Shown piece by piece: positions 1 to 64,000 of a stretch of 64,000 nt of DNA (within the stretch, counting starts at the first letter, position 1; each line of letters starts with the position of its first letter). The notes under the pieces are model-generated. The model did not search any database, was not told the origin of the DNA, and saw only the letters and a list, made by a program, of their open reading frames with translations. The position numbers and the translations under genes were made by a program. Source of the stretch: Apostichopus japonicus (lineage: Eukaryota > Echinodermata > Holothuroidea > Aspidochirotida > Stichopodidae); contig NC_092572.1 of NCBI RefSeq assembly GCF_037975245.1, forward strand, positions 586,001 through 650,000. Reading direction: 5' to 3'.

Positions 1-163
1 GAGATATCCCCTCCAAGTCTCTGTTCGAGTAAATTTGCCTTATATATTCTGAAATGACCAAATTAAAGCAATTATCGTTAAAATACAACCAAAGTAAGAA
101 AAAAGAGGATATTCTTCAAGGAGGAAGAAACGGTTTCTTTTTGACAAAGCATATTGATCTTAC

Positions 164-4053
<3,890 letters not shown>

Positions 4054-4069
4054 CTGTGAAACAAAATTA

Positions 4070-5360
4070 ATAGTATGAATGTAAGAATGGTATCACCTAA
4101 CTGTTTATGAATGTAAGAATGAAAATCATCTTACTGCTTAAGAATGTAAGAATGTGATCACCTAACTGCTCATGAATGTAAGAATGAGATCACCTTACTG
4201 CTTATGAATGTAAGAATGAGATCACATTACTGCTTATGAATGTAAGAATGATATCACCTTACTGCTTATGAATGTAAGAATGAGATCACCTTACTGCTTA
4301 TGAATGTAAGAATGATATCACCTTACTGCTTATGAATGTAAGAATGAGATCACCTTACTGCTAATGAATGTAAGAATGAGATCACCTGACTGCTCATGAA
4401 TGTAAGAATGAGATCACCTTACTGCTTATGAATGTAAGAATGAGATCACCGTACTGCCTATGAATGTAAGAATGAGATCACCTTACTGCTTTTGAATGTA
4501 AGAATGAGATCACCTTACTGCTTATGAATGCAAGAATGAGATCACCTTACTGCTTATGCATGTAAGAATGGGATCACCTAACTGTTTATGAATGTAAGAA
4601 TGTGATCACCTTACTGCTTATGAATGTTAGAATGAAATCACCTAACTGTTTATGAATGTAAGAATGATATCACCTTACTGCTTATGAATATAAGAATGAG
4701 ATCACCTAACTGTTTATGAATGTAAGAATGATATCAACTTACTGCTTATGAATGTAAGAATGAGATCACCTTACTGCTTATGAATGTAAGAATGAGATCA
4801 CCTTACTGTTCATGAATGTAGGAATGTGATCACCTTACTGCTAATGAATGTAAGAATGTGATCACCTTACTGCTTATGAATGTAAAAATGATATCACCTT
4901 ACTGCTTAAGAATGTAAGAATCTGATCACCTTACTGTTCATGAATGTAAGAATGTGATCACATTACTGCTAATGAATGTAAGAATGTGATCACCTTACTG
5001 CTTATGAATGTAAGAATGAGATCACCTTAGTGTCCATGAATGTAAGAATGTGATCACCTTACTGCTAATGAATGTAAGAATGAGATCACCTTACTGTTTA
5101 TGAATATAAGAATGATATCACCTTACTGCTTATGAATGTAAGAATGAGATCACCTTACTGCTTATGATTGTAAGAATGATATCACCTTACTGCTTATGAA
5201 TGTAAGAATGAGATCACCTTACTGCTTATGAATGTAAGAATGAAATCACCTTACTGCTTATGATTGTAAGAATGAGATCACCTTACTGCTAATGAATGTA
5301 AAAAGGATACCACTTCTCTGTTTATGAATGTAATAATGGGATCTTTTTAAAGAGATCACC
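4070..5360. repeat. Satellite-like array, 32-bp unit, about 40 copies
   Basis: Unit is TGAATGTAAGAATGAGATCA then CCTTACTGCTTA. Copies differ by single-base changes (GAGATC/GATATC/TGTGATC), and the ends decay. It starts directly upstream of the transmembrane exon of the left paralogue. Confidence 0.95.
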
Positions 5361-8098
5361 TGACTGCTTATTTCTAAATTAAATGCTAGCTAATATAAGC
5401 TACAAACTGATTCCTCAATTTTATTTGTTAAATTTATTACTGTTTGAACTGTTTGCAACATACAAAAGAACGAGACGTGTAGATGACAGTTATGTATTCA
5501 GATATATGATGTTACAGTTGCCCATTTATGATAATCACACAGACACTGAAAGTGATGATTTGCACAAGTTCATGTTCCTGAACACAACCATCATAACGAA
5601 TGATATAACACAGTTATGTCTAATTAGTTATTGTTTCAATTCCATAGCTGATACCTAAAGCGAAAACGGAACTTGATGCTAACAATGATAATGTAACTTT
5701 CCAATTGTTCCCTTGGATACAATTAGCAAAATGTTTTCATGCCGCATTCAGATATCCGACAGGTCGAAAGGTGGCTTTATACCATATTAGTCTTGTAATA
5801 TGGTCATTTATCAAATATGTATCCAAATATAAGATGTTCGGGAGTATTTGGCTAATGTGTGTTCGATTATTGCCTATCAGAAAAACTCTTAAATGGGCGA
5901 GAATGATTTTAAGACCATGTCGATTATACCCAATACAAACATGTCGAATTTACGACCACTGTCGGAATTATCATAAATAAACAGATTTAACAACTACAGA
6001 TTACGGAATTAATAAATATAAACCGGATATAGAAATCCCACGCGTGACTTATTAACGTATACGGGGATAATTAGCCTCACGTGGTGACTGCATTAATCGA
6101 ACTGCTCAAAGATATTTGATAAAGCATGTCGAATATCGCGGAATTCAACATGCCGGAATAACAATGGACATGTCGAATTTAGCCACGTGGAGCAAAATAT
6201 TCATCTTTCGTGTCGAAATAAGCATATCTTTTGGTCGAAGTTTGCTTATCTATGAGGTCGAAGTTCGCGTACTATGCCTAAGACCCCATCCCGATTGCCA
6301 CTAAAAAATCACAATTGTAAGTGTGTAAGCGATCTTCAATCAAAACTATCTTATAGGGATAAGATACCAGACGGAATAGCGCACACCATAATTGCACTGT
6401 AAAATACGTTACTTTCTCTCCTTTTTACAATAAGCGTTAAAATATCTAAGTGATCGAAAACCGCTCATGATACCCTGTTTGACCTCTCTGTGACCTGTGA
6501 TAAGTAAGAAGTTCCATGACAACATCCCTTCGTTTAAGACTCATTTCGATAAATACCATTTAAGAATATTTTTCACAGTTAAAAGTATTTTTCCCCTCAT
6601 TCTATTGTGTGTTTATTTAGCAAGACATTCAAGCATCATACTTTTAAAGACTGACATATATCACATAGTTTAGCAGCTTTACATAATGAAAACAAAAAAC
6701 TTCAAAAGAACGTTGTAATAGTAAACACCATAGAAACACTTTACATATTTTTCTCTTCTTGTTTCCCTTTAACTGAGCAGCATCAATTAAACGCAAGTAA
6801 GTAGCATTCTTTCGTCATACATTGATTATTTTGTGATTACTATGACACTAAAGATGACGTAATTGTTCATTTTATTGTCAATTGACGTTCTTAGCAAACA
6901 GCCTAGACTGCTTTCATAAACCTTTTGTGTTGTCGATCGATACTGTAGAACTGATATTTTGTTAGAATTGAAAGGCTTTGGAGGTATTGAACGAACGTTT
7001 GTTATCAGATCCTTATATAGGCTTTGCATTGTGTATCCTTTTAAAACAACAATTAAACACATTTATCGTAGAATTGACTATGCACCTTTCATCTTTATAT
7101 CTGCGTCATCAGTTAATGGTATGTGTTTTACTTTCGGTGAGAAACTTGATATACTTCACCATGACAGCACCGTGACTGCACCGTGACAGAACCGTGACTT
7201 CATCATGACATCACCGTGACTACACCATAACAGCACCATGGCAGCAGTCCTCCTATATGATAAAACTGCGCCTTTAGCAAAAAAACATATTAAACTAATC
7301 AAAGTGTAACGAAACGCTTCAATGTCTCACTCGGCTACTTGTTTCATTTTATAAATCAAAACAAATACCTGCTTTTACCGTTATTCTATATGCTTTGTTT
7401 CCTTTGAACTTTGGTAATTAATAATCGTTATTAAAGAGTCGTATATGTACAACGTATTAAAAAAATAATTCTTTAAATGCTTTGTGTAAACATACAATTT
7501 ACTAGTTAAGTCCTTGATCACATCTTACGATTATACGATAACACCCCATAGTCATGTCATGTATTTTAATTGTTTTTCTATGTTATATAAGTATTTTAAA
7601 GGTACACGAAGTTGGTGTGGTCCATGTATGACGCAACACGATTATTGTGCAATGACCAAACCAACTAAAATACAATATTTCATCTTAACAATCGAGAGAA
7701 TTATCACTTATTTTTATAATGTTTATATTTCAGATTCGGTATGCCTTGAATTTTTCCGTGACAAGAATGTTACTATCTAGTAAATGCGACAGTGTAGATA
7801 TCTCAAAAGAACTTTAAACTCACTTATGGTGTCTGTGCTGCTTCTTAGATTACCATCAGCATGCCATTACGTGATCACAGAATTTAAAAACAGCTTGCAT
7901 CTTAACTCTATACATTAATCGTGTCACTACGTCACTAAAGCGAGAGAAATTTACTAAATAGTTTACAAATAACAACATTTCATGAACGATTTGTCAGTAC
8001 TTAGAAGATTAGGATGATTAGCTATTTGATGAACATAAGAAGCCACATTGTTTCTATGGCAATCACATCGAATGAAAACCTGGTCTTATCACACATTA
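5361..8098. other. No gene recognised; fragment of a dispersed repeat
   Basis: Short open frames at 5383-5658 and 5705-5980 have no recognisable domain. From about 6100 to 6500 the sequence (ATGTCGAA-rich, then GTGATCG..AAC....TACCCTG.TTGACCT) resembles 24540-24960, suggesting an old shared repeat. A short CACCGTGAC-type tandem array lies at about 7165-7240. Confidence 0.4.
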
Positions 8099-8112
8099 AT
8101 GAATGCGATTAT

Positions 8113-8294
8113 ACTTTTTAAGAAAAAGTCGCCCAGGAAAGAACTTGGACACGAAAACCCAACTACCGAACGACTGATCCGCTCTCAACCCCAGTCCCCT
8201 TGCATCTGTGTGATAATTGTCAGGTGTGCATCACCATCCTCTCGAAAGGGAACATATACTACACACGATCTTAGCCAAAAGGCCGAGAAGCGAT
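8113..8294 (-). mobile_element. U2 snRNA-headed retroposon (SINE-like) with target-site duplication
   Basis: On the minus strand the first 28 bases equal the 5' end of U2 snRNA (ATCGCTTCTCGGCCTTTTGG then CTAAGATC). The likeness continues through the branch-site-pairing GTAGTA and fades after about 45 bases. The remaining about 135 bases are not U2. They share GGATCAGTCGTTCGG and a CGACTTTT.TTAAAAAG end with the element at 37743-37907. The 14-bp ATGAATGCGATTAT flanks both sides (8099-8112, 8293-8306), as expected for target-primed retroposition. It lacks U2 stem-loops II-IV and so is not a functional U2 gene. Confidence 0.75.
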
Positions 8295-8379
8295 GAATGC
8301 GATTATGATACTTTAAACTTAGGGCGCTATTTAAGATCTAACTCTTAAAGAAAATATTTAACATGGGTGATAAGTAAAC

Positions 8380-8900
8380 TGTGGGTAAACTTCTATTACC
8401 AGGAGTGAAAAATTGTAAGTAGACTCCTAGTATCACGAGTGAGAAGCACAACTATGGGTACACTTCTATTACCAGAGTGATAAGCAAACATTCTGTAGAC
8501 ATATGTTGCCAGGAGTGATAAGCAACTGTAGGTATATATAAATATTGCCAGGAGTGATAATCAAACTGTAGGTAGACTTCTATTACCAGGAGTGATAAGA
8601 TAACTGTAGGTAGAATTCTATTTCCAGAGTGATAAGCAAACATTCTGTAGAAATCTGTTGCTAGGAGTTATAAGCAAACTGTAGGTATATATCATTGCCG
8701 GTAGTGATAATCAAACTGTAGGTAGAATTCTATTTCCAGAGTGATCAGCAAACATTCTGTAAAATATGTTGCCAGGAGTTATAAGCAAACTGTAGGTATA
8801 TATATATATTGCCGGGAGTGATAATCAAAATGTAGGTAGAATTCTAGTACCAGGAGTGATAAGCTTACTGTAGGAAGACTTATATTACCAGAGAGAAAAA
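8380..8900. repeat. Minisatellite, about 38-bp unit
   Basis: Tandem copies around CCAGGAGTGATAAGCAAACT then GTAGGTAGACTTCTATTA, with length variants. Non-coding. Confidence 0.85.
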
Positions 8901-11639
8901 AAAACACACTTGACAACACAATAAACATAGTGCTTGCTACAAATGCTAAGAATATAAAACAACGTAAAAAATGAGGACATATTACACAAGTACACAAGTA
9001 CATCACAGACCCTTGGGAAGACAATGTCCACTTATTATTACGCTAAAATCCGCAGGGAAGTATGTACATGATATGACTTATTGACAAAATAGCGGTGTGC
9101 AATTACAACATTGATGAGAGCCTATCTGTTCTCGCAAGAGAGTCAATTTAAGTTTTGATTTTACGTTAGAGGCAAAAATAATTCCACATCTGCCTACACA
9201 AGGATAGAGAAAATCTGCACATGGTCACGTTCATATAAACACAAATAATTAGACGTTAATGTACAAGATTAGCTCAGGAGCCAATAAAATGAGAGAGTCG
9301 AGAGAGATGAGATGGAAAATTTAAAGCACTTGTTTGCAAATGTTTGATAATTTCACCAAGATGATGATGTATAGACTACTGAAAAAGTACTGAAATGGAT
9401 TTAACTAATACTCTGTTATCGGAAATGAAGGTTATCGGATAGGAGCGATAAAGTAATCATTACATTCAATTCTCAGCATTTTCGGACTAGACAAGTTTCT
9501 TGATGTAAGATGGTTATTAATTTGTTTCATTTAAACTAATACTTGGAAACTTAAAAACCCTCGCCCTTTTTAAATAAAGTGGATATTGTGGACTCACTAC
9601 ATCGTTCATGATGTGATTTTAGTATCAAAAAGTATTGCAAGCTGAAGGCTTTCGAAAAGTCTCGCTAATATAGTTAATATGCCAACGCATTTAAACAACG
9701 CGAGATTTTCTTTTCTTTAAAACATCCTAACCTGAGAGTTGTTGAAACTGATTCGTGGTTTTACTTAACATGGTGTTATCACCAGAGGCCATAGCAGCTG
9801 GGGTAAACCCCTTCCAAATTAAAGCTTAGATGAAGGTTATTGATTCCTTTATCGTCACAGGTTTGCGTCCTATCATTGTGTATCTTTGAAATTTAAAGAA
9901 AACATTTTCACCCAAAACTCATTGTTAGGGGAATTAGCTTACATGTGTTTACGAAAGCTTTAGGGAGAATGTGTTTACTAAGTTAGTTACAACATACTTA
10001 TTAGTTATGTGATGACCTCCTAAAATGGCACCCGTGCACCATGTGATATAGTTTCTAGTACCCAATACGCCATATCTCTCAGTATACGGGTCCATATTTG
10101 CAATTATGATATTACGCCACCTATTATACTAACTGTTCTCTGGCAGAATTATGTCATCAACATATCAGAGTACACAGTTCTGTAGAGTATTGTCAGTAAT
10201 ACTCGATTGGCTATCATATCCGACATATGATCAATTGTAATTAACTTCTCTCCTACATCGAAGGAATATTTTGACCAACTATTTTAATATATGCACTGAA
10301 TATGTCTTTCTCACGCATTAATGGTAACTATTTTTGGTGAGATTCTTTTTTTCTTTGTATATTGAAACATTAGTTCTAGGAATGTGTTGGTCGTATGTGT
10401 TAAATGTTCATATTAACGCAAGTTATAACATGAGAACCAAAATATTATAAGACTTTATATTCACTACTGCAATAATTCTCATGGTATCAATCAATAAAGA
10501 CCTCGCGTATATATCTTAGAACTAAAGTGTCTGCGAAATTTTCTTCTGCAATTTATAATTATTCATTTTTTGGCGTTTTATCGGATAACGCACACATGTT
10601 CTATTCACTGTGGTACTTTCGTTGACTCACAGATATACTGTAGGCTAACTTGCAATTGCATAACGGGGAAATTGACATATTTTCGAAAACTAGTGGCAAG
10701 GCAAATTCGAAAGAAGTGTTATGTTATTACTTACTATTAATAAACGTTTCTCTTGTCCACAAGTTCCATTTTATGAAATATGATTTCAACAGGTAGCTGT
10801 GATTGAGATGAGGTGGGTTTAGGAGGGGGGGGGGGGGGAGGGGAATGGTCTGTTAAAACAAACGATGATTTATCACATTTTATTAACTTGCGCTTGTATA
10901 TTTACATATATATCCATATCTTAAATTTAAAATGTAATCATTTTAGTATTTAACAGCCATAACCCTTACTAGTAAGATATCAGCATTTATTATATTATTA
11001 TATCATTTATGGGTTTTGTTATTGTTTCACAGAAACACCTGTCAATAAAGAAGAGATTCCAAATTTCAAGTGACTAAACCATGTAACTGATGTATATTAT
11101 GGAAATACTTGGAAGAAAATGATGTTTCCCAACTTTACAAGGCCGATAATATGAGAACTATTGATTTTCTTGTATTTATTAGAGTTTCTTACAAGCCATT
11201 TTCTGAATACACCATTTCCTATGCGTTATTTTATACGATTATAAGTAATGGAAGTTTCATTATCAGAAGTATTGATAACAACGTTTTCACTATTTCAATA
11301 TGTTCATGTTAAGCTTAGTGTTAATCGAAAACTGCATATAATCACTCTCCATTGCTACTACGATAGTAATACGATGTGTGCTGAATATATTGTATATTAA
11401 CAAAGACATGTAACAGCCTATATATACAACGAAGAAACAAAAAATAGAAACATATAAGTTTCTCTAATACCGTGTTGCATCAACAGAACATATTATTGTA
11501 TAATATCATATGTGGGTATTCACCTCTTTGTTCAGGACTTAATACGGTGTGAAGTGGCCACCCTACTTTCACTTTCTTGTTTTTTACTGTTCTGTGTCAG
11601 TTAATGCCACGATGTGTTATACTTCCTTGTAAACTCATT
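8901..11639. other. No gene recognised
   Basis: AT-rich sequence without domains, splice-supported exons or clear repeats on either strand. A 14-base G run sits near 10825. The missing extracellular exons of the left receptor paralogue would be expected between here and 5.4 kb but were not found. Confidence 0.4.
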
Positions 11640-11935
11640 GCCATCCGATTCACACAGAGATTACAGTAACTACTGTTAATCTGCAAAAGTTTTGTACCAC
11701 AGTAAAAAATATATGATAAATCGGTAGCATGTTCTGTTAGAATTACAGTAAAAACTGAGGATATTTGTAATCTCATCGAATCTCAACAACTCGCTTTGTT
11801 GGGATTACACATATCTTCAGTTCTTTCTGTAATTCTAATAGAACATGCAGCTGATTTATAACACGATCCAGTTTTTACTGTGGTTCATATATCATATTTA
11901 GTAACTGTGTTCTCTGTGTGTATCAGGTGTCATTG
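11640..11935. mobile_element. Foldback/MITE-like inverted repeat
   Basis: Two arms of about 140 bases are imperfect inverted copies. CACACAGAGA..ACAGT.ACT, ACCACAGTAAAAA, GCATGTTCTGTTAGAATTAC and GGATATTTGTAAT all return in reverse order. The loop is near 11785-11800 (CAACAACTCGCTTTGTTG). Non-coding. No TSD settled. Confidence 0.7.
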
Positions 11936-12429
11936 GACATCGTATTGTGTGGAAAGATAACATATATAATTGTGGTCTATAATTTCATCGCAATATGTTT
12001 TTTCTATGATACACCAACATTAGTGTAATATAATATGATTTATTTCTAATTTAATTTCCTGCAACATATTTAAGAGCCTGGACAAAGGAGACGTGGAACC
12101 CTATTAACCTCACATTTTGAGCGATTTTGTTTTCATGCTGCGTAATTTATGCCTCATAAGACTAACTACCAGAGCATCATCAACTTAATGTTGTACTTTT
12201 GTTTTATAAACAAAGAATAGTATATTCCGCAAGAGACGGTTTGCGGATTGAATAATGTTACTATGTTGGAATAAGCAACAGGAACCGTTAAGGCTAAAAT
12301 GGTATGGTAATTAAACTGCCTACCTCTGCCTATACTGCAATCACTGCCTAGCATAGTGCATTGTTAATAGGTAGTGTGAACTAAGTTTTTTAAGACATGC
12401 GTGGAATTTCACTACAGTGATTTCTTCGA

Positions 12430-13045
12430 TAAAGCTGATTATATTAGATACTCTTCCTGTGTAGACATAGCTATTTGTACTCACATAGCTTACTGTGTGA
12501 GATATTCTTCCTGTGTAGACATTGGCATTATTACTCCCATAGCTTACTAAGCAAGATATTCTTGCTGTGTAGACATTGCTATTTGTACTCACATAGCTTG
12601 CTATGCAAGATATTCTTCCTGTGAAGACATTGTTATTTGTACTCACATATTTTACTATGCAAGATACTCTTCCTTTGTAGACATTGCCATTTGTACTCAC
12701 ATAGCTTACTGTGTGAGATATTCTTCCTGTGAAGACATTGCTATTTGTACTCACATAGCTTACTGTGCAAGATATTCTTCCTGTGTTGACATTGTTATCT
12801 GTAGTCACAAAGCTTACTGTATCAGGTATTCTTCCTGTGAAGACATTGCTATTTTTACTCACATAGCTTTCTATGCAAGATATTATTCCTGCGTAGACAT
12901 TGCTAGTTGTACTCACATATTTTACTATGCAAGATATTCTTCCTGTGTTACAGTGTTATTTGTACTCACATAGATTACTATGTCAGATATTCTTCCTGTG
13001 TTGACATTGTCATCTGTACTCACATAGCTTACTATGCAATCTTTG
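12430..13045. repeat. Minisatellite, 54-bp unit (18 codons)
   Basis: About 11 copies of a unit with GATATTCTTCCTGTGTAGAC and TTTGTACTCACATAGCTTAC. As 54 is a multiple of three, several frames stay open. The minus strand reads 191 codons of an 18-residue repeat (SNVYTGRISCTVSYVSTN-like), and the plus strand is open too. No homology to a known repeat protein is recognised, so I call it a repeat, not a gene. Confidence 0.85.
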
Positions 13046-14210
13046 CATAATGGAGAACAAGATTTTGTGAAGTTTAACCAAACAGAAAAGTATTAAAGTG
13101 TTCATATCTTTCAGTCTATTCTTTATTTTCGTTTAAAACTATCTACTTCAGAATCTAGTCTATAAAAAAAGACAGAAATAAAAAAAGTTAGCAGTATACA
13201 ATTAGTCATGATATGTATGGCGTAAAATAGTTATGTGATTGACTTATGGATGATATTCATGGAACTCTTCTCATATTAGTTAAGGTTCAGTGCTTCATTC
13301 ATTTAATGGCATGTAAGAGAACCTGTTAAACTCACTACGGTAATAATGTCGTCCAAAATGAAAACTTACTTACTTATCCTAAGCCAAACTAAACGCTGCG
13401 TTTGTTTTGTTAGTGTCAATACCATTAAAAATGATATACAATGCTTTTGGGAGACTTAAATCACTTTGTCGGCATTGTTTTGGCTAGCCTATGCTATAAA
13501 ACAGCTCAAAATGGTTTAGTAAAGAAGTAATATATACAGAAAGTTATTGAAAAATAATAAATATGCGTCAACTTTCCAATTAACAACCTGATATAATGAA
13601 TGATATCTAGCGCTACTGTCATGTTTTGAGTTTGCGAAACTATTTACATTGGTCTCGGTGATCTTAGAATAATTTATATTTGAGTTATTTATGAATGTGA
13701 GATAATCAATAATGTCAAAAATATTCCACATACCTTAGCTGAAATCCAAATCAAAAGACCATCTTCCTTACTATAAATATGGTGGCTTGATATATTCCAA
13801 GAAGCAGGAAGTAAAATTCATTTAAACGTGAGCACTTAAAAATGATTAAGATAATTTAGAAGTTTTTAAAACTCAGAAGTTTCTTTAATAACTTTTTGAA
13901 ATATTACTCAATACCAACACACCCTGTCCAACTTGGATGGTTGCCACTAAAATCATTCAAATCTGATTTCTTAAAATATCTCAATTTACTCCATGTCTTT
14001 TTCACAAAGCGAGAAGGTTACCTTGAGGAAAGGTTACGATAATCACCATTTTACACCCTTAAAACTACCGTTTGTAAACAAAAATAAAGAAAGCGCTAGA
14101 ATTGAAGAAAAAATGCAACCGCCTAAAGTTTTATGTAATACGCTTAATATTATGATTATTAAAATCATTCCCTCTGACATCCAAGAAGATCCTAGCTACA
14201 CCCAGTTGTT
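13046..14210. other. 3' flank of the pseudokinase gene, nothing recognised
   Basis: AT-rich; contains the 3' untranslated region of the gene that ends at 14211. No unambiguous poly(A) signal could be chosen among the many A-rich stretches. Confidence 0.35.
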
Positions 14211-14336
14211 CTAGTTCCCAGCATGATAGATGTGTTCTGCGTAGGTTGCTTGATCGGTATTCGCGGCTCCCATGGGAACATACGTTGTTGGAATCGGTAT
14301 CTCATACGAACTGTCGCCGATTAGTTTCTCAAATTT
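14211..14336 (-). CDS. Pseudokinase gene exon 14: tyrosine-rich C-terminal tail and stop
   Basis: Acceptor TTAACAG, phase 0, 41 codons then TAG. It has four tyrosines in SH2-type contexts: YEIP (Y538), YVPM (Y546), YAEH (Y559), YHAG (Y564). YxxM is the known docking motif for the p85 subunit of PI3-kinase. If phosphorylated, it would have to be by another kinase. Confidence 0.8.
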   Translation of the reverse strand, partial: KFEKLIGDSSYEIPIPTTYVPMGAANTDQATYAEHIYHAGN

Positions 14337-17300
14337 CTGTTAAGGGATAATGCGTGTATTTTTGTTACAGAATGAATTTCCGTGTTTCCGTCACTCAGTG
14401 AATTGCTTTAACGTCTGCCCAAACTAATCATCACGTTTCACTCCATAATTAATATAAAAACAAGAGAAAGAACAAGGAGAATGATGCTATTCGAGTACAG
14501 CCTAGTGACCAGTTAAAACATGTTTTCTATATATGTTGAACAATAAAGAAACACACACCATGAATCTATTAAAGGGCTGTCCATATTATGAGCCTATCAT
14601 CTCGCATCTCTGCAACATCTTTATAGATTGTATCGTTGTAATGGAAATCAACAAACGGCGGTTGTGGTGACGTCACACATGTTTACATAAGCTTAACTAT
14701 CTTGTAACAAGGCGGTTTATTTACAAACAATAACTATCTGTATGGAAACAAGGCGGTTTATTTACAAACAATAACTGGTTGTGTGGAAACAAGGCGGTTT
14801 ATTTACCAACAATAACTAGCTTTGTGGAAACAAGACGGCTCATTTACTAACAATGACTAGCTGTGTGGAAACAAGGCGGTTTTTGTACCAACAGTAACTA
14901 GCTTTGTGGAAACAAGGCGGTTTATATACTAACAATGACTAGCTGTGTGGGAAAATGGTGGTTTATTTACTAACAATGACTAGCTGTGTGGGAAAATGAC
15001 AATTTATTATTAACAATGACTAGCTGTGTGGGAACAAGGCAGTTTATTTACAAAACAATAACTAGCTGTGTTGGAACAAGGCGGTTTATTTACAAACAAT
15101 AACTAGCTGTGTGGAAACAAGGTGTTTTTTTTTTTCAAGAGCAGAGTCCATTGGTCACAAGTACTCAACATTTTTAATGGTACAACATTACATTATTCAA
15201 AGACGTAAAGGGAGAAGAAGATTGGTTGAATGCTACCACCAACAAATATTGTCAAATCATGCTTCCAAATAGACGCTCATTATAGACGTTACGACACGTT
15301 GGAAAGACCAGTAAAGAGAAAAACAGTACTTACAGCTACGAACGTTTCCCTCAAATGATGAATGGAAGGTCGAAGAGAACAGTTATGGTTCCAGCAATCG
15401 AACAAGATCTCATCTCTACAAATATTCCAAAACAAAATGCGATTAGTGCTGAGCAGATTTTTTTCTTAAATAACGTCAGCCAAGATACAGCCTGGCCATC
15501 AAAAACCGAGCATTGTTTGTTAAGCCACAATCATAAAATGTTGTGTTGAGAAGCGCAGTATTTAACATGAATAGGGGACCATAAATACTTTTACTTTTAT
15601 AACCATTGTCTGCCAAGAATTTCCACGAGACTGTATGGGGATGTTCTTGACACAAAGCAACACTTTACCATCAATGCATTTGATTCCCTGTGAGGTACCG
15701 TGTATAACGGGTATCAGAGATGTAAATTGTTAGTTTGAGCTTCATTTATTTATCATTCTCAAATGTGCAAGGTATTGACGATTTGGTATAATTAAGGACA
15801 CACAAATGACAGTACTTATTTTGCTATACAGCTCTTTGTTTTGGAGACACTTTAAAAAAAATACAAGAAAGTTACGAAATTCAATCATAAAAAGAAACCA
15901 GTGAATGAAATCAGTTTTCTGAGTTTGGTTGACACCATGAAACATCGACCAAGAATTGTTCAAAATAAGACTGCAAACTATGTCTGGGTGTTTACTAAAT
16001 AAATTCTATAGAGTCTAAGAAAATAGCAAGGTCTCTGCATTTAATCCTTCCTTGAACTACTTCAATATTTATATTAATGCCATTGAAACAGACATTGAAA
16101 AAATTCATTGTTTCTTGAACCATACTGGATTATATTGTTACCCGATTTCAGTATGATTATCAAATAGCACCAAACGGTGTACGGACATTGTGGATAAGAC
16201 AAAAAGTAAATTAATACGATACTAACTTTATCTGCATGTACCTCTCTGGCCAAGGTACTGATGGCGCTGCAACGTTGTCAATCGATTCCACTTCCATGTC
16301 GACCGGAAACGGTGGTGTTCCTAACAGCAGTTATGAACATTGATAACATTCATCTTAAAATATAATGCAAATTCAAGTCATGTAGATTGATGATATCAGA
16401 AGACTCATTATACATAAGTTACCAAGTACGCAACACAACAATTTTATAAATGTATACCTCCCTGAAAGAAAGGTATCATAGTTTTATTGCAATTTTCAGA
16501 TATTTAAAGACCACACAAGTTAACGCAACAATAAAAGTAATATGCACATACTATGAATCATCTTAGATCTACATTAGTTTCGCTAAGACAATGTAATGGT
16601 TCGATATACCAATCAATAGACTCCTCCCGGACACGTACAGTGGAAGTAGGTTACTGATTGTCCATTAGTATACCAGCACACATAATCACTATCGGGACAC
16701 ATACAGTGGAAGTAGGCTACTGAGTGTACATTAGTATATATACCAGCACACACAATCACTATCGGAACACATACAGTGGAAGTAGGTTACTGATTGTCCA
16801 TTAGTATACCAGCACACATAATCACTATCGGGACACATACAGTGGAAGTAGGCTACTGAGTGTACATTAGTATATATACCAGCACACACAATCACTATCA
16901 GGACACATACAGTGGAAGTAGGCTACTGAGTGTACATTAGTATATATACCAGCACACACAATCACTATCAGGACACATACAGTGGAAGTAGGCTACTGAG
17001 TGTGCATTAGTATATATACCAGCACACACAATTACTATCGGAACACATACAGTGGAAGTAGGCTACTGAGTGTACATTAGTATATATACCAGCACACACA
17101 ATCACTATCAGGACACATACAGTGGAAGTAGGCTACTGAGTGTACATTAGTATATATACCAGCACACACAATCACTATCAGGACACATACAGTGGAAGTA
17201 GGCTACTGAGTGTGCATTAGTATATATACCAGCACACACAATCACTATCGGAACACATACAGTGGAAGTAGGCTACTGAGTGTACATTAGTATATATACC

Positions 17301-20300
17301 AGCACACACAATCACTATCGGAACACATACAGTGGAAGTAGGCTACTGAGTGTACATTAGTATATATACCAGCACACACAATCACTATCAGGACACATAC
17401 AGTGGAAGTAGGCTACTGAGTGTACATTAGTATATATACCAGCACACACAATCACTATCAGGACACATACAGTGGAAGTAGGCTACTGAGTGTGCATTAG
17501 TATATATACCAGCACACACAATCACTATCGGAACACATACAGTGGAAGTAGGCTACTGAGTGTACATTAGTATATATACCAGCACACACAATCACTATCG
17601 GGACACATACAGTGGAAGTAGGCTACTGAGTGTACATTAGTATATATACCAGCACACACAATCACTATCGGAACACATACAGTGGAAGTAGGCTACTGAG
17701 TGTACATTAGTATATATACCAGCACACACAATCACTATTAGGACACATACAGTGGAAGTAGGCTACTGAGTGTACATTAGTATATATACCAGCACACACA
17801 ATCACTATCAGGACACATACAGTGGAAGTAGGCTACTGAGTGTACATTAGTATATATACCAGCACACACAATCACTATCAGGACACATACAGTGGAAGTA
17901 GGCTACTGAGTGTGCATTAGTATATATACCAGCACACACAATCACTATCGACGTTAAACACTTATCTATGAGTATTTAGGCAATCATATATGACTGCCAA
18001 TAAACCAATGAGCACAGAAATACGTATCGATGGTATGATATTTGATGGATAGTTTACCAGCTGACATAATCTCCCATATTACTACTGCTGTAGACCACAC
18101 GTCACTGGATTCTGTATATTCATTCAATAGTAACAGTTCTGGTGGAAACTGGTTCAAACTCACCAAGCGTATCTATTGTCAAAGAGAAATATGTTTCACG
18201 AATATATAACTTGAGTTAAGCATGAATAAGATTTTTTTATGAACTACGATTCATGAAATGATAGAGTTATTAAATTTCAAATAAGATACTTTCTTACACT
18301 CTTAATTTATTGATTTTCCTGACGTGATGATAAAACTATTTGTTTCCCAAGAGAAATATTCAACAATAGCCAGACATAAATCACTTTCTCAGAGATTAAG
18401 GAAGCTTGGAAAAATAATAATGTTTACTTACTGATCTTAAAATTAAGAAAAAAGTAAATTCAATGAGCAAATGAAGTAATAACTATTCGTCAGATGGGTG
18501 ATGTGGGAGATATATTGACGGTGATGAGATATGTGGAGAATATGGGAGGGAAAACGTATGAGAACAGAGTAAATCATTGGTTTGTCCACCTGTTCCTTTT
18601 TAAGAATGGCTAGCTTCCGTGCATCGCTAGAGAGACAGAAATCGTACAATTTGACATGTCCTTCTTTTGTCAGTAAAACCTTCTTAGAAGACAATCCAGG
18701 ATGAAGAAACTGTGGATTTATTACAACAAAAAAACGGTTAATTTATTATTTGGAAAAGAATTGCAATAAACAAATAATTTCACGATGAAACCATCAATCT
18801 AGATGAATACGGTTAAAAGTAAGTTGTGGTTATAATTGTAAAATTTATCTTCTCCAAAACACATTTGAAAAGAGCTAAGTAATAATGTTGGCTGTAACGA
18901 GACTTGTACCAGAGATATAAGGATTACAAGTTATTCGCTAAAGCAGAGCTATCCTGCCATTTGCTGTTTCCAAAACCCAATATAATCAATTGCCTCCAAG
19001 ATTCTAAACCAGTCATTTAAACTTCATTCATAGAGATTCTCTGTTTTACAACAATGATCTCCGTAAAGGTCAAGAAAGGATTAGAAAACAAAAGTACGTT
19101 AAGCTTATATACATATGAAACAGAAAATTGGCCGGAACATCCGAATTGCAAACAAAATGTGTGTGGTCACTTACCCCGAAGGTTTTAAGAATGTCCATTC
19201 CTTCTAAGATACCTGAGATATGTTTGATGACGTCAGTAACTGACATTGAACTGCAGCAATAATAATCCCCCTTTTCTTTAGTGTCACGTGACAACACGCT
19301 ATGCAGATTTTCGCCAGCGAAATGTGTAGTTATCAGCCAAAGTCTATCTAAAAAAATGATGGATTATATCAAAATTACATAAGGATATATATAGAACAGC
19401 AATGTCCTGTCAAGATAAGCGTAATTTGATATCAATGACTGAAAATTAATCATTCCTTTGTTATAAATGTAAAATAAATGTAAGAAAAATTAAAGTAAGT
19501 AACAAAATTGTATCACATGACTTTTAACATTACATCCAGTTTGAGAACTTGAGTTCAGTCAGTTTTATTTACATCCAGTTGTCCTTATTCCTTGTAATCG
19601 TATACTGTGCTGTAGTCCGATATGATGCTGTGGGAAGCTTGCATTTCAATACATGTCATGATATGATAGATTTGTCTCTTATGTAATTCTTGCAATTCTT
19701 TCGTGCTTTTTTTTCTTCATCACTTGATAGCGTGTGTACGAAATATCAGAGATATCGAAAGGATTGAAAGAGTCAACAACTCACTGTTTTGGATAGATAT
19801 AGCCTCGATCTTTGCTAGATGGTTCGATGCTGGTAATTCGAGACATTTTCTGATGTAAGCCTCCCAATGAATTTCTTTCTTTCTAATGAGCTTTTCTGAA
19901 AATATAACGCAACAAGTCATCAATTCAATACGGCGTGCCTTCATACTGCTCAAAATGTTGACTGAAGCACCATTTAATAATACAATCGGGAAACTAGATC
20001 CAAAAGGAATAAATCCTTCTTTACTGCACACAACAAATTGAAGTATTCTCTTAGATCAGATTCCGGCCATAATTTGAAGATATTCACTTAATATATCACT
20101 AACCTGTTAGGGTTGTTATTACAACACACTTATTGGTCTCATTAGCAAGATTTATAGATCCCATCCATCTTTTGTAGATTTTTCCTATCTTTATTTTCTT
20201 GATGATGGAAATTTCATTCTCACTCAACAAACGGGGGTCTTTCCCTGCAATCACATCTGCTGTAGAATAATAATCTGTGGAAAAGTTGAGAAACGTACAT

Positions 20301-23300
20301 TACGGCCAATGAGCATATATCGTAGTCATTTTCTATTGTAAGTCATCGTTGAATGTTGGCTGTTGATGACCGACAATTCCCATTGGCTAATTAGTGATTG
20401 AACAGTCGACATAGTTTAATTACATGTCAACTATGTTAATCTTCTTCTATGTATTGTCTTTTCTTCCATCTTCTTTTCAAACATCATAACCCACAGATAA
20501 AACTTTATTAAATACGACTAGTCTGTATACGATAAACAGCTGCTATCTTTCAATAATTAATTTACTTTCAAACTATTACCATTTGGAGTAAACTTACTCG
20601 GTTCACTTCCCCCAGAATTGTGCGAGTTTTGTGAGTTTTCTTCGTCATCAGGTATCTTTGGTAATGCTTTCCTGTTACAGAAATAAATGGCGTTGCATCA
20701 TGTTGGCAAAGTTCATCAACATAATAGCCATGTAGTAAATTATTAAAAGGAAATACTTTAATTTCAAATATCTGTCGTTTGAAAAAAAAAAATTCTGGAA
20801 GTAATTTAAGGGTAATGAAATAAATTGAATAATGGGATATATTTCTGAAAGACATAAAACATTTTATATTAACCCCCACTATGCATTCCATTATAAACAC
20901 GAACCAACCAATCCCTAACTCCACAATCTGTTCTGGTTTAATTGTGTAGTAAATAATCTCACAAACATGACTATGTACTTTTTGCGTCCGATTAATTTTT
21001 CATCTCGACCACAGCAATAACAAAGAATGGGACACGCTTGTGTTTGTTTTAAGTTTTTAGTGGCTCGATCTCTGCGAAAAGGGCAACATTTTGAAAAACC
21101 AGTGAAGCATCGTAATTGTCCGATTACATATTGCACACTAGTTAAACAACGTGATTGTGGGATTACATACTACACAAAAATAAACATCGTGATTGTGGTA
21201 ATAAATATATATAAAAAAATCATTAAACATCATGATTGTGGGATAAATACTACACAATAGTTTAACAACGTGATTGTGGGATTATATACTACACACTACT
21301 TAAACATCATGATTTTTGGGTTACATGGCAACAGAGTAGTGAACATGACAACAAATCGAGAATTCCTTACGTTCCTTCTGTCAGAATACTTTTTCGATTA
21401 ACTGTACAATAAAGAGAATTTTTTTCAAGAAAATTTTATATAAACCTTATTGGTTTCCATAAAATGTAGGGATATTGCATTTTCAGAAAACCAATTTAAA
21501 TTGTAACAGAAAATGTAATAAATATATAATATTATTATGTTATACATTTTATAATCAAACTAACGTGAACTTAGATCACTGAAGGAGTAATGTTTTGTGT
21601 TTTGAGTGTTGTATTTGTAATAATAGTATTGTATTTAAATGTTCATTGTGAAATGAAATATGAAACAAAGCATTTCAAAGCAAGGTTAATGAGAACATGT
21701 GTCATATAAAAGGGATCTTAGAGCAAAACTTGAAATTGTACATTAGATCCAGAAATTTATTTTAAATAAAACCTTACTTGATTGATCGGTATCTGAGGCT
21801 CCTTTATCAAGAACATTCATTTGATGACTTGACATTGATGAGGTGACATTTGGAATTCCAATCCGAAAGGAAAAGAGAATGAAGAGGAAGCGAGAGTGAT
21901 AATTTCTGCCTTGCTCTATATATCACTGTAAGTCATATTGCTTGCTAGGGCTACTGGTATAAGTTAAGTAGTAACGGGATGGGATGAGGTGGCTGGAGGG
22001 CCACTGGTAGAAGTTAAGAAGAGGCGGGATGGGATGAGGTGGCGGGAGGGCTACTGGATAAAGGTGAGTAGTGACGGGATGGGATGAGGTGGCTGGAGGG
22101 CTGCTGGTAGAAGTTGAGAAGAGGCGGGATGGATTGAGGTGGCTGGAGGGCTACTGGTAGAAGTTAAGTAGTGACGGGATGGGATGAGGTGGCGGGAGGT
22201 CTACTGGTAGAAGTTGAGAAGAGGCGGGATGGGATGAGGTAGCGGGAGGTCTTCTGGTAGAAGTTGAGAAGAGGCAGGATGGGATAAGGTGACTGGAGGG
22301 CTACTGGTAGAAGTTAAGTAGTGAAGGGATGGGACGAGGTAGCTGAAGGGCTACTAATAAAAGTTAAGAAGAGGCGGGATGGAATGATGTGGCTGGAGGG
22401 CTACTGGTAGAAGTAGTGTTTATGCCAAAGTTTGACATTTTAATAAACTCACCCTCGCCGGTTTTGTGTTACTGTAAAACATAGAAAGAAATAATGCATT
22501 TGTGAGTATATATCTTGAAAATGGATCAATCAAATATACATGATAAAGTAATATACATGATAAAGTAAAATCCATAAATACACTAATGTTGGTAAGTACT
22601 ATTAAACTATTGAGATAATAAAAGCAGTAGTAAATTGTGCATCAGGAGATATATCATCTTTCCTTTAAAAGTTTGATCTAGTTTGTAGTAAAATGTTTGA
22701 AGTTTAAATAATACGTGCACCCAGACCTTCGTCCTACCTCTTCCTATCTCCGAAGGTTTATTGTTTACCCATTCTCATTTGATCCACTGTTTAACATTTG
22801 AAATGTCTCCCTGGTCATATCACAACATTTTATTATATGCTTACATTACGTTGTAGTACAGAGAACAGTCTAAAAAGGAATTTTAATGCCTACAGATCAG
22901 ACATGAATTTTAACTTTTCTAATAGGCATGTGGACAATTTGTGTGGCTATACCTCGATAATGTGTTCTATACGTAGTTCTATGATGTTTTTTGCTAACGT
23001 ATTTGATAAACGAAACAGCGTTATAGTCTATATCATATAAATTGCTGTCATTGTTTCATAAATTTGAAAGTTCAATATTGTGTACAATACTAATACCTAC
23101 ATCTGAATTTTCTGACTGTGAAACAAGCACAAACTAACAGACAACTGGAAATGGACCCGACAACACCAGCCACAATCATCCATTTGTTGTTCCCTAAGGA
23201 TGTAAAACGAGTAAAGATATGTTTTTGTGGAAACTCCTGAGGACGATATTGGGTCTATGACTACATAATTTGAATGGTATTGGTTTTGATCTACCTATAC

Positions 23301-24167
23301 CCAGCAGCTTCTTTTTTACATTATTGCTTCTATATACTAGCATTTGATCAATATATGTATAAATACACTTATTCAGTAAGGAAGCATTAGGCTATGTCTA
23401 CTGATGTTATTATCGTGTGTTCATGTATACTAATTACAACGAGGCTAACATTCAAGTACGATCTATCATGAAAGGTATTCCCCTCGTTGGCGAAAAGAAA
23501 CCGCAACCTATTGAATGACATATTAACCGCAAGCCTTGTATGCAACACAGAAACTATTAAGTACCAAAACTATAAGTTACATATAACTGAACAAAAGAAT
23601 TAACAATAATAGAATTGAACACAACTGAACAAAAATTATATAGAGCGGAAGAAAAATATTGCAGATGGAATATTGGATGTTGATATGAATATAAACATAT
23701 ACTGACTTGTGTTCTTAATGAATTATGTTCCTCAAGAAGTTATATTTTAGTTTAACGTTCAAATCACTGACGACACAATGTTATATTGGATGTAGTTTAA
23801 ACATGAACACAAATTTGAAGACAGTTAGCTTTTTGAATAGTAAAACAGGGAATTGCAGTCAGCGAGATGTTATTTTGGTCATTTCAATGCAAAACAAAAT
23901 ATTCTTAGATAATGCGTACCTTGCAATGCATATTGCGTATTCATTACAGTACATCAATTATAAATTCATCAAATTAGCCTCCTTTATAAAAATAAATTGG
24001 TCAGATCGTGAAACAAACTATTGAATACTTCTAATTAAGAACATTATCTTGTTCAACTTGGTGATATCACGACCTTTGTTATATATATGCATGTCGAAAA
24101 ATAGTGATTAAAATATGTTGAAAGTTGATTAATTGGGCTTCACCAGCCGTGTAGAATCGACCGCATG

Positions 24168-24214
<47 letters not shown>

Positions 24215-25824
24215 CCTATTGACCACACAAGAAACATAGGGATCGCGTGACGATAATTGTAGCGCAGCAGGTAAACTGGCATTTCTTTGAGGTACATTTG
24301 ATGCTTGTTCTATCTTCATGGTTCCATGTTTTGTTTTATTTGACGAATACACCCAATCACAGAATGTCGAAGTACCTTTAGACGATATGAACTTGTCTAT
24401 TGTGTAGTAAACCTCTTAAAAATATAAGATAAACATGAACTGAAAGTTTTTTAGGAAATCTTAATTGAACATTTTGTTAATTGAAAGATTTGAGAGATTT
24501 AAATGGAAGCAATGGTTACAGTGAGATTTTGACGAAGAGACTCGGTTCATGATTATGTCGAATACCGGAAAGTACGCCATGTTGAAATTACTGTCGAAGT
24601 TAGCAAACTAGATGGGTCGGTTACAGCTTACTATGTCGAACGGTACACGGATTTATTCCATCGCACTATTCGTCGTGAGCAATTAAATGTCGAAGTTCAC
24701 ATATTGTAGAGGTCGGAGTTAACAAACTATGTCTAACACCACGCAACGTTGGTCTCGGAATGACTTTCTTTTAAGCAATGCTTTGAAGTACTAATTGATT
24801 CCTCAATAGAAAACTTTATCAAAGTTAATTTGACGAAGTTGCAAGAACGGCGTGTTATTTTAGATTTTAATATTTCATTCTGAAAGGGAGACAGAAAAGT
24901 GTCTAAGTGATCGTAAACTACACGCGGTACCCTGATTGACCTTGTATTGACCTGAACGGCTGAAATACATCTATGTCTCGTTAGAAGAGGGAATTTTGTA
25001 ACAATCTCTAACTGGTCGAACCTCCGTTCTGCATATTGAGCTTATAATACACCAGTGCTGTTTTCTTTCTTTTTCCTTTCATAATCACGTATGTTAGTTA
25101 ATAGGGGGCGCTATATAGTTCCATTAGCTTCATAAGGCAACGTAATCTAAGTAGCTATTAACAAAACTGTAAACATAACAGCGTTCATGGATCTTATCAA
25201 AACTGAACCTGCGTAAAGAAAGGATAATTTTAAATATGTTTTTTGCTAGAAGACTAGGAAAGAAGTTATATTCTAACATTTTTATAGATTTAAGTTCGCA
25301 ATTTAGTAGTTACGTACAACGTTACATATGTTACACCAGTTATCATGTACATGATACTGGCATTGTAATCTAGGCTAATTTAGGGTTACAGAGCTAACAT
25401 GATCAAGATATATTGTCGATACTTATTGCAAAGCTATGATCTTGAAAGAAGGTCTGGTGTTGGGTAAGACGGCCTTGGGAAGATGTGTAAATGTATAGTC
25501 TATGTTTCATTACTTTAGTACTGAAAACACGTTCAGAAGAACACGAAGAAGGTAACGGGCGAACACTAGTAGATCGCTTATAAATTGTAAATAACTATAA
25601 ATATGCAAATAAGCTTTACTAGCATGGTATGGTCGCAATATAAACTATGTACGTTATAGAAGTATAACGGGTCAGGAAAATGCCGTGTTTAATGCAGTTG
25701 AACGGTAGAGACAGGTAAAGTTAATATTGTTCCCTAACTTGTGACTATCGTTTAGATGGGACCTGCATTAGCTATCTAATGAACGAGGACGGAAAACATA
25801 TAAAAACACAATAAATAGTACAAG

Positions 25825-25856
<32 letters not shown>

Positions 25857-27781
25857 AAATATCTAGAAACTGCGTACCTATAACCGGGGATAACAAATGA
25901 GTTTCATTTGATATTCGATACAAACGCAGAAATAGGTTGAGTGGGTTTACGCTTTGGGTTTGGGTCAAACTTACGTTTTCGCAGGGAGAAAAGTAACGCA
26001 AACGTGAGACCACAGCCTACAGCTATAGAAATTGTTACTCCAACGGTGATGATATACATTGTTAATGTGAAATTGGGATGATTATCTGTATAGGAAATAG
26101 AAAAATAAAATGGATTATTTTAAAAACATCAGTGAATGAGGTACTATATCATATGATACTTTATGTATAATTCAGAAGCGAATTCGTCATAGACATTAGG
26201 GCACTTGGTGCTCTCAACATGTAGTCAAATAATCCGAAATTTATATTAGATATATATAATTTTGATTTATGCTTTCGTCACATCCATTGTTAGTGAGAAA
26301 AAAAAATGAACGAAATGAACAACTCTGTTTACCCGTTGTTACAGGCACTGCATCTGTCACTAAGGGAAAAGAGAGAGACGATCGTTTTCTAAAATTACTT
26401 GGTTTTCAGTTTTAATTTTAATTTATTGAATAGTCAGACTGATGATATGTGCTAGCTTTAAGTTCTTTATTAGAAATCGGAAATAACAATGAATTAATAT
26501 CTAGCAAATAATTAGAACCACGTTGTACTTTCCCTACATTAAATAATAAATATCATATTTTGTATATGATTTATTTATGCTACACTTAATATGGACTCGT
26601 TGACATTCCTTGTATCAATATCAGTGAAATATTATTCTTCTCATTAGAATATTATAAGAAGTCATTTACATAAGCAAAAACGGGTTATTGATACTAATGG
26701 CAACACCTGTTGAAGACTTTCGAAGACTTACACCAATGCGTTGTTACACAGTTATCCATATTTCAACTCTTTTACACTATCTCTAAAGATGATTACTGAT
26801 TATGGAAACAAAATGTTTTATTGCAACAAGTATACAAGAAAATAAATCTCTTGAAGTATTTCTCACAATTATGTTTTCTACCATCTTCACTAAAACCTGA
26901 GTGTCCTTTCCAATACACGATGAACACATACTTATCAAAATACATTGTGGATCGTTATTACAGGGAATATTAATTACATTTTTATTGAAAAACAATTTAC
27001 CATGTGGAAATCCCTGATTATTATCTTTGTCTGCAGAGAAGGTCAAAAATATCAATGACAAATGAGTGTCGCTTCCAGTATACGATGAACACATAATTCA
27101 TAATATACAATGTATTATTATCAAATGGAATCGCATTAGTTTTGTTATTGAAAATGAATTTCTCTCTGATTATTATCATTGTCTGCAGAGAATGAACACA
27201 TTTTGCTTTGTTTTTCTATAAGAGGGGTAATTTTCTAATTCAGCTTGTAATTAAATATGATAAGTTCATAGTCACTTACAGAAGCAATGTAATCTACTCA
27301 CCGTCTATTTCACATATGAGTGTAAATTTGGCCAACACTTTCTCTCCCTGTTGACATCGAATAGAGGATTCATTCTCATCGTCACAGGGTTTCACAGTTA
27401 ACGAAGCATTCGTCTCATGGCAGCTATTTACGCTTTCTCCAACACGTTCCCCCAAGTAAATCGCTCCGTGAGCAATGTTAGTCTCAGAATTGAACCATTC
27501 CACATTATTTTCTGTATAAACCGGGCAAACAAGGCAGACATGATCACACGACCTGGCATTACATACGGAGGTCGGAAAAGACTGACTGTAAACTAGTTCG
27601 TCACAAATGCAAGTAGCTTGTTCTTGGTCGTCTGCAAACGAAACGTATAGCGCAATTTCATTTTAGATAATGTTATACTATCATTTATTTTCTATCAGAT
27701 TTTAATGCACCGAATTTACTTACCGCAGAAAACAAACGACAGGCTGAGAAGAGCAAATAGTATTGACCTTAATCGTGTCAT
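14211..27781 (-). CDS. Ig-domain receptor pseudokinase, single-pass membrane protein (14 exons)
   Basis: Hand-built gene model. Exons in order: 27781-27724, 27631-27302, 26085-25975, 22471-22453, 21905-21778, 20666-20598, 20274-20104, 19895-19785, 19347-19175, 18709-18590, 18172-18058, 16320-16227, 15415-15334, 14336-14211. They total 1,707 nt (568 codons plus stop) and phases agree throughout. Order: signal peptide (1-19), Cys-rich Ig-like domain (20-129), membrane helix (about 139-162), Ser/Asn/acidic juxtamembrane, kinase fold (about 255-527), tail with four tyrosines. The fold is of tyrosine-kinase type (SSDVWS, FPPELL, DCWNHNCSLRPS). However, beta-3 Lys is T292, HRD is H393-P394-G395, the catalytic Asn is K400, DFG is D413-F414-C415 and the glycine loop is degenerate. 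The family rule is that such domains do not transfer phosphate. I infer a scaffold or co-receptor at the plasma membrane. The weakest joins are exon 5's acceptor and the exon 5/6 junction. Confidence 0.85.
14690..15130. repeat. Minisatellite in the last intron, about 41-42-bp unit
   Basis: Tandem GTGTGGAAACAAGGCGGTTT then ATTTAC.AACAATAACTAGCT, about 10 copies, between exons 13 and 14 of the pseudokinase gene. Confidence 0.85.
15334..15415 (-). CDS. Pseudokinase gene exon 13: end of kinase fold
   Basis: 82 nt, phase 2 to 0, ending at GTAAGT. DEILFDCWNHNCSLRPSIHHL matches the tyrosine-kinase subdomain XI pattern (L...CW..DP..RPSF..L), with the structural CW and RP retained. Confidence 0.85.
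16227..16320 (-). CDS. Pseudokinase gene exon 12: G-helix region
   Basis: 94 nt, phase 1 to 2, lying beyond the 70-bp minisatellite that fills the intervening intron. TPPFPVDMEVESIDN matches the G.PPYP....E.... segment after the F-helix, then VPWPERYMQIK. Confidence 0.75.
16620..17950. repeat. Minisatellite with 70-bp unit and higher-order pattern in an intron
   Basis: About 19 copies of a 70-bp unit (GGACACATACAGTGGAAGTA ... CCAGCACACACAATCACTAT), very homogeneous, ending about 110 bases from exon 11. Units with GTGTGCATTAG instead of GTGTACATTAG recur near 17001, 17211, 17491 and 17911. These spacings are 3, 4 and 6 units, so multi-unit blocks have been copied. Confidence 0.95.
18058..18172 (-). 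CDS. Pseudokinase gene exon 11: APE region and F-helix
   Basis: 115 nt, phase 0 to 1. NQFPPELLLLNEYTESSD resembles the P-VKWMAPESL...TSKSD segment. DVWSTAVVIWEIMSAG is a clear tyrosine-kinase subdomain IX (DVWSFGVLLWEI.S.G), with its structural Asp kept. Confidence 0.88.
18590..18709 (-). CDS. Pseudokinase gene exon 10: degenerate catalytic loop and DFG
   Basis: 120 nt, phase 0 to 0. FLHPGLSSKKVLL aligns with the F-V-HRDLAARN-VLL loop: Arg to Pro, Asp to Gly and Asn to Lys. VKLYDFCLSS aligns with VKISDFGLS, with DFG changed to DFC. The donor is GTGGAC, weaker than others in the gene; it is chosen because it joins in frame to exon 11. Confidence 0.8.
19175..19347 (-). CDS. Pseudokinase gene exon 9: hinge and E-helix
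   Basis: 173 nt, phase 1 to 0. LWLITTHFAGENLHSVLSR matches the beta-5/hinge/D-helix pattern of tyrosine kinases (LYLVTEF..GDLLSFL). SVTDVIKHISGILEGMDIL matches the E-helix before the catalytic loop. A Cys/Tyr-rich insert (GDYYCCSS) lies between them. Ends GGG before GTAAGT. Confidence 0.8.
19785..19895 (-). CDS. Pseudokinase gene exon 8: C-helix and beta 4
   Basis: 111 nt, phase 1 to 1, between TATTTTCAG and GTGAGT. KKEIHWEAYIRKCLELP resembles a kinase C-helix with its Glu kept, followed by NHLAKIEAISIQN in the place of the usual HPNIVKLLGV strand. Confidence 0.75.
20104..20274 (-). CDS. Pseudokinase gene exon 7: kinase N-lobe, beta 1-3
   Basis: 171 nt, phase 1 to 1. It encodes the start of the kinase fold. 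KIKIGKIYKRWMG stands where GxGxxG should be and has only one glycine of the loop. VVITTL stands where VAVKTL is expected, so Thr replaces the ATP-binding Lys. Confidence 0.8.
20598..20666 (-). CDS. Pseudokinase gene exon 6: acidic juxtamembrane segment
   Basis: Encodes LPKIPDDEENSQNSHNSG with a GTAAGT donor in phase 1. The better-looking acceptor is CAG, which would start the exon at 20671 and demand an incoming phase 2. Exon 5 leaves phase 1, which fits the AAAG five bases further on, hence the start given here. The paralogue at 164-205 has the same arrangement. Confidence 0.6.
21115..21310. repeat. Short tandem repeat in intron, about 40-bp unit
   Basis: About five imperfect copies of CGTGATTGTGGGATTACATA then CTACACA...TAAACAT in the intron between exons 5 and 6. 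Confidence 0.7.
21778..21905 (-). CDS. Pseudokinase gene exon 5: juxtamembrane region
   Basis: Ends at GTAAGG. In the frame set by the micro-exon it reads NYHSRFLF... then a Ser/Asn/Asp-rich stretch (MSSHQMNVLDKGASDTDQS). The latter resembles the paralogous exon at 2390-2469. The acceptor (AAGGCAG) lacks a good pyrimidine tract, so the 5' border is the least sure part. Confidence 0.55.
21950..22420. repeat. G-rich minisatellite in intron, about 50-bp unit
   Basis: About nine copies of GGCGGGATGGGATGAGGTGG CTGGAGGGCTACTGGTAGAA, lying between the 19-base micro-exon (22453) and exon 5 (21905). Strand-asymmetric G on the plus strand. Confidence 0.9.
22453..22471 (-). CDS. Pseudokinase gene exon 4: 19-base micro-exon
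   Basis: A strong acceptor (TTTTACAG after a pyrimidine-rich tract) and a GTGAGT donor enclose only 19 bases encoding TQNRRG. It carries phase 1 to phase 2 and so links the transmembrane exon to the next exon in frame. A micro-exon of the same size and phase sits at 2754-2772 in the paralogue, which supports both. Confidence 0.7.
24171..24210. repeat. (AT)n microsatellite
   Basis: About 40 bases of TA dinucleotides in intron 3 of the pseudokinase gene. A shorter one lies at 25824-25857. Confidence 0.9.
24900..25800. repeat. Intronic module also found at 34.5-37.4 kb
   Basis: Contains ATTGACCTTGTATTGACCTG (near 24940), a GGGGGCGCTATATAG block (near 25105), CCTGCGTAAAGAAAGGA (near 25210) and CTATCTAATGAACGAGGACGG (near 25770). 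All recur in the same order at 36.6-37.4 kb, and partly at 34.5 and 35.7-36.1 kb. Non-coding; either a segmental duplication of this intron or a decayed mobile element. Confidence 0.75.
25975..26085 (-). CDS. Pseudokinase gene exon 3: transmembrane segment
   Basis: 111 nt, phase 1 to 1, with CAG acceptor and GTAAGT donor. It encodes a short linker, then about 24 hydrophobic residues (start MYIITVGVTI, end FALLF), then a basic stop-transfer SLRK. It joins in frame to the Ig exon. Confidence 0.85.
26890..27190. repeat. Local duplication of about 150 bp in intron 2
   Basis: CGATGAACACATA... to GATTATTATC.TTGTCTGCAG occurs twice, at about 26920-27035 and 27085-27192. No open exon is supported in either copy. 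Confidence 0.6.
27302..27631 (-). CDS. Pseudokinase gene exon 2: extracellular Ig-like domain
   Basis: The exon is 330 nt, phase 1 at both ends, as usual for exons that carry a whole Ig domain. It follows a TTTGCAG acceptor and ends at GTGAGT. It encodes a Cys-rich segment with NVEWFNSET resembling the Ig C-strand Trp region and several Asn-X-Ser/Thr sites. Ten cysteines make it an unusual, possibly extra-bridged, Ig fold. Assignment as Ig rests on exon phase, the Cys/Trp pattern and position, so a divergent fold is possible. Confidence 0.7.
27724..27781 (-). CDS. Pseudokinase gene exon 1: signal peptide
   Basis: The ATG opens a basic N-terminus followed by a hydrophobic run (ILFALLSLSFVF) and a Cys. 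The exon ends at a consensus GTAAGT donor in phase 1. This is a typical secretory signal exon and it fixes the gene start. A TATAAA lies 43-48 bp upstream. Confidence 0.8.
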
Positions 27782-27823
27782 GACGTTCACTGTATTGCAA
27801 GCACTATGTACACGACGGAAACG

Positions 27824-27864
27824 TTTATAGGATACAATGCTCATGTAACGATGTAAAAGTGAAA
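27824..27864 (-). promoter_or_regulatory. Candidate promoter of the pseudokinase gene
   Basis: TATAAA on the minus strand at 27829-27824, 43-48 bp before the ATG, would place initiation about 14 bases upstream of the start codon. The plus strand at 27857-27864 reads AAGTGAAA, which fits the AANNGAAA core bound by IRF-type factors. Both motifs are short and common. Confidence 0.3.
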
Positions 27865-27909
27865 TCAGCTTATTAATAGGGTAATATTATAACCGTAAAA
27901 CACAACGGA

Positions 27910-28560
27910 AACGTAATCTTTCACTTACTATTTAAATTACTAACATCCCCAGCGTTTGATGTACTGATTTATTTCAGTCCATGATTTCCTTGTCATTGTT
28001 CGACTGAAGTATTTCTTTTATTTCTTTTGGCAAAATCACTTACAGGAAGATAACATGGAATAAACTTAATTGAATGGTATTGGTATCGTTTTACGCTCAT
28101 ACTGAAATATGACGGATAATCTCACCTGACTCAGGGGTGAGAACAATCCAAGGGTTTTCATTGTAAACATTGCGTGTAGTGTTGTTACCGAATGTAACCT
28201 TTGTTTAAAATATTGAAGAAGACAAATTTGGATATTTTGTCAACCTTCATGAAAAAATATCTCATTTCTTTCCTACGTAAAGAAGTAGCGCCCAAGCACG
28301 GACGGAACACGAGACAACATACTTTCAATTTCTGTTTCCGATTGTGTTGGGCGAGTACTGTACCCGATACAAGATGACGTATGATAACTAATGCAACATA
28401 CTTTCACTATACATCATATGTAAACAAATGGTGGACTAGGCGTTGCTATATCGACAGACAGTTAACGTATTAATTAAGTGGACTCGGTGTGTTATTGGTA
28501 AGTAAAACATGACAACAGTAAGATGACGACATGTCAGGACTTATTTTGAGACAACGTTTA
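27910..28560. other. Upstream flank of the pseudokinase gene, nothing recognised
   Basis: No exon, repeat or clear regulatory cluster seen. Confidence 0.35.
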
Positions 28561-29025
<465 letters not shown>

Positions 29026-29081
29026 TGATTGAAAATCGTAATGAGTTGGAAAATGAGAGAACAGTGAAAAAACTTCCAGCC

Positions 29082-31494
29082 TAATTTTATTTCAATGTGT
29101 TATATTTTAATATCAAGAATGTATCTACTAGTGTAAGGGCTAAGATAAGGATGACAGTAATCAATCAATGAAAGGTAATGCAATGTTTGTTACGCAATAC
29201 AATAATTATTTACAATTCGTTAGCTAACAACACCTTTTCCAATAGTTTAAAACGTCCAATTTACAATGAGAGTACAATTTTCCCGTTTCACTTTTAACGA
29301 GGGGTTACATTGCTCCCCCATTGTTACACGTTTAGCACATGCATTTGACAAAGCAACAAAGAACATAATTGAACTGCCTTCGTATGTATTATTGGTTTGC
29401 CCTTACTTGTAGTATCTGTATAACTGTATTAGCATGAATATGGCTTTGGTCCTTCTTCCACGCAATGAAGCAATGACTGCTGGTTAGGATGATGTTCATG
29501 TGTGACAAACATGCATCTTCCAGAGTGAATTTTGTTAAGATATTTTCAATGCAAACTATATTAGAGGTTTCACTGACTAATTCAATCTTCAGTTCTTTTG
29601 ATGACGGTAACATTAAGAGATTGTAATATTTTTGGTGATGACGTTGACATTGACTATGGAAATAACGAGAAAGAAGGCAATAAAGATGATGTTAAACACG
29701 AGGGTTATGAACACGTAGACGATTATAATGGTGATGATATTTCTTCCTTCTTTTTCCTCCTTCGGACAACTATCACTGTGATCAGATTGAATTTTAAAAT
29801 GGGGATCACTTCATCAATTTTCCCAAATGTTTTCGACCATGGTAACTAGTTTTGCAATGACATGTTGAAGGCTAAGATAAATAATTAACTCACCCCCAAA
29901 CTTATGTTACTTTGCTCCTTCGATATTCCGCAATTCGCAGTGTCCGCTCGAAGTTCGGGTCCAAACAAAGATGGCGGCGCCTAACGATATCTTCACGTGT
30001 GTACAGTAAAACGTGGCTCACGTAATGGAGCCTCCATTCAGACTGACACTAAATCCAGGCCCGTCCTTCGTAGTAACTCACTGCTCTTCCTAACTGATAA
30101 ATGTTGATGATGATGATGTGGGCAAGTCCATTATGCAAAAGGGTGATGATCACTACAGACATAATGTACTAAAAACGTACTAAAAAAATCGTTTCACAGT
30201 GACTATCAAACCAGATTCACAAATTGAGTATTATCACGTGCTGGTATGGTCTTATCATGTGCTGGTATGGTCTTTCGCAACAATTTCATATTGACCTAAC
30301 AAACAAATCTTATCTGCGTACTGTTAACTCGAACCTGGTCATCCCTTAATGAAGTGTAGATATGGAAGACGGACATCAGAGAAAGTTATTATTTTTAACG
30401 ACCTTGTAATATTTGGACGATATTCTGAACAAGTGTTATGTAAATAAGTTTTACTGATTATTTTATATCACCTTATTACTGGACATAAAATATATCTCAC
30501 ATCCAGTACTGGGTTATCCATATTACCACGTGATGTTTTTGGTTTCGAATGTCACAAAGCAATGCTCTCACAGTCGTTCAGTTCACGTCATGTTACATAG
30601 CTTATGATTTCACATCTTGTCGGTATAATTCGTGCAATATTTTAAAGATATTTATAAGTTTTTTTTGTAGCAATACGCAAAATATCACATTTTTGTATTC
30701 CTTGCCGAAGGCCAAAGGAATATATGCGATGATGATGGCGTGTGTATGTGACGCTTACTCGATATCTCAATAATTGAGACTTCGATTAAATTCATAACTA
30801 ACATGTGGGTAACCCATATTTGGTAGAAAAACCTATTTGTTTTTGTAAAAGTAAAAGGTCATTCCAGGTCATCAGAGGTCAAAATGTTATAATCTTTTAA
30901 ACTGCTTGTAGGCAAGATATCTTAGGAAGGGTGACTAGGAGGAAAAACAATGACTCTTGAAGTAATATCTTGTTGATGTACCGACTTAGCATGTGGATTG
31001 CCCTTGGTAATAATAAAAGTCTCTGTGGAATTCCATACGGGTCAAATTTCAAAATTGGTAGTTTTATGAAAACCCATTCTACGGTACCTATAATATGGAT
31101 CATACTGTCATCACGTAGATATTTTAACACTATCATCATGATGCACAAGTCTATATCATTCCATCGTCCGCAGTAGGCATCCATAAAAAATGTAAAAAAA
31201 AAATTAATGTAGGAACAAAACCGACGAAATCTAAGCTGACAAGCTGACAAAGCATATATCTTCCACTTGCACTTGGTGTTGAGAGAAAATCTCTGCAATA
31301 AAAATCATGGCAGCGATAACAGCAAATTTGTCTCAAACTCCTTCAATTGTGGTATATTTTGCAAATAATGATCGATAACATGCAGAAAAAAAAATACCTC
31401 AAGTAATAATTTAGGAGATGTTTGGCCACCTTAAGTGTTTTGGTATTCTGACACGAACACTTTCTCTTCACGTGTTTGTATTAACGAACCTAAT
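29082..31494. other. No gene recognised
   Basis: Open frames near 29598-29849 and 30897-31298 lack domains or splice support. 29930-30080 is CpG-richer (see the separate entry). The TTCCTTGCCGAAGGCCAAAGGAATAT area near 30700 looks like an old repeat. Confidence 0.4.
29930..30070. promoter_or_regulatory. CpG-richer segment with YY1-like site
   Basis: AAGATGGCGGCGCC near 29970 fits the YY1 consensus (AANATGGCGGC). It is followed by CACGTG-containing TTCACGTGTGTAC and several CpGs in an otherwise AT-rich, CpG-poor stretch. Could be a promoter or a fragment of a repeat. No downstream exon was recognised on either strand. Confidence 0.3.
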
Positions 31495-31745
31495 GGGAGT
31501 GTTAGCTCAGTAGTTAACGCCGGTGCCTTCCAATCACAAGGTCTCCAGTTCGAGTCACTCCAAGATTAATGTAAGTCGTCCAGTTACAGAGTTGTTGACA
31601 ATTGACAATTCATAATCATGGACGTTAAATATGAATCTAAAAGACTGACTTCGGTCAACTTGCGGCTTTGATAAGCCAATGAGGCTTCTTCGCGAGTTCC
31701 TGCTCTCAGGAGGATCCAAAATACATACATACATACATACATATT
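31495..31745 (+). mobile_element. tRNA-headed SINE, best-preserved copy
   Basis: Starts GGGAGTGTTAGCTCAGTAGT (box A) and has CCAGTTCGAGTCAC (box B), a body with GACTGACTTCGGTCAACTTG and GCGAGTTCCTGC, and a (CATA)n tail at 31721-31743. Same family as 1975-2196. The internal Pol III promoter looks intact. A simple-repeat 3' tail is usual for SINEs that borrow LINE machinery. Confidence 0.85.
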
Positions 31746-34180
31746 ATGCTACCGTTGTTAGTGTATGACATAGTGAAGCCTTACCAACTCGACAGTTCCA
31801 TGCTTTGTCGTCAAAAATGTTTTACATAAATGACAGTTAATCGTGTACTTCGAGCTGGATTTTTTGCATATCAACTCTAAAGAGGTTTTGTGCCATTAAG
31901 TAATGAATTTCAAAATCACAAAACTTGGAATAAAGTGTTTACACATTGTTACAGTTCTGTTTGTAATAATCATGTAATGGTCTTATATTTTAACTTCAGA
32001 TGGGGATGTCCACATCTTTACTGTAAGCAGTCTACTTGGACCGCTGGTACTATACTTTATTGTGTATGGGGGTTGTCTGCGCATAACCAAGCCGCCATGA
32101 TATCGATGTTTAATAAACATTTTTCATTGGTTTATAAATGCTCCTTGATGTTTGTGCACAACCTCTGCAAATGAAAATGCCGGAAAAAAAAACATGCATA
32201 TAGCGAACCATTTTACACATTTACTTCCCATTGAGCTAGGATAGCTTTATCTGCTTGTAAAGATAGCCTTGCTAATATCGAGGTTTGACTAGCCCACGAG
32301 TCACTCGCCAAACTGTCGAGCGAAGTGCATTTCCTATTTGCCAACGCTTAAATTCGCCAACGCTAATGGCGAGTTGGCGACCGCGCTGAATTCCACGTTG
32401 CTGAGCTCCTCTAGCTCTCTCTGACCAGTGTTCTTGTCATACGCACGAAGGTTTTGATATGTCCGGTGCGGTCCTACTAAAACCCGCCTGAACACGCCTG
32501 GTGCAAACGCAGTCGGCGTAACATAATTGTCATATTGTTTTTGATAAAGGTCAAAGCTCAGTTTGGGTCAATACAGCTCAAACTGTTAATACCCTACAAA
32601 CATCATATATCCAAAACTCTCACTTTGAAACCAAAGCAATTACAAAATATCTGCAATGAGCAAATAATCACTAAGTCTTGTATTACGTTCGAGTCTCCCT
32701 TTAAACCGGATCATTGGCGGCAGAGTGCTCTTGTATCAGTTATTTTCATTTTAATGTGCACACATCAAAGAAGAACATTAGGGCGGCGGTCCCCATGGCT
32801 CAATACATTCATAGTCACGAACGGTACCATATTTTCATACTATTTAATGAATTTGATATTACATACTGAAATGCAAGGTCTTTGTTTAAATACACCGATC
32901 ATCAAGGACATGGTAGCTGCGATCGATTTATCTTAACCACAATTTCTAGTTAATTGTGGTATTCGAAATCCGGGTTGACCAATGATGTTAATTTGTAGTC
33001 CTTCAAGGCGGAAGCATTAAATATTAAGACACAGTGCAATCAATGCACATTGTTTTGAAGATTTATCTCAGTTGTAATTCCACTGATTGTGTAGATGAGG
33101 CACTACGATTAAGTGTAGATGACTAAACACAATTACAGCTGCACATACACATGTTAAAAGCATTTCAATAGTATGATGCGTTCAGTACCCTCTCTACAGA
33201 GGATAACGAAGGTTCTCACACCAGCCTTAGATCGTTTCGTGTGAATGTATTGTTCCATTCAATATGTGTGAGATACGGTGCTTTAACCTAAATATCTGAG
33301 CATTTTTCACTTTCACAGGGCGCGTGTTTATCCTCGACGATTGATAAGTCTTCTTAAAGGATGATAAGGTGTTAAGTAAAATATTCATGTTCTTAAAAAT
33401 TTAGAAGCAAACACAAGTGCTGGTAGGATTGACACAAATAAACTCTACTTAAACCATGACACGGAGGGGGTTTGTTTCATTACCGTGCATAAAATGTTTT
33501 ATCTAATACTTAATCCTAACCAATTCTCACGAACTTGTATTGAACGTTGCGATTCTTTTGGCCTTAATTTGTGGTATATTTACTATATAATGCTACGTTA
33601 TACAGCGTGAACAAAAAGGTATCTTCTTTGACATCTAAGTAAATATTCGACATTATATCTTAAGTAAACCTTTTACCAGGACACCATCACCTTCCAGAGT
33701 AATCTCCCTGTATTAGTCGAGGGTTAAGCCAGTCAAAACAGATTACATTCTATCAACTATATCTCCAGTTGGAGCAAAATATTGAGATTAGGTTATCAAG
33801 TTGCATTCTGAAATATATTTCGTTTCAATAAAATTGTCAAATTGTATGTTAACAATTACCTGCTAAATATTTTGGAACGTTAGTCAGATTTTGCCTCAAA
33901 TGTGGCTGTACAACCCAGTGAAATTGGGTTATGTGCGAACCGTTAGTAATTTTCGGAGCCCTCGGGCTTTTCAACCCCTATAAATTTAGTCTACAGTCAA
34001 TGTTGCACTTTGAAGTGTAAAGACACATGAGTTTAATATAATTATTGCACATTGCAAGATTAATTCCATGCCCATCTCTGCTGCAGACCATCGATGTTTT
34101 CTGACAACAACTTCGCTTACAGGAAACAGTGTCATTGTTGGTAAAAAAATGATCTACTGACAACGTTATCATAAAGAACG
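31746..34180. other. No gene recognised
   Basis: Open frames at 31890-32174 and 32535-32936 have no recognisable domain. 32280-32520 is more GC-rich with repeated CGCCAACGCT/TCGCCAA motifs, possibly the edge of an unrecognised mobile element. Confidence 0.4.
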
Positions 34181-37100
34181 AAAGAGGAACGTGTTTTTAA
34201 CTGTCAATTGACTCTTGTTATGGAATTGCGCCCTCTATTATTGTCCTGGTAAGCGTCACCGTTAATGTTACACGAAGCATATTATAATAAAGTCACACGA
34301 TGTTAGTATTTAGCAGGCTGTCTGATCATCCTTGCACAGAGAAAGAAAGAATGTTTTAACTCCCAGTCGACTATTTTATTGGACTTGCGCCCTCTATTTT
34401 CACTCTGTTTTTTCTGTTACCAGTAACGTTACACTAAGTATAGTGAGTGTAATTAACACACATGATGTTAGCATTCAGCAGGTTAATTGACCTTGTATTG
34501 ACCTGAACGGCTGAAATACATCTATGTCTCGTTAGAAGAGGGAACGTTGTAACAATCTCATATGGAAAGGTGGCGATCATTTGATCCGTGCATAGTCGAC
34601 CTCGGGCCTTAAGTGTGTGTTTTATACCTTCCAAAACGACCGTATCGCGATCTTTTGAACAAAATCAATGTACCGATATCATTTACTGATATCGGCTAAA
34701 ACAAATTACAGTAGTTTAAACATTTCTCTTTCATAATCTTTTAACGAATCATCATTAATCTGAACTTTACTGTATGTCGTTTTCCGATTAAAAAAGTTTA
34801 AATTTTTAGTCCAGTCGGATTTATGTGCTTGCATATTCGTTTATTTTACAAGGACGCTAACTTCAAACTACTCGAATTCTCAGACCGTTTTATCAAACTG
34901 CATGGCTAAACTTGCGCAACTAACTTCAAATTCTGTTCTTTCATATTATATAAGCCTATTTCTGATTGGTTAATGTTCACTGTATGTCTTTTTTCCATCG
35001 AATGAAAGTTTCCGTTAGAAATTTTTCTTCGAAAACCTCATTATAACGCCTCATTATTTATTCATGAGCTACGTCACGAATCAGCTTGTGTATCAACAAC
35101 ATTCTCACTGATGCTTCGTCCGACAACCGTATTGTGATTTCTGAGGTGAATTTCGAAATTTGTTAAGTAATATGCAATGAAATAAGATGACGACATTGCA
35201 ATAAACATAAATTAACAAGCTGAGAATCCTATTTCATAGTTTCCTTTGAAATAGGATGAATATAGTGATATAAATTGCCCACGTAAACGTTTGTAGCGAA
35301 CGTACAGGCCTACCGTGCTTTATGTATTAATGCATATGGTTTCGTACAGTTAGGTTAACACTCGTATGTACGTAGGCTAAAGCTATCGCTAGGACTATCA
35401 CTGGTTGTTTGTTTGGATGATACCACTGTAAGTGGGTAACTCTTTATTTTGCTTTTACAACCAATTGATTTGTAACAAATGTTATTTTCTCAAGTTCGAT
35501 TAAAAGGTGTGCAGACAAATAAATGTATAAACACAACGTCATGTCTCAGTGTTCGTTTACATTCACTGCTATAATTATTTTAGCATCAATTCATTTAGAA
35601 ACAAATACAATCCCCTTGCCGGTAATGGAACAGTCCGCCTGTCAATATGCATATTCATACCGGTGACTCATAACATCGGCGGATTTTAGTCTGTGTGGCT
35701 TTGTAGAGCAAATGCTCTTTTATAGCCTAAACTTTTCCATATGCTAACTGGTCGAACCTCTGTTCTGCATATTGAGCTTATAATACACCAATGCTGTTTT
35801 CTTTCTTTCTCCTTTCACAAACGTATTTTCGTTAAGAGGGGTGCTATATAGTTTCATTAGCTTCATAAGGCAACGTAATCTAAGTAGCTATAAACATATC
35901 TGTAAACATAACAGCGTTCGTGGATCTTATCAAAACTGAACCTGCGTAAAGAAAGAGACCTTTGAATCTGTGTTTTGCTAGAAGACTAGGGAAGAAGCTA
36001 TATTGTAAACATATTTAAAGATTTTAGTTCACAATTTAGTAGTTACGTCCACCTTTATATATGTGTTTTCTCATTTTGGATGGCGTAGTTTCACTTTATT
36101 GTCAATACAGCTAACTTTACAACTCTACTGGGATCTTAGAATACGTTGTGGATTTCAAGGATTGCATACCACACACACACAAATACAATTAATTAAGGAA
36201 ACGATGTCATCATAAATAAACCTCCGTTTCAAGCAAGGAGTAAATTAACTCACATTCATGAAAGTGTTGATATGTAGCCTACATTCTGCATTCAGAAACA
36301 CAGAATTCATCTCCCAATAATTCACTAATAGTATTGCTTTCTTGTTATGTTAAGATCGGAGCAATTTCTATTTATGTTTCTGTTTGGTGTTACCATTAAT
36401 GTTACACTAAGCATAGTATAGTTGACTCTAATGATGTTAGCATTGAGCGGGCTGTCTGATAATGCTAGCATAGAGAAATAATGCTTTAGTTCTCAGTTGA
36501 CTATTTAAATGGACTTGCACCCTCCACAATCATTTTTTTTTATGTTACCGGTAACGTTACACTAAGCATAGTGTAAATAACTCACATGATATTAGCATTC
36601 AGCAGGCTGATTGACCTTGTATTGACCTGAACGGCTGAAATACATCAATGCCTCGTTAGAAGAGGGAATTTTGTAACAATCTCTAACTGGTCGAACCTCT
36701 GTTCTGTATATTGAGCTTATAATACACCAGTGCTGTTTTCTTTCTTTTTCCTTTCATAATCACGTATGTTAGTTAAGAGGGGGCGCTATATAGTTTCATT
36801 AGCATCAGAGGCAACGTAATCTAAGTAGCTATAAACATATCTGTAAACATAACAGCGTTCACTCGATCTTATCAAAACTGAACCTGCGTAAAGAAATAAG
36901 AAATTTGAATCTGTGTTTTGCTAGAAGACTAGAAAAGTAATTATTTTCTAACATTTTTATACATTTTAGTTCACAATTTAGTAGTTACGTCCACCTTTAC
37001 ATATGTGTTTTCTCTTTTTGGATGGCGCAGTTTCACTTTATTGTCAATACAGCTAACTTAACAAGAAACGACGTCATCATAAATAAACTTTCGTTTTAGG

Positions 37101-38579
37101 CAAGGAGTAAATTAACTCACATTCATGAAAGTTTGATATGTAGCCTACATTAACTATAATAACTGAAATAACTATAAATATATTAGCATGGTATGGTCGC
37201 AATATGAACTATGTATGTAATAGAAGTAACGGGTCAGGAAAATGCCGTGTATAATGCAGTGTAACGGTAGAGACAGGTACAGTTAATATCGTTCCCTAAC
37301 TTGTGACTATCGTTTAGATGGGACCTGCATTAGCTATCTAATGAACGAGGACGGAAAGCATCTTATAACACAATAAATAATACATGTCCGTATTTGACAT
37401 GTAACTAGAATGAAAAGAAGAAGAATATTAACTAACATGATACAGAGAAACATGGTTACTGCTTACTCTGTTCAACTAACCATGTATCGAGATGTGATAT
37501 ACAAATATATACTATCAACTAGCGCCATCTCATATACAAAGTAACAATAGGAATACAAGATAACTTGACATGATGTAAAGAAGGGTTGTCTGGCGAGTGT
37601 AAGGAATTTTAAAACCTGGTCACTACACATTAGTCTTTGTACACAATATTCACTACCATTAAAAATCGGAGCCGAAGGACAGATCACAGTACAGATACAG
37701 AAGTTGGTCTTACTCTAATCTTATCAGAACCGTATATGCAAAAAGACTTCTCGACCTCTTTCTTAAGATCATGTTTGGTATTATGTTCGCCTTCTTCGAT
37801 GATCACACAGTCACAGTCTCGATGCAATGGGACTAGGGTTGTGAGCGGATCAGTCGTTCGGTTTTTTTTACGTGCCAAAGTCCTTACCTGGCGACTTTTC
37901 TTAAAAAGTATATGTAAATATACGGTTGTGATTCCGATCATTTGCAACGTTACCGCCTTCCGTTTCCTTGAATAATCCTGGTTCCTGTTTGAAAATTCAG
38001 TACAACAGAAACAGTCACTAAGAGCAGGCATTATATAAAACGTAACAGCGTCGCCTTTTGTTGATGACAAACATTGCTGTTCTTTCACTGCTACAAGTTA
38101 ATGGAACTTTCAATATAGCTTAAGTTAGCTATGGGATTTATTAGGTGGAGATGTGCTATGTATAGCATAGGGAAGTTTTTCTCTGCAAGTTATGTATGTT
38201 TTTCAATCAACTAATAACGTTTGCCAAAACGTATGTTTCACAATCAATTTTCATTGTAATTTAAGGCACTCAACATATAGCGAGTGCACATTATGAGCTG
38301 GGGCGACTTAAATATTCGTATTTTTAGATTTAAAAATGGTTAGAGAAAGGACATGAATGTGGACAGTCTCTTATTTCATGCACTCTCACGTTGTTTGACG
38401 TCAATAACTAGCTTTCATATTCCCAAGAATAGCGATTGAAAAATTTCCCTTTCAATTTTATGTGGTATACATAACATACAAATATCGTGGTTTACTCTTT
38501 TGGTGCATTTGTAAGTGTACAGTTGTTGATGGTACATAGCATTTAGAACGAAAGAGGGAAGTGTTTTAACTGTTGATTG
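34180..38579. repeat. Decayed, multiply copied non-coding modules
   Basis: The roughly 160-bp module 'TTGACT....T.GACTTGCGCCCTCTAT...GTTACACTAAGCATA...GTTAGCATTCAGCAGG' appears near 34200, 34370, 36480 and, outside this span, at 42810 and 42960. The TGACCTTGTATTGACCTGAA...GGGGGCGCTATATAG...CCTGCGTAAAGAA module appears near 34490, 35745-36060 and 36610-37000, matching 24.9-25.3 kb. 37180-37390 matches 25620-25810. No receptor exon was recognised with these copies. Confidence 0.7.
37743..37907 (+). mobile_element. Diverged second copy of the U2-headed retroposon
   Basis: Begins GACTTCTCGACCTCTTT then TTAAGATC, about three-quarters identical to the U2-derived head at 8294-8250. It contains GCGGATCAGTCGTTCGG and ends GGCGACTTTTCTTAAAAA, as the other copy does. 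Flanking direct repeats GTATATGCAAA (37732-37742) and GTATATGTAAA (37908-37918) differ at one base and look like a target-site duplication. The long minus-strand open frame across it (38088-37684) is probably fortuitous. Confidence 0.65.
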
Positions 38580-38587
38580 ACTCTTGT

Positions 38588-41500
38588 CAGAGCCGTATAT
38601 AGAGAGAGTTTGGCCAACTGGCGATTTGTGACGTCACACGCAAACCATGGGCATCAAAATAGGTCCAGTTGTCGTTACCAGTTGCGCGAAACACGAAAAA
38701 CACCACACACAATATATAGCAGCTTTGCACACTGTGCTCGTTGCGAACAAACGAAGCGACTCAGAATGTCAGATTTTGACAGGCATACGAGGAACAAAAT
38801 GGATATCAGGTAATGAATTAGAGTATGCGTTAGTTAATGACATTTACGTTTATCTTCACACCTGAAATGCATAGAAAACTAGCTGAAAACCTGTCATTAC
38901 ACTTGTTTTATTTTACGCCTCATACTACTAGTCCTACTTTAGTCATACAAACGAAAAGCACACATCACAGTCCTGGCTAGGCTAGATTACAGACGCACAA
39001 CTATAGCTTCAGGCCTACATTAATAGATCCTTCAATTAAATAAAGTAGGCCTACACATAAAATGACAATTTATGCTTCACTGATCTTTCAGGTTTGCCAA
39101 AAAGTAGTTGTACCAGAGGTCATTGTATTAAACTCCAGAAGTTACATAGTAGGATTAATATTCGGCATAACTTTTTCTCTAAAGTCTAATACAACTTATA
39201 CAAGGGTTGTGAATGGATTGAATGGTTTGCCTGAGAAGGTTGAATTGCAAGTAGTGTGTATGGGTTTAAGAATACTTTGGATGAGTACATTAAGCATTGT
39301 AATTGGGTATGGCATTTGATGTCCTCGGTTTTATTCCTCTCATATAGCCTTAGGGTCCTTAATGGGGACTTGAATGTCTCTCCTGGTCATTTTTTCTACT
39401 AAACTAAACTATATACTTGAGTGTAGGAGTTAGCAATAGTTGGGAGTCTGTGGGCAAACCTAAGACTGATATTGTGGTGTTAATTTCTCAGGAAGGTAGT
39501 ACTAGGCTATAGTAGGTGCAACAGATTGAATGGGTCTGTCGAGAAAAAAAAAAACCTGCAACAACTAAATACTGGTGTCTGTTGTAGCTTATGTATTTTC
39601 CATTAACATATATACTATACGGTCATGTCCTTAATGAGGTTTCATGGATCACACTGACATAGTGTGCCTACTTGTCAGTGTTGTCAACTGAGCATAGGGC
39701 TGATGACATCATTCAGTTTGTTTTTATGCAGACAGCAAATGGCCATAATGATAATTATTAATTGTTACTTATTCTTCATACTGCCCTTACTGGCCTTACC
39801 TGAACAGTGATGTATAAAAATGCAAGAAGTCGTTAAGCTTTGCATTTAAGAATCGTTTCAGCCTGTCCTATTTCAAACATATGATTGGCAGGTTTACACG
39901 TTACATAGCTTATCAAAATGGAGCTGTTCTGTAAAGCAAGAAAATCACGCATATGCATGCATACAAACACACTCATATATAACAATTTCTGAATATCTTT
40001 TCAGCTGCCCAATGGTACTGGAATGCAAGCTCTGTTGGGTGAAGTAAAAAACCCTCATTGTACTCTTTTATCATGGTCAGCGTAGCTGGAACCCGCAATG
40101 ATGGTGATGTGGATTTGACAGTACCTAGACAAGAATTCAATAGCTGCTTTGTGTTGAAGTGGGTTCAACTTGCTCAAGGCCATGACAGGATGACGACTAG
40201 ACATTAGGATGAATAAACCAGGCAGTTGTTAAAACATCCATTGGGTGACCCTCACAGTCTACCAGGCACTGCATCGCAGAAGCAAAATGAAGTGTGTGTG
40301 TGATACCTTTATCTTATGAGAGTGGAATGGTATCAGTGTGGCTTCTGTCAATTTGGCTTCAAGTCTTTGTTTTCTTGAAAGCTGAGAAGATCTTTCAGTG
40401 GTTTCACACTGACCTCTGTACTTGACAATTCATGTGTATTTGCCAGCTCAGGAGGAAGCCAGATTTTAATTACATTAACCAATGCTGACTTTTTTTGGAC
40501 ATGTGGTACATCTGCAAGGAGGTGAAGGAAGCAGTTGGAGTTGCATGGATGTGGAATCTTGTTGATAGTCTGGCAGTCTTATCCACAGATTATCCCAAAG
40601 CTTCTCCACATTGCCACATTCAGAACTTATTACATTGATAAACTTGAAAATTGCAGGAATCTAACGAAGCACCCATCAAGGGAATTTGTTTGTATAATTA
40701 TTGAAAGCTGTGACCTTCTGATGTGACAGACTAATGTGAAATAAAGGGCAGTAGATTACCTTGTAAATGAACCTTGTTATTGTTTGATTGTATCTAATGT
40801 TTGCAAAATTTTAAGTTGCATGCTACCAATTGAAACATAATTCTTTCTCTATTAATGGGATATAAATACTTCTCCTTAAAGGGTGTGGAGACTCCCGCAC
40901 AAAGAAACGTCTCATGCCGGTTATCTGACCTAGATTCGAATGCGGTGTAACAGAAGTGTTAGACACCACCATTGATCCCAGAAAATACACATACAGCTTG
41001 CTACCATCTTTAAATAGACATTAGTGTACAGTCAATACAAACATCACAGTCAATACCCACAACACAGTGCACATAGCAGCGTGGACATCTCAGGTCTAGA
41101 TAAAAGATAACAAGGTATCGGGTTTCATTACTGTCTGCATTTTGTAGCGACACAAGAAAAAACTTCACTTGCAAGCAACGGAAAGTAAACTTTTTCAGAG
41201 CGCGGCATGCGGTTTAGGGCAAGTCTTCAATACCTTTAAATATACTGCATCGGTTGTTGTCACTTGATCATTTGCTTGTGTGTGAGCTAAACAGCTTAAA
41301 TAATATGTAAAAAAATAATACAAACTTTCAAATTGCCAGATATTTACTTGCTCAAAATCATTATCCAATCATGATTTGTTGCTATCCTTGAGTCCATTAT
41401 TCAGATGATGAGGCAGATTCCCTTCGACTCTCCATGATGAAGGTAAAACCTTATATCTTAACCAACTGCCATTGAGTGTCCATTTGAAAGTTTCAAACAC

Positions 41501-42806
41501 ACAAGTGCATTGATTAAAACAAAGACTTTATTGCTGTGGTTGCAGGAACTGGATTTCAGTCTAGAAGTCACTCACCAGGTTTGTCATTATCACAGTCTGC
41601 TAACTGTGGCTTTTTATGTTAGGAGTTTTTCTTCAGAGCACATGTCACCTTTGATTTGTAAAACAAGTCCTGAAATTCAGGGAGTTAAAATTTACTGTCT
41701 AAAGATAATTTAAAAAGGTTTTTTTTAACTTCAATCGTCAATGTGGGTGTCAATTAAGGGAATAAGGAGGTACTGATGCAACTTTGATAAATGATAGTTG
41801 ACTGCATCCAAATTAAACCAAGGCCTAGGCTATACTTTTGAAGAAGAAAAAATTAGGCTGAATTCATGTTAGCCTAAAAAGGCTAGGCCAATGCTGACAA
41901 TTAACACAAACCAAGATCATTTAACCATTTGGGCACTTGTTTATGACATACTAAAAGGGTCTATATAATTAGGCCTGTATGTGTACACAACCCACAAGTT
42001 GCCAATGTGTATAGACCTAGCCTAACTAGTTTAGGCCTAGGCTACTTTGTTTTCCTTAGACCTAGTTTAATTGGGCCTTATACTATGCCATATTATGTAA
42101 TGTGCTATAACAGTTGTAGTAATAGCAAGAATGGTCCAGGTCTAACTAAGCCCAGGCTTAACTTATGCTTCGGGCTTAACTAAGGATTAGGGCTTTACGT
42201 GATGCCTAGAGGCTAGCCCACCCTTTTACATAGAACTAAAAGTGATACTTTTTTAGGCTAGGCATAGCCTAGGCATACAATAACTAGGAATTAGGATAAC
42301 TATATGTGCGACTGAAACTGCCATGCCTATGATTAGGAGAGCTGGCATAATGAAATCGAATTTGTGGATCGTAAAACGAGAGAGAATAGCCATGCATGTA
42401 ATTACAGAAACCAGTCTGAACGTAAAATTCTCGCATTGCTTGTACATTACTCGTATTACACTAGGGCCTATGGCTAGTATGGGCCTAGGCTACACAGACT
42501 TTTTTTCATTAGATCTCCATCTTGTTCTTTCTACTTCCAAAAAATTCCTCTTCTTTTATGGTCAGTCGGATAATCGAACAACAATATCCATGTTCTGACC
42601 GATTGCAGCATCCCCAGCAACATTTCTTTCATAATTTCGTACTTTTTTTCGTGTACAAAACGATAGTCTATACACTGTGAGTATGCGTGTCGTCTGCTAT
42701 AAAGTTTTCAAGTGGACCTATTTTACCACCCTGTGTGGGCGTTTTCCCTCTCGACCAATCCAAATCGGTTACATGGTTGGCCAAACTCTCTCTATATACG
42801 GCTCTG
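38588..42806. mobile_element. hAT-type DNA transposon, 4.2 kb, no transposase recognised
   Basis: Perfect 31-bp terminal inverted repeats (left 38588-38618, right 42776-42806) begin CAGAGCCGTATATAGAGAGA, fitting the YARNG start of hAT ends. The 8-bp ACTCTTGT is duplicated at 38580-38587 and 42807-42814. The paralogous module near 34206 (TTGACTCTTGTTATGGA) keeps the unoccupied site with a single copy. The interior has only short open frames (39062-39319, 40535-40726, 41510-41713) without a dimerisation (hATC) or BED motif that I can recognise, so it looks non-autonomous or badly decayed. Confidence 0.85.
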
Positions 42807-44300
42807 ACTCTTGTAATGGACTTGCGCCCTCTATTGTTGTCCTGTTTGGTGTCACCGTTTATGTTACACTAAGCACAGTATAAGCAAGTATGATGTTAGT
42901 AAACAGCCGACTGTCTGATAATCCCCGCACAGAGAACGAAAGAATGGTTTAATTCACAGTTGACTATTTTAATGAACTTGCGCCCTCTCTATTTTTGTGT
43001 TAACATTAACGTTATACTAGGCATAGTGCAATTAACACACATGAAGTTAGCATTCAGCAGGGTGTTGTGGGTGATAATCGATCCAATACAATATTCGACA
43101 TTATGAACAGATTATCTGAAATTTTCTCTTTATCAACAAATATTTGTTTCAAATTGTATATTTATATTAACGGTAACACAATCCTACACAGATGAATACG
43201 TTTATAATTAATGGGTGATTAAATTTGGGATATCAAATCGGAGTCGTTGACTAAGCACAGTATTATCAATGCGTCAAACTATACTGAAATCTCATGCTGT
43301 TATAGAGAGGCTGCAGCTTTTGTTAAGAGTTGTTCGTAAATATCTTTATTTTATTTTTATATTGAAGTAATACTATCCGAGTACTGATTGTTCTAACATT
43401 AGCAGTTTTCCGTAGTCTACTCTCTTGCAGGCTTTTGCTTCTTTGCAATTGGAATATTTAATATTCTTTTCAGTTGGATTATCTCTATTGTGTATAGTTC
43501 TGTCTTGTCGATTTTATGTCACGCAGAATGCTTTCATTTCTTGTTTCTATACTTATAGTTTGACAACTTTGTTTGAAGTTTTTTTTGTTTGTTCGTGTTT
43601 CGTTTCCAGAAATTTGGTTAAATCCTGAGATGACTAGATTCCTGAATGACATGTTCATAGGTGAGAGGCATGGAGAGAAGGAAGAACCGGGACGCGTTTA
43701 ATGAATGAAGGAACCAATAAAATGATGTAATAAGTTAAGCAGGTAAATGTAATTCGTATTGAGAGCGCATTGTGATAACTCTAAACGCTGAATTAATGGG
43801 GGAGGTGGGTAGAATACATTTAACTAGGAAAAAAACTACTTTTCATTAGGGTCATATTTATCATTTATAAATTCTCTTTTCTAAGAAGAATTAATTCTTA
43901 ATATCATATATGACCATATTGGTGATGATCTTGGCATATCATTTGTTATGCAGTTATCTTTCCAGATGGACAAGCCTTGCCTTTTAGCCCCTGATGGTTA
44001 CGCAACCAACACCTACCGAAGAGTTTAACATCGATGTCACGAAGACTACATTATGTCTAGTCCTGTAGCAATCCTACTTTTATTCATGCTTGATAGATAT
44101 GATGTATCTAAATTGAATGCGTCATTACCTACGACCAGTTTTGAAACGTCCCTGTTGTAGATAGCATACGCCCATTAAAAGCCCCATTGACTTACACACT
44201 ATATCACAAAAGTAATGTGGTCTCTAAGTCTAGATAGAAGTTTTCACTAGCTTAACGCTACCCATCACCGGATAGCTGACTAGTTGGCATAGCTACTTTA
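42807..44300. other. Remainder of the interrupted module, then nothing recognised
   Basis: 42807-43060 continues the module split by the hAT element (CTTGCGCCCTCTATTG, then a second half near 42960). From 43060 to 44300 there is AT-rich sequence with no supported feature. Confidence 0.5.
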
Positions 44301-45979
44301 GAAGATATGTGATGTAGTTTACACACTAACGTAGCACAAGAACAACATTCTAGCTGAATTAACGCAAGTTTGCAACGAAGAAATTACTGGCAGTGGTATA
44401 TGAATGCACAGTTCACCTTAACAACTCCCACGGGAGAAAAATTACATATTGTTAGATGGAAAATCCTTTTCTGCATCGGAGAGGAAAGCTTCTCGTAAAA
44501 TTGATAAATTTTCCCAACTCATGACATTTGTGATCGAAACAATGATTCAGATATTATGTGAAAGTAGAACCATGAGCGTTGTCGTCGAAACTTGTGACAA
44601 GGCCTAATGGCCTAACATCATAGACTATTTTAGCATTAAAATCTCAGTAATCCAAAGTTACCAGCTCGGTATTGAAGCATCACATTTTTTGGATCATAGA
44701 AGACATGTTGGTACTTTTGTAAAGAAGTTGTGCATTTCAAGAAAAAGAAGGAACGATGCTCATTCAATAATAATGTCCTTTGTTATGTTTTATATTGTTG
44801 TGATATGTGAGTATGTGTACTTCTCCAAAGTATTTCTCCAAAAAAAAAAAAAAATCCGTCCGTCGGACGCATGCAGCTTAAATATTTTGTGTCTCGGCTA
44901 AAACTATGAGTTCTGGGTTCTTAACAAAGCTGAAATTATTGGTAAACAGAAGCTAGACAGAGTCTTGAAATTTTTATTGAGATTTGGATTTGCCAATTGT
45001 TCATTGTAAAATTTTTGGAAAGCACTTTGTCATAAATATACAATTGCTTTCTAAATGCAAATGTCAAAATCGTTGACACAGACTGACGACTCTGGTATCG
45101 ATCCGATCAAGTTTAAAATGTATTACATAATTGGAATTACATTAACCTGATACTCATCAATCTGTGATAGATAGCATCAAATTGACTCTTCAAATGTGCG
45201 TCCCCATATATATGATTTGTTTTGTAAACTGTGCAGTACACATAAATGGGAGAAGCAGTGTAAATTGTGACATTGGATGCCTGGCTAACTATGGCAAAGG
45301 TAATAGATCACTTAAATACAAATATAATGTAGGTTGTACCATGGCCTCTTAGTATACAAATGTCCAACGTAATTGGTCTCTTTTATTATTAATCCCTCCA
45401 TAATGTTTTCAAGGAACGTTACATAGAACAAATCGTGGGTTTTCTAAACATAAGTCTTGAAACTAATAAGTTTAAGTTAATAAAACAAGTTTATACGTTA
45501 TCCGGTATGGCATCGCAACATGCTATGCAGAATTTTCAAATTGCTATACATATACTATCGATAAGACGACTGCCAAGTCGACCGCGAGGAGTTTATGCAC
45601 CCATCAGTCAGAATAAAACCCTTTGATGACCAATAGTCCGAGGCATCTTTACACTATAAATGAGGTTTATAATTCGATTGATAATTGGGTCTATAATCCG
45701 GTTAAACCATATGCTAATACTCCTTTAGGATTGTATTGTTGTTGTGAATCTCCACACACCCTGGATCCGCGCCAGAAGGAGCCTTACTTCTGTAGAGTTT
45801 TTTCCCTTCCTGTAATTTTAGAAATGTTTGTTCCCATTAGGGGGATTTAGATGAGAAAATTGCATTTCAATGTCAGAAGCGGCAAAGAAAAAGAAGACGA
45901 TTTTGTAGTATTTCTCAATATTTCGAGAAAATGACAAAGTATTTCAGGGAGAAACATGGGAGCAATTTAACAGCTTAGT

Positions 45980-46050
45980 AGTTGTTACAGTACCACCTGT
46001 AACACTTAATTACGAACACAAAGTAGTAGTTACTGATGCACAGTTGTGGG
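45980..46050. repeat. Dispersed repeat with GTTACAG...CTGTAAC palindrome
   Basis: TTGTTACAGTACCACCTGTAAC followed by ACGAACACA..GTAGTAGTTACTGATGCAC. Related copies lie near 51455-51515, 54285-54340 and 54595-54660, three of them inside or beside the left Ig receptor. Function unknown; likely a decayed mobile element end. Confidence 0.55.
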
Positions 46051-46435
46051 ACATGCACAGTATTGATGTACCAGCTACAAGTATCGGCTTAAATTCTTTT
46101 GGAGAATCCCCTTCCGCCTTAATAACCCAATAGTATTGTATTTATAACCTATATACCTAAAACTGTCTAAAGCGGTAATCCTCAACTTTTTACAGGTTTA
46201 CAGTGTGTGTAAGTCGTCAATGGGAAATAGGTAATCGTCTCTATACTTGAGTTCTTAGGAGTAAAATCAATAAGGAAAATAAAAGCAAAAGTAATTTACG
46301 AACGTGAGGTCGTAGTTAATAAATGCAATAGAGTTTAGACAACACAGAGATAATGTGTATCTTTATAGGGAGATTGTGTTGTTACTCTTGTGTCTACAAA
46401 AAATCTGATGAAATAATGAAAGTGTACAATCTTAA

Positions 46436-47708
46436 TAAAAATAATAATGATGATGATGACGATGACAATAATAATAATACAATAATAATAACACAGTTCT
46501 TATAAAGCGCAACACACAACAAAGTCTTGATGTGTTGTACACAAAACAAACATGTATACAAAATATAATACACTACAATCGTGAAAACATATGAAGTTAT
46601 TAACATACTGAGCACATTTGAAATGCTCTGGGTGACTATTAAAAAAAAAAAACCGAAGCACATTGAAAGGAACGTTGGCCATATGGCTTTGTGGATACCG
46701 GGTGTGATTTGGACTAGACCTTAGACGGCGCGCTGGAGTGTAGTTTTGCACAACTCAAATAGCGAGGAGCGATGCCATGAATACACTTAAAAGTTAACAT
46801 GATGACTTTCAATGCGCAGTTTGGCAGGGATCCAATTAAGGTCGGTGTGATGTTAGAGACACGACCAGACTGTGAGACCAATCTGGCAGCAGATTTCTGA
46901 ATGCGTTTTAATTTGCTCAATTGATGATCTGGTAGACCAAACAGCAAACTGATACAGTTATCTAATCGAGAGGAGATGAATACATGAACAAGACGCTCAG
47001 TTGTTCGTCCGTCGAGGAAACTACAAATTTACCGCTTTTATGAAGAGCATAAAGTGCTGCATGGCAAATGTTATTTACAAGCGAATCCATCTTTAGGTTG
47101 TTATCAAATATGACCCCTATATTCCGAACTTTACACACATGTTCAATAAGAACGTTACCGATAATGACATATGAAACAGGTGGTACCCATCTGAAGCGAG
47201 ATGATAGGTGAATAATTTCGGTGTTGTCATCGTTCAATTTCATATCATTTGTAATAGACCAATATTTGATATCTCTGACACAGGATTCCGATTTTGAAAG
47301 CATAGCAATAGTTTATCGTGTCTCATGAGAGTGTAAATTGCGTATCATCAGCATGGTACCATGACTTTGAATAATGTCCTCCAGAAGAGACGTGTACATG
47401 ATGAACGTAAACGGGTCGATTACAGAGCCTTGTGGCACCCCTCGCTCACAACTTGAGATGTATGAGTCATATATGTTTGAACCAATTTCGTGCCGTGTCT
47501 GCAATACCATATCTGTTTACAAGGCGGTCAAACAAAAAGGTAATGATTAATTGTATCAAATGCTGCAGAATAATCCAGCATTCCAAAACTGCTTCATCTC
47601 CATAGTCAGCAGCAAATAACAAACCGTTATGCACACGTAATAAAGCTGTCTCTGTGCTGTGGTAGGATCTGTATGCGCTCTGCTATTATTCCGAAAAAGG
47701 TAATCTTT
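46436..47708 (-). mobile_element. 5'-truncated LINE (CR1/L2-like) with broken reverse transcriptase
   Basis: The minus strand encodes, in shifting frames, LDYSAAFDTINH (near 47570), CERGVPQGSVIDPFTFIMY (near 47440), LNDDNTEIIHLSSR and LSKLKRIQKSAARLVSQ. These are typical of the fingers/palm and C-terminal part of non-LTR reverse transcriptase; the catalytic YxDD is not intact. It ends in an ATT/ATC-rich 3' tail (46440-46495). The 9-bp CAATCTTAA flanks it (46427-46435, 47709-47717), and the sister copy near 59470 is uninterrupted. Confidence 0.8.
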
Positions 47709-48482
47709 CAATCTTAACTTTAGTAAATCATTAGTAACAAACTAGAAGTAACAAAATTATAATTATTCTCAATGATCTCGTTTATCACAATGAATACTTT
47801 TTAAATATGTTAAAATTTTCAACAAATATAATCTTTTCAGGCAATTAATTTGTAATATTATTACCAACGAAAGTATTCTCGAGTTTTTAAAGAATGGTGC
47901 CTCTGAAAGTGAGGTCGTTGTGAAAATGCTATCAAGAACAAATGAACACAGCTTCTTCGCATATATATATTCTATTGATGGCGTTCTGAAAATACTATCA
48001 TAAACAATCGAAAACATATCCTTCGCTAACATAATATTCATTTCATTAATTAATATTAATATTTAATTCTAGCAAATCACAAATGTTCATAAGAATTATA
48101 AAAGACAAGTGCATTGTTCTAGCTACAGAAATTTTTTTGTGTTACTGTTTCTTTTTGTTAATTTATATTTGCTGCATGGAAAATTAGAAAAAGGAAGATA
48201 AATGTTTAACAATAAAAAGGAATGCGATATCGTGTTTGAGCTTTCAAGAAGCCAAGCATCACGTTTGATTGCACTTTGCACTTTAATAACACCTACTTTA
48301 AAAATGCAAATAACAGGAAGAAAACACAAACAACTGACAGATGGAGCATTATTGAAACTTTTCGTACTGTCAGTGATTTGAAGCATGGTATGATAGGACA
48401 GTATAGTATGGTACAGTATTTGTAAAATATAAATTTAAAAGGGCGAAATTTGTTTCCATAGTTGCTAATCCAGATTTAGACA

Positions 48483-48562
48483 TCATATTCTTTTCCGTGT
48501 AATCTGCGACACAATCGACGATGACGCAAGGCTCATATCCCCTTTCCCCATCCTACTTACAG
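48483..48562 (-). CDS. Left Ig receptor: last exon
   Basis: After ATAGTCCCAG. In the phase left by the cassette it reads VSRMGKGDMSLASSSIVSQI then TRKRI and stops at TGA (48485-48483). The alternative frame stops at once (TGTAAGTAG). This supports the phase 1 reading of the homologous exon at 60368-60459. Confidence 0.5.
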
Positions 48563-51500
48563 CTGGGACTATAAAAATTGAAAAAGAGAAAAACTACAAA
48601 CATGATTCACTGAAAGGTTCGTCTTTCATGAATACGTTACGGCCTTTTGCTAATACTATGAATATTTTTATAAACTTTTATTAACATAATGTGAAGGTAA
48701 TGTTTAATGTGCAGGATCACAGCATAATCACAAATTAGAGAAAGAAATACGTTTTTGCTTTATGTAAGGGCCTATTTTATTCAATTCACTAAATACATTA
48801 TATCATTACAAATATGGCTAATGGTAATTACTGAATGTGGAATGTGGTAAGCTACAGAAACAAACTCTACATCTATATGTCTTTTACTTGAAATAATGGA
48901 CAGTCATATTACTAAAACTTTCAAACAGAATATGAAATCATACTTGTTTTTTGTAAAACTTACATTCTAAAATATAATAAAGTAATAAACAAAGTTACAT
49001 ACATTTCATATATAGAATTAGTGGTTGCGTGAAGCTGAATATCTGCAGAGTAACACTATGTTTTCTCTCGTTCTTGTCATTATATCCGTTACTCTCTTCT
49101 TTCTGAAATCTATCTCGACAGAAAAGTTAAGATATATTAAGATCGGTTTATAAAAGTTAATCGTATATACTTCCACCAGGTATAGTAATTTTATCATGAA
49201 CATAACAAGTATACTATGCGTGGAAATATTGCATATATATATGTAATCTAGACTGTGATGGCATGAACAAAGTTTCGAATTTAAATCTATCGTACGGTTA
49301 TGTAGTGTATGCAATGTACAACATATCTATATACAATATATCTGTATAAAGAACACTCGAAGGCTGGTAAGGTCAAAATTAATATGGTACACAGCAATAC
49401 GTAGTACAGCATGAAGATCCGCACGGGTATAGTTGGTGAAGCAACACGGATGTGTTTATGTCAACACGTACAGCGATACAGTGATTTGACATAACGGTCA
49501 ATGACATGTGCTACGAATATTAATTCGTACAGTACACAATATACTGTGAAAAGCTATATAGTGACTGTTCTGTCACAAATACAGGTGAACAATTCCATCA
49601 AGAAAGTTCTTAAACAAACAGTTAACTTTTATCAGACGGGGAAAGGTGTGAACCAGGTCAAGAACTATTACTTCTTTTGGAAAATGACGTTTACAGTTTC
49701 TCGATTCGTGCATTACTTGAATTTTCTTTGTGGCTGTGTTCACGATAAGTAACGTTAGATGTAAGATACAATAATAAAAGCTATTATTTGTTAACTGTGT
49801 CTAACGTATAATATGTTGTATATAAATATATACCTTTTACGTTCGGAAGAGAATACGCAACTTCTATCATGTCTGTCTGAAAATATATTAAAAATATTTT
49901 GAAGTTGGAAATAAACCCTATTACATATTATTGAGGAATTGGGTTTAAGAAACAATTACCTCCAGTGTATAGAAGCTTCGGTTAATTGACATCCATTTAA
50001 ATGACATACAGAAGTAAGGATCGATTAGTGTTATTAGGAAATTTATACAAGTAGACGATATAACTTTATTATATAACTTATTTGAATACCTGCAGGGTAA
50101 TTGTGATAGTAAACACTTTGTTGTCTTTCGTTCTTGTCATTATCACTGTAACTATCTTCTTTCTGAAATCTATAACGACATAGACGTTAGTTAAAAAGGA
50201 ATTAAGAAGAACGGAGAAAGTTAATCCTATATACTTCCACCAGCTTGATTGATTTCATCATGAACATAACAAATATGCTATGCGTGGAAATCTTTCAACA
50301 TTTAAAAATTAATTGCAAACTTTAGGAAACAACATATGTAATCTAGACTGTGATGTCATGAAAAAAGTTTTGAAAGTAGACCTATCAAACAGTTATGTAG
50401 TATATGTAATGTACAAAATATGTTTATACAGTAGATCTTTATAAAGAAGATATCCAGGCTGGTTAGGTCAAAAATAGGCTACACATAACGACGTTATACA
50501 AGGGAATAGTTGGTATTGCAACCGATGTCTGTATGTCAAGACGTACTGCGAGCCTGGCAGTGGATAGACATAACGGTCAATGAATGACGTGTGCTACGAA
50601 TACGTACTTTGTACAGTTCACTATATACTGTGATAAGCTATATAGTAACTGTTCAGGCTCAAATACATGTTAACAATGCCATCAAGAGAGTTCTAAAACA
50701 AACAGTTAACTTTGATAAGACTGGGCAAGGTGTGAACCAGGTTAAGAACTACTATTTCTTTTACTGTTCCTCGATTCGTGCCAGGGGCGTAGCGAAGGGT
50801 TTTTTGTTGGGGGGTGTGGAGAATTTAATTTGCCGACGGATCTGAAAGTGGTGACTGAAATGGCAATTTTTCAGTTTTGAAACGTCCTTAGATGCAATCT
50901 GGTGTATATTCTAAGTCAAATTTGATTTGCCGACGGATCTGGAAGTGGTGACTGAAATGGGGGAGGGGTCTAAGGGGAAGGGGTGTCCCCCTCCCCTTTG
51001 AAAAATTTTTAGTTCTGAAACGTCCTTAGATGCAATCTGGTGTATATTTTAAGTCAAATTTGATTTGCCGACGGATCTTGAAGTGGTGACTGAAATCGGG
51101 GAGGGGTCTAAGGGTAGGGGGTCTACCCCTCCCCTTTGGAAAATTTTTAGTTTTGAAACGTCCTTAGATGCAATGTGGTGCATATTTTAAGTCAAATTTG
51201 GCACGGAAGAAGCTCCCTTTCTCCTTTTCTCTATTCAGCTTTCCTTCTTTCTTCCCCTTCCGATCTCTCTTCACCTTTTCTCCTTTTGCCGACAGACCCA
51301 AAATTTGCCGACAGCGACCAAATTATTGGGGGGGTGTGACACCCCCCACCCCCCACCCCCCCCCCCCCCCCCCGCTCGCTACGCCCCTGATTCGTGCATT
51401 AATGATATACATTTGCTGCTGTGTTTACGATCAGTTACGGCAGATCACCCGATACAGTGCCACCTGTAACACATGTTACCGTGATGCGAACACAGCCTAA

Positions 51501-54500
51501 TAGTTACTGATGCACGGTTGTGGAACATGAACAGTAGTTACTGTACTAGCTAGGAGAATCGGGTGGGCAGATGTAAGAAACAACAATAAAAGCTATACTC
51601 TTTTAACGGTGTCAAACGTATAATATGTTCATATTTGAAAATATACCTTTTACGATTGGAAGAGAATTCGCAACTTTTATCATGTCCGTCTGAAAAGATA
51701 ATACAAATATTTTTAAGTTGGAAATAAACCCTTCTTAATATTAAACGCAGTTTCCTTTGAAACATTGGGTTTAAACAAATACCTCCAATGTTAAGCAATT
51801 TCCGTTCATTAATATCCATTTCAATGACATAAAGAGGAAAGTATCGATTTGTTTTCTTAAGAAACTTATACATGTAGACAATATAACTATATTTTACCTA
51901 GTTAACAGTAGTTTAAACTTTTCTTAAAGCAAAACTTAATAAATTAGTGATAGCTTTTCGATGTTGGATTTTCAATTCTGTTTAAATATAGCCTAAAGTG
52001 AACCATGACTATGTTGTACTTACTTTTTAATATTCGTATTAGCAAAGCCACTAGAAATATTAAAGCAAGAACAACTGAAATGACGGCTGCTAATAATTGT
52101 CGTGGTAAATACACCGTAGATAAATTTCTAATAGATGTCACTTCAAAAGAAAAATAAAGAAATTGACTTAAGTTGACATTTCACCAAATTATCTTGTCCT
52201 TATTGTTGGTAAAGAAGCTTGAATTAGGGGTTAAATTCGTAGCACAGACTTGGAATTGTGAAGAAAACTTTTTAAAACAGTTTTGGTACTATGTAAAACC
52301 CAGCCAACTGATACCCTTGAGTGTGAAAGGTGATAAGTTCACCTGTAATTTTTGTTACTTTTTCATAATTGATCACTTACATTTAGCTACAACATTCAAT
52401 ACTTGTGTTGTTGCAACTGGCGGAATCTTGTTGATAGCGAAGCATCTTACTTGCAGAGGCTGTCTCACGGCCACGTGTATCATGAACGTCCAATACGTGA
52501 ATGGTTCTCTATAATAAACATACTCAGTGACGTTGGAAAGGAATTTCCAATCTCCCTCTGTTGACAGCCATTGTAATTCTACACTTGGTCTAGGGTTACC
52601 CTCAGAAATACAGCATACGTTGGCAAACTGGTAAACAGATAGATGATGTAAGCCATTCTCTGCGTATCTGATTGAGGCTGGATCTAAGTTTCAAACAGTT
52701 TAACAATTTAAACAATCACCGATCTCTATTGGAATCAATGAGTTGGTTTAAAGAAACATGGCAATGTATTTACATAATTCAGAATTAGCGTATTCAAAAC
52801 ATAATTTATTTATGAACATCATTCATGTGTGTACCGCATGGAAAGGAATTATACAATCATCTGCCGCTATTGGAATCAATGATTTGGTTTAAAGAATAAA
52901 CTGATTTAGTGGGATAATGCAAAGTTATCCTGAATTTTGAATTAATTAATATCGAATACAATGGGTCTCACAACATACCTTACAAAGGCGATATACATAA
53001 AGTGGGCTTCTTCCATTTGACAATGACTAGAATACATAATAATGTACGAACTGTGTATTTTCCTGTATGACCATTAACATATATTTAGTTTTTAAGCTTA
53101 CACCTTCTTAGACGAGAATGTAAAAACTCATTTTCATGTTTACATATCTTCACGAGCATGACTGTGAAATATTATACAACGTATTGTGCAAATTATATTA
53201 CTTACATAGGACGTCCATTGCCACTTCCGAGTAGACATTCATCGTTTTACGCAACGAACACCTTAACATTTGACGATGATAGCGGCGATTTACTTCAAAG
53301 ATAATCTCACTACTCAATTGTTTAATAACTCCCGCTGAAAAATACGTTTTCACTTCTTGCGAAATAAGCAACGATCTACTTTCATTGATAGTCCATGTGA
53401 TGGTATCCTCTACTGCAAGGGATACATTTATACAACATGTAGCTGATGTTGTCTTATCTTCTGTTGCACCATTTCTCATTGACACGGATGGAAAAGCTGC
53501 GGGAGTAAAAGAGACTAAGATCGTTCACATTGCTTAAAAAAGGTAAAGTTCACATTGAGCATTTATTAAGCTAGTTAATTAGCTCTGCGACACAGAAATG
53601 TTTTATTTAAATGAGTGGTTCTCACCAATAACTGAAACTTGAATAGATCTCTCTGACGATGTTCCTGTGTCCGAAAAATCCATACGACAGGTATATGTAC
53701 CAGCATCAAGAAAGTTGACATTGTAAATCTCCAGTGCAGCAAACATGCCGTCTTCCGCTACAGTAGACTTGTAGTCTTCGGTCGTCTTTACTACGCTATC
53801 CACTTGTAAATCATGTTGAATGGTTGTTGATTGGGGCAAAGTCCACGTGACGAATGGTACATGTCCACTCGTGACGAAGTTTACTTTTATTTTCCCAACG
53901 GTACCAAGTCGTATTAGAATTTCCGTGCTTTCGTTCAGAGATACTGTAAGATAGAACAAGCATTCACAATTGCTTGAGGTATAAGTACAGAAATATGATA
54001 CTGAAGATTAAAAAAATGTAACTAACGAACTTGATACGATTATTTGTTTGCAAAATAACTGAGCGATTGGAGCAATAACTCAGAACCCCTGATAATAGTA
54101 AGTATCTTTTGCATGTTTAGATTAATAACAAGACAGGAGTATTCCAAAATAGTATTGGCTGACAATTTGCCTTATCGCTCACTTCCTGAGCGTTTAAATG
54201 TTTAACTTAATGGTAATTACTTTAAATAGCACATATCATGAACTTGACACCCGATACTGATCGCTGGTACAGTTTTATTGCTCGTTTTCTGTAACAAATG
54301 TTACAGTGTTACGAACAAAACGTAGTAATTAATGATGTAAGGTTGTGGGGTATGAGCAGTAGCAGTGCAAGTTCAGGAATACGCGATTGTAAAATGAAGT
54401 CGTATCTAGTCGTTTTATGCTATAAATAGGCCGATGGGTACACCCGAAGATGGCCTTTCTTCGTTCTCGGCATGAGGAATTCAAAGAGAGGTGTTAACTG

Positions 54501-55021
54501 AAATCAAATGGTACCGTACTTCCTTTACTTAATAGACTCCTTGACCAGTCGCGCAGTTCTTTGTCTTACATGGGAACAAGTTAACAATTTGCAGTTGTTA
54601 CAGTGCTACCTGTAACACATGTTACCGTGTCACAAATACACAGCAGTCATTACTAATGCACACTGGATGTTGTTCCAGCTATGATATATCGGCTGAACTT
54701 GAACACAATCATCAGGCGTATAAGTGTCAATTTTTTTTTATCAAATATAAAGCAGGACAGTATTTCCCTTTTATTAATTTAATTTGCTGGATTCTAATAT
54801 TATTGTTTAAAAGTAGTGATAACCGTGACATACTTGATTGACGGAACTGAAATGGAAATATGTGAACTGAATTATACTTTACTAAATAAGATGTGTTCGT
54901 AAAGTTGATCTGTTTTGATAATTTTAATAATTGGACACTTACCTGACAAAGAAACTATGAAAGCAAATAGCAACCATCTTGTGTACGGCGGTAGTTGTAT
55001 TGAATAAGTTTCTACATCCAT
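48483..55021 (-). CDS. Ig-domain single-pass membrane receptor, left copy (signal peptide, three Ig exons, TM, duplicated cytoplasmic cassette)
   Basis: Exons: 55021-54943, 53943-53626, 53496-53206, 52683-52381, 52140-52024, 51689-51647, 50169-50117, 49876-49834, 49109-49057, 48562-48483. All phases fit and the sum is 1,380 nt (459 codons plus stop). Order: signal peptide (1-26), three Ig-like domains (about 27-132, 133-229, 230-330), membrane helix (about 346-366) and a short hydrophilic tail with no kinase. It is a cell-surface recognition or adhesion receptor by architecture; the ligand is unknown. The two-exon tail cassette is present twice. The donors after both copies of its second exon (GTGTTT, GTGTTA) are weak, so a shorter protein ending by read-through at 50043 is possible. 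Confidence 0.75.
49057..49109 (-). CDS. Left Ig receptor: cytoplasmic cassette exon B, second copy
   Basis: 53 nt, encoding FQKEESNGYNDKNERKH in the cassette frame. The donor GTGTTA is weak. Confidence 0.45.
49834..49876 (-). CDS. Left Ig receptor: cytoplasmic cassette exon A, second copy
   Basis: 43 nt between TTTTCAG and GTATAT, encoding RHDRSCVFSSERK. Closer in sequence to the right gene's exon at 62237-62279 than to the first copy. Confidence 0.55.
50117..50169 (-). CDS. Left Ig receptor: cytoplasmic cassette exon B, first copy
   Basis: 53 nt, phase 2 to 1, encoding FQKEDSYSDNDKNERQQ. The donor is GTGTTT, poor at +5. If it is not used, the frame continues to a stop at 50045-50043, adding SVYYHNYPAG and more residues. 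Confidence 0.5.
50782..51389. mobile_element. hAT-type non-autonomous element with internal repeats
   Basis: Ends CAGGGGCGTAGCGA and TCGCTACGCCCCTG are 14-bp inverted repeats. The 8-bp ATTCGTGC is duplicated at 50774-50781 and 51390-51397. The unoccupied site is kept at about 49702 (CTCGATTCGTGCATTAC). The interior has three copies of a roughly 125-bp repeat (TTTGCCGACGGATCTGGAAG...AGGGGTCTAAGGG...GAAACGTCCTTAGATGCAAT), a pyrimidine-rich stretch (51210-51290) and a run of C (51356-51373). It sits between the two exons of the first cytoplasmic cassette of the left Ig receptor. Confidence 0.85.
51647..51689 (-). CDS. Left Ig receptor: cytoplasmic cassette exon A, first copy
   Basis: 43 nt, phase 1 to 2, CTTTTCAG acceptor and GTATAT donor. 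Encodes GHDKSCEFSSNRK. The same exon in a second copy is at 49834-49876 (RHDRSCVFSSERK). Confidence 0.65.
52024..52140 (-). CDS. Left Ig receptor exon 5: transmembrane segment
   Basis: 117 nt, phase 1 to 1, TTTTGAAG acceptor and GTAAGT donor. The helix LLAAVISVVLALIFLVALLI is followed by R-ILKS, close to the exon at 62599-62700. Confidence 0.85.
52381..52683 (-). CDS. Left Ig receptor exon 4: third Ig-like domain
   Basis: 303 nt, phase 1 to 1, fully open. FANVCCISEGNPRPSVELQW gives the Cys, GNP turn and Trp of an I/C2-set domain. QPLQVRCFAINKIP gives the F-strand Cys. Very close to the exon at 63625-63926, which carries a frame break. Confidence 0.85.
53206..53496 (-). CDS. Left Ig receptor exon 3: second Ig-like domain
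   Basis: 291 nt, phase 1 to 1. ATCCINVSLAVEDTITWTI gives the B-strand Cys (doubled) and the C-strand Trp. HRQMLRCSLRKTMN gives the F-strand Cys. Ends at GTAAGT. Confidence 0.8.
53626..53943 (-). CDS. Left Ig receptor exon 2: first Ig-like domain
   Basis: 318 nt, phase 1 to 1, TTACAG acceptor and GTGAGA donor. Has FVTWTLP (C-strand Trp) and FLDAGTYTCRMDF (F-strand D.G.Y.C). The B-strand position that should hold the first Cys reads KIKVNFVTSG, without Cys, so the canonical intradomain bridge is missing. Confidence 0.8.
54943..55021 (-). CDS. Left Ig receptor exon 1: signal peptide
   Basis: Reads MDVETYSIQLPPYTRWLLFA then FIVSLS, a signal sequence with an 11-residue hydrophobic core, and leaves in phase 1 at GTAAGTG. 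An upstream in-frame ATG at 55129 would add about 36 residues. The inner start is preferred because it puts the hydrophobic core near the N-terminus. Confidence 0.7.
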
Positions 55022-55620
55022 TAGTAGGTTAAAGGATTTTTGAAAAATTGTGTTGGTTAAAATGAAGACAAATCTCGACGCTAAATAAAACTGTTCTGAA
55101 AAAAGGCAATAGCTGCCTCCAGAAAGCAAATGACAGTGTCTTTCCTGTTTAGCAAACTGAAATCCATTGTTCTCAATATTGATCTTGACTTTTATTATTA
55201 ATCCTTTACTTTCTATATGACTTTATTATAATAGTTCATGTAAATTACAATGGTTCTGAAAGTCAAAGAAGCACGATCCGTCAGTATGTCACAGTAATAC
55301 GACGGCAACTTGGGTTAGAAAACAATACGTAATATTAACATATTATACTAAGAAAGTGACCTTCTAACAAGAAACATTCGTTGTGTGGATTTATGAAAGC
55401 AATTAAAGGGGCTCCACCCGTGTTTATGTTTAGAATACCGCCTTTCGTTGGTGACAGAAAAGACTATAAAAGTGATTGATTATTGGTTTTATTCAATTTT
55501 AGCGCGTTTTTACTTTTCCGTCCACTACAATCAAGTAAACCTATTCTCGGCCAGTTCCGACCCCTTTTGTATTACAATATATAAAGAACTATTGACGCAA
55601 TGTAAATTTAAAGACCCCCG
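55022..55620. other. Upstream flank of the left Ig receptor, nothing recognised
   Basis: Should hold the promoter of the gene starting at 55021. No TATA box or clear factor sites were chosen. Confidence 0.3.
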
Positions 55621-57080
55621 CTTCAATAGCTACATTAGAATATGTGTGATACAGTTTACACACTATCGTAGCACACGAACAAAATTCTAGTTGAATTTAC
55701 GCAAGATTGCAACGAAGAAATTACTGGTAGTGGTATGAATGCACAGTTCACCTTAACAATTCTCAAAGGAGAGAAATAACATATTGTTAGATGGAAAATC
55801 TTTTTCGGCATCGGAGATGTTAGCTTCTCGAATAATTGATAAATTGTCCCAACTCATGGCATTTGTAATCGAAACAACGATTCAGATATCACGTGATAGT
55901 AGAACCACAAGCGTTGTCGTCTGGACTTGTGACAAGGCCTAATGTTATGATATTTGCGTACAAACATATGATAGCCTGTAACACAACTTCACTGTCTCTA
56001 CACAGTTGAAGTAATTTTACAAGTACTTTTTCTTCGATAACATACTCTGTGCTTCTTGAGCGTTGTAGTTGCCAGAATGTTTGCGAACAATAGGTGAGAG
56101 AAAGTTGGAAAAGACTATTTTTAGCATGAACATCTCAGTACTCTTAATGTCGCTAGTTTTGTATGGAAGAATCACAACGTGTGATTGTTATGATTGTATT
56201 TGTTTACAATTGTGAGTGTGTGTATTTCTGCAAAAGTATTTCTAAAAACAATAAAAAGACAATACGAAAGACACAGTGTTCACTTTTTTATTAAGATTTA
56301 GTAGATTTGCCAATTTATTGTAAACAATTTTAAACGTTGTAAACGTTTTGGGCAAGTTTGAAATGGAACACATAACATGGCTTTTATTTTTGAATTCCCA
56401 CAACCTGAAACTCACCAATGTGTTTGACAAGTTATATATTGCAACATACTAACTCTTCACCTGTATGTCCCTATGGATAAACATGAAATTTTGTGTAAAC
56501 TGTACAGTACAAACTAGTATAAATTTTGAGATTGGATGACCTGGCTATCTATATTAAAGGTCATACAACACTAAAATACAAAGAAAATACAGGTTGTACT
56601 GTGGCCTCGTAGTAAACTTCGAAAGAATGTCCAACTTAATTGGTCTATTTTTTATTAATCCCTCCATACTGTCTTCAATTAACGTTGCATACAATAAAGC
56701 CTGTGGTTTATGAACAAATGTCTTGAAAATGGTCACTTTCCGCGGAATAATTTATCCGGACCGCCTCACAAAATGCTATGCAAAATTGTGAAAATACTAT
56801 ACAAGTGCAATTTTTATACAATTGGTATCGATAAGACGACTGTCAGGTTGGTGGGTGGCGGGAGGGGAGGGGGCAGGTTGAGGCCCATCAGCCAGAATAA
56901 AAGCCCTTTGAGGTCCAATACTATCATACTATAAATTAGTTATACAATTAGGTCTATAATCAGGTCTTAACCGTATACTAATACTCCTGCCTGTACGAGT
57001 TTTATGTGAAGCTCCCCACTGGATCTACGCCAGAATGGGACTGACCTCTCAAGGGTTTCCCACTCCTTCCCATATATATT

Positions 57081-58944
57081 CAGGGGCGTATCCAGGATTT
57101 TCTAACCCGGGGGCGCGAATTACTATTTAAGCGGAGCGCCACCATCGGTTGGCGCGCATCGTACAAGAAAATATCTGGTTTTAATACCACCCAGATCACC
57201 GGAAATGGCACTTTTCAGGCTTGAAAATGACCAACCAGTTGTATACTTTTGCCTGAGAACCAAGTATTTCCCAATAGTTTTTTTTTCCATCCATAACCTT
57301 TTTGAAGATTTTCACCAGTCACACATCATGTTTTACCTCATCGCATCTCCTGTGGATCATTGCTTTTGTAGGTGATTCTATATCGTCGCGGCCCACCATA
57401 CACGACAGGCCCACTTTTCAAGGTTTTGAGCCCATTATTTGTTCAGAATTTGAAACTTCACATTTGCCGTGAATAAACTCACTTCAAAACATACCCATAA
57501 TACACAAAATGTCATCTATGGACAACCAATATAGAAAAACCTCCTTGAACCTCTAACAGACCGGTCAAAATTACACGAGTAGAGGGAAGTATGATGAAGA
57601 ATGTTGGTAAGGAAATTTTCGAAAATTCAGTCACAGTTAATTTATTGGTGTACAAATATTAACCCCTCTTATAACGGCTATTATAAAACTTGGTTGAAGG
57701 AAATGAAAAAAAAATACGAGATATTTCCGAGACCGAACACTACACACATAGGCGTAGGAGGCGAGGGGGGGGGGGGGGCTCCTACTGAAAGAAAAATAAA
57801 TTGCAATGATGTAGCTAAAGGAAATGAATAGTTTAAAAAGTATCTCCTTGATAATTAAAATAAAGTTCTAAGCTTGGCCGACTTATTCGCCATTACTAAT
57901 GTAAAAGAGAATTTGACACAATCGGACCACCGTGCTGTTTCTCCATCTGCTTAAAACTTTTCGTTGTTTACATTTTCCCGCGGTATACTGCTCAATTTCA
58001 ACGGACAGTACGGTACACGATGTCATGCGATGTAATGACCGATGCTTGCTCTTATGACATTGACATTAACATGTTGAACGCGCGCTTGGCGCGCGAAAAA
58101 TTTAGGTGATATTTTTCGGGCTAATCGTTACAGCCCCCAAAATCAAATTGAGTTCTTATGACTACACCATTTTCATGTTCACTGATATGATGTGATATCT
58201 GCTGTTTGCTTTACAAATTGGAACAGGCGCGCCAAGGGAGGGGCGAAGCCTGTAGGCAAACTTTCTAAGCGTAGCGCCACCACGAGTAAGCGCGAAGCGT
58301 ACAAGAAAATTTTGACCGAAAATGCCTCCCAGATCGCTAGAAATGACACTTCCCATGCCTTGTAAGTTTCATCCAAGCATTTTCTATTTTGAAATTACTA
58401 GCGATATCATAAAATCATAAAAAAAAATATGCTCGGGGGGCGGTCTCCCCCTTCCCAAAATTCGTCATGTTCCCCGACGACTCGGTCGAGACCTGCCACA
58501 GTTGGTTTCATAGCACAATTGTTTAGGCGTCCATACACACACGCGTTATGATAGACCATATTTAGTTTATATATAGATACATTAGTGAGAGAGGAAAATG
58601 GAAACGTCAAAAATGGAGTTGTCGGTGTAAGGGTAGGGTGAGGCGCACGCCTCTTCCGAAATCCTCGATCCGTCACTGGCTACCCGGCCATGTGTATATA
58701 ATAGGGATCAGCGCTGTAATGATGTCACTGTTCCTCTCTCTTTTCCCGGTGTCTTGGCGTTTTTCTTTTACTCCCTCCTTTTCTCCTGTTTCTCTCTTTC
58801 TTCTTTTTCTTTTCCCTTCCTTCCTCTCCTTCCTCCTCTTTCCCCCCTCTTTTATCCCTTTTTTCTTCTCTTTTTTTTTCTATCCTCTTTTTCTTACCCG
58901 GGGGGGGGGCGCACGCCCCCAACATCCCCCTGGATACGCGCCTG
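57081..58944. mobile_element. hAT-like element or nested elements
   Basis: Left end CAGGGGCGTATCCAGG and right end CCTGGATACGCGCCTG are 16-bp inverted repeats with one mismatch. Only 5 bp (ATATT) match outside them. The sister locus near 45815-45830 is uninterrupted. A 90-base internal piece (AGCGCCACCA...GCGT/ATCGTACAAGAAAAT) occurs at about 57125 and 58265. GATCCGTCACTGG at 58668-58680 looks like the end of another hAT copy nested here. No transposase frame was seen. Confidence 0.65.
58730..58905. repeat. Long pyrimidine tract
   Basis: About 175 bases almost purely C/T on the plus strand, followed by a G run (58902-58910). The Lys/Glu/Arg-rich and Phe/Leu/Ser-rich frames across it are composition artefacts. 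Confidence 0.85.
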
Positions 58945-60367
58945 ATATTGTTCCCATTAGGGGATCTAGATAAAAAAAAATGGCACTTCAAAGTCATAAG
59001 TGGTAAAGAAAACCAAGACGAGATTGTGAAACAAAATGTATTTCTCGATATTTCGAGAAAATGAGCAAATATTTCGAGAAGATAATAAATTTGGAAATAA
59101 ATAATAGACATTTCCTACATCTCATTTTGGTCATCGTTGCATGTTCTTACATTCTTCTGGAGGATACCCCTATATATTTTGATCATATCTATAAATATTC
59201 CTTACCCTAGAACTGTCTTAACGATTATTTTCAATTTGCACAGGTTTGCTGTGTGTGTTAGTCGTCAATGTGATGTTGCTTCTACACTTCCATGCTTAGA
59301 AGGAAATTCAATAATGAAAATAAAAGCAAACATAACATAATAATGTGAGGTCATGGTTAATAAATACAACAGACAATAGACAACACAGAGACCAAAGTGT
59401 ATATATTTATAGTGGAGATTGTGCTGGTACTCTTTGTCTCTATAAAACATATCATGTTATATGGAACGTGTAAAATCTTTACTATAGTAAATCATTAGTG
59501 ACAAACCAGAAGTAGCAAAATGGAAAGTATTCTCAATGATCCCGATCATACCAATAAATGTTTGAAATATATCTTAACATTTCTACCAAATATAATCGTT
59601 TCAGGCAATCAGTTTGTGATATTTTGTTCTCGGCGTAAACTTTCTCAAAAGGTGTTTCTGAAAGTGTTGGCATTCTGAAAATGCTTTCATGAACGAACGA
59701 ACACAGTTCCTTTTTATAAATAATTTCCATTACATTAATTAATTGTAATATTATTTCCAGCAAATAAAAAAGTTAACCGAATAATGAAGGACAATGGAGT
59801 GCAGTGCATATATTGCATATATACAACTAATATTTATGTGTTACTGTTTCATCTAGTTAATGTTCATTTTTTGCATGGGAAAGGAGCAAACGGAAGTTAA
59901 ATACGTAAACATTGTACAATAAAATTGTTATTAAACTTTCAAGTATCCAAGCATCACGTTTAATTGTAATGGCAATAATAGCACCTTCAATAAGATTGCA
60001 CATTACAAGAAGAACACACACAAACAAAAGGATACTTCATTTGATGCACAGCTATTTGCTATTCGATGTAATTTGTAATTCATATTCCTTTCCTTTATGT
60101 CTTTGCGATCACTTTTGTATACACTGTTTCTTTTCATATTATGTTTCAAAACACTTTTACTTTTGCCGACAGAAGTAGCGTAATGGATATAATTTTTCTA
60201 TTAGATAAAGGTTCAGGAACTGTTCAAACTATCAGTGATAGTATTTTGAAACCTGGTATGATACGACAGTATAGTATATATGACATTTTTTTTCAACATT
60301 GTACAAGCTGGCTGTATTTTAAAGAATTTGAAAGAGCTAAATTGTTTTTATTGCTGCTAATCCTTAT

Positions 60368-60459
60368 TTAGAACAAAGTATTCATTCCCAGGCGAATAAT
60401 CGTCGACACAATTGACGAAGGGACCGGGTTCATTTTCCCAATCATTGTCCTCATCACAG
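60368..60459 (-). CDS. Right Ig receptor: last exon
   Basis: After TATTTCCAG. In the spliced phase it reads VMRTMIGKMNPVPSSIVSTI then IRLGMNTLF and stops at TAA (60370-60368). A second frame is also open (CDEDNDWENEPGPF... to TAG just beyond) and looks like a plausible acidic tail. It would need a different incoming phase and is closed in the sister exon. Confidence 0.55.
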
Positions 60460-63400
60460 CTGGAAATACAAAAAGTGAAATAAGAAAGCATGACAAACAT
60501 GATTCACTGATAGTTAAGCTTTCATGAACACGTCAAGGACGTTTGCTAATACTACGTATATTAATTATAATATATTATTATTAACATAATGTTAAGCTAA
60601 TGTTGAATATGCAGAGGAAGAAATATATATTTATATATTTTTTTTATGTATGTCTACTATTTTAATGCATTAAATACATGATATCATTACAGAAATGGCT
60701 AATGGTAATTCTTAAATGTTAAATTTTGGTAAGCTTCCGGAACAAACTCTACACCTCTATTTATGTTAGTTGAAATAATATACAATTAAAACTTTCAAAT
60801 AGAATATTGTAACATACTTTTTTGGGTAAATCTTAGATTCTTAAGGAAATATTTAAGTAGCAAAGGGAGTTACATACCAATCATATCTAAGATCAGTGGC
60901 CGCGTAACAATGAGTGCCTGTAGAGTGCATGGACGAAAATACAACGGTACGAAATATTAAGCAAAATGAGGAATTATAGCAATATACGTTTCTGTATCAG
61001 GAGATATGAAGACGAAAAAGAAACAGAATTTCTTATTTTATTAATATTGTCCAAGTACTCATTTGGGTAGCAATACTTATATTGTTAGGATACCTGATGT
61101 AAAGCTTCTAACGTCATTAAAAATAAGATAATCAAAACGTCCACATAAAAAGAGCTCAAACCAGAGTTTTACATGTTAAAATTGGCATTATATAGATTGT
61201 TATGAAAGAAAACAGCTGCTTTGCATGCCTCCAGGGTATTATTGTGATATAACTCACTTTGTTGTCTTTCGTTCTTGTCATTCTCACTGTTGCTCTCTTT
61301 ATTCTGAAATCTAAAAGGACAGAAAAGTTAAATAAAAAGAATAAAGAGAAAGAGAGACAGGAAAATAGGTTTTATAAAAGTTAATCGTATATACTATCAC
61401 CATCTATAATAGTTTCAACTATGATGACAACTACGCTATGCTTGGAAATCTTACACCATTTAAAATTAAACTGCAGTGTAAACTTAAGCTAACAGCAAAG
61501 CTACCAAGTATATTTGAGAAATGCAAAATATGCAAAAATACCTTTAACTTACAATTAAAATAGAATCAAAACCTCATAAAAACTGCAATTGCAAAAACAA
61601 ATATCTTTCCCTAGATATGCCTTCTTCAGCATACAGCTTTGTTGTTGTGTGCTTGTAACGCTTCTCTACAGTCCAATCTGGACTGTGATGGCAAGAACAA
61701 AGTTTTGAATCTAAACCTTTCGTACAATTATGCAGTATATGTATTGTAGAATATCTCTTGATTCAGCAGATTTTCATAAGATTCCCAAGCTGGTAAAGTA
61801 AGAATGGGGCTTTATACTGAACAGCAAAACGATCTGACGCAAGGACATAGTTGGTAAGCAACACAAACCGATGCGTTTATGTCAAGACGTACAGCGATAC
61901 AGTGAAATGACATAACGGTCATTGACGTGTGCTATGAAAACGCACTTGGTATAGTACAATATTTAATGTGCTAAGCTAACGTGCTATGTAGTTACTGTTC
62001 AGTCGTAAATGCATGCAAACAGTTCCATCAAGAAACAAACACTTAACTTTTATTGGATGGAAAAGGTTTTTCTTTTGGGAATTGACAATAACTGTTTCTG
62101 GATTTGTGCATTTCTCGAATACATTACTTGCTGTATTCCCGATTAGTAACGGCAGATGCAAGAAAAATGGTTAAAGCTATAATTTACTAAGCTAACAAGG
62201 TATAGTTTTTTTTGTATATTTCAATAATATATATACCTTTCACGTTCGGAAGAGAATACGCAACTTCTATCGTGTCTGTCTGAAAAGATGATAAGACTAG
62301 TTTTGAGTTGGAAATTAAATTTATAAACCATACTATTAACACGCACCTGCAATGTGAAGCATTGTTCTCTTTAAATCTCCATTGGACAATAGCTTTGGTA
62401 AATAAACATGCATTTCAATGTCATAAAGCATAAAGGCTCGATTACTATTTTTAAATAGCTTTATTTTACCTGCTGTAACAGTATCTTAAACTTTTGTAAA
62501 AAGAAAGTGAATATAGTTGTAAGCGTTTGTCGATGTTACATTGTTCAATTCTGCATTATACATAGCTTAAAGTGAAACCATGATTATGATGTACTTACTT
62601 TTTAATATTTGCATTAGCAGAGCCACCAGAAAAATTAAAGCAAGAACTGCTAACATGACGATTGCCAATAATTCTCGTGAAAAATATACCCTGGATGTCA
62701 CTACAAAAGAAAACAAACAACAGAGGGATGTACGTATTATTCAGTGGAGTCAATAATTAATTGATCAATTAAAATACACACATAACTATGGTCAGGGGAA
62801 CTGTGACTAAGCAGGCCGCTAATTTTGATTCAGAAGGATTAGTTCACGTCCTTCAAGCGATAACTGTGAAACCTGAACTTTCACATGATAATTAAAGAAA
62901 GAAATCTACTATGTGTTATTGTTAACAATTTCTGAAATTATTTGAGCTTTAGTGAAACTGCCGGCCAAATATTTTATTAAACACACAGTTGTGAACTTAC
63001 CATTTATTTTAATCTTCTTACTTGAAATATATCCTGCTGAATTATTAGCCACACACTGGTATTTCCCAGAATCGTTCATTGCAAGGCTTTTAAGCTCAAA
63101 CTTCCAACTAGTAATGCTTTTGTTGCTCATCTTAGCTTTGATGGGAAGGTGTGCTCCCTCAGATCCATTCATGTTCGGGATCATAACTAACACTGTATCA
63201 GGGGAGGATATCCGTCAGACTGACACTCAAAAATTATGTCACTTCCTTCGGGTACCGTAGTTGAGGGGCTCAGCATACGTACACTGGCTAGATCTGTTAC
63301 AAAAGCAATTAAAATAAACGTATATCATTTGTGCTTTGCTGTTAAACCTATATTACAAGGTTTAAGTAGTTAACAGAGGGCTGCATTGCTATTTTCTGTA

Positions 63401-63926
63401 GAGAAATTGACATTAGTTGACATTTTACAAAATTATCTGGTCCAACTTGTTCATAAAGAAACTTAAATCAGGGTTAAATTTGTAGCACAGATGGGGAACT
63501 GTGAAGAATAAATTTTAAACACAGAATTTGGTACTATGTAAACAAAAACAACTGATACCTTTTAGTGTGAATGGTAATAAGTTCACGTGTATTTTTAGTT
63601 ACTTGTTCATGGCTGAAGACTTACATTTAGCTACAAGATTTAATGCTTGTGTTGTTGCAGCTGGGGAATCTTGTTGATAGCGAAGCATCTGACTTGCAGA
63701 GGCTGTCTCACTGCGACGTGTATCATGAACGTCCAATACGTGAATGGTTCTATATGATAAATATACTCAGTGACGTTGGAGAGGAATTTCCAACGTCCCT
63801 CTGTTGACAGCCATTGTAATTCAACACTTGGTCTAGGGTTACCCTCAGATATGCAGCATACGTTGGCAAACTGGTGCAAAGATATATGAAGTATGTCATT
63901 CCCTGCGTATCTGATTGAAGCTGGAT
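60368..63926 (-). CDS. Ig-domain membrane receptor, right copy, 3' part (5' end off the right edge; two frame breaks)
   Basis: Exons: 63926-63625 (Ig), 63293-63001 (Ig), 62700-62599 (transmembrane), 62279-62237, 61310-61258, 60459-60368 (tail and stop). The last four join in phase. Both Ig exons are one base short of a multiple of three. Each is interrupted within a run of C: near 63663 by comparison with the intact left copy, and near 63204 by comparison of the open frames on each side. It has an extra Ig exon before the membrane helix that the left copy lacks. It is either a young pseudogene or a gene whose C-run lengths are under-called. Upstream exons (signal, further Ig) should lie beyond base 64000. 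Confidence 0.75.
61258..61310 (-). CDS. Right Ig receptor: cytoplasmic exon B
   Basis: 53 nt, phase 2 to 1, between GTCCTTTTAG and a consensus GTGAGT donor. Encodes FQNKESNSENDKNERQQ, a charged segment with no recognised motif. Confidence 0.7.
62237..62279 (-). CDS. Right Ig receptor: cytoplasmic exon A
   Basis: 43 nt, phase 1 to 2, between CTTTTCAG and GTATAT. Encodes RHDRSCVFSSERE. Confidence 0.7.
62599..62700 (-). CDS. Right Ig receptor: transmembrane exon
   Basis: 102 nt, phase 1 to 1, TTTTGTAG acceptor and GTAAGT donor. Reads VTSRVYFSRELLAIVMLAVL and on through ALIFLVALLMQILK: one membrane helix, then a basic end. Confidence 0.85.
63001..63293 (-). CDS. Right Ig receptor: membrane-proximal Ig exon, frameshifted
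   Basis: 293 nt. The first part reads VRMLSPSTTVPEGSDIIFEC then QSDGYPP. The second part, in a frame one base off, reads DTVLVMIPNMNGSEG...SLAMNDSGKYQCVANNSAG, a textbook I-set F-G strand. The frames meet at TATCCTCCCCTGATAC; a fifth C in the run would make the exon 294 nt, phase 1 to 1. No counterpart of this exon was seen between 52140 and 52381 in the left copy. Confidence 0.75.
63625..63926 (-). CDS. Right Ig receptor: Ig exon homologous to 52381-52683, frameshifted
   Basis: 302 nt against 303 in the sister exon. Encodes FANVCCISEGNPRPSVELQW and QPLQVRCFAINKIP as there. Then ATTCCCCAG replaces the sister's ATTCCGCCAG, which moves the frame and gives a premature stop (QLQQHKH). The splice sites (GTAG acceptor, GTAAGT donor) are intact. 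Confidence 0.75.
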
Positions 63927-64000
63927 CTACATGGGAAAGAATTGAATAATTTTAACAATCACCGCCAATGATTTAAATAAAAATAGTGATCCAGTCACAC

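What the first reader, a model, noticed from the sequence alone, without database searches (positions are those of the whole stretch)
14211..27781. Predicted enzyme-dead Ig receptor kinase with a tyrosine-rich, PI3K-type tail
The sequence shows a phase-consistent 14-exon gene whose kinase fold keeps structural motifs (DVWS, CW..RP) but has Thr for the beta-3 Lys, HPG for HRD, Lys for the catalytic Asn and DFC for DFG. Four independent losses in an intact reading frame suggest a selected pseudokinase, not decay. The tail holds YVPM plus three more tyrosines. By family knowledge, YxxM sites recruit p85. I infer a receptor that must be phosphorylated by a partner kinase, as ErbB3 is. A short Cys-rich ectodomain with a single Ig-like domain and a dead kinase is an uncommon combination.
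Basis: partly seen in the sequence, partly recalled or inferred. Interest (0 to 1): 0.85.

Follow-up and report, generated by a model that had tools for sequence, protein, structure and literature searches.

The report
Sea cucumber family of enzyme-dead receptors
This gene appears to encode a cell-surface receptor whose kinase half has lost its catalytic residues, and it belongs to a large family of such genes, probably in a sea cucumber, whose outer parts vary much more than the dead enzyme part, a pattern known from immune receptors.

Summary
On the minus strand, 27781-14211, a phase-consistent gene (15 exons in my model) encodes a signal peptide, a Cys-rich, possibly Ig-like exon, one transmembrane exon of two available, a tyrosine-kinase fold (PF07714, E 2e-29) and a tyrosine-rich tail. 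The beta-3 Lys, HRD, catalytic Asn and DFG read Thr, HPG, Lys and DFC.

The wider finding: it is one of at least 86 loci in the same genome, very probably the sea cucumber Apostichopus japonicus. Among exon 13 sequences read, HPG stands in 33 of 34 close loci (window included) and 11 of 12 others; DFC in 31 of 34 and 12 of 12. The catalytic death is thus most simply ancestral. Kinase exons are under purifying selection (omega about 0.25, 19 loci). The ectodomain varies much more (omega about 0.7 over 11 loci; about 1.7, not distinguishable from 1, among the closest 5). The window gene is a mosaic of two paralogues. Seven loci carry an alternative short-tail transmembrane exon; five of these have no detectable kinase.

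Most likely it is a receptor pseudokinase phosphorylated in trans by an active kinase, in an immune-type family. Partner, ligand and transcripts are untested.

The parts
27724..27781 (-). exon 1: start codon and signal peptide by eye (MTRLRSILFALLSLSFVFC)
   Evidence: DNA 94-98% identical at four paralogues
27302..27631 (-). exon 2: Cys-rich, possibly Ig-like ectodomain (110 aa, phase 1-1)
27001..27030 (-). exon 3: 30-nt stalk exon (phase 1-1)
   Evidence: similar sequence at six paralogous loci
26333..26359 (-). exon 4: stalk exon (phase 1-1)
25975..26085 (-). exon 5: transmembrane exon TM1 (phase 1-1), donor conserved at the three other loci whose letters were held
25904..25974 (-). read-through short cytoplasmic tail of TM1 (KRKFDPNPKRKPTQPISAFVSNIK, stop)
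   Evidence: aligned well into the tail at 5 of the 6 other TM1 loci; at the sixth (C12:869.8 kb) the match ends 5 residues in; L012 differs by 2 aa
23101..23193 (-). exon 6: transmembrane exon TM2 (phase 1-1), the one linked to kinase exons at other loci
22453..22471 (-). exon 7: 19-nt juxtamembrane micro-exon
21778..21827 (-). alternative juxtamembrane exon 8; in phase if it replaces exon 9
   Evidence: 19 paralogous loci besides the window read in full: lengths 50, 65, 71 or 74 nt, all 2 modulo 3, all open in the phase that exon 7 gives
20598..20671 (-). exon 9: juxtamembrane exon
20104..20274 (-). exon 10: kinase N-lobe, degenerate glycine loop, beta-3 Thr
19785..19895 (-). exon 11: alpha-C region
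19175..19347 (-). exon 12: hinge to alpha-E
18590..18709 (-). exon 13: HPGLSSKKVLL catalytic-loop remnant and DFC
18058..18172 (-). exon 14: P+1 region and DVWS
16242..16320 (-). exon 15: C-lobe
15334..15415 (-). exon 16: CW..RP
14211..14336 (-). exon 17: tail YEIPIPTTYVPM...TYAEHIYHAGN, stop

Best explanation
The locus is a receptor gene whose cytoplasmic half is an enzymatically dead tyrosine-kinase fold, one of at least 86 related loci in this genome (shown by sequence). The catalytic motif losses are shared by the family and the fold is under purifying selection (shown; that the domain has no activity is inferred from the motifs). The fold is kept as an interaction surface and scaffold (inferred). 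The outer domain binds a variable ligand; binding brings the receptor beside an active tyrosine kinase, which phosphorylates the conserved tail tyrosines; YEIP and YxxM then recruit SH2 proteins, p85 of PI3K among them (inferred). This gene is a recombinant of two paralogues, joined in the intron before TM2, and ectodomains diverge much faster than the kinase (shown), which suggests recognition of microbes or of self and non-self (inferred). TM1, with a short basic tail, would give a kinase-less form of the same ectodomain, as an isoform here and as separate genes elsewhere, probably a decoy or paired receptor (inferred).
For: Gene model in phase; kinase fold. Dead motifs: beta-3 Thr 30 of 30 full-length exon 10 (5 of 35 loci not counted: 3 with an extra codon, which also read TTL, and 2 without this exon in the stretch held), HPG 33 of 34, Lys for Asn 34 of 34, DFC 31 of 34; 12 of 12 further relatives have DFC, 11 HPG and 1 HPC. 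Kinase omega 0.248. Ectodomain 26-59% identical where the kinase is 71-82% identical to the window's in 10 of 11 genes with an ectodomain match assigned by position and strand; the eleventh has 95% and 82%. Mosaic: 5' half 87-96% identical with C12:869.3-872.6 kb including introns, 3' half 88-97% with C12:740.8-750.7 kb; ectodomain dS 0.045 but kinase dS 0.64 for the same two genes. TM1 at 7 loci, 5 without TM2 or kinase matches before the next gene. p85 iSH2 domain present. Working precedent FLOR-1/OLD-1 (PMC10523662, passages).
Against: No transcript or protein evidence. No partner kinase identified. The Ig fold is only weakly supported. Over 11 ectodomains omega is about 0.7 and significantly below 1; among the closest 5 about 1.7 but not significantly above 1 (2 x delta lnL 2.25); only the best of 8 sliding windows (codons 30-69, 8.36) and 1 of 10 pairs (p 0.003) point to positive selection. 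The window kinase's own newest branch is uninformative (omega 0.63 on 10 changes). The tail exon is less constrained (pairwise median 0.62). At the only other locus with both TM exons, the TM1 tail match ends early, so the dual arrangement may not be maintained there. Several paralogues are broken. Immune function is inferred from pattern only.
Confidence: 0.6

Rival explanations
1. Two units, not one gene: a short kinase-less receptor gene (exons 1-5 with the TM1 tail) lies beside a headless TM2-kinase unit brought there by recombination, and the fused model is an artefact.
For: Five of seven TM1 loci have no detectable kinase; the window locus is a recombinant with its switch between TM1 and TM2; TM1 has its own conserved short tail and stop.
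Against: The order ectodomain-TM1-TM2-kinase also occurs at C12:872-863 kb. At other kinase genes the ectodomain match lies on the far side of the same intron segment, as here, and the ectodomain query found no further ectodomain exon between TM1 and TM2. All exons are phase-compatible.
Confidence: 0.2
2. The window copy is a young pseudogene of a functional family.
For: Birth and death is going on: of 35 loci read in part, 5 have stops and 4 have gapped exons, two of these in-frame single-codon gaps, and L024 has a frameshift in exon 13. The window-744 kb pair shows 7 non-synonymous to 3 synonymous changes.
Against: No stop or frameshift in its exons and every splice site of the model is GT-AG.
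Confidence: 0.1
3. The fast ectodomain reflects relaxed constraint or recombination, and the family serves development or tissue signalling rather than recognition of microbes or non-self.
For: Omega over 11 ectodomains is about 0.7, below 1; positive selection among the closest five is not significant overall.
Against: Seven cysteines, a Trp and NASL are invariant in the 10 ectodomains aligned, of 11 held, while omega is near or above 1 in many close pairs; tandem clusters, kinase-less relatives and a mosaic copy are usual in recognition families (the comparison is recalled).
Confidence: 0.3
4. The kinase retains an unusual catalytic activity despite the motif losses.
For: The Asp of DFG is kept in 32 of 34 exon 13 sequences (DFC 31, DFY 1), and some human receptor pseudokinases keep an accessible ATP site (PMC13259870, passages).
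Against: The beta-3 Lys, the HRD Asp and the catalytic Asn are all lost, in every close locus where these exons were read in frame.
Confidence: 0.05

Closest known systems
FLOR-1 with OLD-1, KIN-16 family, Caenorhabditis elegans (PMC10523662, passages read)
   Same: A species-specific family of receptor kinases with a dead member (glycine loop, HRD Asp and Asn lost) that acts with an active kinase; activation-loop and C-terminal tyrosines are needed.
   Different: KIN-16 holds active and dead members; every member read here in frame has the dead motifs. Sequence kinship not tested. No immune role shown here.
HER3/ErbB3 and the other seven human receptor pseudokinases (PMC13259870, motif table and passages read)
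   Same: Dead receptor tyrosine kinase; in HER3 the tail is phosphorylated in trans and recruits PI3K.
   Different: None of the eight has HPG, DFC or Thr for the beta-3 Lys in the review's table; HER3 is a single gene with an EGFR-type ectodomain (recalled).
Paired Ig receptors such as CEACAM, KIR and LILR (CEACAM: listing and start of the abstract of PMC7042247 only; the rest recalled)
   Same: Very similar ectodomains on long-tail and short-tail copies, with gene conversion among copies.
   Different: Long tails there carry ITIM motifs, not a dead kinase (recalled); no homology claimed.
FGFR, PDGFR, VEGFR, ALK and EGFR kinases
   Same: Best solved kinase domains by sequence.
   Different: Remote: no single RTK family stands out; those kinases are active. 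Kinases of the same genome that were held (L001-L008) align at 22-29% over their longer pieces.

Membership tests
Protein tyrosine kinase fold (PF07714) | Profile match over the curated cut-off along the whole domain | tested here: met
   103.1 bits against cut-off 23.1, 9-257 of 258
Receptor pseudokinase | Loss of VAIK Lys, HRD Asp, catalytic Asn, or DFG | tested here: met
   Thr, HPG, Lys, DFC in the window and in nearly all paralogues read
Receptor pseudokinase | No measurable phosphotransfer | not testable with these tools
   needs purified protein
Receptor pseudokinase | Signal peptide and membrane span in one transcript with the kinase | tested here: inconclusive
   exons present and in phase; signal peptide and membrane spans by eye, no transcript data
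Immunoglobulin superfamily | Ig profile match or Ig fold | tested here: inconclusive
   no Pfam Ig match; two chance-level matches to other families in one member each; 23 of 23 weak PDB profile matches are antibody light chains, E 0.08-1.2; fold model pLDDT 42.5
ErbB/HER3 | EGFR-type receptor L and furin-like ectodomain domains | tested here: not met
   no such Pfam match in the full TM2 model at E up to 1
ErbB/HER3-like mechanism | YxxM sites phosphorylated by an active partner | not testable with these tools
   motif kept in 14 of 16 tails; p85 domain present
KIN-16 | Sequence kinship with the C. elegans family | not tested
   no nematode sequences on hand

The most novel reading that the evidence does not exclude
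A whole receptor repertoire built on an enzyme-dead kinase: at least 86 loci in one echinoderm genome, descended from an already dead receptor kinase, which vary and swap their Ig-like ectodomains, pair with kinase-less forms, and signal by borrowing an active kinase, as an innate immune or self-recognition system.
Probability: 0.35. Interest if true: 0.87.

Novelty: new variant of a known kind. Interest (0 to 1): 0.72.

Why it matters
In people there are eight receptor tyrosine pseudokinases (PMC13259870). A family of at least 86 loci in which every member read in frame carries the dead motifs, with a conserved inner half and a fast, recombining outer half, would show that a dead kinase can be the standard signalling module of a large recognition repertoire. 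It would give a natural library for learning what a pseudokinase fold does without catalysis, and a candidate receptor system in sea cucumbers that can be tested directly in coelomocytes.

Tried and rejected
Exon 8 as an ordinary extra exon: rejected, because adding it to exons 7 and 9 breaks the frame (there with a longer trial exon, 21905-21778). Kept as an alternative to exon 9 after it was found in 19 paralogues with frame-keeping lengths. A duplicated tail as the origin of exon 8 (shared letters GA..TDQ) was considered and not tested.

Independent decay of four motifs: rejected, because the losses are shared. A hidden intact HRD/DFG in the gene: rejected. Assignment to a named RTK family: not resolved. 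Ectodomain structure: single-sequence AlphaFold2 gave no usable model, so no fold search was run. The kinase domain was not folded, because its exons are not contiguous and the structure tool states that it takes window sequences that the DNA gives letter for letter. Positive selection on the ectodomain: suggestive, not established. IQ-TREE's MG model ran with kappa 1; GY was also run but its omega was not extracted. The kinase codon analysis used 19 of 35 loci (21 with all five exons, 2 dropped for stops); the ectodomain analysis used 11 loci of the 40 matches, those whose letters were held; the protein alignment used 10 of these 11.

Ascertainment: the 12 further relatives were picked by me from hits of an exon 13-14 query that itself holds HPG and DFC (48-81% identical to it), so an active sister of lower identity could have been missed. 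Genome searches score only part of their candidates (76 of 850; 150 of 451), so counts are lower bounds, and 'no kinase nearby' means none in those lists. Literature: searches listed no paper whose title or abstract start describes this family; several searches matched many more papers than were listed (for example 47 papers, 20 listed), and I opened only four (PMC10344927, PMC10523662, PMC8662651, PMC13259870), by passages. Kwon et al. 2019 on pseudokinase evolution is not held.
Full report
What is in the window. The letters give a gene on the minus strand from an ATG at 27781 to a stop at 14211. I rebuilt it by hand from acceptors, donors and open frames and checked it by script. With one transmembrane exon it has 15 exons, all introns GT-AG, all phases matching, and 535 residues (TM2 form) or 541 (TM1 form). 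The product is a signal peptide (by eye), a 110-residue exon with 10 Cys, two short stalk exons, a membrane span, a juxtamembrane stretch, a kinase fold and a tail. Pfam finds PF07714 at 2e-29 over almost the whole profile. The best PDB sequence matches are EGFR, ALK, VEGFR, PDGFR and FGFR kinases (profile search), and no family stands out.

The active site. The beta-3 strand reads VVITTL (Thr for the VAIK Lys), the catalytic loop HPGLSSKK (HPG for HRD, Lys for Asn) and the metal motif DFC. No H[RK]Dx4N is in any minus-strand frame of 14000-28100; a lone DFG string lies beside stops in another frame. The four tail tyrosines are YEIP, YVPM, YAEH and YHAG.

The genome. The window is C12:586001-650000 of a held genome of 671,581,487 bases in 35 contigs, with C16 of 46,036,110 bases. 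The A. japonicus assembly of PMC10344927 has 671.60 Mb, 34 scaffolds and 23 chromosomes, the largest 46.02 Mb (passages read).

The family. A search with the protein gave 98 exon matches, 92 of them on C12 (76 of 850 candidates scored). Thirty-five kinase loci, the window's included, could be read in part and a 36th was seen by position. Among full-length exons the beta-3 Thr is in 30 of 30, HPG in 33 of 34 (the other is a frameshifted copy), Lys for Asn in 34 of 34, and DFC in 31 of 34 (one each DFY, YFC, GFC). Left out of these counts were 5 loci for exon 10 (3 with an extra codon, which also read TTL; 2 without the exon in the stretch held) and 1 locus for exon 13, which has a deletion but also begins FLHPG. 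A query of exons 13-14 gave 150 matches (all that were scored, of 451 candidates), falling into 86 loci on 13 contigs when matches within 4 kb are merged. This is a lower bound and includes broken copies. Of 12 further relatives read, from 9 contigs (C1, C3, C4, C10, C11, C12, C16, C17, C18), 12 have DFC, 12 have Lys for Asn, 11 have HPG and one HPC. They were chosen from hits to a query that holds HPG and DFC, so this does not exclude an active sister of lower similarity. The simple reading is one ancestral loss followed by expansion.

Selection. Over 231 kinase codons of 19 loci omega is 0.248 (MG model, kappa 1), with log-likelihood -3274.6 against -3363.2 for omega 1. Pairwise (NG86, exons 10-17 as available) the window gene against other loci gives 0.128-0.234 for 32 of 33 listed pairs and 0.377 for one locus with a stop. 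Against its closest copy at 744 kb there are 3 synonymous and 7 non-synonymous changes, too few to judge. The tail exon is looser (pairwise median 0.62), yet YxxM stands in 14 of 16 tails, three of them with stops. Ectodomain exons are different. Over 11 loci omega is about 0.7 (significantly below 1); among the five closest it is about 1.7, not significantly above 1 (2 x delta lnL 2.25) but far above the kinase value (log-likelihood -768.5 at the optimum against -783.6 at 0.3). A window at codons 30-69, around the Trp of the presumed C strand, gives 8.36, the best of 8 windows; one pair of ten has 26.5 non-synonymous to 0.5 synonymous changes (p 0.003). In 10 of 11 kinase genes with an ectodomain match assigned by position and strand, the ectodomain is 26-59% identical to the window's while the kinase is 71-82%; in the eleventh the ectodomain is 95% identical. 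Three of those ectodomain matches are weak (E 0.002-0.009) and some cover part of the exon only.

A mosaic gene. The 5' half of the window gene, introns included, is 87-96% identical with C12:869.3-872.6 kb, and the 3' half 88-97% identical with C12:740.8-750.7 kb, while the kinase half of the 872-kb gene, so far as its letters were held (L031), aligns in exons only. The ectodomain dS between window and 872 kb is 0.045 and the kinase dS 0.64. The ectodomain query found no match between 750.7 and 767 kb, upstream of the 744-kb kinase. The switch lies in the TM1-TM2 intron at about 24,990-25,330, inside a segment that recurs at many places in the cluster, including window 35.7-37.4 kb. Exons 2 to 6 are all phase 1-1, which allows such exchanges.

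Two membrane exons. TM1 gave 7 matches and TM2 30, the window's included. The window gene and the 872-kb gene have both, followed by kinase exons. The other five TM1 loci have no TM2 or kinase match before the next gene with its own ectodomain, or, at 2.08 and 2.22 Mb, before a kinase match at 2.68 Mb. TM1 has a conserved donor at the three other loci whose letters were held, but its read-through tail is conserved too: the match runs to residue 54 or beyond of 60 at 5 of the 6 other loci, and ends at residue 42 at the 872-kb gene. Between window and L012 the tail has 1 synonymous and 2 non-synonymous changes, too few to test. I infer that TM1 makes a kinase-less form. A further exon, 21827-21778, is found at 19 paralogues besides the window with lengths of 50, 65, 71 or 74 nt, all 2 modulo 3 and all open in the phase that exon 7 leaves, and fits the frame if used in place of exon 9.

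The ectodomain fold. No Ig family of Pfam matches any of 10 members; two other families match one member each at chance level. A single-sequence fold has pLDDT 42.5. A profile against the PDB gives 23 weak matches, all antibody light chains. Cysteine and Trp spacing also fits an Ig domain (by eye). I call it Ig-like, unproven.

How it most likely works. Shown: a maintained kinase fold with dead motifs, mostly maintained tail tyrosines, a changeable ectodomain, relatives without detectable kinase. Inferred: ligand binding outside, phosphorylation of the tail by an active partner, and SH2 recruitment with p85 (its iSH2 domain is in the genome). The nearest worked example is FLOR-1 of C. elegans, a dead receptor kinase of a species-specific family that acts with the active OLD-1 in oomycete recognition and needs its tyrosines (PMC10523662, passages). 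The eight human receptor pseudokinases, in the table of PMC13259870 (passages), carry none of HPG, DFC or a beta-3 Thr.

Novelty. The literature searches listed no description of this family; most papers were seen only as listings with abstract starts, many matches were not listed, and subscription papers are missing. I file it as a new variant of a known kind: a receptor pseudokinase family, unusual in size, in carrying the dead motifs in every member read in frame, and in its divergent, exchanged ectodomains.

Noticed in passing
window 16680-17950: Tandem array of about 70-bp units in the exon 14-15 intron; the 744-kb copy has no match for window 16764-17810 and looks much shorter there.
   Followed up: partly
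window 14720-15120 and 21990-22420: Two more tandem arrays inside introns of the gene.
   Followed up: no
window 35744-37387: Copies of the intron segment at the mosaic switch point, a segment seen at many places in the C12 cluster.
   Followed up: partly
C12:580969-583773, just left of the window: Another family member on the same strand, with HPG and DFC in exon 13 (L069).
   Followed up: partly
C7:15.58-15.81 Mb: Four weak matches to the ectodomain exon in a row on another chromosome, with no kinase match on C7 in the capped lists; possibly other receptors with a similar ectodomain.
   Followed up: no
window 28600-29030: Long TA-rich simple repeats upstream of the gene (seen as repetitive open frames).
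   Followed up: no
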